A stretch of DNA of 64,000 bases from Edaphobacter sp. (GTDB lineage: Bacteria > Acidobacteriota > Terriglobia > Terriglobales > Acidobacteriaceae), in the NCBI RefSeq assembly GCF_028283685.1, contig NZ_JAPWKF010000007.1, forward strand, positions 372,001 to 436,000, read 5' to 3'. Position 1 is the stretch's first letter. The number at the start of each line of letters is the position of its first letter. A program made the position numbers and the translations under genes. Of the stretch, positions 1-64,000 are shown piece by piece. The notes below the pieces were generated by a model. It was not told the DNA's origin. It did no database searches and was given only the letters and a program-made list of their open reading frames with translations.

Positions 1-64
1 CAAGGATTTCGCCCCGCAGCCTTTCCTTGCGCTCTACCCGACGACTTGGTGATGTTGTTGTCAC
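1..64 (-). CDS. TetR/AcrR-like regulator, N-terminal fragment (cut by window edge)
   Basis: On the minus strand a frame opens with GTG at 64-62 and stays open to the window edge. Its first residues read MTTTSPSRRVERKERLRGEI, which has the look of the arginine-rich start and first helix of TetR-family repressors. The in-frame stop TAA at 76-74 bounds the start, and an AGAGG lies about 13 bases upstream. The gene is divergent from the oxidoreductase starting at 266, with two palindromes between them, the usual layout for an autoregulated TetR repressor and its target. Only about 21 residues are visible, so the family call is tentative. Confidence 0.45.
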   Translation of the reverse strand, partial: MTTTSPSRRVERKERLRGEIL

Positions 65-113
65 TTCAATAGCTTAGCCTCTTTCGGCGATATTTGCGTC
101 CATTTGTTAATTA

Positions 114-128
114 ATAACCATTGGTTAT
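114..128. promoter_or_regulatory. Palindromic operator candidate, copy 1
   Basis: ATAACCA-T-TGGTTAT is a perfect 7-1-7 inverted repeat. Its core TAACCATTGGTTA is repeated exactly at 182-196. It sits between the divergent regulator (ATG-proximal end at 64) and the oxidoreductase (start 266). A TetR-type operator is the natural reading; the regulator identity is inferred. Confidence 0.5.
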
Positions 129-181
129 ATTTACAAGCGCGCAGGCGTCAATTTGTCGAAATTAAAACCATCGAATATTTT

Positions 182-196
182 GTAACCATTGGTTAC
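182..196. promoter_or_regulatory. Palindromic operator candidate, copy 2
   Basis: GTAACCA-T-TGGTTAC is a perfect 7-1-7 inverted repeat sharing a 13-base core with the copy at 114-128. The centres are 68 bp apart, and this copy lies 70 bp before the start of the oxidoreductase, where it could overlap its promoter. Confidence 0.5.
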
Positions 197-265
197 TGTA
201 TACCTCTAATCGTCAGGTCGCACATTTGGATGGACGGCCAAATACGAGGCAGAAGGAGGGATGCG

Positions 266-892
266 ATGAAAGTTCTAGTGATTGGAGCAGCGGGCAGGAG
301 TGGAGAAGCGCTGGTCGATGAGGCACTGGCGTCCGGGCATACGGTGACGGTTTTCGTACGCAATGCCGCGCAGTACAAGAAGGCGAACGTCCGGGTTGTT
401 GCGGGCGATGTGCTGGATGCGGCCGCAGTCGACGTTGCGGTAGCGGGGCAGGATGCGGTCATCGACGCGCTGGGCGGCAAGACCCCGTGGAAAGTGACGA
501 CGATGGAGACGCGCGCCGCACACAATATTGTGGACGCGATGCGGCGCAATGGCGTGCGGCGATTGCTGAAGATTTCGGTGGTTGGCGCGGGCGAGAGCGT
601 CAAGAACGCCGGCTTTTTCAATGAGCACCTGCTCATGAAGACCTTTCTGCGGGGTCTGCTGGTAGACAAGGCGGGCATGGAGGCCGAGATCGAAGGCAGC
701 AACCTGGACTGGACGCTCGTGCGGCCCCCAATGTTGACCGACGTCGAAAAGACCGGCATTGCCAGGGTGCTGAGCACGGAGAGCGGCGAGAAGGCGTACA
801 AGATCGGGCGCGCAGATCTGGCTGCCTTCATGGTGCAGCAACTGGAAAGCAGCCGGTATGTGCGTCAGGCCGTGACCGTGACGACCACATAG
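266..892 (+). CDS. NAD(P)H-binding atypical SDR (NAD-dependent epimerase/NmrA-like)
   Basis: A 208-residue protein starting MKVLVIGAAGRSGEALVDEA, with the nucleotide-binding GAAGRSG (GxxGxxG type) loop at residues 7-13. The family binds NAD(P) in a Rossmann fold and includes flavin reductases and redox sensors; the substrate cannot be told. The frame is open further upstream to 104, but the ATG at 266 is preferred because GGAGG (255-259) lies 6 bases before it and the Rossmann strand begins at once. It has no catalytic YxxxK in the usual SDR position, which fits the atypical SDR group. Twin palindromes upstream suggest control by the divergent TetR-like regulator, perhaps an electrophile or redox response. 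Confidence 0.8.
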   Translation: MKVLVIGAAGRSGEALVDEALASGHTVTVFVRNAAQYKKANVRVVAGDVLDAAAVDVAVAGQDAVIDALGGKTPWKVTTMETRAAHNIVDAMRRNGVRRLLKISVVGAGESVKNAGFFNEHLLMKTFLRGLLVDKAGMEAEIEGSNLDWTLVRPPMLTDVEKTGIARVLSTESGEKAYKIGRADLAAFMVQQLESSRYVRQAVTVTTT

Positions 893-921
893 CAAGACCT
901 CCGCGAGGATCAACCAACTCT

Positions 922-1079
922 CTCATCGAGGCGATCCGATCGGCGGTGTAAGGGACTGTAACGATTCATGCGACAGATAACTGTGGAAGCCACGGGACTA
1001 GCAGAGTGCTAGCTGCGCAAATCACAAGCTCTGGCGTTCGCACTAGAGCTCATCTTCGAGCTAACAAGGAGAAACGAGC
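922..1079 (+). promoter_or_regulatory. Duplicated upstream block, copy 1 (before NmrA-like gene)
   Basis: The region before the gene at 1080 closely matches the region before the cupin gene at 2658. Shared parts are CTCATCGAGGCGATCCGATC-type sequence (922-948 versus 2543-2569), the palindrome CTAGCAGAGTGCTAG at 998-1012, and a GCTCTG...TAGAGC arm pair after it. The palindrome ends exactly 68 bases before both start codons. Copy 1 carries about 45 extra bases between the first two parts. Confidence 0.6.
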
Positions 1080-1952
1080 ATGTATTTAGTCATGGGCATT
1101 ACTGGAAACGTTGGGGGCGCCACGGCGCGGCATCTGCTGAAGCAAGGCAAACAGGTGCGAGCCCTTGTGCGCAATCGCGAGAAAGCGGCGAAGTGGGCAG
1201 ACCTGGGCGTGGAGTTGGTGGATGGAGACTGGAACGATGCAACAGCCATAGCTTCGGCGCTCAAAGGTGTTGAGGGCGCGTTTGTTATGTTGCCGCCTGT
1301 ATGGGCGCCCTCGCCTGATTACAGAGAAGCAAAGGGCGTGATTGCGAACTATGTTGAAGCACTGACCCAGGTGAGTTCCCCGCGAGTGGTAGCGCTCTCG
1401 TCGATGGGCGCGAATAGAACAAGCGGGCTGGGGCTGATCACGGCATCATCACTCCTGGAGCAAGGCTTTCGCAGCCTGCCATCTCAGGTCGCATTTGTGC
1501 GCGCAGGCGGCTTTTACGAAAACTTTCTCTTCGGCTTACAGGCCGCCCAGGGCGGAACGCTACCGGTCTTCTACAATCCTACGAACCGAAAATCGACGAT
1601 GGTCGCGTCAGACGACATCGGTGCAGAGGTCGCAAAACTTCTGACCGGCCCGGCATGGTCAGGGCATCGCTTCATCGAGCTGGGTTCGATGGTAAGCGCG
1701 GATGAAGTGGCCGAACAGTTGGGTGAGGTCCTGTCACTCGACGTAAAAGCCTTTGCAGTCCCGCGTGCTGGGTGGGCCGAAGTGTTCGAGCAATTCGGCA
1801 TCCCGAAGGGCCACACTGGACCTGCCGAAGAATTGTATGAGGGCGTCAATGAGGGATTGATGGACCTCGGAGCCGCGGGTACTGAGCATGTAGCGGGTAC
1901 GACCTCTGCACGCGATGTGTTTGCGGCTGCGCACAACGCCGTCAAGGCATAA
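1080..1952 (+). CDS. NmrA-family NAD(P)-binding protein
   Basis: A 290-residue protein with an N-terminal Rossmann strand and dinucleotide loop, MGITGNVGGATARHLL, at residues 5-20. The family (NmrA/HSCARG, quinone oxidoreductase-like QorB) binds NADP(H) and either reduces quinones or senses the redox state in the cytoplasm. The C-terminal half (HRFIELGSMVSADEVAEQLG region) matches the substrate-binding lobe of these proteins. ATG 1080 has AGGAG at 1067-1071. It is followed 71 bases later by the DoxX-like gene on the same strand, so the two may be co-transcribed. A shared upstream block suggests the same control as the cupin gene at 2658. Confidence 0.8.
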   Translation: MYLVMGITGNVGGATARHLLKQGKQVRALVRNREKAAKWADLGVELVDGDWNDATAIASALKGVEGAFVMLPPVWAPSPDYREAKGVIANYVEALTQVSSPRVVALSSMGANRTSGLGLITASSLLEQGFRSLPSQVAFVRAGGFYENFLFGLQAAQGGTLPVFYNPTNRKSTMVASDDIGAEVAKLLTGPAWSGHRFIELGSMVSADEVAEQLGEVLSLDVKAFAVPRAGWAEVFEQFGIPKGHTGPAEELYEGVNEGLMDLGAAGTEHVAGTTSARDVFAAAHNAVKA

Positions 1953-2023
1953 GTCCGGGGTAGCGGGTGGAATCCGGACGGCTGATCGTCCGGTTCCACT
2001 TTGGCGAGGAGGGTCGCTTTTAT

Positions 2024-2443
2024 ATGAAAAATGAACACACAATAGATACATCCGCGCGGGCAGGTCGAGCGACGCAAATAGCTGCGATGGTAATAACCGC
2101 CCTTGTCGCCTTCGTCTGGGTGTACTTCGGAAGGTTATATCTCATTCACGATCCCGAGGAATGGAGGATCGCGAATCAGCAGCTCGGATACCCGCTTTAT
2201 ATCATCCCTCTGATTGGCGTGACCCACATCCTTGGTGGCGTAAGCCTTTTGATTCCCAATGTGCCTCGATTGACTGAGTGGGCTTATGCCGGTCTCACCA
2301 TCAATCTTCTACTCGCGTTCTATTCACAAGTGAATAGCGGTGGGAGTACCTGGGATAGATTCGATCCGATTCTCGTCATGGCGTTCGTCTTGGCTTCGTA
2401 TGTATTAAGACGCTGCATGCGCGCAAACAGGTGGTCGATATGA
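2024..2443 (+). CDS. DoxX-like integral membrane protein
   Basis: A 139-residue protein with four predicted membrane helices: about residues 19-40 (AAMVITALVAFVWVYF), 53-74, 84-101 and 111-127. This is the size and layout of the DoxX-like group of quinone-linked or oxidative-stress membrane proteins; the precise function is unknown. The frame is open upstream to 1967, but ATG 2024 is chosen because GAGGAGGG at 2006-2013 lies 10 bases before it. It follows the NmrA-like gene and precedes the cupin gene, so the three may form one small stress-related group. Confidence 0.65.
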   Translation: MKNEHTIDTSARAGRATQIAAMVITALVAFVWVYFGRLYLIHDPEEWRIANQQLGYPLYIIPLIGVTHILGGVSLLIPNVPRLTEWAYAGLTINLLLAFYSQVNSGGSTWDRFDPILVMAFVLASYVLRRCMRANRWSI

Positions 2444-2542
2444 AGAAAACGTTCGGCGAGCAGTTTTACTTTTTCCAGTAACGTCGCGGAGGCCAGACGA
2501 GGCTCCTGCCAGAATCCGTTTCCTCATTGGTCGGCCAACCAC

Positions 2543-2657
2543 CTCATCGAGGCAATCCGATCGGCTGTGCCAGGGCTAGCGGAGTGCTAGCTGCGTAACT
2601 CACAAGCTCTGGCGTTCACATCAGAGCATCACCTTTGTTCTAAGAAAGGATCGTTTT
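2543..2657 (+). promoter_or_regulatory. Duplicated upstream block, copy 2 (before cupin gene)
   Basis: This is the second copy of the block at 922-1079. It has the palindrome CTAGCGGAGTGCTAG at 2576-2590 (one mismatch from perfect) and then GCTCTG-N10-CAGAGC. In copy 1 the second arm is TAGAGC, giving a G-U instead of a G-C pair, so pairing is kept. The palindrome ends 68 bases before the start codon, as in copy 1. Confidence 0.6.
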
Positions 2658-3179
2658 ATGTCAAACTTCCCCACACCACTTGAAGAAGTCATTCATCACA
2701 ACGTTATTAAGAACAACAAAACAGGCGGTCCTGCGCTTGATGTCGGGCAAATGAAGTTGCTCTGGAGGGCCTTGGGAGAAAACACGGGCTACACCTTCTC
2801 TATCTTCGAGAGCACGTTCGCGCCGGGCATGGGTATTCCACTTCATAGGCACCCCTTCCCAGAGTTTTTCTATGTACTCGAAGGCACTTTGGCAATTGGG
2901 TATTGGAACAACCAGGGTGTCACGGAGTGGGATACGTGTGAAGTCGGGGAGAGTCTGATGGTGCAGCCCAACGCGCCTCATACCTTCTTCAACAAGAGTG
3001 AACATCCGTGCCGCGTGCTGAGTGTGTCAACGTATCACCACGAGCGGATGATGAAGGATGCTGTGCATCCGGAGGGCAGGACAGATTTTCTACCCGCTCA
3101 ACTCACCCAGGCCGATCTTCAGAGATTGACGAAGTCGATGGAGAAGAATCAGACATTCCTTGTCGCAGACCATGCGTAG
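2658..3179 (+). CDS. Cupin-domain protein
   Basis: A 173-residue protein with one cupin barrel in the middle. Motif 1 is PLHRHPFPEFFYVLEG (metal-binding His-x-His and Glu) and motif 2 is MVQPNAPHTFFN (metal-binding His). Small single-domain cupins bind a metal and range from dioxygenases to sugar isomerases; no substrate can be named. AAAGGA precedes ATG 2658 by about 9 bases. The duplicated block upstream ties its control to the NmrA-like gene at 1080. Confidence 0.8.
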   Translation: MSNFPTPLEEVIHHNVIKNNKTGGPALDVGQMKLLWRALGENTGYTFSIFESTFAPGMGIPLHRHPFPEFFYVLEGTLAIGYWNNQGVTEWDTCEVGESLMVQPNAPHTFFNKSEHPCRVLSVSTYHHERMMKDAVHPEGRTDFLPAQLTQADLQRLTKSMEKNQTFLVADHA

Positions 3180-3261
3180 GTCACATAGGCGTGCTTTGCG
3201 TCTTATCGCAAACGAGGCGAGATGAAGTCGTCACAAACGTGCTTTTCTCTACACATTGAGG

Positions 3262-3341
3262 GAAGGTGGAGTTCCCGGCTTGCTATGTGCCAGTGACGAA
3301 GCAACACACTGGAACAAAGAGAACCGGGCACTCCATCCTTC
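3262..3341. repeat. Nested inverted repeat, about 80 bp
   Basis: An outer imperfect stem pairs GAAGGTGGAGTTCCCGG (3262-3278) with CCGGGCACTCCATCCTTC (3324-3341). An inner perfect stem pairs CCAGTG (3290-3295) with CACTGG (3307-3312). The two linkers and the loop are each 11 bases. It lies between two convergent genes, so it could be a bidirectional terminator, or a small palindromic mobile element. Confidence 0.5.
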
Positions 3342-3397
3342 AACACGGATACAATCTACTCCACAAAAAATTCTTAGCGGGGCCAGTCGGAAAGAGG

Positions 3398-5563
3398 CTA
3401 TGGCAGTGCGAAAGCTACATACTTCGCGCCCTGCTTTGCTTTGGGATTGTGGACGCTGCTGGTCGCAATGACGACATACTGTTTGCCCGCAACCATGTAG
3501 GTGGCTGGCGTTGCGTTGCCGGCAAAGTCCATCGTGTACTCCCACAGCAGCCTGCCATTGCTTACATCGTAGGCGTGCATCTTGTTGTCGAAATTAGTGG
3601 CCCCGATGAAGAGCAGGCCTCCTGCGGTGACAACGGGACCACCATAGTTCTCGCTGCCCGTATCCTTCATCCCCTTCACCGCAAGTTCAGGATATTCGCC
3701 GAACGGAATCTTCCAGACGTATCTCCCCGTATTCAGATCGATCGCGTTGAGTGTGCCCCACGGCGGTGCCACGGCAGGATAGCCCTCCGGATCGAGAAAC
3801 TTGCGATAACCAGTGAACTGGTATTTGGCTGGCGGTGCCGCATTTGCGCCGGCGCCTGCGGCAAGCTCAACCTTATCGTCGCGATTTACGCTGCGGCCTG
3901 CCGACTCATCGCCCGTGCGCACGTAGGCCAGCAGCGCTTGCAGTGTGTCCCCTGTGAGGGTGGGAAAGCTGGGCATACGACCGCGTCCATCGTGGACTAC
4001 CCCCGCCATCTCGTTCGCCGAGAGTCGCGTCGTTGCATCCACCAGCGATGGAAACGCCGGCGGCTGCCCTCTGCGGTCGACCCCATGACAGACAGCGCAC
4101 TGACTGCCGTAAGTGGTCGCGCCCGGGCCATCTGCAACAGTCGGCTTCAGGCCGCCGGTCCATGCAATGTCGTTGGAGTTGATATAGAGTATTGCGTCTT
4201 TGGGATCGACGGCCTCACCACCCCACTCCGCACCACCGTCAAAGCCCGGAAAGACGACCGTCTGCCTGCCCACGCGCAAAGGTATGAACTGGCCATCGCT
4301 GATAAAAGTGCCGAACTCCTTCGCGGCCCATGCATGGGCTTCGGGGGTGCGCTGCGTCAGCAGGTCTGCGGTCAAGCGCTGGCGTGCGAAGGGCTCAGGC
4401 CTTGTTGGCATCGGCTGCGTTGGCGATGCAACCTCGCCGGGTGTGGTGCTGGCGGGATACGGACGTTCTTCCATGGGGAAGAGCGGCGAGCCGGTAACGC
4501 GATCGAAGACGAAGACCTGGCCATGCTTGGTCACCTGCGCCACCGCATCGACCAGTTTGCCATCATGGCGCACGGTGACCAGCACGGGAGGTGCCGGAAA
4601 GTCGCGATCCCACATGTCGTGATGCACGGCCTGAAAATGCCACAGCAGCTTGCCCGTCGCCGCATCGATGGCGAGCAGGCAGTTCGCATAAAGATCATTC
4701 CCCGCACGGTCTGCGCCGTAGAAGTCTGTGACGGCAGAGCCCGTGGGAGCGTAGAGTATGCCTCGCTTCTCGTCGATCACCGATCCGGCCCAGTTGTTCG
4801 CCCCACCGGTATACTTCCACGCGTCCTTCGGCCACGTTTCATAGCCAGGCTCGCCGGGGTGCGGAATAGTATGAAAGCTCCACTTCATCTGCCCTGTGCG
4901 GACGTCATAGGCACGAATGTCCCCGTGCGGCGAAGGCGAGGTCTCTCCCGTGCGGAAGCCCAGGATGATCAGGTTCTTGTAGACGGAGCCGGGCGTAGTG
5001 ATGGCGACCGTGCCTTGCGGAGACTCAACGCCGAGGTCGTTACGCAGGTCGATATGGCCACCATCGCCGAAACCTTCAATGGGTTTGCCGGTCGCCGGAT
5101 CGAGCGCCCAGACAGCGTACAGCGTCTGCGCGAAGAGACGCTTCTCCTTACCATCCGCGCTGCTCCAGTAGGAGAGTCCGCGATCAGGCTGGCTGCTTTT
5201 AATACCGGAGTTGAAGCGCCACAGCTCCTTCCCTGTCGCGGCGTCCAGCGCCAGCACAATCTGGCTGGGCGTGTACGCGAACAGCGTGCGGCCAACGATG
5301 AGCGGTTGCGTTTGCATGCCCGTGGCCTCACCCGTGTCGAATGTCCAGGCCACCTTCAATCGTTTCACGGTGTCACGATTAATCTGCGTCAGCGGCGAAT
5401 AGCGCTCGCCCGCTTTGCTGCCACCGTAGACGGGCCAGTCGAGATTCTTTGGTCCCGCGGCTGCAGCCTCAACATGACGATGGGCGCTAATCATGAGGAC
5501 TGCAATCACAACGAAAGCCGCACAGAAGGCAGCCTGCCGACGACACAGATCATCCACAATCAT
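3398..5563 (-). CDS. PQQ-dependent dehydrogenase with cytochrome c domain
   Basis: A 721-residue quinoprotein that oxidises an alcohol or sugar with PQQ and passes electrons to an attached heme c. An N-terminal hydrophobic segment (residues 12-27) looks like a signal peptide or anchor, so it acts in the periplasm. The beta-propeller begins at NLDWPVYGGSKAGERYSPLT and shows repeated W-docking motifs such as GKELWRF, GQMKWSF and GKLLWHF. A heme-binding CAVCH lies near residues 488-492, with a likely Met ligand in GRMPSFP, so the cytochrome domain is inserted before the last blades. It is the last gene of a minus-strand group behind sigma, anti-sigma and TonB-receptor genes. The substrate is not predictable. 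Confidence 0.85.
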   Translation of the reverse strand: MIVDDLCRRQAAFCAAFVVIAVLMISAHRHVEAAAAGPKNLDWPVYGGSKAGERYSPLTQINRDTVKRLKVAWTFDTGEATGMQTQPLIVGRTLFAYTPSQIVLALDAATGKELWRFNSGIKSSQPDRGLSYWSSADGKEKRLFAQTLYAVWALDPATGKPIEGFGDGGHIDLRNDLGVESPQGTVAITTPGSVYKNLIILGFRTGETSPSPHGDIRAYDVRTGQMKWSFHTIPHPGEPGYETWPKDAWKYTGGANNWAGSVIDEKRGILYAPTGSAVTDFYGADRAGNDLYANCLLAIDAATGKLLWHFQAVHHDMWDRDFPAPPVLVTVRHDGKLVDAVAQVTKHGQVFVFDRVTGSPLFPMEERPYPASTTPGEVASPTQPMPTRPEPFARQRLTADLLTQRTPEAHAWAAKEFGTFISDGQFIPLRVGRQTVVFPGFDGGAEWGGEAVDPKDAILYINSNDIAWTGGLKPTVADGPGATTYGSQCAVCHGVDRRGQPPAFPSLVDATTRLSANEMAGVVHDGRGRMPSFPTLTGDTLQALLAYVRTGDESAGRSVNRDDKVELAAGAGANAAPPAKYQFTGYRKFLDPEGYPAVAPPWGTLNAIDLNTGRYVWKIPFGEYPELAVKGMKDTGSENYGGPVVTAGGLLFIGATNFDNKMHAYDVSNGRLLWEYTMDFAGNATPATYMVAGKQYVVIATSSVHNPKAKQGAKYVAFALP

Positions 5564-5620
5564 AGGTTAGGCGTTCTCACTGTTATTCCATATCCTGCGC
5601 GATGATTAGGGCGCCATTGA

Positions 5621-5646
5621 TCACACAGTGTGAAATCATCTCACAC
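5621..5646. promoter_or_regulatory. Operator candidate with three TCACAC half-sites
   Basis: TCACAC-A-GTGTGA (5621-5633) is a perfect palindrome, and GTGTGA-N7-TCACAC (5628-5646) is a second one using the same middle half-site. It lies 58-83 bp upstream of the PQQ dehydrogenase start (5563, minus). The spacer is 7, not the 6 of classical CRP sites, so the binding protein is unknown. Confidence 0.4.
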
Positions 5647-5828
5647 GGCCCGCTTGGATGGCGCCATTTCTACATCAAGCCCATCAACAGCTCAGATCAC
5701 CTCGAGCACGCCGACGGGCGGGTTGGTTCATGCCCAACCCTCGCCCAAACTAAGAAACAATGAGATCGGACTTAGTGAGAGAGCGCAAGCACTTCGCTCA
5801 ACATACCGAATTGAGCGCGGCTCATCAT

Positions 5829-8615
5829 TCAACGCTTCCTCAGAGTGACCTTCAACCCGCCGAACACTGTGATCGGAGCTCCGGGGGCCAGAAATGTACT
5901 GCTGCGAACCGGATATTCGGTGTCTCCATCAAAGCTGACAGGGGCAAACGGCCGCGCCGCAAAGTTGCCGTTGTCATCGTATGGTGTCGTGGCCAGCTGA
6001 CCGGCGGTGTAGTAATGCCTGTTCAGCAGGTTATTGATCTCGGCGAACAGCTCGAAGTGATTCGAAAGCTTGTATCGCGTTCCCAGGTTCACGACCCCAT
6101 AGCCAGGGCTCTTTCCTGATCCAAGAAAATACATCCCGTCCGGCTGATGCTGGTTGTTCTCGTTTCCGCGCACATACGACGAGCTGATCAGGTTGAAGTC
6201 CGTGTCGATGGAAAGCCTCTTGGTGGGATGAAAATCGCCGAACAGCTTCAGCATATGCTGCGGCACCTGCGGTATCCGGTTGCCTGGCGATATGGTGATG
6301 TTGCCGCCATCTGTAACGCCCTTGCCCCCATCGAGTGCATTGCTGTTGCTGCTATTGCTGCCGCTGCTTAGAGTCTGCGGGCTCTGATAGGTCGCATCCA
6401 GGAAGGTATATTCCGCTCCCGCATCGACATGACGCAGACTTGCAGAGAGACTTGTCTCCACGCCCTGGCGTCGCGTCTTACCGAAATTCTGGAAGTAGCC
6501 ATACCCGGTCTGCTGCGAAGCGACGAACAGGAGATCGTCATAGTTGTCGCTATGGAAGAAGCCCGCGCTCCACTTCAGGGTTGCGCTCGGATTGCCACGT
6601 AGACCAGCCTCAAAGGTCCTGCTCACAACCTGCTTAAGCGGAGGATCGCTGACCAGGGCATTGGGAAGGCTGCAGGGAAAATCCGGATCGGCACATCCAA
6701 GCTCAGTGGATGTGGGCGCTCTGCTGCTCTCCCCATAATTGAAATAGGCATTCAGCGCGTTCGAAGCCTTATAAACCACTCCCGCAGATGGATTGAAGCG
6801 CTGAAAAACATTCACCGCGGTTAGCGTCCCGCGATAATCAACAGGAGGCAGACGATCCACATTGTTAATGTTGGTGTGGTTGTAACGGCCTGACGCGGTG
6901 AAGACCCATTTCCCGTAAGAAAATGTATCCGTTACGAAGAAGCTGGGAGTGTTCGTCGTTCCATGCAGGTTGACCCGGTTGTCCTGGGGATCGCCATCAA
7001 CCTCAGTCGAGCCATCGAGAAACGTGGGGATTCGCGTAATCGTAAGTCCGTCGTTGTTGAGATAGCCATACTGCGCACTCTGAACGAAGGTGAGCGATCC
7101 CCTGTCCCAGCCGGCTCCAACAGCCAGGCGGTTGTGCGCGGTTTGCCAGGAAAGCACGCCGGACAAGCCATAGGCGTGTTGCTTGTCCACGGTATCCGTG
7201 TCGACGCCGGTGCACTTCTCTCCCGGCTCATCCTCCTCCAATCCCTGCGCAATGCAGCGCAGGTACGGAAACGGAGTATTGGCCGGAGTAATCGTTGCAG
7301 GATACGGTATTCCGGCAGCAGTGAGCGCACGCTTATCCGCCGTGCTCAAGGTGTAAAGCGACTGATCGAAGGAGTCGTCGTTGATGTCGCCATTTGTTGT
7401 ATTGGTCCGGATATACCGGACATACGCGTTGACATTGAAGCTAAGACTGTTCGACAACCCGTGAGTCGCATTGAATGTAAGGAAGGGAGAGTGCTGCCAC
7501 GTCCGGTCAGGAATACTGTATACGCTGTTGTAGCCATGATTCAGACCGGTAGTGCGGTTAATCGCGCGAAAATCCTGGGTGCCGTTACCCGTCAGATCAT
7601 TGATCGAATAGCCCCCCGAAAGCGAAAGGACGGTACGGTCTCTGTTGTAGCCAAGCTTCGCAAAGGACTGGCGCACGCTGGATGGGGATTGGACTCGCCA
7701 TCCATCCTCGTGAAACAGCGTACCCGCAGCGAACCAGTTCAGACCGGCCTTGTTGCTGCCGCCATACTCCGCATCGAGAGCCCTGCGGCCAAAGCTTCCG
7801 CCATAACCACTGATGGAGAGCCCCGAATTTGTGAGGCCGTTCTTCGTCTGCACGGCAATGGCGCCACCCAGCGTATTAAGGCCATAAACCGGATTCGATC
7901 CAGGAATAAGTTCAGTGGAGTCGATCGCGACCTTGGGAATCAGATCCCAGGCCACGACGTCGCCGAAAGGTTGATTCTGGCGCACGCCATCCACATAAAC
8001 TGACAGACCGGCAGGGGAACCGACAAGCGGAGACGCCGTGTAGCCTCTATAGTTCACATCCGGCTGAAAGGGATTGTTCTGATTTTCATTGACATAAACG
8101 CCATTCAGACGACGCTTCATCACGTCGGTCAGGTCAATCGCGTTCGTATCCTGGATCGTCTGCGAAGTCAGCGATTGAACTGGAACCGGAACATCAGCTT
8201 GCGGCAGATCCAAAGGCCCGATCGGTGTCGATGCAATCACGTCAACGGTCGTCGAAACACTGCCGACTGCCAACGTCACGTCGTGGCTGATGGGAGATGC
8301 AGACTGAATTCTCAGATCCAGAATCTTTGTTGCAAAGCCGGGATGCGATATCTGAAGGCGATATTGGCCAAAACGCAGTCCTGACAGCACCAGAGAGCCA
8401 TCCGAAGCTGTTTCGACCGATCGAACGTGAGTCGCCGTGGGTCCTGTCAGCGTCCCGTGAGCCTGTAACGGCCTGTTTGCCGAATCGTGTATCTGAAGCC
8501 GAACCTCTCCAGCACCTACAACTGAAGAAGTCTGGGGATTCTGAGCGGCGACATTTTGCGCCATAGGAACGGACAGCACCAGAGACAGAATGGCGAGGCG
8601 CGAGTTGACCAGCAT
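5829..8615 (-). CDS. TonB-dependent outer-membrane receptor
   Basis: A 928-residue outer-membrane transporter. In order: signal peptide (about residues 1-24), a carboxypeptidase-regulatory-like beta domain (about 35-115), a plug (about 130-265, with VYVDGVRQNQPFGD and ELIPGSNPVYGLNTLGG), then the 22-strand barrel to the C-terminus. It has no N-terminal STN signalling domain, so direct signalling to the neighbouring sigma/anti-sigma pair is not expected in the FecA manner. The last residues are LRKR, not the usual aromatic residue. It lies between the anti-sigma gene and the PQQ dehydrogenase, so uptake of PQQ or of the dehydrogenase substrate is a reasonable but unproven guess. Confidence 0.9.
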   Translation of the reverse strand: MLVNSRLAILSLVLSVPMAQNVAAQNPQTSSVVGAGEVRLQIHDSANRPLQAHGTLTGPTATHVRSVETASDGSLVLSGLRFGQYRLQISHPGFATKILDLRIQSASPISHDVTLAVGSVSTTVDVIASTPIGPLDLPQADVPVPVQSLTSQTIQDTNAIDLTDVMKRRLNGVYVNENQNNPFQPDVNYRGYTASPLVGSPAGLSVYVDGVRQNQPFGDVVAWDLIPKVAIDSTELIPGSNPVYGLNTLGGAIAVQTKNGLTNSGLSISGYGGSFGRRALDAEYGGSNKAGLNWFAAGTLFHEDGWRVQSPSSVRQSFAKLGYNRDRTVLSLSGGYSINDLTGNGTQDFRAINRTTGLNHGYNSVYSIPDRTWQHSPFLTFNATHGLSNSLSFNVNAYVRYIRTNTTNGDINDDSFDQSLYTLSTADKRALTAAGIPYPATITPANTPFPYLRCIAQGLEEDEPGEKCTGVDTDTVDKQHAYGLSGVLSWQTAHNRLAVGAGWDRGSLTFVQSAQYGYLNNDGLTITRIPTFLDGSTEVDGDPQDNRVNLHGTTNTPSFFVTDTFSYGKWVFTASGRYNHTNINNVDRLPPVDYRGTLTAVNVFQRFNPSAGVVYKASNALNAYFNYGESSRAPTSTELGCADPDFPCSLPNALVSDPPLKQVVSRTFEAGLRGNPSATLKWSAGFFHSDNYDDLLFVASQQTGYGYFQNFGKTRRQGVETSLSASLRHVDAGAEYTFLDATYQSPQTLSSGSNSSNSNALDGGKGVTDGGNITISPGNRIPQVPQHMLKLFGDFHPTKRLSIDTDFNLISSSYVRGNENNQHQPDGMYFLGSGKSPGYGVVNLGTRYKLSNHFELFAEINNLLNRHYYTAGQLATTPYDDNGNFAARPFAPVSFDGDTEYPVRSSTFLAPGAPITVFGGLKVTLRKR

Positions 8616-8804
8616 CCGTAATGATTCCTTCGAAGGCTAAATTTTTCCGTGTTCATGGTGTTAATGCCAGATCAGGGCAATCCGTTCATTCTTTTTTTCG
8701 GAAAGTTACGAATCCCTGTGGAGGCCATGCGAGATCGCGCGAAGAAATCGCATTCCCGTCCTCGCACTTCAAAGGCCGCAACGCGAAATGAGCCTGGAGG
8801 TGGC

Positions 8805-9614
8805 TTATTGCTCCGTCATGGCCTGAGTCTGAAGCGGGGATTCCGTGTGGAAAAAGTTCTTATACGCGCCGATCCAATCTGTCGCTATCGCATGCTGAGC
8901 ATCGCTCAGTTCGATCTCACGCTTGCAGACGAGCATATGCAGCCTGTCTTCCAGAGCATCTTTCACCCGAGCGTTCCAGATCGTCCTCTCGTAAGGCTCT
9001 GGCCATAAATTTCGGATTTGACTCGTCCCCCCAAGTTGAGGACTGATCAGGTAGTCCACCTGGAAGTTCTTCTGTTTGCTTCGCGCCGACAAGCCATATT
9101 CTCTAAAGACCGATTGCGCAGTCGTCGCCGGTACAGGAGGATCCTTATCCTCATCCTTTGCCGGACAAATCTCCGAGTAGGACACCTGCCTCACATCGCC
9201 TGGCGTCAGGCTTGGATCTGGCGACGATAAAAAATCCCTCGCACCATACCGCACCGAAACGATGCGCTGATACGCGCCATAACCCGTAAGCCCCAAAACA
9301 AGAAGCCCCACCGCGGCATACGCAACGATCGAAGAGGAGAGTCTCTCCGAAGCCGCCTTTGGATGGCTCAACGATTCCTTTTTCAGCAAATCCTTCAGAC
9401 GTTCCTGTTGTTGCGTATGATCTTCGACTGAGACCTTCGTCCACATCACTCCATCGAGTTCCCTGCTCAGGCTCTGAGTCTCCTCGAAGACAGCGGAGCA
9501 TCGATCGCACGTCTCCAGGTGCAGCAGAGCCTTGGCGCGATCTTCCTCGTTCAGTTCGCCGTCAAATAACAGCAAGAGCTCAAGCTGTGACAGGTGGTCC
9601 GTCTTATCGAACAT
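8805..9614 (-). CDS. Anti-sigma factor with zinc-finger (zf-HC2-like) domain
   Basis: A 269-residue single-pass membrane protein. The N-terminus has LFDGELNEEDRAKALLHLET and the zinc-binding pattern H-x3-C-x2-C (HLETCDRC), as in anti-sigma factors that hold an ECF sigma factor. One membrane helix lies near residues 102-121 (VAYAAVGLLVLGLTGYGAY), followed by a periplasmic part with two further Cys. ATG 9614 is preferred over GTG 9632 because GAGG ends 5 bases before it. The sigma gene lies 156 bases upstream. Its release signal is unknown; the periplasmic domain resembles nothing I recognise. Confidence 0.75.
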   Translation of the reverse strand: MFDKTDHLSQLELLLLFDGELNEEDRAKALLHLETCDRCSAVFEETQSLSRELDGVMWTKVSVEDHTQQQERLKDLLKKESLSHPKAASERLSSSIVAYAAVGLLVLGLTGYGAYQRIVSVRYGARDFLSSPDPSLTPGDVRQVSYSEICPAKDEDKDPPVPATTAQSVFREYGLSARSKQKNFQVDYLISPQLGGTSQIRNLWPEPYERTIWNARVKDALEDRLHMLVCKREIELSDAQHAIATDWIGAYKNFFHTESPLQTQAMTEQ

Positions 9615-9770
9615 CGGTACCTCATTCTGCACTTTGCCGTGTGATCAGGAGAGCCATATGGAACTCGTCAATCGTTAAAGGCCATCCAGGGCAAAAGCGT
9701 TCAGACTGAATTCCATGGATGACGCATTGCAGGACGACCTTCGTGGAGTTGCCCAACCCAATTGCCTTCT

Positions 9771-10349
9771 CTACTCCTGCCCCGACTTCAATCGATCAAA
9801 TGACCTGGATAACGAGTTATGCACGGAACCAAGTGAGATCTTCAGCGAACTTGCAATCTCGCGATAGCTCATTCCTTCTGCTCGCAGCTGCAAGCAGAGT
9901 CTGTCCGATTCGGGTAAAACGCGAAAAATATTACGGAGTTTTCGTTGCCGGTCATTCAAAATCGCCTCTTCTTCAGGATTGACCGTTTGCGAGGGGAACG
10001 AATCCGCGTCCCGCTGAAAATCGAGGAGTTGAAGAGAGCGTTGCTGGCGACGCCGCTTAATCGCCATCCGATGCGTCACGCGGAAGAGCCACCCCGGAAG
10101 ATTCTGTCGTGAGCGACGCGCAGTAAGATGTCGGAAGAGTTCGAGGAAGCCCTCCTGGATGACATCCTCAGCCTCGGCCGGTTTGAGCCCCAGCGAAAGA
10201 ATGTGACGCGACAGCTGTGGGCCGAAATGATGATGAAGGCGCAAAACGTCGTGCTCAATGACACCCCTTTCATCGCCACCAGGGTCCGATAACGGCATAC
10301 ACCCCGACCACAGCACACGATGATCCGACTTTTGCATCGCTTCGTCCAT
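9771..10349 (-). CDS. ECF-type RNA polymerase sigma factor
   Basis: A 192-residue sigma-70 family protein. Region 2 spans about residues 45-100 (KPAEAEDVIQEGFLELFRHL, then WLFRVTHRMAIKRRR) and region 4 about 135-188 (LPESDRLCLQLRAEGMSYRE followed by the helix-turn-helix EIASSLKISLGSVHNSLSR). There is no region 3, as expected for ECF factors. ATG 10349 has only a weak upstream purine stretch; Met 5 is an alternative. It heads a minus-strand group of anti-sigma factor, TonB receptor and PQQ dehydrogenase, which are its likely regulon at least in part. Confidence 0.85.
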   Translation of the reverse strand: MDEAMQKSDHRVLWSGCMPLSDPGGDERGVIEHDVLRLHHHFGPQLSRHILSLGLKPAEAEDVIQEGFLELFRHLTARRSRQNLPGWLFRVTHRMAIKRRRQQRSLQLLDFQRDADSFPSQTVNPEEEAILNDRQRKLRNIFRVLPESDRLCLQLRAEGMSYREIASSLKISLGSVHNSLSRSFDRLKSGQE

Positions 10350-10729
10350 CCAGATCCGTTTCGATAGACTCCCTATGATCGCTTACAACACACAATCGAT
10401 TCAGCGCCCGGAACCAATCATTTAGAGGGTGATAAACGTCGAAACGCAAGTGTATGACAAATCTTGCAGGCCTCGCAAAAACCTTGATGCAGACCCTCCC
10501 GCTGCCTGGAATCCATAAGAAGATTGCCGTCGTTTGTTATAGACATCTCCTTATCTAAGAATGTTCCACGCGCTCGATCATAGGGCGCGGACCGTGATCT
10601 GCACCTTTGTGCACGCACAAAGGTGCACCGACAGGCATCGGAAACCGGCCACGAAGTATCCCTGGAGAGACACGGCTATTCTATTCCGTGACGGATCCAC
10701 ACAAATGGTCAACAATATCAGAGGTTTAG
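10350..10729. other. Intergenic stretch between sigma-factor gene and tRNA-Arg
   Basis: About 380 bases without a convincing gene. It must carry the promoter of the sigma gene and holds the long perfect inverted repeat at 10600-10627. A short minus-strand frame (10543-10418, starting with MSITNDGNLL and holding CEACKICH) is possible, but it lacks proper ribosome-binding spacing. Confidence 0.5.
10600..10627. promoter_or_regulatory. Perfect 13-bp inverted repeat with 2-base centre
   Basis: TGCACCTTTGTGC-AC-GCACAAAGGTGCA is a perfect inverted repeat. It lies about 250 bp upstream of the sigma gene and 103 bp beyond the 3' end of nothing on either strand, so it is not an obvious terminator. No T-run follows on either side. 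It could be an operator or a cruciform. Confidence 0.4.
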
Positions 10730-10806
10730 TGGTGGCCCGGGCAGGAGTCCAACCTGCGACCTTCGCGTTAGGAGTGCGCTGCTCTATGCAACTGAGCTAC
10801 CGGGCC
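10730..10806 (-). tRNA. tRNA-Arg (anticodon CCT)
   Basis: Cloverleaf on the minus strand. The acceptor stem pairs GGCCCGG (10806-10800) with CCGGGCC (10740-10734), with discriminator A and an encoded CCA (10732-10730). The D arm is GCTC-AGTTGCATA-GAGC; the anticodon loop is CTCCTAA, giving CCT for the AGG codon, on a stem closed by an A-C mismatch; the T arm is GCAGG-TTGGACT-CCTGC. G18, U55, G15 and C48 are as expected. However, position 19 is C instead of G and position 56 is G instead of C, a matched swap of the tertiary 19-56 pair that joins the D and T loops. Confidence 0.92.
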
Positions 10807-10869
10807 ATAGCCTCAGTGTATCGCGTCCTTCGACCGCCCTCGAATGGTAAACTTTAAGGTGGAGAGTTT

Positions 10870-12102
<1,233 letters not shown>

Positions 12103-12106
12103 TCGC

Positions 12107-13081
12107 TCATCGCTGCAACAGACTCTGCACATTCACACAGGAGGCGCACTCTTTCGCGAGTAGCGCCTTTTCTGTTGTCAGCTCCTTGGTGACGTTGTCT
12201 GCCTCTTCATCGCGATGTGACTGCGTCAGATAATTCTGATATTCGATCAGCGCCAGTAGCAGCGATCGTCCGGCCGGCACCGGCTGTGCCCGCATTGTCT
12301 CGATCGCAGACCGCATTGCAGGCTCTGCCTCTTGCAGCCTGCCGCCCTTCCAGGATGCGAATCCCAGGGCCATCATGGCGTGCGCTGCCGGCATCGAGTC
12401 AGCGCCAAAGCTGCTCTTCGCCAACGCAACCGACTCCTGCGCCGCAGCCAGCCCTTCGGCGCAGCGACGAAGCAGGCAGTGCGTAAAGGCAAGTCCGTTG
12501 AGCGCCGCGATGCGATCGAGCGGCTCAGGATCATTGACCGCGCGCATCACTTCAAGCGCCTCCATCGATTCCATCTCTGCCTGCTTGAACCGGTGCCTGG
12601 CAAGATCGATCTCCGCAAGATGCTCCTTGCTTCTCGCCAGCTCCAGAGGAATACCAAGTCCCTCGCGGACTTTTTCCCCCATGCGGTTATAGCGCGTCGC
12701 CTCATCCAGCTTGCCGTACACCAGGTACAGCATGCCGAAGTTATCGAGCGTAGTGGCATAGTTGCGCGCCGCGGAAGGGGTATTGCGCTGCAGTTCCAAC
12801 GATTTCAGATACGCCTTCTCCGACGAGGTGAAGTTGCCGGCCTTGCGATACTTCGACGCCAGCACCGCCCAAAGATAGCCGATGCGTTCTGCCGGAAGCT
12901 GCTGCCGGGTTGCGGAGCCGATCACATCGATCTCGCTCTCGATCTCCTGTTGCAAGGTCGCTGCTGTCTCTTTTGAAGCAGGTTGCTGTGCGTCGACAGG
13001 ACGCGTGACGAAAATGACGGGAAGAAGGGCGCAGAGACAAAGCGACCTTATAACGCCTGAAAGCGCTTGTTGGGACATCAC
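12107..13081 (-). CDS. Exported TPR-repeat protein
   Basis: A 324-residue protein with a signal peptide (about residues 1-31, ending PVDA-QQ) followed by helical TPR-like repeats. Clear units are YLWAVLASKYRKAGNFTSSE (about 70-90), TTLDNFGMLYLVYGKLDEAT (about 110-130) and AHAMMALGFASWKGGRLQEA (about 235-255). TPRs are protein-binding scaffolds, so the protein probably works in the periplasm, but its partner is unknown. AGAGG lies 6 bases before the start. It stands alone, convergent with ispG and 93 bases downstream of nothing on its own strand except the glycosyltransferase region beginning at 13175. Confidence 0.75.
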   Translation of the reverse strand: MMSQQALSGVIRSLCLCALLPVIFVTRPVDAQQPASKETAATLQQEIESEIDVIGSATRQQLPAERIGYLWAVLASKYRKAGNFTSSEKAYLKSLELQRNTPSAARNYATTLDNFGMLYLVYGKLDEATRYNRMGEKVREGLGIPLELARSKEHLAEIDLARHRFKQAEMESMEALEVMRAVNDPEPLDRIAALNGLAFTHCLLRRCAEGLAAAQESVALAKSSFGADSMPAAHAMMALGFASWKGGRLQEAEPAMRSAIETMRAQPVPAGRSLLLALIEYQNYLTQSHRDEEADNVTKELTTEKALLAKECASCVNVQSLLQR

Positions 13082-13174
13082 GAACCTCTCTTTCGGACTA
13101 CCGCTACCGGCGAATTACGCGGTGGTTCGGACGAGGTTCCCAGTTTGTGACGAAAGGTTTCGTAGGTGGGGAGA

Positions 13175-14359
13175 TTATTTGAGCGGGGCGGCGTTTCGCC
13201 GCAGTTCGGCGAGGGGATAAAACGTTCCGCGCCAGGTCACACCACCGGCCTTCAACGTCAGGAGAGTTGACTTGAGGATGGAGTAGAGGAAGAGGAGTGC
13301 CGCAACAGGCAGTAGAAGGAAGTAGGCCGCGCGAATGCGGCTGTGACGCTCGGAGAGAGCATAGAGCGCCGCGATTGCGAGCAGCGCCAGGATAGAAGGA
13401 ACTCGCGTTGCCGGTAACGCGAGCAAGACGTACGGTCCGAGACAGAATAGAAGGAGAAAGATGCAGGCGCCAAGCATCAACTCGACGCGGAAGCGGAAGA
13501 CCGAGAAGAGATTTTTGGTCATCACGTTGACGATGCCGGTTGCGCCTTTCGCCCAGTGCAGCGAAACCATCCCAGGCGCGACGGCGACACGCTGCTTGAG
13601 ACCGAGGATTTTGACCTTGCGGGCGAGCATCAGGTCTTCGAGGATCTCCATGCGCAGGGCGTCGAAGCCGCCTAGCTTTTGATACGCCTCGGTTTTGAGG
13701 AGGTTGAAAGCTCCGATGCCGATGGAGTCGCGAACCGCTTTTGGATCGGAGGCCTTCCAGGGCCGCGTCGCCCAGAGGCCCATCACGCCGAGATAGCCGA
13801 GCATCATGCCTTCGCCGGGGCTCTTGATGATCGGTGTCGGGAAGGTGACGAAGTGGTCAGCGTCGGACTCGACGGCCTGGGCGAGCGAGCGGCGGATGGC
13901 TTCGGGCTGGAAGAGGATGTCGGCGTCGGTGAAGAGAAGGTAGTCGGGATGATGCATCGCGATGGCGTGGCGCGCGGCGAGCGCCATCGCATGCGTCTTG
14001 CCGAGCCAGCCTTCGGGAAGCTCCATGACGCGGATCGTCTTCAGACGTTGCGGATTTGCAGCGGCGAGTTGGTCGATGATGCTGCCGGTCGCGTCGGTGG
14101 AGCGATCGTCGACGGCGATGATCTGGAGGTTTGGATAGTCCTGCGCGAGGAGGGATTGGAGGCAGGCGGACAGCGCTTCGGCTTCGTTGCGAGCCGGGAC
14201 GATGACCGTGATGGAGGGATTGTTGCGGGGGCTGCGGTTGAAGCGGGATTCGTGAAGATTGGGAATGGTCGGAAGTCCGCGCCAGGCGGTGATTGCCTTC
14301 CAGAGCCAGCCGAGGGCGACGAGCCAGGCAAAACCGGTTGTGATTCGATTAAGGTACAT
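13175..14359 (-). CDS. Membrane-bound family 2 glycosyltransferase (HpnB-like)
   Basis: A 394-residue enzyme. A membrane segment near residues 8-25 precedes the GT-A domain: ITVIVPARNEAEALSACLQS, then VDDRST and the metal-binding DAD of LLFTDADILF. Two to three membrane helices follow near the C-terminus (LMLGACIFLLLFCLGPYVLL and AAYFLLLPVAALLFLYSIL). This arrangement matches hopanoid-associated HpnB and other membrane GT2 enzymes that move sugars onto lipid carriers in the cytoplasm. No hopanoid genes are adjacent, so that assignment is only a resemblance. A dispersed repeat lies directly upstream (14365-14398) and supplies a GGAGAGA near the start codon. Confidence 0.8.
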   Translation of the reverse strand: MYLNRITTGFAWLVALGWLWKAITAWRGLPTIPNLHESRFNRSPRNNPSITVIVPARNEAEALSACLQSLLAQDYPNLQIIAVDDRSTDATGSIIDQLAAANPQRLKTIRVMELPEGWLGKTHAMALAARHAIAMHHPDYLLFTDADILFQPEAIRRSLAQAVESDADHFVTFPTPIIKSPGEGMMLGYLGVMGLWATRPWKASDPKAVRDSIGIGAFNLLKTEAYQKLGGFDALRMEILEDLMLARKVKILGLKQRVAVAPGMVSLHWAKGATGIVNVMTKNLFSVFRFRVELMLGACIFLLLFCLGPYVLLALPATRVPSILALLAIAALYALSERHSRIRAAYFLLLPVAALLFLYSILKSTLLTLKAGGVTWRGTFYPLAELRRNAAPLK

Positions 14360-14364
14360 CAGTA

Positions 14365-14398
14365 AAAACAGATCTCTCCGCTACGCTGCGGGATGCAA
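14365..14398. repeat. Dispersed repeat, short type (GCTACGCTGCGGGATG)
   Basis: AGATCTCTCCGCTACGCTGCGGGATG is the shorter relative of the dispersed family, also seen at 23054-23087 and 25216-25248. Nearby, GAGGTGACAATTTCTTTG and GGGGTGACAGTTTCTTTG (14410-14455) form an imperfect direct duplication. Confidence 0.5.
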
Positions 14399-14565
14399 TT
14401 CTTTTATCGCTGAGGTGACAATTTCTTTGTTCGCAGGGGTGACAGTTTCTTTGACTGCAGTATGGGAATTTCGTAAACCGCGCGATGACAATTCAGGGAT
14501 GAGGGTCTTCATCCGCTGCTGGTTCACAATTCATGATGCGACATCGAGTGAACCTCAGCGGCGGA

Positions 14566-15825
14566 TCATGCGGCAGCGGCTTCGGCTACATCGTCGGTGA
14601 GCGGTGGAGCGTAGCGTGAGCCGATGAGGAAGATGACCGCGGCGAGCACCATGGTGATGAGGGTGGAGCCGAGCCCGAGGTTGAGCGTGGAGCGGTCGCT
14701 GACGGCGCCGATGATGCGCGGTGAGATGGCGTCGCCGAGCGCATGAATCATGAACAGTTGGCCGGCCATGGCGGTGGCGCGGACTTCGGGACGGACGGCG
14801 TTCATCGTCGCGGCGTTGACCGGGCCGGTTCCCAGGAAGATGAGGAAGATCGCCAGAGCGAGCGCGGGGACCGTGAGATTGTGCGGGCCGAAGAAGCAGA
14901 TCAGCGCGGGCGGCACGGCGAGGGCGGCGCTTAGAGCGGGCACAAGGTAGAGCGCCTTTGGCGTCTTTCGCGACCAGCGCTGCGCGACGACGCCGCCGGT
15001 GATGGTGCCGAGGAGGCCGGTGACGACGGTGATGGCGCCCATCAGGAAAGCGGCCTTCGATTGCGTGTAGCCTTCGATGCGCTGCAGGAACGAAGGCATC
15101 CACCAGGAGATGCCTCCGAGCGAGAAGGTGACGGCGGCGTAACCGAGGATAGAGGCGAGGTAGGCCTTGTTCTTCGCAAGCTCGAGGACGGTTCCCTTCT
15201 TGAGCTTTGCCTTCTCGTGCTGGCTGGCTCCGCGCGCGGGCTCCTTCATGAAGAAGAGGATGAGGAGGCCGATGATGGCTCCAGGAATTGCGGAGACGAT
15301 AAAGGCCATGCGCCAGCCGTGATGCTCGCCGACGAAGCCACCGACCAGATAACCAAGTGCGGCGCCGACGGGGATGGCGACGTTGAAGATGGTGAGGACG
15401 CGGTTGCGCTGCTCGGGCGGATAGAAGTCACTGAGCAGAGCGGGAGCGAAGATGCCGAAGCTGGCCTCGCCGATGCCGAGCGCGGCATGACGGAGGTTGA
15501 GCGAGTCGTAGCTGTGGACCGAGGCGGTGAAGAAGTTGATGCCGCTCCAGAACAGGGCCGCGATGACGATCATGGGCTTGCGCGGGAAGCGGTCGCCGAG
15601 CCAGCCGGTGATGGGCGAGGTGAACATGTAGGCGAGCATGAACCAGAAGGTGAGGGTTCCGATGTGCTCGTCGGTGAGATGGAACTCGCCCTTGATCTGC
15701 TCCTGCACGCCGGGCAGGATGTAGCGATCGATGTAGTTGACGAAGTTGAGGGCGGTGAGGAGAACGAGTGCCGTGGTCGCCCCGGCGACAGATGCCACGC
15801 GGGTTGGTTTGGTCGCCGAAGCCAT
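14566..15825 (-). CDS. MFS transporter, Spinster-like
   Basis: A 419-residue inner-membrane transporter with 12 expected helices. The N-terminus reads ALNFVNYIDRYILPGVQEQI, close to the NYxDR motif of Spinster-type MFS proteins, and the MFS loop 2-3 signature appears as GWLGDRFPRKP. Spinster relatives export lipids or sphingolipid-like compounds in animals; bacterial substrates are mostly unknown. ATG 15825 overlaps the stop of the gene upstream (TGATG). The frame is open further to 16341, but that stretch translates dispersed repeats and is not likely to be protein. No good ribosome-binding site precedes the ATG, so coupling to the upstream frame is possible. Confidence 0.85.
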   Translation of the reverse strand: MASATKPTRVASVAGATTALVLLTALNFVNYIDRYILPGVQEQIKGEFHLTDEHIGTLTFWFMLAYMFTSPITGWLGDRFPRKPMIVIAALFWSGINFFTASVHSYDSLNLRHAALGIGEASFGIFAPALLSDFYPPEQRNRVLTIFNVAIPVGAALGYLVGGFVGEHHGWRMAFIVSAIPGAIIGLLILFFMKEPARGASQHEKAKLKKGTVLELAKNKAYLASILGYAAVTFSLGGISWWMPSFLQRIEGYTQSKAAFLMGAITVVTGLLGTITGGVVAQRWSRKTPKALYLVPALSAALAVPPALICFFGPHNLTVPALALAIFLIFLGTGPVNAATMNAVRPEVRATAMAGQLFMIHALGDAISPRIIGAVSDRSTLNLGLGSTLITMVLAAVIFLIGSRYAPPLTDDVAEAAAA

Positions 15826-16931
15826 CACAGGGAGGATAGCAGGGTCGGGTGGTGGGGAGAGTTCGTGATTGAGAAGCAGGTCTCTCCACTGCGCTTCGCT
15901 CCGGTCGAGATGACAGTGTGGTGGGGGTGATTGGGTGGCGTACGTGGCCGGAAAGCAGGTCTCTCCACTGCGCTTCGCTCCGGTCGAGATGACGGTGTGG
16001 TGGGGTGATTGGGTGGCGTTCGTGGTCGAGAAGCGGGTCTCTCCACTGCGCTTCGCTCCGGTCGAGATGACAGATTGGTGGGTGGTGTGGCTTCGCCGGA
16101 GGCGAGGTGGCTGGTGGAGAGTGCGCGAGTCCTGGGTATGGAGGTTGCCTGCATTGCAGCTATGACGATGTGCTCCGGTTCGCCGGCTTGCCATGGTGTC
16201 GCGGAGAGACTGCATTGGGGAACGTCGTCTTCGGATGGCTTGCGATCTGCGGGAGAGCCGGTGAGGGGCTGGTTCCTGCTGTGGTGGCGGCCCAGCTCTT
16301 CGAGGAGCATGGAGCCGGTGGAATTGGAGATCTTCTTCCACTGGGCGGGGCGCGGGGTGAAGTCGGGGATGGCCTGGTCGTGGGCCACGCGTTCGGCGGA
16401 GACGTAATTGGGGGCGGTGGAGATAGGCTCGCCTTCGGGTGTGGCCTGGGGGCGGCGGCCGGTGCCGTAGTGATCGCCGGAGTTGCGCATGTGCTCGAGG
16501 TACTCGGCGTTCTCAAACTCGCGAGGCTCGCAGAGGTACTCCATGGTTTTGGGGAGGGCCTTGAAGTGGTTGCGCTGGTGCTCGCTGATGTTGCTGGAGG
16601 CGATCTGCAGGCCGTAGAGGAGAAGTCCGGCGCGGCGGAGGTCGATCTGGTTGCCGGCGATGGCCTGGGTGACGGCGTCGAGGCGGGCCTGAATGTCGGC
16701 GCGGGTGCGGAGCCGATTGCCGGGGAGCATGATGGAGCGGTGGCGAGCCTTACGGATGGCGATCTGCTCAGGGGTGCCGCGGGTTTCGTTGTGGTAGTAG
16801 CAGAGGTTGCTGCCGCGGAGGGCGGGACTGCCGCAGCGTTCGCCTCCGGGCTTGCGGTGGTGGCAGCGGACGGTGGCGCTGGGCGGGATGTCCTGCGGCA
16901 GGGATGCGAGGTCGAACTCGAAGTCGTTCAT
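15825..16931 (-). CDS. Hypothetical protein with N-terminal CxH...C...CxxH zinc-finger-like motif and repeat-derived tail
   Basis: A 368-residue protein of unknown function. Residues 23-48 have the spacing C-HH-...-C-...-C-x2-H (CHHRKPGGERCG and NLCYYHNET), a small putative zinc-binding module found in many uncharacterised acidobacterial proteins. Residues about 60-240 are polar and helical, with no known domain. The last about 85 residues translate three copies of a dispersed repeat (SSRPERSAVERPA twice and VISTGAKRSGET), so the original gene probably ended earlier. Its TGA overlaps the ATG of the MFS gene. ATG 16931 has no clear ribosome-binding site. Confidence 0.6.
   Translation of the reverse strand: MNDFEFDLASLPQDIPPSATVRCHHRKPGGERCGSPALRGSNLCYYHNETRGTPEQIAIRKARHRSIMLPGNRLRTRADIQARLDAVTQAIAGNQIDLRRAGLLLYGLQIASSNISEHQRNHFKALPKTMEYLCEPREFENAEYLEHMRNSGDHYGTGRRPQATPEGEPISTAPNYVSAERVAHDQAIPDFTPRPAQWKKISNSTGSMLLEELGRHHSRNQPLTGSPADRKPSEDDVPQCSLSATPWQAGEPEHIVIAAMQATSIPRTRALSTSHLASGEATPPTNLSSRPERSAVERPASRPRTPPNHPTTPSSRPERSAVERPAFRPRTPPNHPHHTVISTGAKRSGETCFSITNSPHHPTLLSSL
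15871..16071. repeat. Three tandem copies of the dispersed repeat
   Basis: Copies at 15871-15914, 15951-15993 and 16028-16071 share GAAGC(A/G)GGTCTCTCCACTG and CTTCGCTCCGGTCGAGATGAC almost perfectly. The linkers (about 36 bases) are also similar to one another (TGTGGTGGGG-TGATTGGGTGGCGT), so the unit is about 78 bp and has spread by tandem duplication. Confidence 0.85.
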
Positions 16932-17017
16932 GGGTGGGCCTCCGGATCTTTTTGTGCAAAGTCTTCGAAAGAATCGGGTTGCGGGCGCGGTTACCTTTTG
17001 GAGGGGCCGCTTAAAGC

Positions 17018-17046
17018 AGAAAGCCCGGCTTATGGCCGGGCTTTCT
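17018..17046. terminator. Perfect 12-bp hairpin
   Basis: AGAAAGCCCGGC-TTATG-GCCGGGCTTTCT, followed on the plus strand by CGTTTTG. It lies between the zinc-finger-like gene (start 16931) and the EthD gene (end 17379), both minus, so it may stop transcription coming out of the EthD gene. The T-run is weak on the minus side. Confidence 0.5.
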
Positions 17047-17230
17047 CGTTTTGTTCATGTCTTACTTTAAGAATATGGTGTGGTGTCAAGAAATTGCTGT
17101 GGATAAATCATGTAAGTGGAGACGGGTAATGGGTTGCGGAGGTGCCGATGGTTTTGCGGCAGATCGCTTCCCTTCCTGCTCCGTTGGGAGGACAGAAAAC
17201 GAGACGAGGGGCGATTGGTCATTCGTGGTC

Positions 17231-17274
17231 GAAAAGCAGGTCTCTCCACTGCGCTTCGCTCCGGTCGAGATGAC
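17231..17274. repeat. Dispersed repeat copy
   Basis: GAAAAGCAGGTCTCTCCACT through GGTCGAGATGAC, nearly identical to the copies at 15871-16071. With the copy at 17309-17358 and the hairpin at 17018-17046 it fills the 447-base stretch 16932-17378, which holds no gene I can support. Confidence 0.85.
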
Positions 17275-17308
17275 GGCATTGGTGTTGGATCGTTGCGTCC
17301 GTGGGGTC

Positions 17309-17358
17309 GAAAAGCAGGTCCCTCCACTGTGCGGCTGGGCCGCTTCGGTCGGGATGAC
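17309..17358. repeat. Dispersed repeat copy, variant with GCGGCTGGGCCGC insert
   Basis: Same family, but the middle carries GTGCGGCTGGGCCGCTTCGG instead of GCGCTTCGCTCCGG. The inserted bases extend the internal palindrome. The same kind of variant occurs at 24680-24728 and 33783-33819. Confidence 0.8.
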
Positions 17359-17378
17359 GGCATTGGTGGTGGGTTTGC

Positions 17379-17672
17379 CTACTCGTTGATCTGGATGATG
17401 GGTTGGACGTCGGTGAAGTTGGGGATGTCGCCGATGACCTCGGGGCCGTGGGTGGCGAGGGCGGACTGCAGATGGGCGAGGGTGGTGAAGCTGATGAGCG
17501 CCATCAGCTCGTAGGTCACGGGCGGGCCGTCGGGGGTGGAGAGGCCGCGGAGGATGGTGATGCTCTCGGGGGCGAGGCGGGATTTTACGAGCGGGGTGTG
17601 GGTGTCGCGGTAGTAATCGTGGTCGAAGCGGGAGGCGGATGTTTTGGGGTAGAGGACGGAGAGTGTGACCAT
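17379..17672 (-). CDS. EthD-family protein
   Basis: A 97-residue single-domain protein of the dimeric ferredoxin-like alpha/beta-barrel superfamily. It begins MVTLSVLYPKTSASRFDHDY and has the hallmark YYRDTHTPLVK, as in EthD proteins. EthD is needed with the cytochrome P450 EthB for ethyl-ether degradation in actinobacteria, but most relatives are small cytoplasmic proteins of unknown role. It stands alone between dispersed repeats; no P450 gene is nearby. Confidence 0.8.
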   Translation of the reverse strand: MVTLSVLYPKTSASRFDHDYYRDTHTPLVKSRLAPESITILRGLSTPDGPPVTYELMALISFTTLAHLQSALATHGPEVIGDIPNFTDVQPIIQINE

Positions 17673-17723
17673 GTTGGGAATTATGGCATGGGGATGGTGG
17701 GGTGAGCTTGGGCGCTCGTGGTC

Positions 17724-17757
17724 GAAAAGCAGGTCTCTCCACTTCGGTCGAGATGAC
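17724..17757. repeat. Dispersed repeat copy, short variant
   Basis: GAAAAGCAGGTCTCTCCACT joined directly to TCGGTCGAGATGAC. The middle GCGCTTCGCTCCG is missing, as expected if its short direct repeat recombined. Confidence 0.8.
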
Positions 17758-17764
17758 AGGCACG

Positions 17765-17803
17765 AACAAGCGGCGAGCCTGTGGTGCGGGCTCGCCGCTT
17801 GTT
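17765..17803. terminator. Perfect 15-bp hairpin
   Basis: AACAAGCGGCGAGCC-N9-GGCTCGCCGCTTGTT. It lies 20 bases beyond the minus-strand stop at 17823, a position that suits a terminator, although no long T-run follows on the minus side. Confidence 0.5.
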
Positions 17804-17822
17804 TGTGGGCTGGTGGCTTTGG

Positions 17823-17957
17823 CTAGTTGAAGAGGCCGCAGCGCTGTTGCTGGACGTAGTCGGAGCCGTTGAGGTCCTTGTCGGTGAAGCTGAGGACGAA
17901 GAACTGGTTGGGATTGGTGTTGGGTCCGGAGTAGTCCTGGACTTCCTTGAGATGGAT
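17823..17957 (-). pseudogene. C-terminal remnant of an unrecognised protein
   Basis: A minus-strand frame of 44 codons ends with TAG at 17823 and has protein-like composition (IHLKEVQDYSGPNTNPNQFF ... GSDYVQQQRCGLFN). It is closed upstream by TAA at 17960-17958 and has no start codon. It looks like the tail of a gene whose body is lost. A strong hairpin follows it, as after a real gene. I do not recognise the family. The rest of the stretch up to 18053 holds nothing clear. Confidence 0.35.
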
Positions 17958-18053
17958 TTATAGGAGCTTCGCCATCGTAGGAGGTGGGGTAGGGCGGGAT
18001 TGAAGCGTGGATGAATATTGCGCGAAGGGACGGTTACAGATGTGGATATGGCA

Positions 18054-18806
18054 TCAGCGGTGGCTGAGGCGCAGGGACTGCCAGGAGGCGTCGGCGGTCC
18101 AGCCGCCGTCGACGGTGAGGGTGTGGCCGTTGATGAAGGCGGAGCGTGCGGGGTCGGCGAGGAAGTGGACGGCGTTGGCGATGTCGTCGGGTGTGGCGAA
18201 GCGGGCCATGGGGACGCGGTCGATGATGTCGGAGTCGGAGTAGGCGGATGCGGCCTGGTCGGCGTGATCCATCTCGGTCTTGACCCAGCCGGGGCAGACG
18301 GCGTTGACGCGGACGTTGCTGGCGCCCCACTCGGCGGCGAGGGTGCGGGTGAGGCCGATGAGGCCGTGCTTGGAGGCGTTGTAGGCGGAGCGGTCGGCGA
18401 TGCCGGAGAGACCGGCGATGGAGGCGATGTTGACGATGCTTCCCTGGCGCTGCCGGAGCATGACTTCGCCTGCGGCGCGGGAGAGGAGGAAGGGCGCGAC
18501 GAGGTTGACCTCGAGGACGCGGCGGAAGTCGGCGGCCGAGACGGTCTGAGCGGGCGCGATGAAGCTGATGCCCGCGTTGTTGACGAGGGTGTCGATGCGG
18601 CCGAAGCGCTGCTGGATGGCGGCGACGGTGGAGAGGATGAAGTCGTCGCTGGTGAGGTCGCCGGTGAATTGGGCGACATCGGCGCCGGGGATTTCGGGGC
18701 AGGGCTGGAGGTCGATGAGGGCGAGGGAGAAGCCGTTGGCGGCGAGGAGCTGGGCGGTGCGATGTCCGATGCCCTGGGCGGCTCCGGTGATGATGGCGAC
18801 TGGCAT
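18054..18806 (-). CDS. SDR-family oxidoreductase
   Basis: A 250-residue classical short-chain dehydrogenase/reductase. The NAD(P)-binding TGAAQGIG lies at residues 7-14, NNAG in LVNNAGISF near 85, the catalytic Ser near 135 and YNASK near 148-152; PGWVKTEM follows as usual. It probably acts as a cytoplasmic NAD(P)-dependent dehydrogenase on an alcohol, sugar or fatty-acid derivative. The frame opens further upstream to 18872, but ATG 18806 starts exactly at the Rossmann strand (MPVAIITG). It stands between a gene remnant and the PEP-CTERM gene, with no operon partner. Confidence 0.88.
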   Translation of the reverse strand: MPVAIITGAAQGIGHRTAQLLAANGFSLALIDLQPCPEIPGADVAQFTGDLTSDDFILSTVAAIQQRFGRIDTLVNNAGISFIAPAQTVSAADFRRVLEVNLVAPFLLSRAAGEVMLRQRQGSIVNIASIAGLSGIADRSAYNASKHGLIGLTRTLAAEWGASNVRVNAVCPGWVKTEMDHADQAASAYSDSDIIDRVPMARFATPDDIANAVHFLADPARSAFINGHTLTVDGGWTADASWQSLRLSHR

Positions 18807-18853
18807 GAGGCTATTGTCGCCTGAGCGATGCGTGTGCGTGTTGCGGGCAAGCA

Positions 18854-18892
18854 AAGAGCCGTGTCGGCGCAAGAGGGGCTGACACGGCTCTT
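18854..18892. terminator. 12-bp hairpin after PEP-CTERM gene
   Basis: AAGAGCCGTGTC-N15-GACACGGCTCTT, 40 bases beyond the minus-strand stop at 18932. No clear T-run follows on the minus side, so termination is a guess from position. Confidence 0.5.
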
Positions 18893-18931
18893 CGATTGGG
18901 AACAGCTCTTCGATGCGGAACGGAAAGGGGT

Positions 18932-19687
18932 TTACCCTTTCAGCTTCCTGTAGCGACGGCCGACGTAGCCTGCAGCACTGAGGAGACCAGTGGAGAGGAG
19001 GACGAGAGAGCCGGGCTCCGGAACGGGCGAGGTGATGGTGACGCCGTCGAGGAGAGCGAAGGGCGGATCACCGGCGGGCGTGCTGTCTGCCATAAAGGAG
19101 AGCAGCTCGGAGGTGCTGGTTGGGGTGAAGGTGAAGCTGGCAGCCTGCCATCCGGTGAAGCCATGGTTGTCGACGCTGAGGACATCCGTGGTGTAGGTCT
19201 CGGAACCGAGGCTGATCTGGATGGCATCCGTGGTGTCGCCGTCAAAACCATACTGCTGCGCGCCGGCGTAGTAGAAGGAGATGGTGACGGGCGAACCGGG
19301 GGTCAGGCCGGTGACGACCTGGGTAAGCGGACCGGGCTGGTAGACGCCGTCGATAGCAACGAAGTTGCCGCCGTCCGGGCTGGCGGTGAAGCCGTTGTTC
19401 GATCCGTTGGCCGGTCCCCAGAAGATGACGGGGTTATCCGTGCCGACGGCACCGGTGGTGTTGGCCGTTCCGGGAAGGAAGACGAAGTTGTAACCGGTGG
19501 AGTTCCATCCCGTGACCTGCTGGGAGGGATACTGTGAGCCGAACTGCGAAGAGGTCGGGGTGAGCGTCTGTTCGAAGCCACCGTTCACGATCATGGGATC
19601 GGCGTGAGCGACGGTAGCAGCCGCCAGGGTGAGAGCAGATAGAATGCCCGCCGAGCGGAGTGCCACTTTGGCAATTGCAGTCTTCAT
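18932..19687 (-). CDS. PEP-CTERM sorting-domain protein
   Basis: A 251-residue secreted protein. It has a signal peptide ending near HADP (residues 1-30) and a jelly-roll-like middle starting MIVNGGFEQTLTP, the typical start of PEP-CTERM carbohydrate-binding-type domains. The C-terminus has VPEPGSLVLLSTGLLSAAGY followed by RRYRKLKG: the PEP motif, a membrane helix and a basic end. Such proteins are sorted by exosortase (EpsH/XrtA types) to the outside with exopolysaccharide. No exosortase gene is in the window. AGAGGA lies 7 bases before ATG 19687, just after a hairpin. Confidence 0.85.
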   Translation of the reverse strand: MKTAIAKVALRSAGILSALTLAAATVAHADPMIVNGGFEQTLTPTSSQFGSQYPSQQVTGWNSTGYNFVFLPGTANTTGAVGTDNPVIFWGPANGSNNGFTASPDGGNFVAIDGVYQPGPLTQVVTGLTPGSPVTISFYYAGAQQYGFDGDTTDAIQISLGSETYTTDVLSVDNHGFTGWQAASFTFTPTSTSELLSFMADSTPAGDPPFALLDGVTITSPVPEPGSLVLLSTGLLSAAGYVGRRYRKLKG

Positions 19688-20021
19688 GAAGATTTCCTCT
19701 GCGTACCCGCAGGGAGGTACGCGGTTAGGGGGCCCGGGTAAAAGAGCAGTCGAGGCTCTTGCAGGCGCCCTAGTGAGGCTTGGGGAGGCGACCTTCATCG
19801 ACCAGTAAGTTAGAAGTGGTGCGTAAAGGGCTTTGCAATCGGACCGCCACTGCGGGCAGCAACGGGAGGGAATATATCCCTTGTTTTCAGTGCCGAGAGA
19901 AACCCTATGCAAAATACTTCAACGAACTGTGCAGCACGTTGCAGGGGAAAACAGAAGCAAAAGCCTACTGCGCAACAGGTGTCGGACGGTAGATGAATAT
20001 TCGGTAAACGAAGGGCGGATT
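19688..20021. other. Intergenic stretch upstream of PEP-CTERM gene
   Basis: About 330 bases between the PEP-CTERM gene and the end of the sterol desaturase gene (both minus). The 22-base hairpin GCGTACC-N8-GGTACGC (19701-19722) ends just before the ribosome-binding site of the PEP-CTERM gene, and GGGA-ATATA-TCCC lies at 19867-19879. I see no gene here. Confidence 0.5.
19701..19722 (-). promoter_or_regulatory. Leader hairpin before PEP-CTERM ribosome-binding site
   Basis: GCGTACC and GGTACGC form a perfect 7-bp stem. On the minus strand the loop carries CTCCCTG, which could pair with the adjacent AGAGGA ribosome-binding site. This suggests possible control of translation; no known riboswitch class was recognised. 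Confidence 0.3.
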
Positions 20022-20955
20022 TTACGCGACGGATACGTCGTCGCGCTTGTCCTGGTGCTGAAGGCGGGATTCGGGGGTGTCTGCTGCGAGCGAGGGATCG
20101 AGGGACGCTGGATGCCGGGGACGCGGGGAGGGCAGGAAGGGATCGACGAGCTGGCCGATGAGTGAGGGGGAGAGGGGTTCGTCGATGCCGTAACGCTCGG
20201 GCTGGCGGTCGTGCGGAAGATAGAGGGTGCCGAAGATGCGGTCGACGACGGGCAGCATGGGCGCGTAGTTCTTGTTGATGACGTCGGGGGAGTCGTTGGT
20301 GTGGTGCCAGTGATGAAAGGCCGGCGTGGCGACGATCCACTCGAGCGGGCCGAAGCGCCAGCGAATATTGGCGTGGATGAAGAAGCCCCATACGGTGCCG
20401 ATGAGGATGAGCAGAACGGGAATGAGGCTGCCGCCGCGCTGCATGGGCGAGGCGAGGCCGAGGATGTAGAGGGGCACAAGACCGCAGAGACGGGTGAAGA
20501 TCATATCGACGGGATGGGTGCGGGTATTGACGAGGTAGTCGACGTGCTCGGCGGAGTGGTGAATGGCGTGGAAGCGCCAGAGAAGGGGGATCTCGTGGCT
20601 CCAGCGATGTCCCCAGTAGAAACCGATCTCGCCGATGACGAAGGCGAGGAGGACGCGGCTCCATAACGGAAGCGATGCGATGGATGCGGTGAAGGCGGAG
20701 GGGATGAAGCGATGCGTCGCCCATGCGAGGACGGCGACGGGAAGACTCAGGATGAGTCCCGGGACAAAGCTGCTGAGGAAGTAGTAGCCGAGGTCGGTGA
20801 GGATGGCCTTGCGGAAGATCTTTTTGGGGTGCAGGGCGAAGAGGCGTTCGAGCGGCGTGAAGATGGCGGCCAGCAGGACGAGCCAGATGGAGAGGCGAAG
20901 AACCTGCAGGGCGTAGGTCCAGAGTCGTGGTACCGAAGAGGTGAGAAATTTCCAT
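20022..20955 (-). pseudogene. Sterol desaturase/fatty-acid hydroxylase family protein, N-terminal frameshift
   Basis: The main frame (20022 to about 20957) encodes a complete integral-membrane di-iron enzyme with the expected His clusters HRWSHE, HAIHHSAEH and HHWHH, plus several membrane helices. It has no ATG, GTG or TTG before MIFTRLCG at 20504, which lies in mid-protein. The natural start ATG at 20955 (MEISHLFGTTTL) is in another frame and joins the main frame near LWTYALQVL if one base is added around 20910-20925. Relatives hydroxylate or desaturate sterols and fatty acids. Either the gene is broken or the sequence has a one-base error; apart from this it looks intact. Confidence 0.75.
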
Positions 20956-21170
20956 CGTCAAACCCGCGTGACCTGGGCCTGAGAACAGCGGTGGGGCGGT
21001 CTGGCCCATCCGGCTGGAGTTGTTATATCAGAAACGGTGCGCGGATCGGAGGCAGTGAAGCCGTGGGGGGCGGAGGCCAGGAACCGGTAGCGGTTCAAGG
21101 CGGACGCAGGTCAGTTTGCCTGAAAGAAGGCGCACCTGTAACTGCGCCTTGCGCCTGCCTGCATCACGAG

Positions 21171-21311
21171 CTATTGCGAGTGGCGACCGTGTCCTTGTCC
21201 GGCGCGATGGTTGGCGAAGCGTTGGTTTACGGCGAAGAGAAACACGAGATGCCACACGAGGAGAGAGGCCATGGGAACAGCGAAGAGGCAGAGCATCAGG
21301 AACGACTTCAT
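21171..21311 (-). CDS. Small membrane protein (46 aa)
   Basis: A 46-residue frame starting MKSFLMLCLFAVPMASLLVW, essentially one hydrophobic segment (residues 3-27) with a basic His/Arg-rich tail (FANHRAGQGHGRHSQ). It is too short for most gene finders, but an exceptionally good ribosome-binding site, AGGAGGTGA (21324-21316), lies 4 bases before the ATG. It starts 29 bases after the stop of the BON-domain gene on the same strand, so they are probably co-transcribed. The function is unknown; a regulatory membrane peptide is conceivable. Confidence 0.6.
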   Translation of the reverse strand: MKSFLMLCLFAVPMASLLVWHLVFLFAVNQRFANHRAGQGHGRHSQ

Positions 21312-21340
21312 GGTTCACCTCCTGGTGAATGTCGTGAATG

Positions 21341-21856
21341 TCAGCTGGCCTTGCCGACGAGACACGGGCCGTTGGGTACGGAAAGGACGGAGGGCCTGGC
21401 GTTGGGATCGACGGCGATGCGATTGACGACGCTTTGGACTCCGATGATGGAGAGAGCGGTGCGTTCGGCGCAGAGGCGCTGAAACTCCCAGCGGCATACA
21501 CCGTGGAGGGTGACGACACCGTCGACGACCGTGTGCGTGGGGAGATGGTCGAGGACGCTGGTGGTGTTGCGGAGGGCCGCAGCAAGCTCGCGGGCGATCT
21601 CGTGATCGGCGCGATGACGATCGGCGAGGACTTCGAGGTGATTGACGACACGGTTGACGCCGTAGACGGCCTGAGCGGCGTGGTCTGCCTCGACCACTTC
21701 GATGCAGGTTTGAACGCTGCCACGGAGGTAGACGATGCCGTCGCGGACTTCGACGCGGATGTGGCGGGCGTCGATGTCGGACTGCCAGGTGATCTGGCGC
21801 ATGAGATCGCAGAGGATGCGTTCGTCGGCTGTGTCGGGAAACTGGAGCGGGGTCAT
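21341..21856 (-). CDS. BON-domain protein
   Basis: A 171-residue protein with two BON (OsmY-like, phospholipid-binding) domains: about residues 10-75 (DIDARHIRVEVRDGIVYLRG) and 83-155 (TVVDGVVTLHGV...IIGVQSVVNRI). BON proteins normally sit in the periplasm and respond to osmotic stress, but no signal peptide is visible here, so a cytoplasmic location or a missed upstream start is possible. A GGGAGA lies about 8 bases before the start. The tiny membrane protein at 21171-21311 follows directly. Confidence 0.8.
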   Translation of the reverse strand: MTPLQFPDTADERILCDLMRQITWQSDIDARHIRVEVRDGIVYLRGSVQTCIEVVEADHAAQAVYGVNRVVNHLEVLADRHRADHEIARELAAALRNTTSVLDHLPTHTVVDGVVTLHGVCRWEFQRLCAERTALSIIGVQSVVNRIAVDPNARPSVLSVPNGPCLVGKAS

Positions 21857-21944
21857 GGCGGCTCTCCCTTCAGCTATGAGGCTAAGGAGAGCCGCGCGTG
21901 AGCGCTGTGATGGCGGTCACGAAGAGCGAAGAATTATCGTGACG

Positions 21945-22379
21945 TTATCGCGGGCCCTTGGAGTTTTTGGGCCGGGGATAGAAGGCCTCGACGATGGTGG
22001 AGATGCCGCCGCGGGGGCGGAAGTCGCCGACGACGAGCGCCCACTCGGGGTCGGTGGCCTTGACGACGTCGTTGAGCACCTGGTTGGCGATGTTCTCCTG
22101 GAAGATGCCGAGGTTGCGATAGGTGAAGAGATATTCCTTGAGGCTCTTCAGCTCCATGCAGCGCTTGCGGGGCATGTAACGGATGGTGAGGCGTCCGAAG
22201 TCGGGCAGGCTGGTCTTGGGGCAGACACTGGTGAACTCGGGGTCGTCGATGAGGATCTCGTAGGCCGCGAACTGGTTGGGCCAGGTCTCGATCTCGGGGA
22301 ACTTGGTTTCGAGGCCAGCGGCTGCGTGGTCGTCGGTGTAGCCGGTGGTCTTTTTCTGTTTGGTTTCCTTCTTGGGCAT
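21945..22379 (-). CDS. queF: NADPH-dependent 7-cyano-7-deazaguanine reductase
   Basis: A 144-residue type I QueF. It reduces the nitrile preQ0 to preQ1 in queuosine synthesis, in the cytoplasm. The catalytic Cys53 is seen in EFTSVCPKTSLPDFG with Asp60 nearby, followed by the NADPH-binding QueF motif ELKSLKEYLFTYRNLGIFQE. Length fits the single-domain type. The other queuosine genes (queC, queD, queE) are not in the window. It is divergent from the cupin gene at 22450. Confidence 0.95.
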   Translation of the reverse strand: MPKKETKQKKTTGYTDDHAAAGLETKFPEIETWPNQFAAYEILIDDPEFTSVCPKTSLPDFGRLTIRYMPRKRCMELKSLKEYLFTYRNLGIFQENIANQVLNDVVKATDPEWALVVGDFRPRGGISTIVEAFYPRPKNSKGPR

Positions 22380-22449
22380 GGGGATATTTTATCGCTTTTT
22401 GGGGCTGCGACGCCTTCCGGACGGCATCGAACGGGGATACGGAGGGACG

Positions 22450-22965
22450 ATGAGCGAAGCGGAGAAGACGATGATTCCGGCGGACGATCTGGCGAGAAGC
22501 CTGGTGGTGAAGGATGTGGAGACGGCCATGCACCTTGGGCTGGTGGGCGATACGTACACGGTTCTGCTGCGCGGCGAGGATACGGCGGGGCGGCATTGCC
22601 TGATCGATATGTATGTTCCTCCGGGTGGAGGACCGCCGCCGCATCGCCACGACTTTGAGGAGAGCTTCACGCTGCTGGAGGGTGAGCTGGAGTTTACCTT
22701 TCGCGGCGAGAAGCAGAGGGCGCGGGCGGGCGTGACGGTGCATGTGCCGGCGAATGCTCCGCACATGTTTCGCAATGTGGGCGATGGGCCGGCGCGGATG
22801 CTGTGTATCTGCTCTCCTGCGGGGCAGGAGGGATTGTTTGAGGCGGTGGGAGTGAAGGTGGGTGGGAGGACGGAAGCTCCGCCAAAGCTGAGCGAGGCGG
22901 AGATGAAGGCTGTGGGGGAGAAGGCAGTGGCTCTGGCGGCGGAGTATAAGACGGAGATGCTTTGA
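22450..22965 (+). CDS. Cupin-domain protein
   Basis: A 171-residue single-cupin protein. Motif 1 is PPPHRHDFEESFTLLEGELE (His-x-His, Glu) and motif 2 is VHVPANAPHMFRN, so the metal site looks complete. After the barrel comes a helical tail with conserved SEAEMKAVGEKA. Its closest resemblance is to quercetin-dioxygenase-like or stress-related small cupins; the substrate is unknown. GGAGGG lies 3 bases before ATG 22450, which is close. The frame extends upstream to 22345, but that part overlaps queF on the other strand. Confidence 0.8.
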   Translation: MSEAEKTMIPADDLARSLVVKDVETAMHLGLVGDTYTVLLRGEDTAGRHCLIDMYVPPGGGPPPHRHDFEESFTLLEGELEFTFRGEKQRARAGVTVHVPANAPHMFRNVGDGPARMLCICSPAGQEGLFEAVGVKVGGRTEAPPKLSEAEMKAVGEKAVALAAEYKTEML

Positions 22966-22988
22966 TTGGTTTGTTGTCATTCGCGGTT

Positions 22989-23037
22989 GAGAAACGGGTC
23001 TCTCCGCTGCGCGCTTTCGCGCTTCGGTCGAGATGAC
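22989..23037. repeat. Dispersed repeat copy, palindromic-middle variant
   Basis: GAGAAACGGGTCTCTCCGCT, then GCGCGCTTTCGCGC, then TTCGGTCGAGATGAC. With the short-type copy that follows and the hairpin at 23224-23253 it occupies most of the 311-base gap 22966-23276, where no gene is visible. Confidence 0.8.
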
Positions 23038-23053
23038 AGTTTTTGTGGGTGGG

Positions 23054-23087
23054 GAAAGCTGATCCCTTCGCTGCGCTGCGGGATGAC
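23054..23087. repeat. Dispersed repeat, short type
   Basis: GAAAGCTGATCCCTTCGCTG followed by CGCTGCGGGATGAC. Same short type as at 25216-25248 and 41902-41936. Confidence 0.7.
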
Positions 23088-23223
23088 GACAATTGATACT
23101 GCGGATGACTTATGCGTGACGACTTATGCGTCACGACAGATGAATGGAGAAGGGCTGCCTTGCGGCAGTCTTTCTTTTTGCCATGGGTTGTGGGGTCGGA
23201 TGCCAGGTGACGTCTTAAAAGTG

Positions 23224-23253
23224 AGAAGCAGAGAGCAGTTGCTCTCTGCTTCT
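23224..23253 (-). terminator. Terminator of the M48 protease gene
   Basis: AGAAGCAGAGAGCA-GT-TGCTCTCTGCTTCT is a perfect 14-bp stem 24 bases beyond the minus-strand stop at 23277. On the minus strand it is followed by CACTTTTAAG. Confidence 0.7.
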
Positions 23254-23276
23254 TATGTCTTCCCGGAGCTTCTTGC

Positions 23277-24524
23277 TTAGTCGCGGCGGCTCAGGGTTGG
23301 GCGGTCGTCGCCGGTGCTGGAGGGATTGTTCGGGTTGGTGGAGTTGGGATCGTTGTTGCCACCAGCGGTACGGCGCAGGGTGGGCTTGCCGTCCTTGCCC
23401 TTGTCGTTGAGCTTGCGCTTGTTTTCGATGCGTGCGAGGCGGCCCTTGACGTCGTCGAACTCGGAGGTGGAGACGATGTAGTCGGGTCGGGCGGGCAGGA
23501 TGGTGGCGATCTCATCCTCGGAGCGGTTGATGCGGTCCGGGGTCTGGGGGTGGTCGCTGAAGACCTTGGCCAGGGTGCCGGGCTTGTGCTTCTCGAGGGC
23601 GTCGATTTTTTCGAAGAACTGGATGAAGGCCTGCGGATCGTAACCGCTCTTGTACATGTACTGGACGCCGAGCCAGTCGGCCTGGGCCTCGTCCATGCGG
23701 GAGAACTTGAGGAAGCCGATGGGGATGGCGAGCTGGGTGGCCTCGTAGATGCCATAGCCGGTCCAGGAGCCGGAGGTAAAGATGATGAGCGGGATGGAGC
23801 CGATCTGCGCCATGTTCATCTTGGTCATCTGGCGTGCGGCGTGGTGGGCGCAGACGTGGGCGATCTCGTGCGCCATGACGCCGGCGAGCTCAGCCTCTTC
23901 GTCGGCGGCCATGATGAGGCCGGAGTTGACGTAGAAGAAGCCACCGGGCAGGGCCATGGCGTTGATCTCGTCGGAGTCGATGATCTTGATGGTGAAGGGG
24001 ACCTTGCAGTCGGAGTTCTTGACGATGTTCTGGCCGACGCGGTTGATGTACTCGACGACGACGGGATCGTTGACCATGTGGGCCGACTTTTCGATCTCCA
24101 TGGAGTACATCTTGCCGGTGCGGATCTCCCAGTCGGTGGAGTACCAGTTGCCGATGCCGCGGCCGCCGATGTTGCGGGTGCCAATGGCGTCGACATCATC
24201 GTCGCTGCCCTTCTTGATGTGGGGATCGAGGGCCTCGCCGGGGGATGGGAGGGAGTCGGCCTTGTCGGACTTCTTGGCGGGGTCCTTCTCCTTTTGATCG
24301 AGGGCGGGGTCTTTGTCCTTGGTGCTGCCGGTGTCGGCGCTGGGGCCGTTGTTCTTGTCGTCCGTCGTGGAAGACGGCGGTGACGGGCGGGTGGATGTGG
24401 GCACCTGGGTAGACGGAGGCGTGGAGGAGGGGGTCGGCGTCTGGGGCTGCGTCGTGGACTGTGCGTAGGCGGAGACCGAGAGGCTAAGAAGGGCTGCCAT
24501 GCCGATTTGGGCTGCGCTACGCAT
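23277..24524 (-). CDS. M48-family zinc metalloprotease, exported
   Basis: A 415-residue protease with a signal peptide (residues 1-22), then a Pro/Thr/Ser- and Lys/Asp-rich linker (about 23-110), then the M48 domain. The zinc site HEIAH is at about residues 217-221, and the third ligand Glu lies in SRMDEAQADWLG, as in BepA/Oma1-type enzymes. The C-terminal tail is polar, rich in Asn and Pro. Bacterial relatives degrade misfolded outer-membrane proteins in the periplasm. There is no TPR domain of the BepA kind. A strong terminator follows. Confidence 0.9.
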   Translation of the reverse strand: MRSAAQIGMAALLSLSVSAYAQSTTQPQTPTPSSTPPSTQVPTSTRPSPPSSTTDDKNNGPSADTGSTKDKDPALDQKEKDPAKKSDKADSLPSPGEALDPHIKKGSDDDVDAIGTRNIGGRGIGNWYSTDWEIRTGKMYSMEIEKSAHMVNDPVVVEYINRVGQNIVKNSDCKVPFTIKIIDSDEINAMALPGGFFYVNSGLIMAADEEAELAGVMAHEIAHVCAHHAARQMTKMNMAQIGSIPLIIFTSGSWTGYGIYEATQLAIPIGFLKFSRMDEAQADWLGVQYMYKSGYDPQAFIQFFEKIDALEKHKPGTLAKVFSDHPQTPDRINRSEDEIATILPARPDYIVSTSEFDDVKGRLARIENKRKLNDKGKDGKPTLRRTAGGNNDPNSTNPNNPSSTGDDRPTLSRRD

Positions 24525-24679
24525 AGGAGTTCTCCTGAGAGGGAGCCGGTTTCCTGGATTGCATGGGGGAGACGCAGCTCAACGCTCTGTTAGACGTAGT
24601 ATGCGCCTGAAAAGTTACGGGGGACAAGGGGCGGGCAGATGGATAAGACCGGAAGGGGCGAGCTGGAGTGCGGTGGCCG

Positions 24680-24728
24680 GGAAGCGGGTCTCTCCACTGC
24701 GCGGCTGCGCCGCTTCGGTCGAGATGAC
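24680..24728. repeat. Dispersed repeat copy
   Basis: GGAAGCGGGTCTCTCCACTG, then CGCGGCTGCGCCGC, then TTCGGTCGAGATGAC; located between the M48 gene and the second pseudopilin gene. Confidence 0.8.
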
Positions 24729-24803
24729 GGTGTATTGGTTTTTTGGCCGAAGTATTGGCTGCGCACGGCTTAGGCTGTCCGATGGAAGCTGCGTCGTTCT
24801 CGG

Positions 24804-25334
24804 CTACCAGGTGGAGTAGGAGCTGCCGTCGCCGGCGACTCCCTGGGCGCCGGAGTGGACGTCGGTGATGCCGGACTCGGTCTGGTCGAGGGTCATGAAG
24901 GCGTCGTCCTGCGAGGGGACCCAGGTGTCGGCGCGGCTGGTCATGGGATCTTTGGGCATGGACTTGAGGTAGCCCTGCTGGACGAGGTCGTCGAGGGACT
25001 GCGGGGCCTTCTGCTTGTCGATGGTGTAGGCGTCGATGGCGGCGCGCATGGTGCGGAGGTCCTCCTTGAGGACGGCCTCCTTGGCGTTGCGGACGCTCTG
25101 CACGTACATGGGGACGGCGATGGCGGCGAGCACGCTGATGATGATCATGACGATCATCAGCTCGATGAGGGTGAAGCCGGACTCGCGGGTGCGGCGGTCT
25201 CCGTGGGCAGGAAGGGGAGCAGATCCCTCCGCTACGCTGCGGGATGACAAGCCAGGGCTGCGGGATGACAAGCCAGAGAAGCGGAATGACAGCCAGGGAG
25301 CCAGTCTTCTGCGGATGGAGGAGATCGCTACCAT
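24804..25334 (-). CDS. GspG-like type II secretion pseudopilin (second of pair)
   Basis: A 176-residue prepilin-like protein. The processing site and hydrophobic helix are SGFTLIELMIVMIIISVLAA (residues about 52-71), with Glu at position 5 after the cleavage Gly. The C-terminal part has the GspG-like calcium-loop region DPMTSRADTWVPSQDD and ends SSYSTW. The leader is about 53 residues, far longer than the usual 5-15, and its residues about 12-42 (LSFRFSGLSSRSPGLSSRSV) translate a dispersed repeat. ATG 25334 overlaps the stop of the upstream pseudopilin gene (ATGGTAG), which supports this start. Confidence 0.8.
   Translation of the reverse strand: MVAISSIRRRLAPWLSFRFSGLSSRSPGLSSRSVAEGSAPLPAHGDRRTRESGFTLIELMIVMIIISVLAAIAVPMYVQSVRNAKEAVLKEDLRTMRAAIDAYTIDKQKAPQSLDDLVQQGYLKSMPKDPMTSRADTWVPSQDDAFMTLDQTESGITDVHSGAQGVAGDGSSYSTW
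25216..25300. repeat. Dispersed repeat, short type, inside pseudopilin leader
   Basis: AGATCCCTCCGCTACGCTGC then GGGATGAC, followed by two more partial units (GCTGCGGGATGACAAGCCAG and GAAGCGGAATGACAGCCAG). It lies inside the 5' part of the gene 24804-25334 and keeps the frame open. Confidence 0.75.
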
Positions 25335-26020
25335 GTGGCGTACCTCGTTCCATCCATGGCTGTGGCGGTGCTCTTGGAGTGGACGTCGTAGATGTTCTGG
25401 CCGCCGTAGGAGTCGGAGTCGGCGTCGTCCTGGTTGGAGCGGAAGCCCCAGTCGGCGTTGCCGGTCATGGGGTCGACGGGGATCTTTCGCAGGAAACGGA
25501 CTTTTTTGTCCTGCACATCGACGCCGTTGACGAGGGTTTCGAGGTCGGGCGGGTAGCCCATGGAGTCGGCTTTGACCTGGAAGGCTCCCTTGTCGGCGGC
25601 GTCCTTGTACTTGTCGATGGCGGCGCGCATCTCCCAGAGGTCGGCGCGGAGCTCGCGCTCCTTGGTGCGGCGGACCTGGAGGCGCGCGATGGGCAGCGCA
25701 GCGGTGGCGAGCAGCGAGAGGATGGCGATGACGATGATGAGCTCGACGAGGGTCAGACCGGCCTCGGCGTGCTCGATGGGCGGCGTGGAGCGTTTGGGGA
25801 TGGGGCGTTTGATGGACGCACCCTTATCCAGCGCAGCCAACGGTGTCCACCTCATGCCCGATGAAGACGATCTGCGGTCCCACATCTCAGAGGCGAGATG
25901 TGGGGCACCCTCGCTCTGCGCATCGACGCTCTGTACATCGACGGTCTGCGAATCGACGCTTGCCGATTCGCCGTGGCGATGGGAGCCCCAGAGCTCTGCG
26001 ATAGGCAGCACAGCGATCAC
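25328..26020 (-). CDS. GspG-like type II secretion pseudopilin (first of pair)
   Basis: A 230-residue prepilin-like protein. The cleavage site and helix are EAGLTLVELIIVIAILSLLA (residues about 86-105). The mature part has LRADLWEMRAAIDKYKDAAD and DPMTGNADWGF, as in GspG, and the end GTRYATW matches the ending of its neighbour. The GTG start at 26020 overlaps the secretin stop by 4 bases (GTGA), which suggests translational coupling and supports the long leader of about 87 residues. In that leader are a tandem degenerate VDxQ run (VDSQTVDVQSVDAQS) and a dispersed hairpin repeat (25879-25904). ATG 25855 is a shorter alternative. Confidence 0.78.
   Translation of the reverse strand: MIAVLPIAELWGSHRHGESASVDSQTVDVQSVDAQSEGAPHLASEMWDRRSSSSGMRWTPLAALDKGASIKRPIPKRSTPPIEHAEAGLTLVELIIVIAILSLLATAALPIARLQVRRTKERELRADLWEMRAAIDKYKDAADKGAFQVKADSMGYPPDLETLVNGVDVQDKKVRFLRKIPVDPMTGNADWGFRSNQDDADSDSYGGQNIYDVHSKSTATAMDGTRYATW
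25879..25904. repeat. Hairpin repeat CCCACATCTC inside pseudopilin leader
   Basis: CCCACATCTC-AGAGGC-GAGATGTGGG is a perfect 10-bp stem followed by GCACCC. This type (GATGTGGGGCACCC) is distinct from the other dispersed family and resembles the GATGGGGCACCC parts at 31200 and 31450. Confidence 0.6.
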
Positions 26021-28431
26021 CTGACATGCACCACGGACTGGGAGCCGACGGCGGGTAATGTGGCCTGTGAGCTGGATCGCGCGGCGACCTTGACGATGTT
26101 GAGGCTGGAGTCTCCCTGGGCCAGGGCCTTGAAGGTCAGGGTCGCGACGCTTCCCTGCCCGTTGATGCCGGCGACATTGGGGGGCCGGGAGGTCGAGATG
26201 GTCACCAGGCCGTTGCCCTCGTCGCGGTGGACGATGGAGACGGCCTGACCGTCACGCGAGAGCAGGTCGCCTGCATCGACGTTGACCAGCTGCAGCACAC
26301 CGGGGTTGAACTGGAGCTGCATGGGGACGGCGAAGAGATCGCGGGCGTTGGCGGCTGTCACCGTGACCTGGAAGGTGCTTCCGACGGCCGGGTTGGCGGC
26401 AGGAGGCGTCATGATGAAGCTGATGGGCGGGCCTCCGGCGGCAGGAGCGGCCTGCGGGGAGGTTGTAGCACCGGGTGCTGCCGGAGTGGGCGTCGGCGTT
26501 GCGGGCGGACGAGGAGCGGGCTGAGCGGCCTGCTTCAACGTCTCCACAGCCGCGGAGGCGGCGTTGGCAGCAGTGATGCGGTTGGTGTCCTGCTTGATGG
26601 GATTGATGGGGATGTCGAGATCGCCGAGCGAAGGATCCTCGCGCAGCTCGATGCCCTGGCTGGTGCCCGTGTCGATGGCGCGGACGTTGGCGCGGGTGAG
26701 GACGGACTCACGCACGATGTGCGGGATGAGCAGGAAGACGATCTCGTTCTGGATCACTTCCTTGTTATTGCTGGCAAAGAAGTACTTGAACAGGGGCAGC
26801 TCCCCGAGGAACGGGGTTCCGCTGATGCTGTTGTTGTCCTGCTTGGTGACGAGTCCGGCGAGGATGCTGGGCTCGCCCTCCTTGAGCTGGATCTGCTGCT
26901 CGACGACGTTCTGGCCGATGATGGGTTCGGTCACGCCGGAGATGGTCTGGGAGCCCTGCTGCGAGGAGACGGTCATCTTGACCTTAAGGCCGACGTCGCG
27001 ATTGAAGTGGACGGTGGGCGTCATGTCGATCTCGACGCCGACGTCGAGGTAGGTGAACTGGGTCTGCACGCCAAGGCTGGAGGTGGTGGACAGCGTAGAG
27101 CTGTAGGAGCCGGTGGCGATGGGGATCTTCTGGCCGATTTTAAGATTGGCGCGCTGTCCGTCGGTAGCGCGGATACGCGGATTCTGCAGGATATGGGTAT
27201 TCGTATCGGTCAGCAGGGCGTTGAGGGTGCCGGCGGGGATGCCGACGGCAAAGTTGGTGGCGTTGATATTGGCCAGCGAGTTGAGCGTGAAGTTCGAGGT
27301 CGTGGTGGTGGTGCTCGACGAAGAGGACGACGAGGAGCTGCTGGTGGAGGAGGTAGCGGCCTGCGGCGTGATGGTAATGGACTGCGGCAGGGTGATACCG
27401 AGATTGCGGACCTTATCGCGGTTGACCTGGAGGATGGCGACGTCAACGACAACCTCGGGACGGGCGCGGTCGAGGTCGGTGATGAGCTTCTGCGCGAGCA
27501 GGAGCTGATCGGGGGTGGCGCGCAGGACGATGGCGTTCTGGCTGGGCACGAGGGTGATCTTCATGCTGGGATCCATCAGATTGCGGAGCGCGGTGAGGAC
27601 CTCGTTGGCATCCTGCTGCTGGGCGGCGTTGGTGAGGTAGAAGGTCTGGACGGCGAGCTCGTCGAGATCGGTGCGCTTGGTGCGGTTGTTCTGCGCGACG
27701 AAGATGGTGTTGGAGGTGACGGGCTTGTAGAAGGTTCCGGCCAGGGCGCCGACGATGCGCAGGGCATCGGCCAGCGAGACGTTGGTGAGGTCGACGGGAA
27801 TGCGCTTGGAGGTGTAGTCGGGATCGAAGATGACGTTGAGGCCGGCCATCTTGCCGATGGCGGCGTAGATGTTCTTGACGTCCTCGACCGCGTGCAGGGT
27901 GACGGGGTCGTTGGAGACGGGCTTGAGCCGGATGGGTCCGGCGACGTCATTGAGATTGCGGGAGACGACATCGGGGCCGGAGACTCCGGGAAGACCGGGA
28001 GTCGGAGAAGCGGTCTGGGGAGCGGAGAGCTCGTGATTGACCTGTTCGATCTCCTGCTGGGCGGCCTGGTTGCCGGGGTCGATGGAGCTGGCACGGTTGA
28101 ACTCGCTCAGCGCTCCGTTGAGATCGCCGTTCTGGCGTAGGATGCGACCGCGATCGACGTGCGAGACAGCGGACTGAAAGCGCATGTTCTCGAGATGCGC
28201 CTTGTAGCGAAGGTCCTTGGGATCCTTGAGCATGGCCTGGCGATAGTCTTCGTAGGCGGCATCCCAGTCCTCGTGGAGTTCGGCGGCCTGTCCGCGCTTG
28301 TACCACTTGTTGGCGGACTGAGCGTGGGCGCTGACGCTGGCGGAGAAGACGGCTACGAGCGCAAAGGCGGGAAGCACCTGCGCAGCGCGTGTAGCGAACG
28401 TGGAGGAGAAGACTTTCGAGCCGCGACCCAT
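26017..28431 (-). CDS. Secretin (GspD/PilQ superfamily) with TPR region and C-terminal cohesin domain
   Basis: An 804-residue outer-membrane secretin. In order: signal peptide (1-36, ends SAHAQ), TPR-like helices (about 40-125), N0/STN-like domain (about 175-265, VTLHAVEDVKNIYAAIGKMA), N1 domain, a Ser/Thr-rich run (SSTSSSSSSSSSSTTTTT, about 360), secretin core with signature EIVFLLIPHIV (about 575), then a Pro/Ala-rich linker and a cohesin-like domain (about 665-804, FIMTPPAANPAVGSTFQVTV). Secretins form the export gate of type II secretion or pili. ATG 28431 opens the signal peptide; the frame is open to 28626. Two pseudopilin genes follow with overlaps. No GspE/F genes are present. Confidence 0.88.
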   Translation of the reverse strand: MGRGSKVFSSTFATRAAQVLPAFALVAVFSASVSAHAQSANKWYKRGQAAELHEDWDAAYEDYRQAMLKDPKDLRYKAHLENMRFQSAVSHVDRGRILRQNGDLNGALSEFNRASSIDPGNQAAQQEIEQVNHELSAPQTASPTPGLPGVSGPDVVSRNLNDVAGPIRLKPVSNDPVTLHAVEDVKNIYAAIGKMAGLNVIFDPDYTSKRIPVDLTNVSLADALRIVGALAGTFYKPVTSNTIFVAQNNRTKRTDLDELAVQTFYLTNAAQQQDANEVLTALRNLMDPSMKITLVPSQNAIVLRATPDQLLLAQKLITDLDRARPEVVVDVAILQVNRDKVRNLGITLPQSITITPQAATSSTSSSSSSSSSSTTTTTSNFTLNSLANINATNFAVGIPAGTLNALLTDTNTHILQNPRIRATDGQRANLKIGQKIPIATGSYSSTLSTTSSLGVQTQFTYLDVGVEIDMTPTVHFNRDVGLKVKMTVSSQQGSQTISGVTEPIIGQNVVEQQIQLKEGEPSILAGLVTKQDNNSISGTPFLGELPLFKYFFASNNKEVIQNEIVFLLIPHIVRESVLTRANVRAIDTGTSQGIELREDPSLGDLDIPINPIKQDTNRITAANAASAAVETLKQAAQPAPRPPATPTPTPAAPGATTSPQAAPAAGGPPISFIMTPPAANPAVGSTFQVTVTAANARDLFAVPMQLQFNPGVLQLVNVDAGDLLSRDGQAVSIVHRDEGNGLVTISTSRPPNVAGINGQGSVATLTFKALAQGDSSLNIVKVAARSSSQATLPAVGSQSVVHVR

Positions 28432-28826
28432 TCTGTGTTTCTGCGCATCCTTTATTAGTTGCTGAAGAGTGAGCCGAGCGCCGGGAAAGGAGCGTACCTC
28501 CACGCTGAATGGGGGGAGGATATTGCCGGAAGAGGCTTTGCCTGCCAGGCTGTCGCGCTCGGGTGAGTATAGCATTCGTCGCAAATGGTTCCCCTCGGGT
28601 ATATACAGGTCTTCCCCATGGATCATCGCGCCTGGCAGAGGGGCAGATGGTCGTTGGGTGCTCTCGTCGGCAGTTGCGAGATTTCTATAAGTTTAGACGC
28701 TGCGGAGGCCCGGGGGTGAGATGCAGACGAAGAGAAGGGCGATTCCCTGCCCGGAGGGTGGCCCGGATCGCGGCCGGCGAAGAAGAAACGGGGCGAACGT
28801 CAAACTTTTGTTAAACTTATAGATCA

Positions 28827-29369
28827 GTGCCCCGCTCTCTCTCCAATCCGACTACGGCGTATCAGCCAAAGGCTGCGATCGCCAAGCCGAAGGACCGCGA
28901 TCCGGTGGCGGCGGGGCAGCGCGATGCCGCGTTCAACCGCTCGGCGAGCCATAACTACTTCCTGACGGACCGTTTCGAGGCAGGCGTTGCGCTGCGAGGG
29001 ACCGAGGTGAAGTCGATCCGCGAGGGCAAGGCGAACCTGAAGGACTCCTACGGCCTGCTGAAGGACGGCGAGTGTTTCTTGCTGAATGCCCATATCGGGC
29101 CGTTTTCGCATGGGAACGCGATGAATCATGAGTCTCTGCGGACGCGGAAGCTGCTGCTGCATAAGCAGGAGCTGCGCAAGCTGGAGACTCTGAGCCGGCA
29201 GAAGGGCTTCACGCTGATTCCGACGCGGTTGTACTTCCGGCACGGCCGGGTGAAGTGCGAACTGGCTCTGGCCAAGGGCAAGCAGGACTGGGACAAGCGA
29301 GAGACGGAACGCAGACGCGAGGCCGATAAAGAAGCCCGTGCAGCGGTGGCACGCAGCCAGCGCCGTTAG
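28827..29369 (+). CDS. smpB: SsrA-binding protein SmpB
   Basis: A 180-residue protein that binds tmRNA and brings it to stalled ribosomes for trans-translation. After a nonconserved N-terminal extension, the SmpB core starts NRSASHNYFLTDRFEAGVAL and includes GTEVKSIREGKANLKDSYG, then HGRVKCELALAKGKQDWDKR with the basic C-terminal helix. GTG 28827 is the first possible start; there is no strong ribosome-binding site, and TTAAACTTATAGAT just upstream looks like a -10 region, so a very short leader is likely. The tmRNA gene is not in the window. Confidence 0.93.
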   Translation: MPRSLSNPTTAYQPKAAIAKPKDRDPVAAGQRDAAFNRSASHNYFLTDRFEAGVALRGTEVKSIREGKANLKDSYGLLKDGECFLLNAHIGPFSHGNAMNHESLRTRKLLLHKQELRKLETLSRQKGFTLIPTRLYFRHGRVKCELALAKGKQDWDKRETERRREADKEARAAVARSQRR

Positions 29370-29543
29370 GCCGGCCTTTCGCTACGCCGCTATGTCGGAT
29401 TGGTTACTGCGCCGTTGATCAGGATTCGCTACTATTGGAACTCGCCGGAAAATGTTTGAGGCCAACGGGTGGACGAAGGCCTTTCTTTTGATTGTGCTGG
29501 GAGTTTGTAGGTTCATAAACAGTTGTCGCGCTAGGATATTGCC

Positions 29544-31097
29544 ATGGAGACGAAGTTACTGTTTCAGGATGCGGCCGGTCTGGCCACACCGCTGCTGGCA
29601 GTGTTTGCAGTGGACGTTTCGATCGGGAAAGACGCCGATCCGCTGGTGGCGCTGCTGACGACATCGGACGCGGTGAGCAACGCCGCGGCTTCGGTGCTGG
29701 CCACGGGTGAGTTTCAGGCGACGCTGGGGGAGCAGCTGCTGCTGCACAAGCCGGACGGCTTGAAGGCGGAGCGCCTGCTGGTGGTGGGTCTGGGCAAGGC
29801 CAAGGCGCTGTCGGTGGATGGTGTGCGCAAGGCCGCGGGTACGGCGGTGCGTGCAGCCAAGCCGCGCGGGGTGAGGGAGATGGCGATCGCCTTCCCCGAA
29901 GATCATGCGCTGGACGATGAGCACCTGGAGAATCTGCCGCCGACGCTGCTGAGCCGCTCGATTCTGGAGGGCGCGCTGGTGGCGGAGCTGGACTGGGACA
30001 CGTATCGCAGCGACCGCAAAGACCGCTCGGTGGATGCGCTGACGCTGGTAGCCCGCGAGGTGGAAGAGACCACGAAGAAAGAGATTCAGCTGGGCTTCGA
30101 CGAGGGCCGCGTGGTGGGCGATGCGCAGAACTTCGCGCGTCTGCTGGTGAACGAGCCGGGTAACGTGCTGACGCCGACGGAGCTGGGCAAGCGGGCCAAG
30201 GCGATGTGCACGGAGGCCGGGCTGAAGTGCGAGGTCTACTCGACGGAGAAGCTGCTGGAGCTGGGCATGGGCGCGTTCCATGCGGTGGCGAAGGGCTCGG
30301 CTGAGCCTCCGGCGCTGATCGTGATGACCTACGAACCCAAGCTGGAGAAGGGCAAGACGCTGGCGAAGGACGCTCCGGTGATGGGACTGGTGGGCAAGGG
30401 CATTACGTTCGACACGGGCGGCATCTCGATCAAGTCTGCCGACGGCATGGAGAAGATGAAGTACGACATGGCGGGCGCGGCGGCGATGATCGGCGCGATG
30501 CGGGCCATTGCGGCTCTGAAGCCTGCGGTAAAGGTGATCAGCGTGGTGTGTTCGGCGGAGAACATGCCGAGCGCGACGGCGTACAAGCCGGGCGATGTGC
30601 TGAAGGCGATGTCGGGCAAGACCATTGAGGTGCTGAATACGGATGCCGAGGGGCGTCTGGTGCTGGCCGATGGCCTGCACTATGCCAAGACGCTGGGCTG
30701 CACGCACCTGATCAACGCGGCGACGCTGACGGGAGCCTGCGTGGTAGCGCTGGGCATGATCAACGCGGGTGTCTTCTCGAACGATGAGGATGCGTATGCG
30801 AAGTTCGATGGCGCGCTGAAGATCTCCGGCGAGAAGTTTTGGCGGCTTCCCTGCACCGACGACTACAAGGACGTGATCAAGAGCCAGATCGCCGACATCA
30901 TGAACACGGGCGGAAGCCGGTGGGGTGGGGCGATCTCGGCGGCGATGTTCCTGAAGGAGTTCGCGGGAGATACACCGTGGATTCACCTGGATATTGCCGG
31001 CTGCGCCTGGAACGAAGAGGTGAAGCCATGGCAGACGAAGGGTCCTAGCGGCGTCGCGGTGCGGTCGATTGTGGAGTGGGTGCGGAGCTTTGCTTAG
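29544..31097 (+). CDS. pepA: Leucyl aminopeptidase (M17 family, PepA)
   Basis: A 517-residue cytosolic two-zinc aminopeptidase that removes N-terminal residues from peptides. The N-terminal macro-like domain spans about 1-170. The catalytic domain carries GKGITFDTGGISIK with the metal-binding Lys and Asp, and the family signature NTDAEGRL at residues 365-372. The end GVAVRSIVEWV is typical. Length matches the family. A terminator with a T-run follows (31115-31146). Confidence 0.95.
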   Translation: METKLLFQDAAGLATPLLAVFAVDVSIGKDADPLVALLTTSDAVSNAAASVLATGEFQATLGEQLLLHKPDGLKAERLLVVGLGKAKALSVDGVRKAAGTAVRAAKPRGVREMAIAFPEDHALDDEHLENLPPTLLSRSILEGALVAELDWDTYRSDRKDRSVDALTLVAREVEETTKKEIQLGFDEGRVVGDAQNFARLLVNEPGNVLTPTELGKRAKAMCTEAGLKCEVYSTEKLLELGMGAFHAVAKGSAEPPALIVMTYEPKLEKGKTLAKDAPVMGLVGKGITFDTGGISIKSADGMEKMKYDMAGAAAMIGAMRAIAALKPAVKVISVVCSAENMPSATAYKPGDVLKAMSGKTIEVLNTDAEGRLVLADGLHYAKTLGCTHLINAATLTGACVVALGMINAGVFSNDEDAYAKFDGALKISGEKFWRLPCTDDYKDVIKSQIADIMNTGGSRWGGAISAAMFLKEFAGDTPWIHLDIAGCAWNEEVKPWQTKGPSGVAVRSIVEWVRSFA

Positions 31098-31114
31098 GGT
31101 TGTTGGCTAGTGAG

Positions 31115-31146
31115 AAGAGGCGTCCCTTTAGGGGCGCCTCTTTTGT
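31115..31146 (+). terminator. Intrinsic terminator of pepA
   Basis: AAGAGGCGTCCC-TTTA-GGGGCGCCTCTT followed by TTG and TTTG, 18 bases after the pepA stop. The stem is about 12 bp with one T-G pair and the T-run is good. Confidence 0.8.
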
Positions 31147-31542
31147 TTGTGGCTCGAGTTGGCGTCCTGCGAACCCACCTTAGCCGCCTGCGGCGTCGAA
31201 GATGGGGCACCCGGTTTTTGTGGGTGCGATGCGGTTGTTACTGCGATGGCATCCTGCAAAAAATGCGGGGGTTCCTCGGCTTCGCTCGGAATGACAAAGT
31301 TGTGGCAGTGGGGAGGAAGGCGGTTCGCGCTTTGCGCGAATACCCACTCATGCGGTGGGGCTGCATGAATGGGGCACCCGGCGCCTCTTTTGTTTGTGGC
31401 TCAAGCTTGCGTCCTGCGAACCCACCTTAGCCGCCTGCGGCGTCGAAGATGGGGCACCCGGTTTTGTGGGTGCGATGCGGTTGTTACTGCACTGGCATCC
31501 TGCGAAGAAATGCGGGGGTTCCTCGGCTTCGCTCGGAATGAC
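31136..31542. repeat. Two direct copies of a ~160-bp composite repeat
   Basis: 31136-31295 and 31383-31542 are about 95% identical at an offset of 247. Each contains GCCTCTTTTGTTTGTGGCTC, CGAACCCACCTTAGCCGCCT, GATGGGGCACCCGG and a dispersed-repeat end CATCCTGC...CTCGGAATGAC. The first copy begins inside the pepA terminator, so the duplication may have copied it. The 480-base gap 31098-31577 holds this and no gene. Confidence 0.8.
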
Positions 31543-31577
31543 AGTTTAGTGGCGACCGGCTCGCTGCCAGAACTTCT

Positions 31578-33659
31578 CTACATGCGCTCGGGAGCCTCGA
31601 TGCCGAGGTAGCCCAGGGCGCGGGTCATCTCTCTTTGCGCCGTTGCTGCGGTGGCCAGGTAGAGGGTCTTCTTTGTGGCGTCCTCTTCGTTGAGGATGTG
31701 GTGGCGGTGGTAGAAGTTGTTGAACTGCTGCGCGAGCTGGAAGGCGTACTTGGCTAAGTAGGCGGGCTCGGAGGTGGCGATGGCCTGCTCGATGAGGGTG
31801 GTGAGACGCGAGGTGAGCAGCCAGGTCTCCCACAGCGTCGTGCCCTCTTCGGAGTTGAGGATGGGGGCGATGTCGAGCGTGGGCATCGCGGCCAATGCGG
31901 CCTCGGCGGTGGTGCCTGCCTTGCGGAAGATGTTGGCGGCGCGCACGATGGCGTACTGCACGTAGGGGCCGGTCTCGCCTTCGAAGCTGAGGGCATCCTT
32001 GAAGTCGAAGGCGATGACGGTGTTGCGGGTGTAGCGCAGCATGAAGTAGCGCAGCGCGCCGACGGCGATCTGTTTGGAGATGGTGGCGCGGTCGTCGTCG
32101 GAGAGGTCGGGGTGACGGTTGTCGACCTCGGTGCGGGCGGCGGTGGTGAGGCGGTCGATGAGGTCGTCGGCCTTGACGCCGAAGCCCTTGCGGCCGGAGA
32201 CCTCGATGTAGGCGCGCTTCTGGTCCTCTTCGCTGACATCGTAGCCGAGGTCGAGGGCGCAGCGCGGGGTGAGGGCGACCATCTCGTAGGAGAAGTGGGT
32301 GTAGCGGTCGGCCTCATTGGTGAAGCCCATGCCGCGGAGGGCGGCGATGACGTTGTTCTGCGGGTCGTTCTGGCGCGAATCGATCACGTTATAGATGGCG
32401 TCGGCGTGTCCGAAGGCGGGGGCGTGTTCGTCGCTGGGGCTATCGGTGGAGATCCAGCACATGTGGTTGGGGTACTGGTGGAACTTCGTGTAGCCGAAGT
32501 CCTTGCCGGGAAGGAGGCCGAACTTCCAGAGGTGGTAGGCGATGTCCTTGCCGACGTAGGTGACGGTGCCGTTGGAGCGGACGATGACCTTGGCGTCCTC
32601 GTCGGGGCCGGTCTCGGCTGCCTCAGCGTTGGTGGTTGCGCTGGCATCCTGCGAAGAGATGCGGGGGTTCCTCGACTCCGCTTCGCTTCGCTCGGAATGA
32701 CGAGGCTCAGCAGAGGCGCGGCGCATGACCCAGCAGCCCTTGTTCTTGCCCTCGGTCTCGAGGTAGAGGACGCCTTTTTCGATCATGAGCTGGCGGGCGG
32801 CGTCCCAGAAGTGGAGATGGAGGATCTCGCTCTCGCGGGGGAGGAAGTCGTACTCGATGCCGAGGCGCTGCATGGTCTCGAGGTGGCGGTGGAGGACGGC
32901 GGTGGCGATGAGGTCGGCTACTTCGGCGATCTCGTTGCCACCTTGCTCGAGGGCGTGGAGGGTGGCGAGGCGGAGGGCCTTGCGCTCGGCGGCCTGATCG
33001 GGGTCGGCGGTGTACCACTGCGAGACGCGGGCGTAGAGGTCCCAGCAGTAGTAGTCGATGCGCTTGCCCTGGGCAGCGAGGTCGGCGACGAGGGTCTGCA
33101 CGGTGTCGAGACCGAGGTTTTCGAGGTGCATGAGGCCGACGACGACATCGGCGACCTGGACGCCGGTGTTGTCGATGTAGTTCTGCACGCCGACCTGGTA
33201 GCCGTGCTTGTAGGTATCGGGGCGCAGGAGGCGCTGGAAGGTGTCGCCGAGGATGGCGTTGCGCAGGTGGCCGATGTGGGCGGCCTTGTTGGGGTTGATG
33301 CTGGTGTGCTCGATGAGGCGGAAGCCGGGGCCGCCGATGGGGGCGTGCCGGTCGGCGGCGATGTGGCGGGCGACCCAGGCGCGATCGAGGCGGATGTTGA
33401 GGTAGCCGGCGCCTGCGATCTCGACGGAGGCGACGCCCTCGGGGAGCTGCGCGGAGAGCTCGGCGGCCAGTTCGGTGGCGATGGCGCGGGGAGCCTTGCG
33501 GAGACGCTTGGCGAGCTCGAAGGCGACGGGAAGGGCGAGTTCGCCCATGGCGATGGAGGGCGGCTGCTCGACGGCGAGGCTCGCGAGGGTGACGTCGTAC
33601 TTCGAGGCGAGGATGGCCTGAATGGCGGCCGTGAGCGACTGCTGGATTGTGCGATACAT
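31578..33659 (-). CDS. argS: Arginyl-tRNA synthetase
   Basis: A 693-residue class I synthetase that charges tRNA-Arg. The N-terminal Add1 domain begins MYRTIQQSLTAAIQAILASK. HIGH is at residues 128-131 in NPNKAAHIGHLRNA; the KMSKS loop is degenerate (GRKGFGVKADD), as is common in ArgRS. The C-terminal DALR domain binds the anticodon. The frame extends to 33806, but the extra N-terminus translates a dispersed repeat, so ATG 33659 is chosen. Residues about 319-338 (HSERSEAESRNPRISSQDA) come from a repeat inserted in frame just before VIVRSNGTVTYVGKDIAYHL. All other motifs look intact. Confidence 0.95.
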   Translation of the reverse strand: MYRTIQQSLTAAIQAILASKYDVTLASLAVEQPPSIAMGELALPVAFELAKRLRKAPRAIATELAAELSAQLPEGVASVEIAGAGYLNIRLDRAWVARHIAADRHAPIGGPGFRLIEHTSINPNKAAHIGHLRNAILGDTFQRLLRPDTYKHGYQVGVQNYIDNTGVQVADVVVGLMHLENLGLDTVQTLVADLAAQGKRIDYYCWDLYARVSQWYTADPDQAAERKALRLATLHALEQGGNEIAEVADLIATAVLHRHLETMQRLGIEYDFLPRESEILHLHFWDAARQLMIEKGVLYLETEGKNKGCWVMRRASAEPRHSERSEAESRNPRISSQDASATTNAEAAETGPDEDAKVIVRSNGTVTYVGKDIAYHLWKFGLLPGKDFGYTKFHQYPNHMCWISTDSPSDEHAPAFGHADAIYNVIDSRQNDPQNNVIAALRGMGFTNEADRYTHFSYEMVALTPRCALDLGYDVSEEDQKRAYIEVSGRKGFGVKADDLIDRLTTAARTEVDNRHPDLSDDDRATISKQIAVGALRYFMLRYTRNTVIAFDFKDALSFEGETGPYVQYAIVRAANIFRKAGTTAEAALAAMPTLDIAPILNSEEGTTLWETWLLTSRLTTLIEQAIATSEPAYLAKYAFQLAQQFNNFYHRHHILNEEDATKKTLYLATAATAQREMTRALGYLGIEAPERM
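32645..32701. repeat. Dispersed repeat inserted in frame in argS
   Basis: CATCCTGCGAAGAGATGCGG through CTTCGCTCGGAATGAC, matching the copies at 31250-31295 and 31496-31542. Its 57 bases equal 19 codons, so the reading frame of argS is kept. Confidence 0.85.
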
Positions 33660-33712
33660 GGTCTGAGTTAGTTTACGTGAGGGGACGGTGGGGATTACCC
33701 GGCGGGGGCGGG

Positions 33713-33747
33713 AGAAGTGAATCTCCTGGCTGCGCTGCGAGGTGACA
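33713..33747. repeat. Dispersed repeat, short type, upstream of argS
   Basis: GAAGTGAATCTCCTGGCTGC followed by GCTGCGAGGTGAC; a diverged copy about 55 bases upstream of the argS start. Confidence 0.5.
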
Positions 33748-33782
33748 AGGCCAAGGGGTATAGGCGGGGATGGTCTGGGGTC

Positions 33783-33819
33783 GAAAAGCGGGTCTCTCCA
33801 CTGCACGGCTGCGCCGCTA
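33783..33819. repeat. Truncated dispersed repeat abutting flippase 3' end
   Basis: GAAAAGCGGGTCTCTCCACT then GCACGGCTGCGCCGCT, after which the family sequence stops exactly at the end of the flippase-like gene. The repeat may have landed there or may have supplied its present stop codon. Confidence 0.65.
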
Positions 33820-34837
33820 CTCGGGCAGCTCTTCGGGGAGGGTTTCGATCTCCTGGAGGAGCGGGGTGTGGTTATGGGTGCGGATGCGGTGGAGGAGAAA
33901 GATGATGCCGCCGGCTCCGGTGACGGAGACGAGCATCCAGGCGTGGATGGCGAGGCCGAAGACGGCTGCGTTGGCCTGGGGGGCTCCGTGGCTGACGAGG
34001 GCGCTCTTGGTGGCCCACTCGAAGGGGCCGATGGCTCCGGGGGAGCTGGGAAGCATGTAGGAGAGGTTGGCGAAGGAGACGGCTTCCCAGGGGCCGAGGG
34101 CGTCGGTGGACAGGCCGATGAGTCGGGCGGCGGAGACGAAGATCATGCCCTCGCAGAACCAGACGATGAAGCTCTGCAGAAGGAGGGTCGCGCTGCCGGC
34201 GATGCCGAGCTGGCGGAGGGTCTCGATGGCCATGAGCAGCCAGTGCTCGAGCTTTTGGACGAGCTTGTGGGCGGGGAGCGCGGCGAAGAGCTTTTTGAAG
34301 GGGGCTTCGAGGTGCGCGGCTCCGAACATGAGGACGAAGAGGCCGATGACGGAGATGACGACGGCGGCATCGGCGGCGTGGCGGATCTTTTCGGGGAGAT
34401 CGCGACCCATGGTGGCGATGAAGATGAGGCCGTACGACGAAGATGTCGAGGAGCTTTTCGAGGATGACGGTAGAGAGGATGGCCGAGGGCGAGGCTCCGA
34501 GATCGGCGGAGTAGGTGAAGACACGCATGATGTCGCCGATGCGGAAGGGCAGGATGTTGTTGGCGGCCAGCGAGGTCATCAGGACGCGGGCGCAGACCTG
34601 AAAGCCGGAGCCGCTGGGGCGCATCATGCGGGTCCAGCGAAGGCAGCGCAGGGTGTAGCCGGCGAGGGTGAAGCCGAGGACACCGGCGATCCAGATTGGG
34701 TGCTCGAAGCGGAGCGAGCGGAACTCGGAGGGGTGGATTCCACGGAAGGTATACCAGAGGAAGAAGGCGCTGACGAGAAGGCCCGGGACGGTTTTGATGA
34801 GATTACGGCTGCGGGTCTGGGGCGTCTTCTGGGTCAT
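33817..34837 (-). pseudogene. Lysylphosphatidylglycerol-synthase-type membrane flippase, frameshifted
   Basis: Two frames together encode one membrane protein of about 330 residues. The N-terminal half (34837 to about 34435) reads MTQKTPQTRSRNLIKTVPGL ... LSTVILEKLLDIFVV. The C-terminal half (about 34433 to 33817) continues in another frame with YGLIFIATMGRDLPEKIRHA and membrane helices up to LHRIRTHNHTP. The family (UPF0104/AglD-like, MprF transmembrane domain) is thought to move lipids or modify lipid carriers. The break lies at GTCGTACGG (34431-34440) and needs one base removed or two added. It may be a true mutation or an error. Confidence 0.75.
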
Positions 34838-35153
34838 CGAGGCGTGGAAAACCGTCCGGCGTGGAATCGGAAGTGCAAGTACAGGAGTGTCTTATTGTAA
34901 CCAAGTCAAATGATACGGACGGCTGTAGACCAAATGGGCTGTGGGCGCGTCCTATATGGCATCGGATGTCGCAGGACATGGCAGGAGAGGTTAGATTAGC
35001 GTCTAACCTGCGTCTTCAGACAGGCTGGTTTCAGGCGGCCTGAATCGATGATGAAAGACTTTCGGCAACGCCGTTGTAAGCTTCCGGCAAGGAAGCATTT
35101 GCCAGGATGGACCAATCGAAGCTGAGACCGCGATAGCGGCAGGAGCGTATTGT
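34838..35153. other. Intergenic stretch between divergent membrane-protein genes
   Basis: About 315 bases that must carry promoters for both the flippase-like gene (minus) and the gene at 35154 (plus). It contains the perfect inverted repeat GGTTAGA-TTAGCG-TCTAACC at 34989-35008. I see no gene. Confidence 0.5.
34989..35008. promoter_or_regulatory. Perfect 7-bp inverted repeat between divergent genes
   Basis: GGTTAGA-TTAGCG-TCTAACC, roughly midway between the two starts. It could be an operator; no regulator gene is next to it. Confidence 0.3.
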
Positions 35154-36806
35154 TTGGCGACACCCGTACTCGCTCGACCGGGCCTAACCGGGAAGTTCAT
35201 TGCATCGCAGGCACAGGAGAGACGTCGCTATGCTCTTTGCCTGATTTCGGCGCTGACGGCGGTGGCCCTGGTCATCCATGGATTTCATCCCTTTGCCGAG
35301 GACGGCGGCCTTTATCTGGCTGGGGTGAAGCGGGTTCTGGACCCCTCTCTTTATCAAGTGAACGGCGATTTTGTGATGGGGCACCTGCGGTTCTCGGTGT
35401 TTGCGCCTGTGGTGGCTGCGCTGGTGCGGATGTCGGGTCTGGGGCTGGAGACGGTGGTCTTTCTGCTTCACCTGGCGAGCATATGGCTGACGCTGGCGGC
35501 GGCGTGGATGCTGGCGAGCCGGTGCTTCCGCAGCACGACAGAGCGGACGGCGGCGGTGACGCTGCTGGCGGTGTGGCTGACGCTTCCGATTGCCGGGACC
35601 TCGCTGATGCTGATGGACCCGTATGTGACGGGGCGCAGCGTTTCGACTCCGATGACGATCTTTGCGCTGGTGGGGGCGGTGGACTTCCTGCGGTCGACGC
35701 GGATGGAGGGACGCTGGAACTGGCGCGCTCTGGCGATGGCGTGCGCTGCTTTGGCAGTGGCCGCGGCGGTGCATCCGCTGATGGCGGCGTATGGCTTTGG
35801 CTGCGTGCTGACGCTGGCGGCGGCGGCGACACCGGAGCGGCGCGGGGTGAGGATCGGCGCAATGGTGGGGCTGACGGCCTCGGCTGTGGCGGCGGCGATG
35901 GTGCTGCGGCTGGTGGCGCAGCCGGAGTCGAGCTCTTATCAGGCCGTGGCGATGTCGCGGTACTACTGGTTTCTGAGCCAGTGGCACTGGTATGAGCTGG
36001 TGGGAGCGGTGGCTCCGCTGATGATTCTGGGGGCAGTTGCGTGGATGCGGCGGGGCAACCGCGGCAGCGCACAGCGCGAACTGGCCACGATGGGCGTGAC
36101 GGCGGGGACGATTGCGCTGCTGATCGCGGTGCTGTTTGCGCGGGTGCATTCGACCAACCACCTGGTGGCGCGGATGCAGCCGATGCGGATCTTTCAGCTG
36201 ATCTACGTGGTGATGATCCTGTTTGTGGGCGCGGCGATGTCGCGCTGGATGGGGCGGCGTGCGCTGCGCTGGGTGGGCGTCTTCGCGATGCTGGCGACGA
36301 TCATGTTCGTGGTGGAACGGAAGACGTTTCCGGCGTCGGACAGGATTGAGATCGCAGAGGACCGCGAGGGACCGGAGAACAGCTGGGTGCAGGCGTTCGA
36401 GTGGATCCGCACGAATACCCCAAAGGACGCTGTGTTTGCCCTGGACGCCGACTACATTACGCAGTCCGGCGAGGATGCGCAGGGCTTCCGCGCGATTGCG
36501 GAGCGCAGCGCGTTGCCGGACTACTCCAAGGACGGAGGCGAGGCGGCGATTACGCCGACGCTGTCGGAGGAGTGGAAGTCGGGCGAAGAGGCGCAGGCTC
36601 GCCTAAGCGAGCGTACGGATTCGGAACGCGTCACGATGCTGGCGAGCAAGGGCGTGGGCTGGGTGGTGCTGGCGCATGGAGCACAAACCGGCTTTGCGTG
36701 CGCTTACTCGAACGCGATGGTGAAGGTATGCCGGCTGCCGGAGGGAATGGATGCGCTGCGGGTGAGCCTAAGGCCACCGGCTATCGCGGCGCCGACGCAG
36801 CGATAG
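35154..36806 (+). CDS. Polytopic membrane protein, GT-C-like, unknown function
   Basis: A 550-residue protein with about ten predicted helices between residues 25 and 395 and a soluble C-terminal part. The first periplasmic loop has HGFHPFAEDGGLYLAG, an acidic motif in the place where GT-C glycosyltransferases keep catalytic Asp or Glu. The C-terminal part contains EWIRTNTPKDAVFALDADYI and SGEDAQGFRAIAERSALPDY, a pattern found in uncharacterised membrane proteins of this kind. Start TTG 35154 has AGGAG (35141-35145) 8 bases before it; no ATG is better placed. The convergent gene at 36836 is also a GT-C-type enzyme, so both may build surface glycans. Confidence 0.6.
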   Translation: MATPVLARPGLTGKFIASQAQERRRYALCLISALTAVALVIHGFHPFAEDGGLYLAGVKRVLDPSLYQVNGDFVMGHLRFSVFAPVVAALVRMSGLGLETVVFLLHLASIWLTLAAAWMLASRCFRSTTERTAAVTLLAVWLTLPIAGTSLMLMDPYVTGRSVSTPMTIFALVGAVDFLRSTRMEGRWNWRALAMACAALAVAAAVHPLMAAYGFGCVLTLAAAATPERRGVRIGAMVGLTASAVAAAMVLRLVAQPESSSYQAVAMSRYYWFLSQWHWYELVGAVAPLMILGAVAWMRRGNRGSAQRELATMGVTAGTIALLIAVLFARVHSTNHLVARMQPMRIFQLIYVVMILFVGAAMSRWMGRRALRWVGVFAMLATIMFVVERKTFPASDRIEIAEDREGPENSWVQAFEWIRTNTPKDAVFALDADYITQSGEDAQGFRAIAERSALPDYSKDGGEAAITPTLSEEWKSGEEAQARLSERTDSERVTMLASKGVGWVVLAHGAQTGFACAYSNAMVKVCRLPEGMDALRVSLRPPAIAAPTQR

Positions 36807-36835
36807 TTCGTCCGCTTCGTGCTGCAGCTTCAGGT

Positions 36836-38272
36836 TCAGGATAGTTGTGCGGGACTGGATGCGGGGCGGTCGCGGAGGATGGCGGCGGCCCAGAGCTGCA
36901 GCAACGGGAAGAGCTCGAGCGTGTAGCGCGGCTCGGAGTTGTCGAGGTTGAGCAGCATGGCGCAGCGCAAGAGCACAAAGGCAATGGTTGCAAAGGCGAG
37001 CGCGGCGTGTCCGTTCCAACGCTGGCGACGCCAGCACCAGAGGCCGTAGAGGCCAAGCAATAGATAGGCGAGGTTGAGCAAGGCATAGGCGAGGACGAGC
37101 GCGGTGCGCCTGGGCTGCGTCTTCCACTGCCACCAGTGGAGGGGGACCTCCATCATTTCGACGCGGGGCCGCAGGAGCATGTCGGCGAGCCGGGCGAAGG
37201 GCATGGCGAGGTAGTAGCGGACGGGATCGTCGGCGATGCGCTCGTCGGCGAGCTTGTCGAAGGCCTGCTCGATGGCGGGGTTGGTGTTGTTGTTATTAGC
37301 GTTGTAGGTGGTAAGCAGCGCATCGACCTGGTTGTACTGCTGGTCGCTGTCGAAGGCGCGGGAGGGGATGTCGTCGATGTTGATGTCGTCGGAGTCCCAG
37401 TTCCAGTAGACGTTCTCGGTGGAGGAGAAGTCGATGGCCCAGGTGCGGTACCAGCGCTGGAAGCCGAGGTAGACGGGTTCGCCGGGATCGGTGGCGTAGC
37501 GGGGGGCCAGCGGCTGGATGACGTGGAAGGTGCGCCAGTTGCGGATGGTCCAGGGCACTAGCGGAAGAAGGACGCAGATGGAGGCGGCCACGATGGGAAC
37601 GACGCGGGAGAGTCTGCGCGGTTCGGTGAAGGGCGTGGCTAGCCAGATCATGGCGGGTACAACGGCGGCGGCGAGCAGGCCCTGCTCGGGGCGCAGCAGG
37701 ATGGAGTAGGAGAGGGCCGCGGTGACGATCCAGAGCCAGCGGTTCCAGGAGGCACCGGCGGCACGCCAGCGCTCGAGCGCATAGAAGGCGAGGGCGATGC
37801 AGAAGAGGGTGAGGGTCTCGGTGAGCGGGGCGGCGACGTAGTTGGCGGTGAAGGGGCAGAGGACGCCGAGCCACAGCGCGAGAAGGCCTGCGCGGTTGCC
37901 GAAGACGCGGCGGGCGAGATCGGCGATGAGCAGGCAGGTGAGCAGATCGATGACGGCCTGCACGAGCATGACCTGGAAGTAACAGTCGGGTCCGAAGAGT
38001 TTGAAACAGAGCGCGAGAAAGATGGGATAGCCGGGCAGGCGGATGAGCGTGGGGACGGCTCCGGTATCGGTACGGGCAAAGCCGTAGACGCCAAACTGCA
38101 TCCAATTCTTCGCGATGTCGCCGTAGAGGAGGGTGTCTCCTGCAACGCGTGCGGCGTTGGTGATGAAGGCGATGCGCAGGGCGAGACCGAGGGCCAGGGG
38201 GGCTCCGATTGCAGTACGCGATCTCGCTCTTGACTCTGCCATGTAGGAGCATGATAACCGGAGGCTTGACAC
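36836..38272 (-). CDS. Family 39-type (GT-C) membrane glycosyltransferase
   Basis: A 478-residue integral-membrane protein with about 10-11 helices. The first loop has GDTLLYGDIAKNW, with the acidic residues expected in PMT/ArnT-like enzymes that use lipid-linked sugars on the outer face of the inner membrane; RLPGYPIFLALCFKLFG follows. The long soluble loop with NVYWNWDSDDIN may be the acceptor side. The GTG start at 38272 has AGGTC 5 bases before it; ATG 38242 (MAESRARS) is an alternative without a ribosome-binding site. It is divergent from the large polysaccharide enzyme at 38354. The acceptor is unknown. Confidence 0.75.
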   Translation of the reverse strand: MSSLRLSCSYMAESRARSRTAIGAPLALGLALRIAFITNAARVAGDTLLYGDIAKNWMQFGVYGFARTDTGAVPTLIRLPGYPIFLALCFKLFGPDCYFQVMLVQAVIDLLTCLLIADLARRVFGNRAGLLALWLGVLCPFTANYVAAPLTETLTLFCIALAFYALERWRAAGASWNRWLWIVTAALSYSILLRPEQGLLAAAVVPAMIWLATPFTEPRRLSRVVPIVAASICVLLPLVPWTIRNWRTFHVIQPLAPRYATDPGEPVYLGFQRWYRTWAIDFSSTENVYWNWDSDDINIDDIPSRAFDSDQQYNQVDALLTTYNANNNNTNPAIEQAFDKLADERIADDPVRYYLAMPFARLADMLLRPRVEMMEVPLHWWQWKTQPRRTALVLAYALLNLAYLLLGLYGLWCWRRQRWNGHAALAFATIAFVLLRCAMLLNLDNSEPRYTLELFPLLQLWAAAILRDRPASSPAQLS

Positions 38273-38353
38273 ACTTTGACCTGCGTTGACTGGACTGAGG
38301 GGCGTGCATAGGATGGCAGAAGGTCTTCACACGCAGGGAGGCCGTCTCTCCCT

Positions 38354-41300
38354 ATGAGCAAACCGATCTTTTACGATCCGCAAAAAAAGCGTTGGAAGCG
38401 ACTTCGGATCGTCTTCGACATTCTGGCCCTTTGCGGGCTGGTGATCGGCACCATCTTCCTGATCGGCCTGATGCGAATGCGGCCGCTGCCGGAGCTGCTG
38501 CTGGCCTCGCAGAAGAGGAACTATCGCACGCTGGCCAACCAGCAGCTGACGAAGCAGCAGAAGCTGAGGCGGTCGGCGCATCGGAAGACGGATACGAAGC
38601 CTTCGGACGTTCCGCTGAACTCGGGCGAGGGCCTGCGCGCGGCGTACTACGTCGAGGATGACCCGGCGAGCTTCTCGTCGCTGCGTCAGCATATCTCGCA
38701 GATCGACATCCTGTTCCCGGAGTGGCTGCACGTCGTCTCGGCTGAAGGCAACCTGATGTCGTACAGCCTGGACAACCGGCCGTACCGCGTGGTGAACAAC
38801 AAAACGATTGCGCCGGTGGATCGCGACAGCAAGGTGGCTTCGACGATTGCGTTGAACCATGTGAATCTCGATGTGCTTCCGCTGGTGAATAACTACGATC
38901 CGGTGCAAGGCATGTTTCTGCCCGAGATAGGCCAGTTCCTTCTGAACGAGCAGGCACGGGCGAACTTCCGCAGGCAGGCGGACGCGTTCCTGGCGGCGAA
39001 CCCGAGCTATCGCGGCCTGTCGATCGACTTCGAGGCGATTCCGACGGAGGCACAGCCGGGATTCAAGGCTCTGATGGCGGAGCTGTACGACGACTTTCAT
39101 GCGCGTAACCTGCGGCTTTATATCAACGTGCCGGTGCATGACGACGACTTCGACCTGAAGTTCCTGGCCGACCACTCCGATGGGCTGATGCTGATGAACT
39201 ACGACGAGCATGAGAGTGACTCGGAGCCGGGAGCGATCGCATCGCAGGACTGGTTCATCGACAACCTGAAGGCGGCGCTGAAGGTGGTTCCCAAGGAAAA
39301 GATCATCTGCGCGCTGGGCAGCTATGGATACGACTGGACGACCACGCTGCCGGCGCCGACGAAGAAGGGCAGGAAGGCCGCGCCGGGAAAGGTGATCTCT
39401 TCGGTGCCGCTTTCGACGCAGGAGGCGTGGCAGGCGGCGTATGACTCGGACTCACAGATCGACCTGGACGACGATACGCTGAATGTCCACTTCGCCTATG
39501 ACGATGAGGATGCGCACGTTCGTCACAATGTCTGGTTCCTGGATGCGGTGACGGTGCTGAACCAGATGCGCGCGGCGCGTGAGCTGGGCATCCAGACGTA
39601 TGCGCTGTGGCGTCTGGGGCAGGAAGACAACTCGTTGTGGAAGATCTGGGATTCGCCGATGCACGCGGACCCGAACAAGGATCTTGTGCATGTGGAGCCT
39701 GGGTATGACGTCGATACCGAGGGCGAGGGCGACATTCTTCGCGTGACGCGCAAGCCTCAGAACGGCGAGCGCGACGTGACGATGGACGATGACAAATCGA
39801 TCCCGCAGCAGTACCGGATGGTGCTGCAGGAGTCGATGCACTCGTATCCGCTGTCGTACACGGTGACGCAGTATGGGTATCACCCGCGGAAGGTGGCGCT
39901 GTCGTTTGACGATGGGCCTGACCCGGAGTGGACGCCAAAGATCCTCGACATCCTGAAGAAGTACAACGTGAAGGGCGCGTTCTTCATGATCGGCGAGGAG
40001 GCCGAGAAGTACGTCGGCACGATGCAGCGGGTGTATCGCGAAGGGCACGAGATTGGAAACCACAGCTTTACGCATCCGGACATCGCCGCGATCTCGAATG
40101 CGCAGGTGGACCTGCAGCTGAACCTGACGGAGCGGCTGTTTGCGGCGAAGCTGGGTGTGCAGCCGCTGTACTTCCGTCCACCGTACTCGATTGACCAGGA
40201 GCCGGATACGAACGACCAGGCGGCACCGGTGGACCGTATCCAGGGACTTGGGTATGTGATTATCGGCGACAAGATCGACACCAACGACTGGGACGAGAAT
40301 CCGCGCAAGACGCCGAAGGAGATTACCGACAGCGTCTTCGAGCAGTTCGCCATGATGGAGAAGAAGGCGTGGATGCGGGGCTCGATTATCCTGCTGCACG
40401 ACGGCGGCGGAGACCGGACGGCGACGGTCGCGGCGCTGCCGGTGCTGATCGAGACGCTGCGCGCGAAGGGCTACGAGATTGTTCCGGTATCGGAGCTGGT
40501 GGGCAAGACGCGGGCCGAGGTGATGCCTGCCCTGACGCCGAAGCAGCGCTGGCAGGCGATGGTCGATTCGGTTGCCTTCTTCGTCTTCGGATTCTTCAAC
40601 AACTTTGTGGTGGGCGTGTTCTTTGTCGGGGACGTGCTGATGAGCGGACGGCTGATCATCATCGGCGTGTGCGCGGTGATCGATCGTCTGCGTACACGCA
40701 AGAACTATGCCGGGCCGGAGTACGCTCCGCGGGTTGCGGTGCTGATTCCGGCGTACAACGAAGAGAAGGTCATCGTGCGGACGATCCGCTCGGTGATGAT
40801 GTCGAACTACAAGAACATTCGCATCATCGTGATCGACGACGGATCGACGGACAGGACGCTGGAGGTTGCGCGCGAGGCGTATCCGGCGGAGATCGCTTCG
40901 GGAAGAGTGACGATTCTAACCAAGCCGAACGGCGGCAAGGCGGAGGCGCTGAACTTTGCGCTGGAGCATACGGATGAGGAGATCTACGTCGGCATCGACG
41001 CGGATGGCGTGATTGCGCACGATGCGATCACGCGCCTGGTACCGCACTTCGCGAATCCGAAGATCGGCGCGGTGGCGGGCAATGCGAAGGTGGGCAACCG
41101 CGTGAACCTGTGGACGCGGTGGCAGGCGCTGGAGTACATCACGAGCCAGAACTTCGAGCGTCGCGCGCTGGATCTGTTCGACGTGGTGATGGTGGTGCCG
41201 GGCGCGATCGGCGCGTGGCGTACCTCTGCCGTACATGCAGGCAAGGGCTACCACCCGGACACGGTGGCCGAAGATGCCGACCTGACGATGAATATTCTGG

Positions 41301-41881
41301 AGCAGGGTTACTCGGTGATCTACGAGGACCAGGCGCTGGCGTTTACCGAGGCGCCGGAGAACATGAACGGGCTGATGCGGCAGCGGTTCCGCTGGTCGTT
41401 CGGCATTCTGCAGGCGGTGTTCAAACATCGCGGCGCGATCAGGAAGCACAGGGCAATGGGGCTGTTTGCGCTGCCGAATATTGTGATCTTCCAGATCCTG
41501 CTACCGCTGGTGTCGCCGCTGATCGACCTGATGTTTGTGGCAGGCGTGATCGGCTACTTTATCGACAAGCACTTCCATCCAGAGTCGGCTTCGGCGGACA
41601 GCTTTCACAAGCTGCTGATCTTCTTCGCGGCGTTCCTGGTGATCGACTTCCTGACCTCGACGCTGGCGTTTGCACTGGAGAGGAAGCATCCGGCGAGCCG
41701 TGGGGATGCGTGGCTGCTGGTGCATATCTGGATTCAGCGGTTCACGTATCGGCAGGTGTTTTCGATTGTGCTGTTCAAGACGCTGAAGCGGGCGATCGAC
41801 GGCAAGCCGTTCAGCTGGGACAAGCTGGAGCGCACGGCGCAGATGTCGAAGCAGACGGAGGCTCTTACGGAGCAGCGGTAG
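38354..41881 (+). CDS. Three-domain polysaccharide enzyme: GH18-like, NodB deacetylase, GT2 synthase
   Basis: A 1175-residue membrane protein with three fused enzymes. After a membrane anchor (about 15-40) comes a GH18-like barrel (about 90-430) with the catalytic-type SIDFEAIP near 222. Then a NodB polysaccharide deacetylase domain (about 510-715) with SFDDGPDP near 516 and HSFTH near 570. After two helices a processive GT2 domain (about 785-1020) shows VLIPAYNEE, DDGSTD, DADGV, EDADLT and QRFRW, and further helices end the protein. This suggests synthesis, deacetylation and trimming of one beta-linked aminosugar polymer (chitin- or PNAG-like). A GGGAGG lies about 11 bases before ATG 38354. 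Confidence 0.9.
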   Translation: MSKPIFYDPQKKRWKRLRIVFDILALCGLVIGTIFLIGLMRMRPLPELLLASQKRNYRTLANQQLTKQQKLRRSAHRKTDTKPSDVPLNSGEGLRAAYYVEDDPASFSSLRQHISQIDILFPEWLHVVSAEGNLMSYSLDNRPYRVVNNKTIAPVDRDSKVASTIALNHVNLDVLPLVNNYDPVQGMFLPEIGQFLLNEQARANFRRQADAFLAANPSYRGLSIDFEAIPTEAQPGFKALMAELYDDFHARNLRLYINVPVHDDDFDLKFLADHSDGLMLMNYDEHESDSEPGAIASQDWFIDNLKAALKVVPKEKIICALGSYGYDWTTTLPAPTKKGRKAAPGKVISSVPLSTQEAWQAAYDSDSQIDLDDDTLNVHFAYDDEDAHVRHNVWFLDAVTVLNQMRAARELGIQTYALWRLGQEDNSLWKIWDSPMHADPNKDLVHVEPGYDVDTEGEGDILRVTRKPQNGERDVTMDDDKSIPQQYRMVLQESMHSYPLSYTVTQYGYHPRKVALSFDDGPDPEWTPKILDILKKYNVKGAFFMIGEEAEKYVGTMQRVYREGHEIGNHSFTHPDIAAISNAQVDLQLNLTERLFAAKLGVQPLYFRPPYSIDQEPDTNDQAAPVDRIQGLGYVIIGDKIDTNDWDENPRKTPKEITDSVFEQFAMMEKKAWMRGSIILLHDGGGDRTATVAALPVLIETLRAKGYEIVPVSELVGKTRAEVMPALTPKQRWQAMVDSVAFFVFGFFNNFVVGVFFVGDVLMSGRLIIIGVCAVIDRLRTRKNYAGPEYAPRVAVLIPAYNEEKVIVRTIRSVMMSNYKNIRIIVIDDGSTDRTLEVAREAYPAEIASGRVTILTKPNGGKAEALNFALEHTDEEIYVGIDADGVIAHDAITRLVPHFANPKIGAVAGNAKVGNRVNLWTRWQALEYITSQNFERRALDLFDVVMVVPGAIGAWRTSAVHAGKGYHPDTVAEDADLTMNILEQGYSVIYEDQALAFTEAPENMNGLMRQRFRWSFGILQAVFKHRGAIRKHRAMGLFALPNIVIFQILLPLVSPLIDLMFVAGVIGYFIDKHFHPESASADSFHKLLIFFAAFLVIDFLTSTLAFALERKHPASRGDAWLLVHIWIQRFTYRQVFSIVLFKTLKRAIDGKPFSWDKLERTAQMSKQTEALTEQR

Positions 41882-41901
41882 GCTTGGCGGAGAGTTTGTC
41901 G

Positions 41902-41936
41902 GAGAAGCGGATTCCTTCGCTGCGCTGCGGAATGAC
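41902..41936. repeat. Dispersed repeat, short type
   Basis: GAGAAGCGGATTCCTTCGCT then GCGCTGCGGAATGAC, just after the stop of the polysaccharide enzyme gene. Confidence 0.7.
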
Positions 41937-41958
41937 AACAAAAAGACTGCTAAAAAAT

Positions 41959-41993
41959 AAAGGCAGCCGCGAATCGAACTCGCGGCTGCCTTT
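41959..41993. terminator. Bidirectional terminator
   Basis: AAAGGCAGCCGCGA-ATCGAAC-TCGCGGCTGCCTTT is a perfect 14-bp stem, with TATTT after it on the plus strand and TATTTTTTAG after it on the minus strand. It lies between two convergent genes (ends at 41881 and 42007) and serves both. Confidence 0.88.
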
Positions 41994-42006
41994 TATTTGC
42001 TTTGGG

Positions 42007-43350
<1,344 letters not shown>

Positions 43351-43524
43351 GCTGGGTGAGACCCTTCCCTGTTGCAATTTTCCGTGGCCACGGAAGTTGC
43401 AGTATGAAAGAGCGTTGAAGGGCGATGCAAACAAAGTGCCCGTTTTTACAGGCGTAAACGGTAAAGGAGGGTTAGCGGTTACGTGTTTATGGCCGTTCGT
43501 CGTGGATATTGAATGTGTTGCACT

Positions 43525-44007
43525 TCAGTGATGGACGAGGTGAAAGCCTTCGTCTTTGTGGGGTAGCTCGAAGTACTTTGCGATGGCATAGAAGTCTTCA
43601 TCGGTCGTCTCGGCGAAGAAGAGACCTTCGGGCTTTTCGTGATTGCGGCGGTGCAGATTTTCGAGGCAGGCGGCCTCGGACAGAGAGAGGACGTGCAGAG
43701 CGTGCGGGGCCTCCGCCGTTTCGAAGAGGGATCGCACCCAGGCGCGTTCGCGGGCTGTATTGCCGGCGAAGTCGAGGACGACGGAGCTTCCGGTGCGCAG
43801 CGTGTCGATGAGGAGTGGGCCCATGACGGCGCGGCAGCGGCGGGACCACTTGAGGTAGTCGTCGAAGGAGCGGATGCCGTCGCTCAACTTCGACAACCAC
43901 ACGTCTTCGCAGAAGAGAACGGCCGGGGTGGAGGCTGCGATCTGGCGCGCGAGGGTTGTCTTGCCGGATGCGAGTCTTCCGCAGATGAAGTGCAGCGTTC
44001 CTGCCAT
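43525..44007 (-). CDS. Small P-loop ATPase/kinase
   Basis: A 160-residue AAA-type P-loop protein. Walker A is GRLASGKTTLAR at residues 10-21, and an aspartate in SSVVLDFAGN is a Walker B candidate. The LHRRNHEKPEG segment resembles the Arg-rich lid of small kinases that act on nucleotides, shikimate or antibiotics. The substrate is unknown. It lies 18 bases downstream of the DedA gene on the same strand, so the two are likely co-transcribed. Confidence 0.8.
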   Translation of the reverse strand: MAGTLHFICGRLASGKTTLARQIAASTPAVLFCEDVWLSKLSDGIRSFDDYLKWSRRCRAVMGPLLIDTLRTGSSVVLDFAGNTARERAWVRSLFETAEAPHALHVLSLSEAACLENLHRRNHEKPEGLFFAETTDEDFYAIAKYFELPHKDEGFHLVHH

Positions 44008-44025
44008 GGACGGCCTGCTATGAGG

Positions 44026-44664
44026 TTAGACGGCTTCGACCTTCACGCGGTTCTTCCAGTGGGTGTAGACGAACCAGGCGATGAAGGCGACGAGGACCAG
44101 CTCCACGCCGAGGTGGAAGCGGTGGAAGATCTCCTTGAAGCGCGGATCGGATTCCCAACGATCGCCGAGCTTCATGCCGACGTAGGCGAGGATGTAGCAC
44201 CAGGGCCAGGAGCCGAGAAAGGTATAGGTATGGAAGCGCAGCTGCGGCATCTTCGCGATACCGGCAGGCAGGGCGATGAAGGTGCGCACGACCGGAAGCA
44301 GGCGGGCGACGAGGACGGTGATACCGCCGAAGCGCTGAAAGAAGTGTTCGGTGCGGTCGAGGTCGTGGCGGCTGAGCAGAACGTAGCGGCCGAAGCGCTC
44401 GACGGCGGGGCGGCCTCCCCATGCACCGAGCCAGTAGGCGGGGATAGAGCCGAGGTTGCAGCCGATGGCCCCCGCAGTGGCGACCCAGAAGAGCTTCAGC
44501 TGACCGGTGTGCACCAGGTAGCCGGCGAAGGGCATGATGATCTCGGACGGCAGAGGGATGCAGGCGGACTCGATGCCCATGAGCAGGGCGACGCCGACGT
44601 AACCACCGGCAGAGATAACCGCAATAATGAAGCTGGCAAGGGCAGCAATGATCTTCTCGGACAT
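44026..44664 (-). CDS. DedA-family membrane protein
   Basis: A 212-residue inner-membrane protein of the DedA/VTT superfamily. It starts MSEKIIAALASFIIAVISAG and has the hallmark ESACIPLPSEIIMPFAGYLV, then LARLLPVVRTFIALPAGIAK (the conserved F/YxRxxPxxR-like motif) and LGSWPWCYILAYVGMKLG. Family members flip undecaprenyl phosphate or phosphatidylethanolamine across the membrane and affect membrane potential. Which lipid this one moves cannot be read from sequence. It is divergent from hemQ and is followed by the small ATPase gene. Confidence 0.93.
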   Translation of the reverse strand: MSEKIIAALASFIIAVISAGGYVGVALLMGIESACIPLPSEIIMPFAGYLVHTGQLKLFWVATAGAIGCNLGSIPAYWLGAWGGRPAVERFGRYVLLSRHDLDRTEHFFQRFGGITVLVARLLPVVRTFIALPAGIAKMPQLRFHTYTFLGSWPWCYILAYVGMKLGDRWESDPRFKEIFHRFHLGVELVLVAFIAWFVYTHWKNRVKVEAV

Positions 44665-44753
44665 GCAGCTTGAGTATAGCTGGCCCTCGCCGGAATGGCG
44701 GCAAGCGTGGAGAGCCCTGATGCGCTAGCATTAAAAGTGTTCAGGAGAGATCG

Positions 44754-45557
44754 ATGTCAGAGAGTACTGTCGCCCCCGTTGCCCCGGCTTCCACCGCAAC
44801 CACCCCTGCCACCGGACGTCCCGCGTCGAGCTATGGCGCAGCGCCGCATGACCCGTCGAAGCCGCCGGTGAAGCGGCAGATCGTCTGCTTCAGCTTCTAT
44901 AAAGTGATGCCGGAGTGGCGACGCCTGCCTGCCGAGGAGCGCGAGGCTCATAAGAAAGCCTTTGCCGCGGTGCTGGCGAAGTGGAACAAGCCAGGCGAGT
45001 TTCTGTCGCTGACCTACTCGACGACGGGTACGCGCGGCGATGTGGATATGTGCGTGTGGTCGATCGGCTATGGGGTGGATGAGCTGAACGAGATGCGCAG
45101 CGAGCTGATGTCGACGCCGCTGGCCGGCTACCTGACGACGCCGCATAACTTCCTGGCGATGACGAAGCGGTCGCAGTACCAGATCGACCGTCCGGATGAG
45201 AGCGAGAGCGAGGGACGCGGCGCGATCCGTCCCGGCGGCCAGAAGTACATCTTCATCTACCCGTTCTGGAAGACGCGGCCGTGGTACCTGCTGTCGATGG
45301 AAGAGCGCAAGCGGTTGATGGACGAGCATATCCGCGTGGGGCTGGCGTATCCGCGCGTGAAGCTGAATACGACGTACTCGTTCGGCCTGGATGACCAGGA
45401 GTTTGTGGTGGCGTTCGAGACGAACTTCCCGGAGGACTTCCTCGACCTGGTGCAGCAGCTGCGCGAGACCGAGGCCAGCCTGTATACGCTGAAGGACTTC
45501 CCGATCTTCAGCTGCGTACGGCTTTCGCCGGAAGAGATGCTGAACCGGCTGGGATAG
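44754..45557 (+). CDS. hemQ: Coproheme decarboxylase HemQ (chlorite-dismutase family)
   Basis: A 267-residue member of the chlorite-dismutase fold that oxidatively decarboxylates coproheme to heme b, the last step of the coproporphyrin-dependent route. After an Ala/Thr/Pro-rich N-terminal tail (1-40) come VKRQIVCFSFYKVMPEWRRL and the catalytic-type Tyr in KYIFIYPFWKTRPWYLLSME; the conserved GLDDQEFVVAFET follows. The distal Arg used by true chlorite dismutases is not obvious in its place, which favours HemQ. The stop is directly followed by the ATG of nth, so they form one unit. Heme genes hemD, hemC and hemA lie a little further on, on the other strand. Confidence 0.88.
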   Translation: MSESTVAPVAPASTATTPATGRPASSYGAAPHDPSKPPVKRQIVCFSFYKVMPEWRRLPAEEREAHKKAFAAVLAKWNKPGEFLSLTYSTTGTRGDVDMCVWSIGYGVDELNEMRSELMSTPLAGYLTTPHNFLAMTKRSQYQIDRPDESESEGRGAIRPGGQKYIFIYPFWKTRPWYLLSMEERKRLMDEHIRVGLAYPRVKLNTTYSFGLDDQEFVVAFETNFPEDFLDLVQQLRETEASLYTLKDFPIFSCVRLSPEEMLNRLG

Positions 45558-46271
45558 ATGGCGACGGCAAAGCGTGCGGGAAAGACGGCAGCGAAGAAGG
45601 GCGGACCGAAGAGGAATCCGCTCGACCCCGCACGCGTGGCCGCAATCTTGGACATTCTGGCAAGGACGTATCCCGGCGTGGTGTGCGCGCTGACGCATCG
45701 CAATGCCTGGGAGCTGACGGTGGCGACGATTTTGTCGGCTCAGTGCACCGACGTTCGCGTGAATATCGTGACGCCCGCGCTGTTCAAGACGTTTCCGACG
45801 CCGAAGGCGATGGCAGCGGCTTCCCTGCCCGAGATCGAAGAGCTGATCCGGACGACGGGTTTTTTTCGCAACAAGGCGAAGTCGATTAAGGGTGCGGCGG
45901 AGCTGGTGGTGCGGGAGTTCGGCGGGAAGATTCCACAGACGATGGAGGAGATTCTTCGTCTGCCAGGCGTGGCGCGCAAGACGGGAAACGTGGTGCTGGG
46001 GTCGTGGTACGGCATCGCCGTGGGTGTGGTGGTGGACACGCACGTGATGCGGCTTTCGCGGCGGCTGGAGCTGACGAAGGAGACGTCGCCGGAGAAGATC
46101 GAGCGCGATTTGATGAAGATTCTGCCGCAGGACCGGTGGATTAACTTCTCACATGAGCTGATTCATCATGGGCGTCAGGTGTGCGTGGCGCGGAAGCCCC
46201 GGTGCGTGGACTGCACGCTGGAGACGCTTTGTTATTCGGCCGATAAGACGTGGAGCTCGCACCCGGCTTGA
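45558..46271 (+). CDS. nth: Endonuclease III
   Basis: A 237-residue DNA glycosylase/AP lyase for oxidised pyrimidines. The helix-hairpin-helix LPGVARKTGNVVLG contains the catalytic Lys, and VVDTHVMRLSRRL contains the catalytic Asp. The [4Fe-4S] ligands appear as C-x6-C-x2-C-x5-C in CVARKPRCVDCTLETLC. The N-terminal 20 residues are a basic extension. It begins on the base after the hemQ stop, with no spacing, so translation is probably coupled. Confidence 0.95.
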   Translation: MATAKRAGKTAAKKGGPKRNPLDPARVAAILDILARTYPGVVCALTHRNAWELTVATILSAQCTDVRVNIVTPALFKTFPTPKAMAAASLPEIEELIRTTGFFRNKAKSIKGAAELVVREFGGKIPQTMEEILRLPGVARKTGNVVLGSWYGIAVGVVVDTHVMRLSRRLELTKETSPEKIERDLMKILPQDRWINFSHELIHHGRQVCVARKPRCVDCTLETLCYSADKTWSSHPA

Positions 46272-46320
46272 GCTTGCAGCTTGGTGGCTGCGGGTTTGTG
46301 GCTGGGAGGCGTTGGCGGTA

Positions 46321-46364
46321 GAGAAGCAGGTTCCTCCACTTCGCTTCGCTTCGGTCGGAATGAC
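46321..46364. repeat. Dispersed repeat copy
   Basis: GAGAAGCAGGTTCCTCCACT, then TCGCTTCGCTTCGGTCGGAATGAC. Degenerate pieces of the same family (GGTCGCTCGGAACGAC) follow at about 46389-46405, and GTGGAGGTGCTGAGTGCGG is duplicated at 46410 and 46452. Confidence 0.75.
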
Positions 46365-46524
46365 AATTTTGTGGGAATGCTTAGCGCGGTCGCTCGGAAC
46401 GACAATCTTGTGGAGGTGCTGAGTGCGGCCGGAGCGGGATGGCAGCTTTGTGGAGGTGCTGAGTGCGGTCGAGCGGGATGGCAGCCTGTCTAATTCTTCA
46501 AAATTTATTAGGTGTGTGTCGCTG

Positions 46525-47280
46525 CTACGTTGAAGCGAAGTGCTGCCTGATGGCTTCGATGAGGGCGGGGATGGTGGCTTCTTCGGCTTCGATGGTGGGG
46601 CTGTAGCCTAGTTCGCGGATGGCGGCGGTGGTGACGGGGCCGATGGATGCCAGCGCGATGGTGCGCGGCAGGGCGAGGTTGGCGGTTTCCAGAAGGGCGA
46701 TGAGGGAGCGGGCCGTGGAGGCGCTGGTCAGCGTGATGGCGTCCGGGTAAAGCTCTGGCGCGGAGAAGAGATCGCGGACGGCGGGGATGGAAGACGCCGG
46801 CACCTGGTTGCGGTAGGCGGGAGCGATGGTGAGGTGGGCTCCGGTTAACGCTTCGGGGAGGACGTCGCGGGCCTCTTCGGCCCGGATGAGCAGCATGCGC
46901 TTCCCTGCTGCGTGAGGCGCAAGCGCTTCGGCGAAGGATTCGGCGACGTAGCGTGGCGGGAGAAGATCGACCCTGAGGCCGAGGGCTTCGATGGCTTTCG
47001 CGGTGGCGGGGCCGATGGCAGCGATCTGTTTTGGCAGCAGGGATGGATTGCGGCGGGCGGCGAAGACGTCGACGGCGTTGGCGCTGGTGAAGAGCAGCCA
47101 GTCGAAGGTGTCGAGGGCTGCGAGCGAGCGATCGAGGGTGATGTAGCTGGCGGGCGGCGCGATCTCGATGGCGGGGATGGCGATGGGGGTCGCGCCCAGG
47201 GCGGCGAGTTGCCCGGCGAGTACGGAGGACTGGCGGCGGGTGCGCGTGATGAGGATGCGTTTGCCGTCGAGGGAGGACAT
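46525..47280 (-). CDS. hemD: Uroporphyrinogen-III synthase
   Basis: A 251-residue two-lobed protein that closes hydroxymethylbilane to uroporphyrinogen III. It starts MSSLDGKRILITRTRRQSSV (typical VLVTRP-like start) and has the conserved DWLLFTSANAVDVF and the second-lobe DAITLTSASTARSL and ASIGPVTTAAIRELG motifs. Sequence similarity in this family is low, but this pattern is characteristic. It is the last gene of the minus-strand hem group, separated from the decarboxylase gene by a strong hairpin. Confidence 0.9.
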   Translation of the reverse strand: MSSLDGKRILITRTRRQSSVLAGQLAALGATPIAIPAIEIAPPASYITLDRSLAALDTFDWLLFTSANAVDVFAARRNPSLLPKQIAAIGPATAKAIEALGLRVDLLPPRYVAESFAEALAPHAAGKRMLLIRAEEARDVLPEALTGAHLTIAPAYRNQVPASSIPAVRDLFSAPELYPDAITLTSASTARSLIALLETANLALPRTIALASIGPVTTAAIRELGYSPTIEAEEATIPALIEAIRQHFAST

Positions 47281-47321
47281 CGTCTCCTGATTTTATGACG
47301 CCTTGATTTTATAAAGCGAAG

Positions 47322-47371
47322 ACAAGAGAGCCTTCGCCGTGGGGTCTATCTTGCGGCGAAGGCTCTCTTGT
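47322..47371 (-). terminator. Long hairpin between decarboxylase and hemD
   Basis: ACAAGAGAGCCTTCGCCG-N14-CGGCGAAGGCTCTCTTGT is a perfect 18-bp stem, 18 bases beyond the decarboxylase stop and 42 before the hemD start. On the minus strand CTTCGCTTTAT follows. It may end the upstream unit or act as an attenuating or processing site before hemD. Confidence 0.65.
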
Positions 47372-47388
47372 TGATTCTTCCTGCGTGA

Positions 47389-49806
47389 TTATTCCTGCGT
47401 GTGGCGCGGGGGCTGTGTCTTCCGCACTTTTTTGACCGGGGGCGCGGCTGAGGGCGGGAGCGCCTCGCCGTTGTCGCCGTTGATGGGCGTGTACTGGCCG
47501 GGGGTCTCGATGACGGCGCGCATCCAGTAGTTGCCTTCGCTGTCGCCCTCGATGCCGTGGACCTCGCGCTCGAAGCCGGGAAAGCGCTTGCCGAAGGCCT
47601 CGGTGGCGAGGATGAGGCGGATGACGGGGCTCTCGGGACCGCCGAGCCGCTCGCCGGGCATGCACATGGGGATGCCGGGAGGATACGGGACCAGCATGAC
47701 GGCGCCGATGCGTCCGGGCATCTGGGTGAAGCGGATCTTCTCGGTCTCGTTGCGGAGGAGCTTCTGGTAGGTCTCGGACGGCGTGAGGACGGGGTCGAAG
47801 TCCTCGTCGCAGGCATCGCCGACGAGCGTGGGCAGGTTGAGCTCGACCATGGCGGCGTGCATCTCGTCGGAGAGCTCCTTGAGCGTGGAGTTGCGGTAGC
47901 GCTGCGGATACTTGGCGACCAGCTCGGGGAGCGCCTCTTCGAGGGGAGCCTCGCTGTCGTAGAGACGCTTGAACTCGAAGAGATTCTCGAGCAGCGAGCC
48001 CCACTTGCCCTTGGAGGTTCCGACGGAGAAGAGGACGAGGACGGTGTAGTCGCCGGTGCGGGCGATCTCGACGCGGCGGGAGTCGAGAAATTCGGTGAGG
48101 ATGGCGGCGGGAATGCCCCAGTCACTGACCTTGCCCTGGGCGTTGACGCCCGGCATGAGGATGGTGACCTTGGTGGGGTCGAGCATGCAGTAGCCGTCGG
48201 CGATATCGTCGTCCTGAAAGCCGTGCCAGTCCTCGCCGGGCTTGAGCGTCCAGCAGTTGGGATTGGCGCTGAGCAGCTCGTCCGGAGCCTCTTCGAAGAC
48301 GAAGGTCTCGTTGGAGTTGGGATCGGTGACCTGGTCGGGCTGGAAGAGACGGAAGAACCAGCCGTCGCCGTTTTCAGCAGCGCGCAGGCGGTGTGCGACC
48401 GAGCTCATGGCCTTGCGGAAGCTGATGGCGTCCTGGATGCACTCGTACATCAGGGTGGGGCCGGTGGGCTCGTCCATCATGGCCGCGGCGACGTCGAGCG
48501 AGGCGATGAGCGGGTAGAAGGGCGAGGTGGTGCCGTGCATCATGAACGACTCGTTGAACTGGTCGAACTCAAGCGGAGCGCGGGGGCTGAGCTTGATGTG
48601 CACCATGGAGCCCATGGAGAAGGCGGCGAGCATCTTGTGCGTGGACTGCACGGAGAAGATGGTGGGACGCTCGGGCATGTCGTCGGGGACGTCCATGGCG
48701 AAGCGACCGCGGTAGATCTTGTGGAACTTGGCGTAGGCGTACCAGGCCTCGTCGAAGTGGACGCGGGGGACGGACTTGGAGAGCTCTTCGACGACGCGGT
48801 TCACGTCGTAGCAGAGGCCGTCGTAGGTGGAGTTGGTGACGACGGCGTAGGTGGGGTTCTGATCTTCGACGCCCTTGGTGAGCGGGCTGCGATCGATGAG
48901 GCCGCGGATGAACTCCGGCGCGAAGCGCTTGAGCGGCACGAGGCCGATCATGCCGTAGCCGTTGCGCGTGGGCTTCATGTAGACGGGCCGGGCGCCGGTG
49001 ACGGTGAGCGAGTGACAGATGGACTTGTGACAGTTGGCATCGGCGAGGACGATGTCGTCCTGAGCGATGACGCCGTGGCCGATGATCTGGTTCGAGGTGG
49101 AGGAGCCTCCGAGGACGTAGAAGGTCCAGTCGGCGCCGAAGATGCGGGCGGCGTTGCGCTCGGATTCTCCTGGAGGCCCGAGGTGGTCGAGCCAGGAGCC
49201 GAGCTGCGCGGTGGAGATGCCGAGGTCGGAGCGGAGGAGATTCTCGCCGAAGAAGCGCTGGAACTCCATGCCGATGGGGTGCTTGAGGTAGGCGACGCCG
49301 CCCATGTGGCCGGGCGCGTCCCAGGAGTAGGCTCCCTGGTCGGTGTACTTCTTGAGCTCGCGGAAGTAGGGGGGCAGCAGCTGCTCGTGGTAGCGCTCGA
49401 CGGCGAAGTCGACGCGGTTGGCGATGAAGGCCGGTGTGTCGCCGAAGAGATGGATGTACTCGTGGACCTGCTTGACGACTTCGAGGGGAAGCTCGGAGAC
49501 GAGGGTTCGGTCGGCGATGAGGAAGATCGGGATCTTCTTGCTGCGATGACGGACGGAGCGCAGAACCTTGAGAGCGGCGCGCTCGTCGAACTGGCCCTCG
49601 CCTTCGAGATCCCAGTCGAGGAGGATGGCGGAGTAGGAGGGATCGCTGGTGACGAGCGAGACGCCATCTTCGGGCGTGGAGGTGCGAATCACCTGATAGC
49701 CCTCCTCGCGGATCGCCTCGACGAGACGTTCCATGGCGCGGTCCGAGACGGAATCGGTACCGCCAACTTCACTCGCAATCAAAAGTACCCAACGACCTTC
49801 GTTCAT
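47389..49806 (-). CDS. Orn/Lys/Arg decarboxylase (PLP, fold type I)
   Basis: An 805-residue enzyme of the biodegradative Arg/Lys/Orn decarboxylase family. The N-terminal wing (about 1-130) is CheY-like, as in AdiA/LdcI. The PLP domain shows GGSSTSNQIIGHG, VHFDEAWYAY with the PLP-binding Asp, and the Schiff-base Lys in STHKMLAAFS. The C-terminal domain holds PGIPMCMPGERLG. The substrate, and whether it serves acid resistance or polyamine synthesis, cannot be told. It sits inside the hem gene row and has an extra Pro/Lys-rich tail at its end. Confidence 0.9.
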   Translation of the reverse strand: MNEGRWVLLIASEVGGTDSVSDRAMERLVEAIREEGYQVIRTSTPEDGVSLVTSDPSYSAILLDWDLEGEGQFDERAALKVLRSVRHRSKKIPIFLIADRTLVSELPLEVVKQVHEYIHLFGDTPAFIANRVDFAVERYHEQLLPPYFRELKKYTDQGAYSWDAPGHMGGVAYLKHPIGMEFQRFFGENLLRSDLGISTAQLGSWLDHLGPPGESERNAARIFGADWTFYVLGGSSTSNQIIGHGVIAQDDIVLADANCHKSICHSLTVTGARPVYMKPTRNGYGMIGLVPLKRFAPEFIRGLIDRSPLTKGVEDQNPTYAVVTNSTYDGLCYDVNRVVEELSKSVPRVHFDEAWYAYAKFHKIYRGRFAMDVPDDMPERPTIFSVQSTHKMLAAFSMGSMVHIKLSPRAPLEFDQFNESFMMHGTTSPFYPLIASLDVAAAMMDEPTGPTLMYECIQDAISFRKAMSSVAHRLRAAENGDGWFFRLFQPDQVTDPNSNETFVFEEAPDELLSANPNCWTLKPGEDWHGFQDDDIADGYCMLDPTKVTILMPGVNAQGKVSDWGIPAAILTEFLDSRRVEIARTGDYTVLVLFSVGTSKGKWGSLLENLFEFKRLYDSEAPLEEALPELVAKYPQRYRNSTLKELSDEMHAAMVELNLPTLVGDACDEDFDPVLTPSETYQKLLRNETEKIRFTQMPGRIGAVMLVPYPPGIPMCMPGERLGGPESPVIRLILATEAFGKRFPGFEREVHGIEGDSEGNYWMRAVIETPGQYTPINGDNGEALPPSAAPPVKKVRKTQPPRHTQE

Positions 49807-49905
49807 TCCACCTCACAGCAATACGATTAAGCAGTTTATAGCGATTTGACGCACGACAAGATGAACGGTGGGGAGAATTCCCTATCCGTTTTGATGAAGC
49901 GTGGG

Positions 49906-50877
49906 TTACATGATGGAGGGGGAGAGCAGATCGAGCGCTCCCCTGATTTTGAGCTCGTCGGCGACAGTGCTGCCGAGGGTCTCGGCGTCGGTCGAGAGCG
50001 GGAATTCGCGATCGAACTGCACCATGGTCTCTCCGTCGGAGGCGATGACCTGGGCGAAGATACGCCACTTCTCGTACTCCGGCACGCAGTGGACGCCGAT
50101 GGGAAGTGAGCAGCCTCCGCCGAGGGCATCGAGGGCGATGCGTTCGGCTTCGACGCAGAAGCGGGTCTCGAGATGATCGAGCGGCTGGAGGGCCTGTCGG
50201 ACGGCGCGATCGCGGCACTCGTCGATGGGATGCGAGGCGCTGCGGGTCTCGATGGCAAGCGCTCCCTGACCGGGTGCGGGACAGAGCTCGAGCGGCGAGA
50301 AGCGGTGGTGGACCCACTCGGTGCGGCCGAGACGGTCGAGGCCGGCGGCGGCGAGTACGAGGGCGTCGCAGACTCCGCCAGCGAGTTTATTGAGGCGGGT
50401 GTCGATGTTGCCGCGCGTCTCGACGAATTCGATGTCGGGGCGGAGGGCCCAGAGCTGTGCCTTGCGGCGGGGGCTGGTGGTGCCGACCTTGCCGCCGAAA
50501 GGAAGCGTGTGCAGCGACCAGAAGGGCTCGCAGACCCAGGCGTCGCGGGCGTCGGCGCGGCGCGGGATGGCGGTCAGGGTGAAGCGCGAGGCGAGCTGCG
50601 TGGGCAGGTCCTTGAGGGAGTGCACGGCGAGGTCGATGCGGCCTTCGGCGAGCGCCTCCTCGATCTCCTTGATGAAGATGCCCTTGCCGTCGACGTCGGG
50701 GGGCGGCACGAAGCCGGGCTGCTGCATGCGGTCGCCGGTGGTGCGGATGATCTCGATCTCGGCTTCGTAGCCGGAGGCGCGCAGTTCAGCCTGAACGAAG
50801 TTTGCCTGCCAGAGGGCAAGCTGGGAGCCGCGCGACCCGATGCGAATGGGAGAGGAGAGATTAACGGAAGAGCTCAT
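49906..50877 (-). CDS. hemC: Hydroxymethylbilane synthase (porphobilinogen deaminase)
   Basis: A 323-residue enzyme that joins four porphobilinogens. It begins RIGSRGSQLALWQANFVQAE (family start RIGTRxSxLAxWQ), then GIFIKEIEEALAEGRIDLAV and HSLKDLP. The dipyrromethane cofactor Cys lies in LGGGCSLPIG. Length fits. It lies on the minus strand after the FecR-like gene; the decarboxylase gene starts 99 bases later. Confidence 0.96.
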   Translation of the reverse strand: MSSSVNLSSPIRIGSRGSQLALWQANFVQAELRASGYEAEIEIIRTTGDRMQQPGFVPPPDVDGKGIFIKEIEEALAEGRIDLAVHSLKDLPTQLASRFTLTAIPRRADARDAWVCEPFWSLHTLPFGGKVGTTSPRRKAQLWALRPDIEFVETRGNIDTRLNKLAGGVCDALVLAAAGLDRLGRTEWVHHRFSPLELCPAPGQGALAIETRSASHPIDECRDRAVRQALQPLDHLETRFCVEAERIALDALGGGCSLPIGVHCVPEYEKWRIFAQVIASDGETMVQFDREFPLSTDAETLGSTVADELKIRGALDLLSPSIM

Positions 50878-50954
50878 AGATCCTGTCTCTCTAGGATACG
50901 GGAAGCGGCGTTGGATTTGTTGGAGGCAGGGGTTACGGGCAGGCGGTTAAATGA

Positions 50955-50988
50955 CTCACCCGGCAGCCATGACCGGCTGCCGGGTGAG
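50955..50988 (-). terminator. Terminator after FecR-like gene
   Basis: CTCACCCGGCAGCC-ATGACC-GGCTGCCGGGTGAG is a perfect 14-bp stem with ATTTAACC after it on the minus strand. It separates the FecR-like gene from hemC. Just beyond, GTTCCAGATGCGGAGGT is repeated in tandem at 50993-51009 and 51014-51030. Confidence 0.7.
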
Positions 50989-51035
50989 AAGAGTTCCAGA
51001 TGCGGAGGTTAAGGTTCCAGATGCGGAGGTGAGGC

Positions 51036-52058
51036 TTAGCGGTGTCCGCCGCCACCACCGCCACCGCCGTGGAAGCCACCGCCGCCACCGCCCATCATGC
51101 CGCCGCCACGGAAGCCGCCGCCGCCAGCCGTTCTGTTCTGGAAGGCCGCAGCCGCGGGGTTGCCGCGATAACCGGCTGCGCCGCCACGATATCCGTAGCC
51201 ACCACGATAACCGTAGCCGCCACGGAAGCCGCCGTAGTAACCACCGTAGATGGGTCCGCCGCCGTAGAGGTAGTAGGGCGAGTAGAAGCCAAAGCCATAG
51301 GGGTTCCACCAGAGGCCATTGCCGGGGAGCCAGGTATAGCCGTAGCCGCCTCCAGCCCAGTACCAGCCGGGATTGAAGCCGGAGTAACCGGCGTAGGAAG
51401 AGGCCAGCTGCAGGTTGGCTTCGCCGAGGTACTGCGAGCGCAGGCTGCCCCAGTTGTAGAGATCGTCCTTGGCCTGGTTCTTGTCGAACTTGACCGGCTG
51501 CAGGGTGTCACCAGCGAGGACCAGACGGCGCCCGCCCTTGACCTGGACCGGCTTCACATTGGTCGTGAGGTCGGAGCCGGGGTAGACGTTGGCCTGTCCG
51601 TCGAAGGTGCTGACCGAGGAACTCGAGGCATCGAAGGCGTAGAGACCCTTCTTCATGATCTGCGCCTGTCCGTTGGGCAGATCGATAAGGATACGGTTCT
51701 GGTTGTAGAGCTCGTCGACTTCGAGGTTGGCTCGTCCCTGCTCGAGGCGAACCTCGGTGTGGGTCAGATTCGGGGAGATCATCTGCACGGTGCTGTTGGA
51801 GCCGATGCGCAGAAAGATTCCGGGGGTCAGCAGGATCTCCGCCTTACCGGTGGTGGTGGAGAGAGACTGGCCCGCTGCGAGCGTCTTGCCGGTCTCGGCA
51901 CCTGCGTTGAGGGTGCGACCGTCGAGGACGGACTGTCCTTCGGTGTAGTTGAGGGTGCCTGGCCGCGCTGAGACCGTGGCCTGAGATGTCTGCTGGGCAA
52001 GACCGGCTACGGAAAGAGTCGCCAGGGCAACAAATGTGATGATTTTCGACCTTGGCAT
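51036..52058 (-). CDS. FecR-domain protein with Gly/Tyr-rich tail
   Basis: A 340-residue exported protein. It has a signal peptide (1-22), then a FecR-like beta domain (about 30-180: GTLNYTEGQSVLDG, GIFLRIGSNSTVQMISPNLT, VRLEQGRANLEV), then a tail from about 225 onward made almost only of Gly, Tyr, Pro and Arg (repeats of GGYGYRGGYGYRGG) ending in a poly-Gly/His stretch. FecR domains occur in sigma-signalling proteins and in surface proteins; there is no membrane helix here. The Gly-rich tail suggests a cell-surface or matrix role. ATG 52058 has AGAGG 7 bases before it. Its place between hemA and hemC is odd. Confidence 0.7.
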   Translation of the reverse strand: MPRSKIITFVALATLSVAGLAQQTSQATVSARPGTLNYTEGQSVLDGRTLNAGAETGKTLAAGQSLSTTTGKAEILLTPGIFLRIGSNSTVQMISPNLTHTEVRLEQGRANLEVDELYNQNRILIDLPNGQAQIMKKGLYAFDASSSSVSTFDGQANVYPGSDLTTNVKPVQVKGGRRLVLAGDTLQPVKFDKNQAKDDLYNWGSLRSQYLGEANLQLASSYAGYSGFNPGWYWAGGGYGYTWLPGNGLWWNPYGFGFYSPYYLYGGGPIYGGYYGGFRGGYGYRGGYGYRGGAAGYRGNPAAAAFQNRTAGGGGFRGGGMMGGGGGGFHGGGGGGGGHR

Positions 52059-52236
52059 CTTGGTACCTCTCATTAGGTTTAGATGCAGTCAGGGATGAAA
52101 TGTCACACGTTAAATGCAAGTGGGCCAACGAGATAGCCGATTATCAGAACGCAACTTTCTGGAAAAACGCGGGTTGCAGAGGGAGAACCCTTTATTTCCA
52201 TCACCCTCGACGCAAACCGACGCTGCAGCTCCTGAA

Positions 52237-53538
52237 TCAGCTTTTGGAGCCGTTGCGGCTGCGTGGCTGGCCAAGGTAGAGAGCTTCGAGCTCAGCGAGA
52301 GCCTGAGCATCGCCGTCGCGGGCGGCCTCACGCAGGGCGGTCATGGGGGGGTGCAGGAACTTGTTGGTGAGGGAGCGGGTGAGGGCCTCGACGGCGGCCT
52401 GCTGCTCGGCGGTGAGGCCGGCAAGCTTACTGGCGCTGCGGCGCAGCTCGGCCTGACGGAGGTTCTCGGCGTGCTCCTGGAGACCGCGGATGGCGGAGGC
52501 GGCGTCGAGCGACTGCACGCGCTGCTGATATTTTTCCACCTCGCGGGTGACGATGGTCTCGGCGGCGGCGGCCTCGCGGCTGCGATCGGCGAGGTTGGCG
52601 ACGGCAACCTGCTGGAGATCGTCGATGTCGTAGACGAAGCAGCCTTCGACCTCGTTCATGCGGGGATCGACGTCGCGGGGGACGGCGATGTCGATGAAGA
52701 ACATGGGCCGGTTGCGGCGGGAGTGCAGGAAGTGCTGGCCGTGGGAGCGGCCGAAGAGCTTCTGCGGCGCTCCGGTGGAGGTGATGACGATGTCGGCGCG
52801 GGCAGCCTGATCGTAGAGCGCGTCGAAGGGGACGACCTGGCCGTTGAACTGTGCGGCCATCTTCTCGGCTCGCTCGGCGGTGCGGTTGGCGACGAGGATG
52901 TTGGAGGCGCCGTGCTGCATGAGGTGACGCGCGGCGAGCTCGGACATCTTGCCGGCGCCGACGAGCAGAACGGTCTTGCCGTCGAGGGTGTTGAAGATCT
53001 TCCGGGCGAGATCGACGGCGACCGAGGCGATGGAGACGGAGCTGGAACCGATCTGGGTCTCGGAGCGGACCTTTTTGGCAACGGTGAAGGCGCGCTGGAT
53101 GAGGGCGTCGAGCGAGCTGGCGACGGCACCGACCTCGCGGGCGACGGAGTAGGACTCCTTGACCTGGCCGAGGATCTGCGGCTCGCCGACGACCATGGAG
53201 TCGAGCGAGCTGGCGACGCGGAAGAGGTGCCGGACGGCCTCGCCTTCGCGGTACTCGTAGAGATGCGGCGTGAGGGTGGCGGGCGCGAGGGAGAAGTACT
53301 CGTGCAGGAAGCGCAGGAGCTCGGCGTTGCTGTTGGGGTCGGCGTTCTCCTGCACGGTGAGCAGCTCGACGCGGTTGCAGGTGGAGAGGATGAGGCCTTC
53401 GCGGATGCCGGGCTGGTGGATGAGGGTGCGGGTGGCGTCGGCGAGGCGGCCTGCGGGGATGGCGAGGCGCTCACGCACCTCGATGGGCGCGGTGTTGTGG
53501 TTGATGCCGAGGAGCACGAGATTGAAGGTCTGGCTCAT
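52237..53538 (-). CDS. hemA: Glutamyl-tRNA reductase
   Basis: A 433-residue enzyme that reduces glutamyl-tRNA to glutamate semialdehyde, the first step of C5 heme synthesis. It starts NLVLLGINHNTAPIEVRERL. The catalytic Cys54 is in STCNRVELLT; the NADPH domain has LLVGAGKMSELAARHLMQHG; the dimerisation helix ends the protein. Its ATG overlaps the stop of the upstream hemX-like gene (ATGA). Confidence 0.96.
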   Translation of the reverse strand: MSQTFNLVLLGINHNTAPIEVRERLAIPAGRLADATRTLIHQPGIREGLILSTCNRVELLTVQENADPNSNAELLRFLHEYFSLAPATLTPHLYEYREGEAVRHLFRVASSLDSMVVGEPQILGQVKESYSVAREVGAVASSLDALIQRAFTVAKKVRSETQIGSSSVSIASVAVDLARKIFNTLDGKTVLLVGAGKMSELAARHLMQHGASNILVANRTAERAEKMAAQFNGQVVPFDALYDQAARADIVITSTGAPQKLFGRSHGQHFLHSRRNRPMFFIDIAVPRDVDPRMNEVEGCFVYDIDDLQQVAVANLADRSREAAAAETIVTREVEKYQQRVQSLDAASAIRGLQEHAENLRQAELRRSASKLAGLTAEQQAAVEALTRSLTNKFLHPPMTALREAARDGDAQALAELEALYLGQPRSRNGSKS

Positions 53539-54365
53539 GGCGTCGTAAACCTGTGCACGGCGGAGAACTGATTAGCCGACCAGACGGCCAGCACCACGAA
53601 GAAGACAAAGGCCGAGAGGTAGATGGCGCGGCGTCCGCGAAGGCCGGAGTGGCGGCGGATATAGATCATGCCGACGTAGGCCAGCCACATGGCGAAGGAG
53701 AGGAGCACCTTGGGATCGAGAAAGTAGCTGGGGCCGATGGTCTGCTGGGCGATGAGCGAGCCGATGAAGAGACCGGCGGTCATGCAGGGCAGGCCGAAGA
53801 GCAGCGACTTGAGCGCGATCTGGTCGGTGGTCTCAAGCGGCGGAAGCCACTCGGCGCTGGGGCGCGTGTGCTTGGACTTGAGGTTGCGCTCCTGGATGAG
53901 GTAGAGCACGGAGGCCAGCAGCGAGAGCAGAAGGGCGGCGTAGGCGGCCAGCAGCAGAGCGACGTGGAGGAAGATCCAGCCGGTGTGGAACTGCGGAAAG
54001 GGCATGCTCTCCTGCCCGGGGCGAAAGGCGGGGATCAGGCAGAGCAGAAAGCAGATAGGCAGCACGAAGATGCCGAGCGAGACGGTGCGGTAGCGCCAGT
54101 ACACGATGACGAAGGCACAGGCGAGCAGGAGGCCGAGCAGGGCCTGGGTCTCGTGGGTATCGACGGGAAGGCTGTGATGGGCGGCGTTGAGCATCTCGGC
54201 GAGCGAGACGAAGTGGAACAGCAAAGCCGCAATGGTGGCGGGCACCGCGATGTGCCGCCAGCGGGGGCGTTCGTACAGCGCAGCAGGCAGTACCGCCAAT
54301 GCGGCGATACCGTAGAGAAGCACTGCGACCCTGAGCCAGAGTAGAGACATGAAGTGTTCGTTCAT
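53535..54365 (-). CDS. HemX/CcsA-like cytochrome c assembly membrane protein
   Basis: A 276-residue integral-membrane protein with eight predicted helices, of the cytochrome c assembly (CcsA/CcmC) superfamily. Visible parts are FHFVSLAEMLNAAHHSLPVD, FHTGWIFLHVALLLAAYAAL and IALKSLLFGLPCMTAGLFIG with conserved His residues. In many bacteria this HemX protein stands before hemA and lowers HemA levels or handles heme. The 4-base ATGA overlap with hemA fits that pattern. It is divergent from mutS; the starts are about 80 bases apart, so the promoters overlap. Confidence 0.85.
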   Translation of the reverse strand: MNEHFMSLLWLRVAVLLYGIAALAVLPAALYERPRWRHIAVPATIAALLFHFVSLAEMLNAAHHSLPVDTHETQALLGLLLACAFVIVYWRYRTVSLGIFVLPICFLLCLIPAFRPGQESMPFPQFHTGWIFLHVALLLAAYAALLLSLLASVLYLIQERNLKSKHTRPSAEWLPPLETTDQIALKSLLFGLPCMTAGLFIGSLIAQQTIGPSYFLDPKVLLSFAMWLAYVGMIYIRRHSGLRGRRAIYLSAFVFFVVLAVWSANQFSAVHRFTTP

Positions 54366-54446
54366 CGGCCCAGTTGCGCCGAAACTTCAGTATACCGTCT
54401 GGGCCCGGGCGGCTGTGTGCGATGTACGGTATTCTGCGGTTCTGCG

Positions 54447-57137
54447 ATGGCAACAGAGACAACAAATTTAAGCCCGGAGCTGGCCGCTCTTTCACCGGCG
54501 ATGCGGCAGTACCGGATCGCCAAGGATACCTACCCCGATTCCCTGCTCTTCTTCCGGATGGGCGACTTCTACGAGCTGTTCTTCGAGGACGCCGTGGTGG
54601 CATCGCGGGAGCTGCAACTGACGCTGACGGCCCGCGACAAGGCCAGGAGCGTGCCGATGTGCGGCGTTCCTTACCACGCGGCGGAGACCTACCTGCAGCG
54701 GCTGCTGCGCAAGGGCTTCCGCGTGGCCATCTGCGAGCAGATGGAGGACCCGAAGCTGGCCAAGGGTGTGGTGAAGCGCGAGGTGACCCGCGTATTCACG
54801 CCGGGGACGGCGATCGACCCGACGCTGGGCGCGGAACAGAGCAATTACCTGGCAAGCGTTTCTGTTACAGGGACGGGCGCGGGGACGGTGTTCGGAATGG
54901 CGCTGCTGGATCTTTCGACGGGCGAGTTTCGCGCGACGGAGTTTGCGGGAGCGGCGGCACGGGCACAGCTGGCCGATGAGCTGGGGCGGATGCGGCCGGT
55001 GGAGCTGGTCTTTGGCGCGGGTGGATCGCTGTTTGCGGCGCAGAGCGGCTCGCTGGGACTGGAGAAGAAGCGCGAGGACGAGGATGAGTCGGCGTGGCTG
55101 AACGGGATTCGCACGAAGACGCCGCTGGATGAGTGGGTGTTTTCGTCAGACCATGCGCTGCCCCTGCTGCAGCGGCACTTTCGTGTGCACTCGCTGGACG
55201 GGCTGGGGCTGAGCGGACGGGATACGGCGGCGATTGCGGCCGGGGCGCTGCTGCACTATATGCAGGCGACCAAGCAGGGCGGTCTGGAGCATGTGGACGC
55301 GCTGCGGTTCTACGAGCGCTCGTCGTGCCTGGAGCTGGATGCGGTGAGCGTGCGCAACCTGGAGCTGGTGGAGCCGCTGTTCTCGGGCGAGACGACGCAG
55401 ACGACGCTGTTTTATACGCTCGATGCGTGCTGCACACCGATGGGTAAGCGGCTGTTGCGGGCGACCCTGCTGCGGCCTTCGAGCGAGATCGCAGAGATTG
55501 AAGCTCGGCTGGATGCAGTGGCCGAGGCGGTGAGCGACCTGCAGCGCCGCGAGACGGTACGGCGGGCGATGGATGGCATCCTCGACCTGGAGAGATTGCT
55601 GGCGCGGGTGGCGCTGGATTCAGCGGGCCCCCGCGAGGTGATGGCGGTGGCGGCGACGCTGGGCTGCCTGCCTCGGCTGCTGGAGGCGACGCTACGGTTT
55701 ACGGCAGCGCGATGGGTGGCGCTGTGCCAGGGATTCGATCCGCTGGTGGATCTGCATGGGGTGATCACCTCGACGATCGCCGACGAGCCGCCGGTCTCAT
55801 TTGCCGACGGCGGCGTGATTCGCGCGGGCGTGGATGCGGAGCTGGATGAGCTGCGCGAGCTGAGCCGCAGCGGACGGCAGGCGCTCGCTGCGATCGAGGA
55901 ACGCGAGCGCGAGCGGACGGGCATCACGTCGCTGAAGGTGCGGTTCAACAATGTCTTCGGCTACTACATCGAGGTGACGAAGGCGAACGCAAAGGCAGTG
56001 CCTGCGGACTATGAACGCAAGCAGACGCTGGTGAACGCGGAACGCTTCACGACGCCGGAGCTGAAGGAGTACGAGACGAAGATCCTGACGGCGCAGGAGC
56101 GTTCGAGCGAGATCGAACGCCGCCTGTTTGCCGCGCTGCGACGGCAGCTGCTGGATGCGGCGGGCCGGATGCGCGAGACGGCGCGGCGGGTGGCGGAGAT
56201 CGACATGCTGAGCTGCTTCGCTCACATGGCGACGCTGTATGGATGGACGCGGCCGGCGGTGGAGTCGAGCGGCGTGCTGGAGTTTATCGGCGCACGGCAC
56301 CCGGTGGTGGAACGAAGGCTGGAGGAGTCGGGCAGCGGGCGGTTTGTGCCGAACTCGGTGTACCTGGATGCGGATGCGGGGCCATCGATCCTGCTGATTA
56401 CCGGGCCGAACATGGGCGGTAAGAGCACGTACCTGCGGCAGACGGCGCTGCTGGTGATCATGGCGCAGTGTGGCTGTTTCGTTCCCGCGGAACAGATGCG
56501 GGTGGGACTGGTGGATCGCATCTACACGCGCATCGGCGCCAGCGACAATGTCGCTCGTGGGCGCTCGACGTTCATGGTGGAGATGACGGAGACGGCGGCG
56601 ATTCTGAATACCGCCACCAACCGTTCGCTGGTGCTGCTGGATGAGATGGGGCGCGGTACGGCGACGTACGACGGCCTCTCGCTGGCGTGGGCGACGGTGG
56701 AGCATCTGCATGAACGCATCGGCGCGCGCACGCTGTTTGCGACGCACTATCACGAGCTGACGCTGCTGGCCGATCGGCTGGAGCGGCTGAAGAACCTGCG
56801 CGTGACGGTAAAGGAGACGGCGAGCGGCATCGTCTTTCTGCACTCCGTGGAGGCAGGACCGGCGAACAAGAGCTACGGTATCGAGGTGGCGCGGCTGGCG
56901 GGTCTGCCGCAGGCGGTGATCTCGCGGGCACGCGAGGTGCTGAAGCTGCATGAGCGCGCGGAGAGCCAGCAGGTGGCGCAGGCGGGAGCGGAGTACGTGG
57001 CTCCGATGCAGATGACGATGTTTACGCCGCTGTCGCAGAGAATCGTAGACCGCGTGGCCGAGGTGGATGTGGATGGCCTGACGCCGCGTGAGGCGCTGAA
57101 CCTGCTGGCGGAGCTGCAACGGGAGCTGAAGGGATGA
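54447..57137 (+). CDS. mutS: DNA mismatch repair protein MutS
   Basis: An 896-residue mismatch-recognition ATPase. The mismatch-binding domain has the Phe-x-Glu motif in FRMGDFYELFFEDA near residue 40. The C-terminal ATPase has Walker A TGPNMGGKSTYLRQ near 652, Walker B LLDEMGRGTATYDG and THYHELTLL. Length matches MutS1. The frame runs upstream to 54354, but ATG 54447 (MATETTNLSPEL) is the likely start. The stop overlaps the anmK start (ATGA). No mutL is in the window. Confidence 0.96.
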   Translation: MATETTNLSPELAALSPAMRQYRIAKDTYPDSLLFFRMGDFYELFFEDAVVASRELQLTLTARDKARSVPMCGVPYHAAETYLQRLLRKGFRVAICEQMEDPKLAKGVVKREVTRVFTPGTAIDPTLGAEQSNYLASVSVTGTGAGTVFGMALLDLSTGEFRATEFAGAAARAQLADELGRMRPVELVFGAGGSLFAAQSGSLGLEKKREDEDESAWLNGIRTKTPLDEWVFSSDHALPLLQRHFRVHSLDGLGLSGRDTAAIAAGALLHYMQATKQGGLEHVDALRFYERSSCLELDAVSVRNLELVEPLFSGETTQTTLFYTLDACCTPMGKRLLRATLLRPSSEIAEIEARLDAVAEAVSDLQRRETVRRAMDGILDLERLLARVALDSAGPREVMAVAATLGCLPRLLEATLRFTAARWVALCQGFDPLVDLHGVITSTIADEPPVSFADGGVIRAGVDAELDELRELSRSGRQALAAIEERERERTGITSLKVRFNNVFGYYIEVTKANAKAVPADYERKQTLVNAERFTTPELKEYETKILTAQERSSEIERRLFAALRRQLLDAAGRMRETARRVAEIDMLSCFAHMATLYGWTRPAVESSGVLEFIGARHPVVERRLEESGSGRFVPNSVYLDADAGPSILLITGPNMGGKSTYLRQTALLVIMAQCGCFVPAEQMRVGLVDRIYTRIGASDNVARGRSTFMVEMTETAAILNTATNRSLVLLDEMGRGTATYDGLSLAWATVEHLHERIGARTLFATHYHELTLLADRLERLKNLRVTVKETASGIVFLHSVEAGPANKSYGIEVARLAGLPQAVISRAREVLKLHERAESQQVAQAGAEYVAPMQMTMFTPLSQRIVDRVAEVDVDGLTPREALNLLAELQRELKG

Positions 57138-58333
57138 CCAAAGCTAAGGCGATGATCGTTGCAGGTGTGATGAGCGGCACTTCGGCTGACGGCGTGGATG
57201 TCGCGCTGTGCCGCATCGCGGAGGGCACGGATGGAGTTCAGGGCTCGCCGAAGGTGAAGCTGCTGGGGATGTCGAGCATGGCGTATCCCAAGCCTCTGCG
57301 TGAGGCGGTGCTGGCGGCGATGGATGCGAAGTCGATTGCGGCGGCGGAGCTTTCGCGGCTGCACTGGCGGCTGGGCGAGGTCTACGCGGACGCGGTGGCG
57401 AAGGCTCAGGTGGAGCATGGCGTCAAAGCGCAGCTGGTGGGCTGTCATGGGCAGACGATCTATCACCAGGGTGCGGCGACGAAGTACCTGGGCAGACCGG
57501 TACGGGCGACGTGGCAGATCGGCGAGGCGTCGGTGATTGCGGAGCGGCTGCGGGTGACGGTGGTGAGCGACTTTCGTCCTGCCGATCTTGCGGCTGGCGG
57601 ACAGGGCGCGCCGCTGGTGCCGATGCTGGATTATGTGCTGTTTCGCTCGGCGAAGATGAGCCGCGTGCTGCAGAACCTGGGTGGCATCGCGAATATGACG
57701 TCGATCCCGGCGGGAGCGACTGCTGAGACGGTGATGGCGTTCGATTCGGGACCGGCGAATGTGGTGATCGACAGCGTGATGCTGAAGCTGTTCGGCAAAA
57801 CCTATGACCGTAATGGAGCGACGGCGAAGCGCGGCAGGCCGGTGGCAGCGGTGATTGAGCGGCTGAAGCAGGATGCGTATTTTGTGGCCGCCCCGCCGAA
57901 GAGCTGTGGACGCGAGGAGTTTGCCGGGGAGTATATCGAACGCTTTATGGCGCTGTGCCTGAAGGCGCGGGCGAGCGATGCGGACATTGTGGCGACGGCG
58001 ACGGCGCTGACCTCGGAGACCATCCTGGAGGCGTATCGCAGCTTTGTGTGGCCGCACCTGGGTCAGCTGGCTCCAATGGCACGCGGCGTGGAGTACATCG
58101 TTGCCGGGGGCGGAGCGAAGAATGCGCTGCTGATGAAGCAGCTGCGTGCGGGGCTGGAGCCGTTGGGGGTGACGGTACGCACGATGGATGAGCTGGGGAT
58201 TCCCGCGCAGGCAAAGGAAGGCATGGCCTTCGCGCTGATGGCATGGCTGACGGCGCATGGCAGACCGGGAAATATTCCGAGCGCTACGGGGGCTTCGCGG
58301 CCGGTGGTGCTGGGCAAGGTCACGCACGCATGA
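57134..58333 (+). CDS. anmK: Anhydro-N-acetylmuramic acid kinase
   Basis: A 399-residue sugar kinase of the AnmK family. It opens and phosphorylates anhydro-MurNAc to MurNAc-6-phosphate in cell-wall recycling, in the cytoplasm. The phosphate loop is GVMSGTSADGVDVAL at the N-terminus. Further motifs are VGCHGQTIYHQ, VVSDFRPADLAAGGQGAPLV, LQNLGGIANMT and AFDSGPANVVID. It overlaps mutS and is overlapped by the solute-binding lipoprotein gene, both by ATGA, so the three are one unit. Confidence 0.95.
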   Translation: MTKAKAMIVAGVMSGTSADGVDVALCRIAEGTDGVQGSPKVKLLGMSSMAYPKPLREAVLAAMDAKSIAAAELSRLHWRLGEVYADAVAKAQVEHGVKAQLVGCHGQTIYHQGAATKYLGRPVRATWQIGEASVIAERLRVTVVSDFRPADLAAGGQGAPLVPMLDYVLFRSAKMSRVLQNLGGIANMTSIPAGATAETVMAFDSGPANVVIDSVMLKLFGKTYDRNGATAKRGRPVAAVIERLKQDAYFVAAPPKSCGREEFAGEYIERFMALCLKARASDADIVATATALTSETILEAYRSFVWPHLGQLAPMARGVEYIVAGGGAKNALLMKQLRAGLEPLGVTVRTMDELGIPAQAKEGMAFALMAWLTAHGRPGNIPSATGASRPVVLGKVTHA

Positions 58334-59868
58334 GGCGTCTGCTGCGTGCCATGAGCGTGGCTACGGCTGTGGCGATGTTGCTTCCGATGGCGGGATGCCG
58401 GGGGAAGGCAGCCGATCCGCGAACGGTGGTGATGATCATCGAGAGCAGCCCGAACAATCTCGACCTGCGACAGGGGACGGATGCGCAATCGGAGCGCGTG
58501 GGCGGAGTGATCTTCGACGGGCTGGTGACGAAGGACGAGCACTACAAGCTGAAGCCGTGGCTGGCGACCGCGTGGGAACAGACCGATCCGCTGACGCTGG
58601 TGATTCATCTGCGCGATGGAGTGCAGTTTCAGGATGGGCGTCCGATGGAGGCCGAGGATGTGGCGTGGACGATCCGCAGCATGGTGGACGGCACGCTGAT
58701 CACGGCCAAGGGCGGGGCGTTTGCCAGCGTGGATCGCGTGGATGTGCGCGATCGGCTGACACTGGTGGTTCATCTGAAGCATCCGGATGCGGGATTGCTG
58801 TTCAACATGAGCAATGGGCTGTTCGGCGTGGTGCCGCGCGGCGCGGGGCGCGACTTCGGGCTGCATCCGGTGGGGACGGGGCCGTTTGCGTTTGTGAGTG
58901 CGGTGCAGGATAAAGAAGTGATCGTGCGGCGTAACGAGCACTACTGGGCAGGAGCGCCGAAGATCGACGGCGTGCGCTTCACGGTGGTGCCGGACGCGAT
59001 CACGAGCGCACTGGAGCTGCGCAAGGGCGCGGCCGACCTGGCCAGCAACGTGGTGACGCTGGACATGATTCATACGCTGAAGCAGGCGCCGAACCTGGGC
59101 GTGGCTTCGGGCGAGAGCTCGGTGGTGGTGTACACGAACTTCAACGTCAACGATGCGACGCTGAAGGATCGTCGCGTGCGTCAGGCGATTGCGTGCGCGA
59201 TCGACAGGAAGGCCATCATCGATGCGATCTGGCGTGGCGAGGCCAAGCCTGCGGAGACGCTGCTGCCCGCAGGGCACTGGGCTGCAGCGGATGATGCATC
59301 GATGGCGCAGTATCCACATGATGTGGAGCGGGCGGAGCGTCTGCTGGAGGAGGCGGGTTATCGTCGCGGTGCGGACGGCGTTCGCCTGACGATCACGATG
59401 AAGACTTCGACCGATGAGACCACACGGCTGATGGCGATGGTGATGCAGCAGCAGCTGCGAGCGGCGGGCATACGGCTGGAGCTACGGTCGGCGGAGTTTG
59501 GAACGTTCTATGCGGACGTAACGCGCGGTGCGTTCCAGATGTATGCTCTGCGCTGGATCGGGTCGAACGAAGATCCGGACATCTTTCGCTACACCTACGG
59601 CAGCGCGGCGTTTCCGCCGAAGGGAGCCAATCGAGGACGCTACTCCAATCCGCGGGTGGATGCTCTGCTGACGGCGGCCGCAGCGGAGACGGATGAGGCG
59701 AAGCGGCGGCAGGACTACGTCGAGGTGCAGAAGATTCTCGCCGTCGACCTGCCGGGGATTCCGCTGTGGTATCCGAACAATGAGGTGGTCTACTCACGCC
59801 GGATTGCGGGCGTGCAGCCTGAGGCTTCGGGGACGTTCAGCTACCTGCGAACCATCACGATCCAGTAG
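58330..59868 (+). CDS. ABC-type peptide/solute-binding lipoprotein (SBP_5)
   Basis: A 512-residue periplasmic binding protein of the DppA/OppA/NikA family. The signal peptide ends in a lipobox-like MAGC with Cys23, so it is probably a lipoprotein. Family features are DLRQGTDAQSERVGGVIFDG, LAEDVAWTIRSMV-type loops, FGVVPRGAGRDFGLHPVGTG (GTGPF motif) and KDRRVRQAIACAIDRKAIID. The ATG overlaps the anmK stop. No permease or ATPase genes are next to it. With anmK it may serve recovery of cell-wall peptides or muropeptides; that link is inference. Confidence 0.88.
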   Translation: MRRLLRAMSVATAVAMLLPMAGCRGKAADPRTVVMIIESSPNNLDLRQGTDAQSERVGGVIFDGLVTKDEHYKLKPWLATAWEQTDPLTLVIHLRDGVQFQDGRPMEAEDVAWTIRSMVDGTLITAKGGAFASVDRVDVRDRLTLVVHLKHPDAGLLFNMSNGLFGVVPRGAGRDFGLHPVGTGPFAFVSAVQDKEVIVRRNEHYWAGAPKIDGVRFTVVPDAITSALELRKGAADLASNVVTLDMIHTLKQAPNLGVASGESSVVVYTNFNVNDATLKDRRVRQAIACAIDRKAIIDAIWRGEAKPAETLLPAGHWAAADDASMAQYPHDVERAERLLEEAGYRRGADGVRLTITMKTSTDETTRLMAMVMQQQLRAAGIRLELRSAEFGTFYADVTRGAFQMYALRWIGSNEDPDIFRYTYGSAAFPPKGANRGRYSNPRVDALLTAAAAETDEAKRRQDYVEVQKILAVDLPGIPLWYPNNEVVYSRRIAGVQPEASGTFSYLRTITIQ

Positions 59869-59879
59869 ACACGCCCTCG

Positions 59880-60971
59880 TTACGAGGTAGCGCTCCACTC
59901 GGCCTTTTCGGCTTCGGTGAGTGGGAGGGGCAGAACGCGGCCCTCCTGTCCGGAGCGGAAGGAGGTTTCGAGGATGGCCATGGTGGTGATGGCGTCGCGC
60001 GCGGTGACGGGCAGACCAGAGCCGTGAAGGATGGCATCGCGAACAGCCTCGTAGTAGCCCTTCTGATTGCCGCGCGGTGAGGGAATCTCGCGGCGCTCGC
60101 CGGTAGCTCCGTCGTAGATATAGCAGGGCGTGGGGTCGATGCCGAAGGCGGGATCGCGCGGCGACATGCCGGACTTGAGCTGATCTTCCTGCACGTCCTG
60201 GCCGTATTTAGCCCAGCTTGCGGTGGTGCCATGCATCAGCGCGCGCGGCATGCCTCCGGAGGAGAGAAGCGTGGCGTTGAGGACGATGCGCATGTGTGGA
60301 TAGAGGAGCTGGATGTGGGCCCAGTCGTCGGTCTGTGCGCCATCGCGGAGGCCGGCGAAGCTGCCATGCACGGCATCGGGCAGACCGAAGAGGTAGAGCG
60401 AGAGATCGATGAGGTGCGGACCGAGATCGAACCAGAGACCGGCACCGGGGCCGGGGTCTTCGCGCCAGCGGCGGCGTACGTTGGGGCGGAAGCGGTCCAT
60501 GTGGCACTCGAAGTGGGTGACGCGGCCGAGTTCGCCGGAGTCGAGGATCTGTTTCGCGGCGAGGATCTCGCTCTCCCAGCGGCGATTGTGGAAGACGGAG
60601 AGGAGCCGGCCCTGCTGCTGGGCGATGCTGCGCAGAGAGCGTGCCTCTTCGAGGGTGACGGTGAAGGGCTTGTCGATGACGACATCTTTGCCTGCGAGCA
60701 ATGCGGCTTTGGCGAGCGGATAGTGGCTGTCGTTGGGTGTGGCGATGACGACGAGATCGACGTCGGGATGCGTGGGCACCTCGTCAGCAGCGCAGAAGAT
60801 GCTGGAGGGGAAGACGGAGCGCAGCTCTTCGCCTTTGCTGGAGCCGACGACGGTGATAGGCATGTTGTCGACGGCGAGGATGGATGGCGCGTGGAAGGTC
60901 TTTCCCGCGTAGCCGTAACCGATCAATCCAACCCGTACACTGCCTGCCTGCTTTGCCTCTGACGTTGCCAT
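59880..60971 (-). CDS. Gfo/Idh/MocA-family oxidoreductase
   Basis: A 363-residue NAD(P)-dependent sugar or polyol oxidoreductase. The N-terminal Rossmann domain has VRVGLIGYGYAGKTFHAPSI with GxGxxG type loop, then DLVVIATPNDSHYPLAKAAL, and the catalytic Lys in GKDVVIDKPFTVTLEEA. The C-terminal alpha/beta domain holds GAGLWFDLGPHLIDLSLYLF. AGGAG lies 5 bases before ATG 60971. It is convergent with the binding-protein gene, 11 bases away. The sugar is unknown. Confidence 0.93.
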   Translation of the reverse strand: MATSEAKQAGSVRVGLIGYGYAGKTFHAPSILAVDNMPITVVGSSKGEELRSVFPSSIFCAADEVPTHPDVDLVVIATPNDSHYPLAKAALLAGKDVVIDKPFTVTLEEARSLRSIAQQQGRLLSVFHNRRWESEILAAKQILDSGELGRVTHFECHMDRFRPNVRRRWREDPGPGAGLWFDLGPHLIDLSLYLFGLPDAVHGSFAGLRDGAQTDDWAHIQLLYPHMRIVLNATLLSSGGMPRALMHGTTASWAKYGQDVQEDQLKSGMSPRDPAFGIDPTPCYIYDGATGERREIPSPRGNQKGYYEAVRDAILHGSGLPVTARDAITTMAILETSFRSGQEGRVLPLPLTEAEKAEWSATS

Positions 60972-61254
60972 GAAACTCCTGTTGCAGCGCGATGGTTTCG
61001 CGCGTGCCGAGACATCAGTTTATCGTCAGCGGCAGAATGACTTCTATTGCGCCCTAACTGGCGCGCAACGTTGAAAGCAGCAAGGCTGTGAGTGGTCCCC
61101 TTCTCTGCCCTGCGATGATGGTGTATCGCAGGGTGTGGGTTCGACGAGTGGTCCACGCTTCCATTTCCTCGGTTCCCTACGGAGTGCAGTGTCGCGGGAC
61201 AGGGGCAGGCAAAATCGACGACCCGCTAAAGGTTGCCTGCCTGCGACGAGGAGA
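60972..61254. other. Intergenic stretch between divergent oxidoreductase genes
   Basis: About 280 bases (or about 445 up to the next well-supported start at 61419). It must hold the promoters of the Gfo/Idh gene (minus) and of the dehydrogenase cluster (plus). No clear operator or RNA structure was found. Confidence 0.4.
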
Positions 61255-61422
61255 ATGCGGCGGTTCCTGCAGAGCTACTGCCAATGGTTCAGCGATTGGA
61301 TTTTCGCTGCACGCGCAGGTATGGAGAAGGCAAGAAAAGAAGCGAAAAAGAACGGGATTTCTGCATGGAAGAGCTCTGCGATTGACCATATCTACTTGCA
61401 AGCCTTAGGATTTTGGCCATGA
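61255..61422 (+). CDS. Possible small ORF coupled to the dehydrogenase cluster
   Basis: A 55-codon frame, MRRFLQSYCQWFSDWIFAAR ... EKARKEAKKNGISAWKSSAI, ending in TGA that overlaps the ATG of the next gene (ATGA). GAGGAG is present but only 1 base before the ATG, too close for a standard start. Composition is plausible (aromatic then basic), but no family is recognised. It may be chance. Confidence 0.25.
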   Translation: MRRFLQSYCQWFSDWIFAARAGMEKARKEAKKNGISAWKSSAIDHIYLQALGFWP

Positions 61423-62171
61423 AACGAAGAGACTTTGTGAAGGGTCTTGCGGTGGCCACGGTTACTGCCGGCGCGGCAGCGGGACAACAGTCCGGGTCGC
61501 AGGCGCAGAACCCGCCGCCTGCTCCGAACGCGACAGACCAGGGAACGATGGCCGTGCAACCATCGGCGGCATCCAGCAGTCGTGCCAGGTCACGCGTAGA
61601 AGAGATGGCGCATTTTCACACGCCGAATATCCCTGTCACGCAGCCGGATCTTCTTGCGACGACGGACGCGCGGTACTTTACGGCGGTCCGTTACGCGACG
61701 CTGGTTCACCTGTGCGAGATTCTGATGCCGGCAGGAGATGACGTTCCCAGCGCCATCAAGGCGGGGACGCCAGAGTTTCTGGATTTTTATATCGGAGCCT
61801 CGCCGGCCGATCAGCAGGCGATGTACAACGACGGTCTCGACCGGTTGAACGCCGATTGCCTGAAACAGTGCAGCGTTCCGTTTGCGAAGGCGGATGCGAA
61901 GCAGGCGGACTCAGTGATTCGACCTCACCTGCGGGGGTGGATGAACGATCATCCGCCACGGGAGGGGCACGTTCGCTTTATCAACCTGGCTCATCGCGAT
62001 ATTCGCACGGCGACCATCAACTCCCCTGCATGGGCGATCGCAGCGGAGGCATCTGGTGAGCGCACACCTGGAGTGGGACTGTACTGGCATCCTATCGACC
62101 CAGGAATCCAGACGTGGGTCAGCCATGCGGTTGAGCAAGCGACTCCAACGAACAAGCACAAGCACGCTTAA
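61419..62171 (+). CDS. Gluconate 2-dehydrogenase subunit-3-like protein with Tat signal
   Basis: A 250-residue protein starting MKRRDFVKGLAVATVTAGAA, a clear Tat signal (RRDFVKG). The mature part resembles the small subunit of membrane-bound gluconate 2-dehydrogenase and related GMC complexes: LLATTDARYFTAVRYATLVHLCEILMPAGDD-type N-terminal segment and VRFINLAHRDIRTATINSPA near the end. The small subunit carries the flavin subunit across the membrane by hitch-hiking and tethers it. The large subunit follows 30 bases later. TTG 61413 is a less likely start. Confidence 0.85.
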   Translation: MKRRDFVKGLAVATVTAGAAAGQQSGSQAQNPPPAPNATDQGTMAVQPSAASSSRARSRVEEMAHFHTPNIPVTQPDLLATTDARYFTAVRYATLVHLCEILMPAGDDVPSAIKAGTPEFLDFYIGASPADQQAMYNDGLDRLNADCLKQCSVPFAKADAKQADSVIRPHLRGWMNDHPPREGHVRFINLAHRDIRTATINSPAWAIAAEASGERTPGVGLYWHPIDPGIQTWVSHAVEQATPTNKHKHA

Positions 62172-62201
62172 ATAGATTTCGCGAGAAGGAACAGGAAGAC
62201 C

Positions 62202-63773
62202 ATGGCACAGAAGAAGGTAGATGTCCTGATTATTGGTTCGGGACATACCGGCGGTATGGCCGCAAAGATCCTGACGGAAAAAGGTATCTCGTGCACGATG
62301 CTCGATGCGGGGCCAATGCTGAACTTCGAGAAGGATCGCGAACTGAAGCCTGTGAACGAGCTTCCTTATCGCGGCTTCGACGCACCGGGGCGTCTGCCCC
62401 ACGTCTTTCAGGCGAGCGAGTTCAATGCGAACTTCTGGGTGGATGAGAAGACCAGCCCCTATTACCATCCGCCAGAGCAGCCCTATAACTGGGTTCGCGT
62501 TCGCAGCGTTGGCGGACGTTCGCCTGTATGGGGGCGGCAGTCATTCCGTCTGAGCGACTATGAGTTCAAGAGCAAGGATCATGACGGCTTCGGAGAAAAC
62601 TGGCCTGTCTCGCTAAAAGACCTGGCACCGTACTACTCGCGCGTGGAAGAGATCTTTCGCGTGACCGGGCACACGGATGGTCTGCCGCAGTATCCGGATG
62701 GCAACTTTATCGAGGACAAGTCTCCGTGGTCGGGCGCCATGCAGCGATTTGTGGATGCCGGCAAGAAGATCGGCGTGCCGGTAACCAAGCCGAGGTCCTC
62801 TCTGGGCAAGGACGGCATGGCGGCATCACTGAATCTGCTGCTTCCGGATGCGGTAGCAACGGGCAAACTCACGATGATTCCGAATGCGATCGTGCGGCAG
62901 ATTACGGTGGATAAGAATACCGGACTGGCCGATGGGGTTCTCTTCATCGATCGCCACTCGCATCGTGAGATGAAACTGAAGGCGCGAGTGGTCATCGTCG
63001 CGGCCGGGACACTGGAGACGACTCGTCTGCTGATGTTGTCGGAGATCTGTAATTCGAGCGGCGCGCTGGGCCATTACCTGACAGACCAGATTTACGGTGC
63101 AGGCATCATCTGCTCTGTTCCCGAGGCACGCGACGGTAAAGCGCCTCATGGCCTGATGGGTGGAGGAGCGCTGATTCCCCGGTTCCGCAACCTTGAGACC
63201 AAGAGCAATGGCTTCCTGCGCGGCTATGCGGTGAATGTCTCATGCAGCAACGGACCTTTCGACTCTCGCACGTTGCCCTTCTACGGCAAGGAGCTCGACC
63301 AGAAGCTTGAGAGCTATAACGGGAGCGGCTTTTCGACCAACATCATGGGCGAGACGCTCGGGCACTATGAGAATCATGTCACGTTGAATAAACAGGTCGT
63401 CGATGCCTGGGGTATTCCAACGTTGAATATTTACACCAAGTACACGGCCAACGAAACAAACATGACGAAGGACTATATCGACACCATGGCTGCGATGGCC
63501 GAAGCTGCGGGCTTTGAAGTCATGGTGAAGAACTATGAGTTCAATCCTCCGGGCTACTCGATTCACGAGCAGGGGACGGCCCGCATGAGCGACGATCCGA
63601 AGAAGGGCGTCGTGAATAAGTGGAACCAGAGTCATGACATGAAGAATCTGTTTATCTCCGACGCCAGTGTGTTTGTCTGCGCCGGATGGCAGAATCCGAC
63701 GATTACGATGTGCGCACTCGCCATGCGTGCATCAGAGTATCTGGCGGAAGAGATGCGCAAGGGCAACGTTTAG
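62202..63773 (+). CDS. GMC-family FAD-dependent dehydrogenase (large subunit)
   Basis: A 523-residue flavoprotein of the glucose-methanol-choline family. The FAD-binding fold starts VDVLIIGSGHTGGMAAKILT (GxGxxG). Further marks are SVGGRSPVWGRQSFRLSDYE, VVIVAAGTLETTRLLMLSE and the C-terminal active-site region GYSIHEQGTARMSDDPKKGV and VFVCAGWQNPTITMCALAMR with catalytic His/Asn. It has no signal of its own, so export as a complex with the Tat-tagged small subunit is expected. AGGAAG precedes the ATG. The likely role is oxidation of a sugar or sugar acid in the periplasm; a cytochrome-like gene follows. Confidence 0.92.
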   Translation: MAQKKVDVLIIGSGHTGGMAAKILTEKGISCTMLDAGPMLNFEKDRELKPVNELPYRGFDAPGRLPHVFQASEFNANFWVDEKTSPYYHPPEQPYNWVRVRSVGGRSPVWGRQSFRLSDYEFKSKDHDGFGENWPVSLKDLAPYYSRVEEIFRVTGHTDGLPQYPDGNFIEDKSPWSGAMQRFVDAGKKIGVPVTKPRSSLGKDGMAASLNLLLPDAVATGKLTMIPNAIVRQITVDKNTGLADGVLFIDRHSHREMKLKARVVIVAAGTLETTRLLMLSEICNSSGALGHYLTDQIYGAGIICSVPEARDGKAPHGLMGGGALIPRFRNLETKSNGFLRGYAVNVSCSNGPFDSRTLPFYGKELDQKLESYNGSGFSTNIMGETLGHYENHVTLNKQVVDAWGIPTLNIYTKYTANETNMTKDYIDTMAAMAEAAGFEVMVKNYEFNPPGYSIHEQGTARMSDDPKKGVVNKWNQSHDMKNLFISDASVFVCAGWQNPTITMCALAMRASEYLAEEMRKGNV

Positions 63774-63847
63774 CCTGATGTCATTTGCAACAACACCGAT
63801 GCGCCGTTGATGACGGGAGACGGCCCTACTCTCCAGGAAGAGGTTGT

Positions 63848-64000
63848 ATGCAGAAGTTTTTGCTTATGCTCACCGTACTGTTCTGCGCCGCCGGCGTTCT
63901 TCAGGCGCAGAACACCGATGCTTTGAAGCCTGCTCCTGCGCAGCCGATTGCCTTTAATCACAAGCTCCACATCGAAACTGCGAAGATGAGCTGTAACGAT
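63848..64000 (+). CDS. Exported cytochrome c-like protein, N-terminal fragment (cut by window edge)
   Basis: The first 51 codons of a gene running off the window. It starts MQKFLLMLTVLFCAAGVLQA, a signal peptide ending near QAQ, and then FNHKLHIETAKMSCND. FNHKLH followed by a first Cys after ten residues is typical of multiheme c3/c7-type cytochromes (FxHxxH...CxxCH). The second Cys and His lie outside the window. AGGAAGAGG lies 7 bases before ATG 63848. It follows the GMC dehydrogenase by 74 bases and could be its electron acceptor. Confidence 0.6.
   Translation, partial: MQKFLLMLTVLFCAAGVLQAQNTDALKPAPAQPIAFNHKLHIETAKMSCND

Follow-up and report, generated by a model that had tools for sequence, protein, structure and literature searches.

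The pair between positions 19 and 56 at the tRNA elbow is of the Watson-Crick type, and the ribosome, RNase P and T-box RNAs all make use of its exposed face (PMC4810234). Its usual form, G19-C56, has been called invariant (PMC6337575). According to a review of the T loop, C56 determines the 2-thiolation of m5U54, and R57 stacks beside G19-C56 (PMC7912444). In a review of tRNA identity, G19-C56 figures in leucine identity, A20 and C35 are the main bacterial arginine determinants, and A/G73 also belongs to the bacterial arginine rule (PMC9976931).

Among described systems, tRNA-Pyl and some mitochondrial tRNAs depart from the G18 G19 / T psi C pattern (PMC7609411), as does the tRNA-Arg(CCT) studied here. 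In the former the contact between the D and T loops is lost or rebuilt, whereas in the latter it is kept with a reversed Watson-Crick pair, C19-G56. This reversal is notable: the usual pair is regarded as invariant (PMC6337575), and its exposed face is a contact surface for the ribosome, RNase P, and further RNAs and proteins (PMC4810234). No description of C19-G56 was found in the literature searched, by a search that misses most subscription papers and the compilation tables of rare 19-56 pairs. In comparison with canonical tRNA-Arg(CCU) (e.g., L044, L046 and L402), the tRNA has in common the cloverleaf, the CCU anticodon, A20, G18-U55, G53-C61 and the encoded CCA; it differs in presenting C19-G56 instead of G19-C56, and an A31-C39 mismatch instead of U31-A39.

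The tRNA gene, its locus and its host genome

Two tools place a tRNA with anticodon CCT on the minus strand of the window (i.e., the whole stretch of 64,000 nucleotides analysed): ARAGORN at 10730-10806, and Rfam model RF00005 at 10733-10806, with a score of 56.5 bits against a cut-off of 29. Together, the covariance score and the CCU anticodon are as expected of an elongator tRNA-Arg(CCU). The coordinates of the features are presented in Table 1.

Table 1. Features of the tRNA-Arg(CCT) locus and related genes in the window.
Feature	Position	Strand	Basis or remark
tRNA-Arg(CCT), 77 nt with encoded CCA	10730..10806	-	ARAGORN; RF00005 56.5 bits
Position 19: C, not G	10788	-	Direct reading; constant in all full-length close genus copies
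Position 56: G, not C	10750	-	Direct reading; constant in full-length close genus copies and 24/24 partial copies
Anticodon CCU (positions 34-36)	10770..10772	-	ARAGORN
Anticodon arm, mismatches G27-A43 and A31-C39	10763..10779	-	Direct reading
tRNA 3' part (gene bases 27-77), the segment of relatives' partial copies	10730..10780	-	
TACACT, -10-like hexamer, 8 nt upstream of the tRNA	10815..10820	-	16 aligned loci
ispG, divergent neighbour	10870..12102	+	TIGR00612 385 bits
argS, sole arginyl-tRNA synthetase gene found in the assembly	31581..33647	-	TIGR00456 above cut-off

Numbered by the usual scheme, with one extra base 20a, the D loop reads directly as A14 G15 U16 U17 G18 C19 A20 U20a A21, and the T loop as U54 U55 G56 G57 A58 C59 U60. 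The preliminary description had reported C at 19 and G at 56, with G18-U55 and G15-C48 kept. The direct reading, ARAGORN and RF00005 confirm the former, and as to the latter G18 and U55 are present while G15 and C48 are able to pair. C19 and G56 are complementary, i.e., the 19-56 pair is Watson-Crick without being G19-C56. Also normal are G53-C61, U54/A58, A20, C35, A73 and the encoded CCA, and the bacterial arginine identity set (A20, C35, A/G73) is complete with A20, C35 and A73.

The anticodon stem is weak: it lacks the full 5 bp, given that G27-A43 and A31-C39 are unpaired. The 27-43 mismatch is also found in relatives with the normal elbow pair (e.g., L046 and L049), and in many copies from genus g32 A31-G39 replaces A31-C39. 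About 100 nt beyond the 3' end of the tRNA, at 10600-10627, the window contains a perfect 13 bp inverted repeat with a spacer of 2 bases and without a T run.

The tRNA gene and ispG are arranged head to head with 63 bp between them. An ispG homologue was present at 78 of the 121 loci examined, which are a mixture including distant relatives, islands, and several genomes twice. Given that a normal G19-C56 tRNA-Arg(CCT) of a sister genus (L044) also lies beside ispG, the swap arose at, or was brought into, an old tRNA-Arg(CCT) position. The ispG of G066 is near the tRNA but on the opposite side; no ispG was found in the 19-20 kb fetched of G269, which is swapped, and of G117, which is normal and belongs to the genus of G066. 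Within the genus of the window, IspG differs by up to about 13% from the window's. The -10-like hexamer TACACT is exact in 12 of the 16 aligned loci and differs by a single base in the other 4, and a consensus promoter scan upstream of the window tRNA reported nothing.

The host assembly has 4.79 Mb in 10 contigs and is 93.5% complete, and the 45 tRNA genes found in it were all read. The window gene is the sole one with a CCT anticodon, and the only one of the 45 that failed a T-loop and D-region check. For the other 44 the check is a loose one, as it accepts any gene with GG in the D region and TTCGA or TTCAA in its 3' part. The preliminary description had proposed looking in this genome for another tRNA reading AGG. 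A second, normal CCT tRNA was not among the 45 genes; a CCT gene may have been missed, given the 93.5% completeness and the lack of a tRNA-Phe among the genes read. The search for another AGG reader did yield one, tRNA-Arg(UCU) (L015). As AGG is readable by this tRNA, the window's CCU tRNA is probably redundant for that codon. Besides CCT, the arginine tRNAs of the genome have anticodons TCT (the UCU tRNA just named), TCG and ACG, so that one of four is swapped. In the 29 long ORFs of the window, AGG occurs at 3.9 and AGA at 2.3 per 1000 codons. Although PF00750 matches are weak, TIGR00456 identifies a single argS, and a missing or second ArgRS was rejected.

Extent of C19-G56 in the order and use of the gene by integrases

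Searching the family for close matches (i.e., 92-100% identity over the whole gene) returned 13 in 150 genomes, the host's own included, and all 13 have C19-G56. Within the genus, a full-length close copy was found in 55 of 60 genomes (own included), and 55 of 55 have C19-G56; 45 of them are 100% identical over 77 nt, and each of the ten variants was read. As for the remainder, the gene is cut at contig ends in G162 and G184, only a partial copy exists in G164, G166 (74% complete) presents only a 73% match to gene bases 4-77, and G203 (83% complete) is without any match.

In the order, counts cover tRNAs with a GCTC/GAGC D stem, which all the 19-56 patterns demand. C19-G56 was found in 87 of 347 genomes and 5 of 77 genera, all rows being tRNA-Arg(CCT): 50 of 53 genomes in g1, 15 of 17 in g32, 20 of 23 in g64, 1 of 5 in g66, and one genome of g9. 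The family search adds genus g67. A search for CCT tRNAs whose position 56 is A, C or T matched 187 of 347 genomes and 69 of 77 genera, but none of the 87 swapped genomes; every row among the matches listed has G19-C56. Neither CCT pattern matched in 73 of the 347 genomes. Such patterns pass over tRNAs with a different D stem or with a TTCAA T loop, as in L044. The mismatched G19-G56 was found in 0 of 338 genomes of the order. Among clade variants, the acceptor and T stems change in compensating pairs (GCAGG/CCTGC, GCCGG/CCGGC and GGCAG/CTGCC), and 19-56 stays C-G.

C19-G56 is, hence, a real covariation, fixed in a clade and not restricted to one genome. The preliminary description had read the joint change as covariation and not as two errors, and had suggested asking whether it is fixed among relatives; the 55 of 55 full-length close genus copies answer the latter and, together with the 87 genomes of the order and the 0 of 338 with G19-G56, uphold the former. 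Sequencing error is ruled out by fixation across species.

Two genomes, G066 and G269, are swapped although their genus mates carry normal genes. In G269 (genus g9) the clade tRNA is found letter for letter on contig 232 (L400), which has 20 kb and no ispG, and no pattern match to a normal CCT gene was obtained in this genome. Its copy is possibly an import or, given the short contig, possibly a product of misbinning. By eye, locus L053 suggested a possible remoulding from tRNA-Lys(TTT).

tRNA genes are a well-known class of attachment sites for integrases. Partial copies of the gene studied here are present in many genomes of the genus, mostly extending from base 27-32 to the gene end. All 24 partial copies read have G56 (BLAST, short and decayed copies included), considering that they were recovered by likeness to a G56 query and that L096 is possibly a gene cut by a contig end. 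A PF00589 tyrosine recombinase was identified in 5 of the 5 proteins tested, each adjoining a partial copy; these were picked by motif and position, and L099, L110 and L112 had no motif candidate. In addition, the distal flank in G034 (L098) corresponds to the flank after the tRNA in G158 (L067), with 86% identity over 434 nt, and the distal flank in G150 (L111) corresponds to G194 (L108), with 81% over 228 nt, as expected of empty sites. A third distal flank, in L099, had no match, i.e., two of three flanks were matched.

By these partial copies, integrases and empty sites, the gene is an attachment site (attB) for integrases in relatives, a use that, like the anticodon-stem mismatches, the preliminary description does not mention. 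With other tRNA attachment sites it has in common the truncated 3' copies, the adjoining PF00589 integrases and the empty-site relatives; it differs from the usual ones in that the attachment segment has G56, for which only a host half with C19 offers a partner. Exchange of the 3' half alone cannot bring C19, as the partial copies do not extend to it. At the window's own gene no island or partial copy was found, and only one match is present in its genome. The intact gene of G150 has T stem GGCAG and the displaced copy GCAGG, and the empty-site relative L108 also has GGCAG.

Further integrase candidates, at motif level, were seen in L401, L404 and L406. Extra repeats of the last 19-21 tRNA bases occur tens of bases past the gene or partial copy (L112:2784-2804, L113:19032-19052 and L095:1079-1097), and similar short terminal repeats are near the genes of G155, G172, G186 and G161.

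Exchanges of the 19-56 pair in the phylum and in viral contigs

Over the phylum, the C19-G56 pattern was matched in 36 of 396 genomes, always in tRNA-Arg(CCT): 30 are in the host's own family, and six in families f23 and f12 outside the class. The anticodon stems of these six are normally paired. The elbow swap had been put forward as a feature of the window's tRNA, and it is real there; it is not unique to it, given that it recurs in viral tRNA-Arg and in these two other families.

A or U at both positions 19 and 56 was found in 12 of 327 genomes, all in family f23. Eight of them (G502, G530, G545, G558, G592, G599, G627 and G656) have a tRNA-Arg(TCG) with A19-U56, and three f23 genomes have a tRNA-Arg(CCT) with U19-A56, G545 presenting both. 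In G649 the pair A19-U56 is in a redundant tRNA-Thr(CGT), and in G443 a tRNA-Val within a dense tRNA array matched the A/U pattern. On contig 9 of G443 (L629), this tRNA-Val is followed over about 1.5 kb by eight more tRNAs, several of them with TTTGA T loops.

For genome G545 the reading covered 36 of 43 tRNA genes. Among its five arginine tRNAs, A19-U56 is found in TCG and U19-A56 in CCT; the other tRNAs read have TTCRA T loops. The codons of its two swapped tRNAs are readable by other isoacceptors present there (TCT, CCG and ACG). Its tRNA-Lys(CTT), tRNA-Thr(CGT) and tRNA-Val(CAC), which resemble them in the type of D stem and in having a partner with U34, present the normal pair.

When IMG/VR was scanned with patterns of matching geometry, C19-G56 was found in 51 stretches, G19-G56 in 3, C19-C56 in 46, G19-C56 in at least 120, U19-A56 in 99, and A19-U56 in at least 120. 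Covariation of positions 19 and 56 yields a Fisher p of 3e-19 on stretches (at least 120, 3, 46 and 51), with relatedness ignored. In 38 of the 41 distinct C19-C56 tRNAs position 20 is G, and this G20 may take over from G19 as the partner of C56. Without the G20 cases p is 3e-31 (at least 120, 3, then 3 and 40), a value which mixes stretches with distinct tRNAs and ignores relatedness. These 38, from viral loci L321-L366, have a D loop with G18 C19 G20 and a normal C56. At L197 (C19-G56) and at one G19-G56 locus, ARAGORN gave no matching tRNA.

The altered viral tRNAs are mostly tRNA-Arg. Considering distinct tRNAs, the arginine share is 29/40 for C19-G56, 60/73 for U19-A56 and, among the matches listed, 65/115 for A19-U56, compared with 48/132 among the matches listed for the G19-C56 control. 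After clustering at 85%, the shares are 20/31 for C-G, 37/49 for U-A and 45/88 for A-U versus 34/104 for the G-C control (the last two among the matches listed), and the enrichment has Fisher p of 0.002, 6e-7 and 0.007, respectively (A-U and control among the matches listed), on the two uncertain assumptions that clusters are independent and that the listed control matches are a fair sample. Taken by itself, CCT shows enrichment in C-G (p 0.006) and U-A (p 0.01), and not in A-U (p 0.91, among the matches listed).

tRNA-Arg(CCT) accounts for 12 of the 52 swapped viral C19-G56 tRNAs. At least two of them are identical to bacterial genes letter for letter, L158 being the clade variant of L105 and L193 the gene of L370; these two may therefore be host DNA, and the same may hold for some of the "viral" contigs. 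Without the two host-like clusters, arginine accounts for 18/29 of the C-G set, with a p of 0.004 (control among the matches listed).

The window's tRNA has in common with the tRNAs of altered 19-56 in viral contigs and arrays (IMG/VR L150-L200 and L407-L624; betaproteobacterial L061) a compensated change, and the viral sets are mostly tRNA-Arg; it differs in that its gene is chromosomal and fixed throughout a clade. In L061:2735-4329 (MEQX01000015.1, a Betaproteobacteria MAG) a dense array contains 15 predicted tRNAs, several of them odd, including a tRNA-Ala(TGC) with C19-G56.

Every other Watson-Crick kind of 19-56 pair recurs in tRNA-Arg, in viral contigs and in other families of the phylum, and we consider this wider exchange the more interesting part of the results. 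The clade-wide reversed pair and the viral variants suggest that, at least in tRNA-Arg, it is the pairing that is held and not the letters. The reversed tRNAs are natural variants with which enzymes that read these letters, and the reasons why arginine tRNAs change, may be probed.

Origin and maintenance of the reversed pair

On balance we consider it probable that the gene encodes a functional, redundant elongator tRNA that reads AGG, and that a compensated double transversion was fixed in it within the clade, where Watson-Crick pairing now maintains it. As AGG is a rare codon for which tRNA-Arg(UCU) can substitute, losing the 19-56 pair for a short time would have cost little. A second change would then have restored the pairing, the double change would have been fixed in the clade ancestor, and thereafter selection would keep Watson-Crick pairing at 19-56 rather than its orientation. 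Judging by the published identity rules, ArgRS should be able to charge the swapped tRNA, since it has the main determinants A20, C35 and A73. The preliminary description had proposed, as a further possibility, that RNase P, T-loop modifying enzymes or EF-Tu could read the changed elbow differently. Integrating elements may help hold the swapped state, as they would return a 3' half with G56 that fits the host's C19, although this does not account for C19 itself.

In favour of a compensated change, the gene is intact, is kept over many species, and adjoins ispG as does the normal gene of the sister genus, and a mismatched 19-56 pair was not found in the clade. Nevertheless, the order yielded no intermediate with a mismatch either, so in-place substitution is a step we infer. 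Redundancy alone does not account for the arginine bias, given the normal tRNA-Lys(CTT), tRNA-Thr(CGT) and tRNA-Val(CAC) of G545. All the C19-G56 matches of the order and phylum are CCT, yet the redundant tRNA-Thr(CGT) of G649 has A19-U56. The conserved A31-C39 and G27-A43, which leave the anticodon stem weak, and the negative consensus promoter scan at the window tRNA also speak against this reading.

The main rival, which we hold to be rather unlikely, is that a phage or integrative element imported the swapped tRNA, in whole or in part, already with C19-G56, and that it replaced the normal gene. Viral contigs do carry such tRNA-Arg(CCT) genes (the 12 of 52), but two of these 12, L158 and L193, are possibly host DNA, being the same as bacterial genes. 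The gene is an attachment site in relatives, with integrases beside partial 3' copies that have G56 in 24 of 24, but an exchange of 3' halves would be insufficient, given that C19 is outside these copies. G066 and G269 are swapped in contrast to their normal genus mates, the latter without ispG on the 20 kb fetched, but the copy of G269 is on a short contig and may be misbinned. Most genes of the clade, moreover, adjoin ispG as the normal gene of L044 does. In line with import, the window tRNA is identical to viral L155 at 64 of 77 positions, no fewer than the 63 of 77 shared with the normal L044 and L046; origin from a known phage or plasmid tRNA was rejected, as no match of at least 90% to the window tRNA was found.

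Also unlikely, and more doubtful than import, is a general version in which the outer elbow pair of tRNA-Arg acts as an evolutionary switch: the four Watson-Crick versions of 19-56 recur, and clear mismatches are rare, in viruses of prokaryotes and in this bacterial phylum, and an elbow reader would reward new letters as long as the pairing is unchanged. The candidate readers we propose are a defence nuclease, a modifying enzyme, or ArgRS through the neighbouring A20.

Compared with these, it seems improbable that the swap itself was selected in order to evade or retune an elbow reader specific to tRNA-Arg, such as a nuclease or modifying enzyme. The arginine excess among swapped viral tRNAs (p 0.002, 6e-7 and 0.007 on 85% clusters, A-U and control among the matches listed) would fit such a reader, as would the fact that swapped cellular cases are nearly all arginine tRNAs, but the A-U set shows no excess of CCT itself (p 0.91, among the matches listed). 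Colicin D cuts tRNA-Arg near 38/39; however, only one of the four arginine tRNAs of the host is swapped, and a toxin acting on tRNA-Arg at large would still hit the rest. Phage tRNAs are reported to evade tRNA-targeting defences by means of changes in the anticodon loop (PMC10264068), a paper whose accessible parts make no mention of the D loop, T loop, T arm or elbow. Our analysis did not connect the swap with any enzyme or defence gene.

Least probable of all is a gene in decay, or one retained mainly as an attachment site and not for translation, as the A31-C39 and G27-A43 mismatches, the UCU redundancy and the attachment use in relatives might suggest, given that 45 of the 55 genus copies are identical over 77 nt while IspG differs by up to about 13%, that stem changes are compensated, and that the -10-like hexamer is exact in 12/16 loci and one base off in 4/16.
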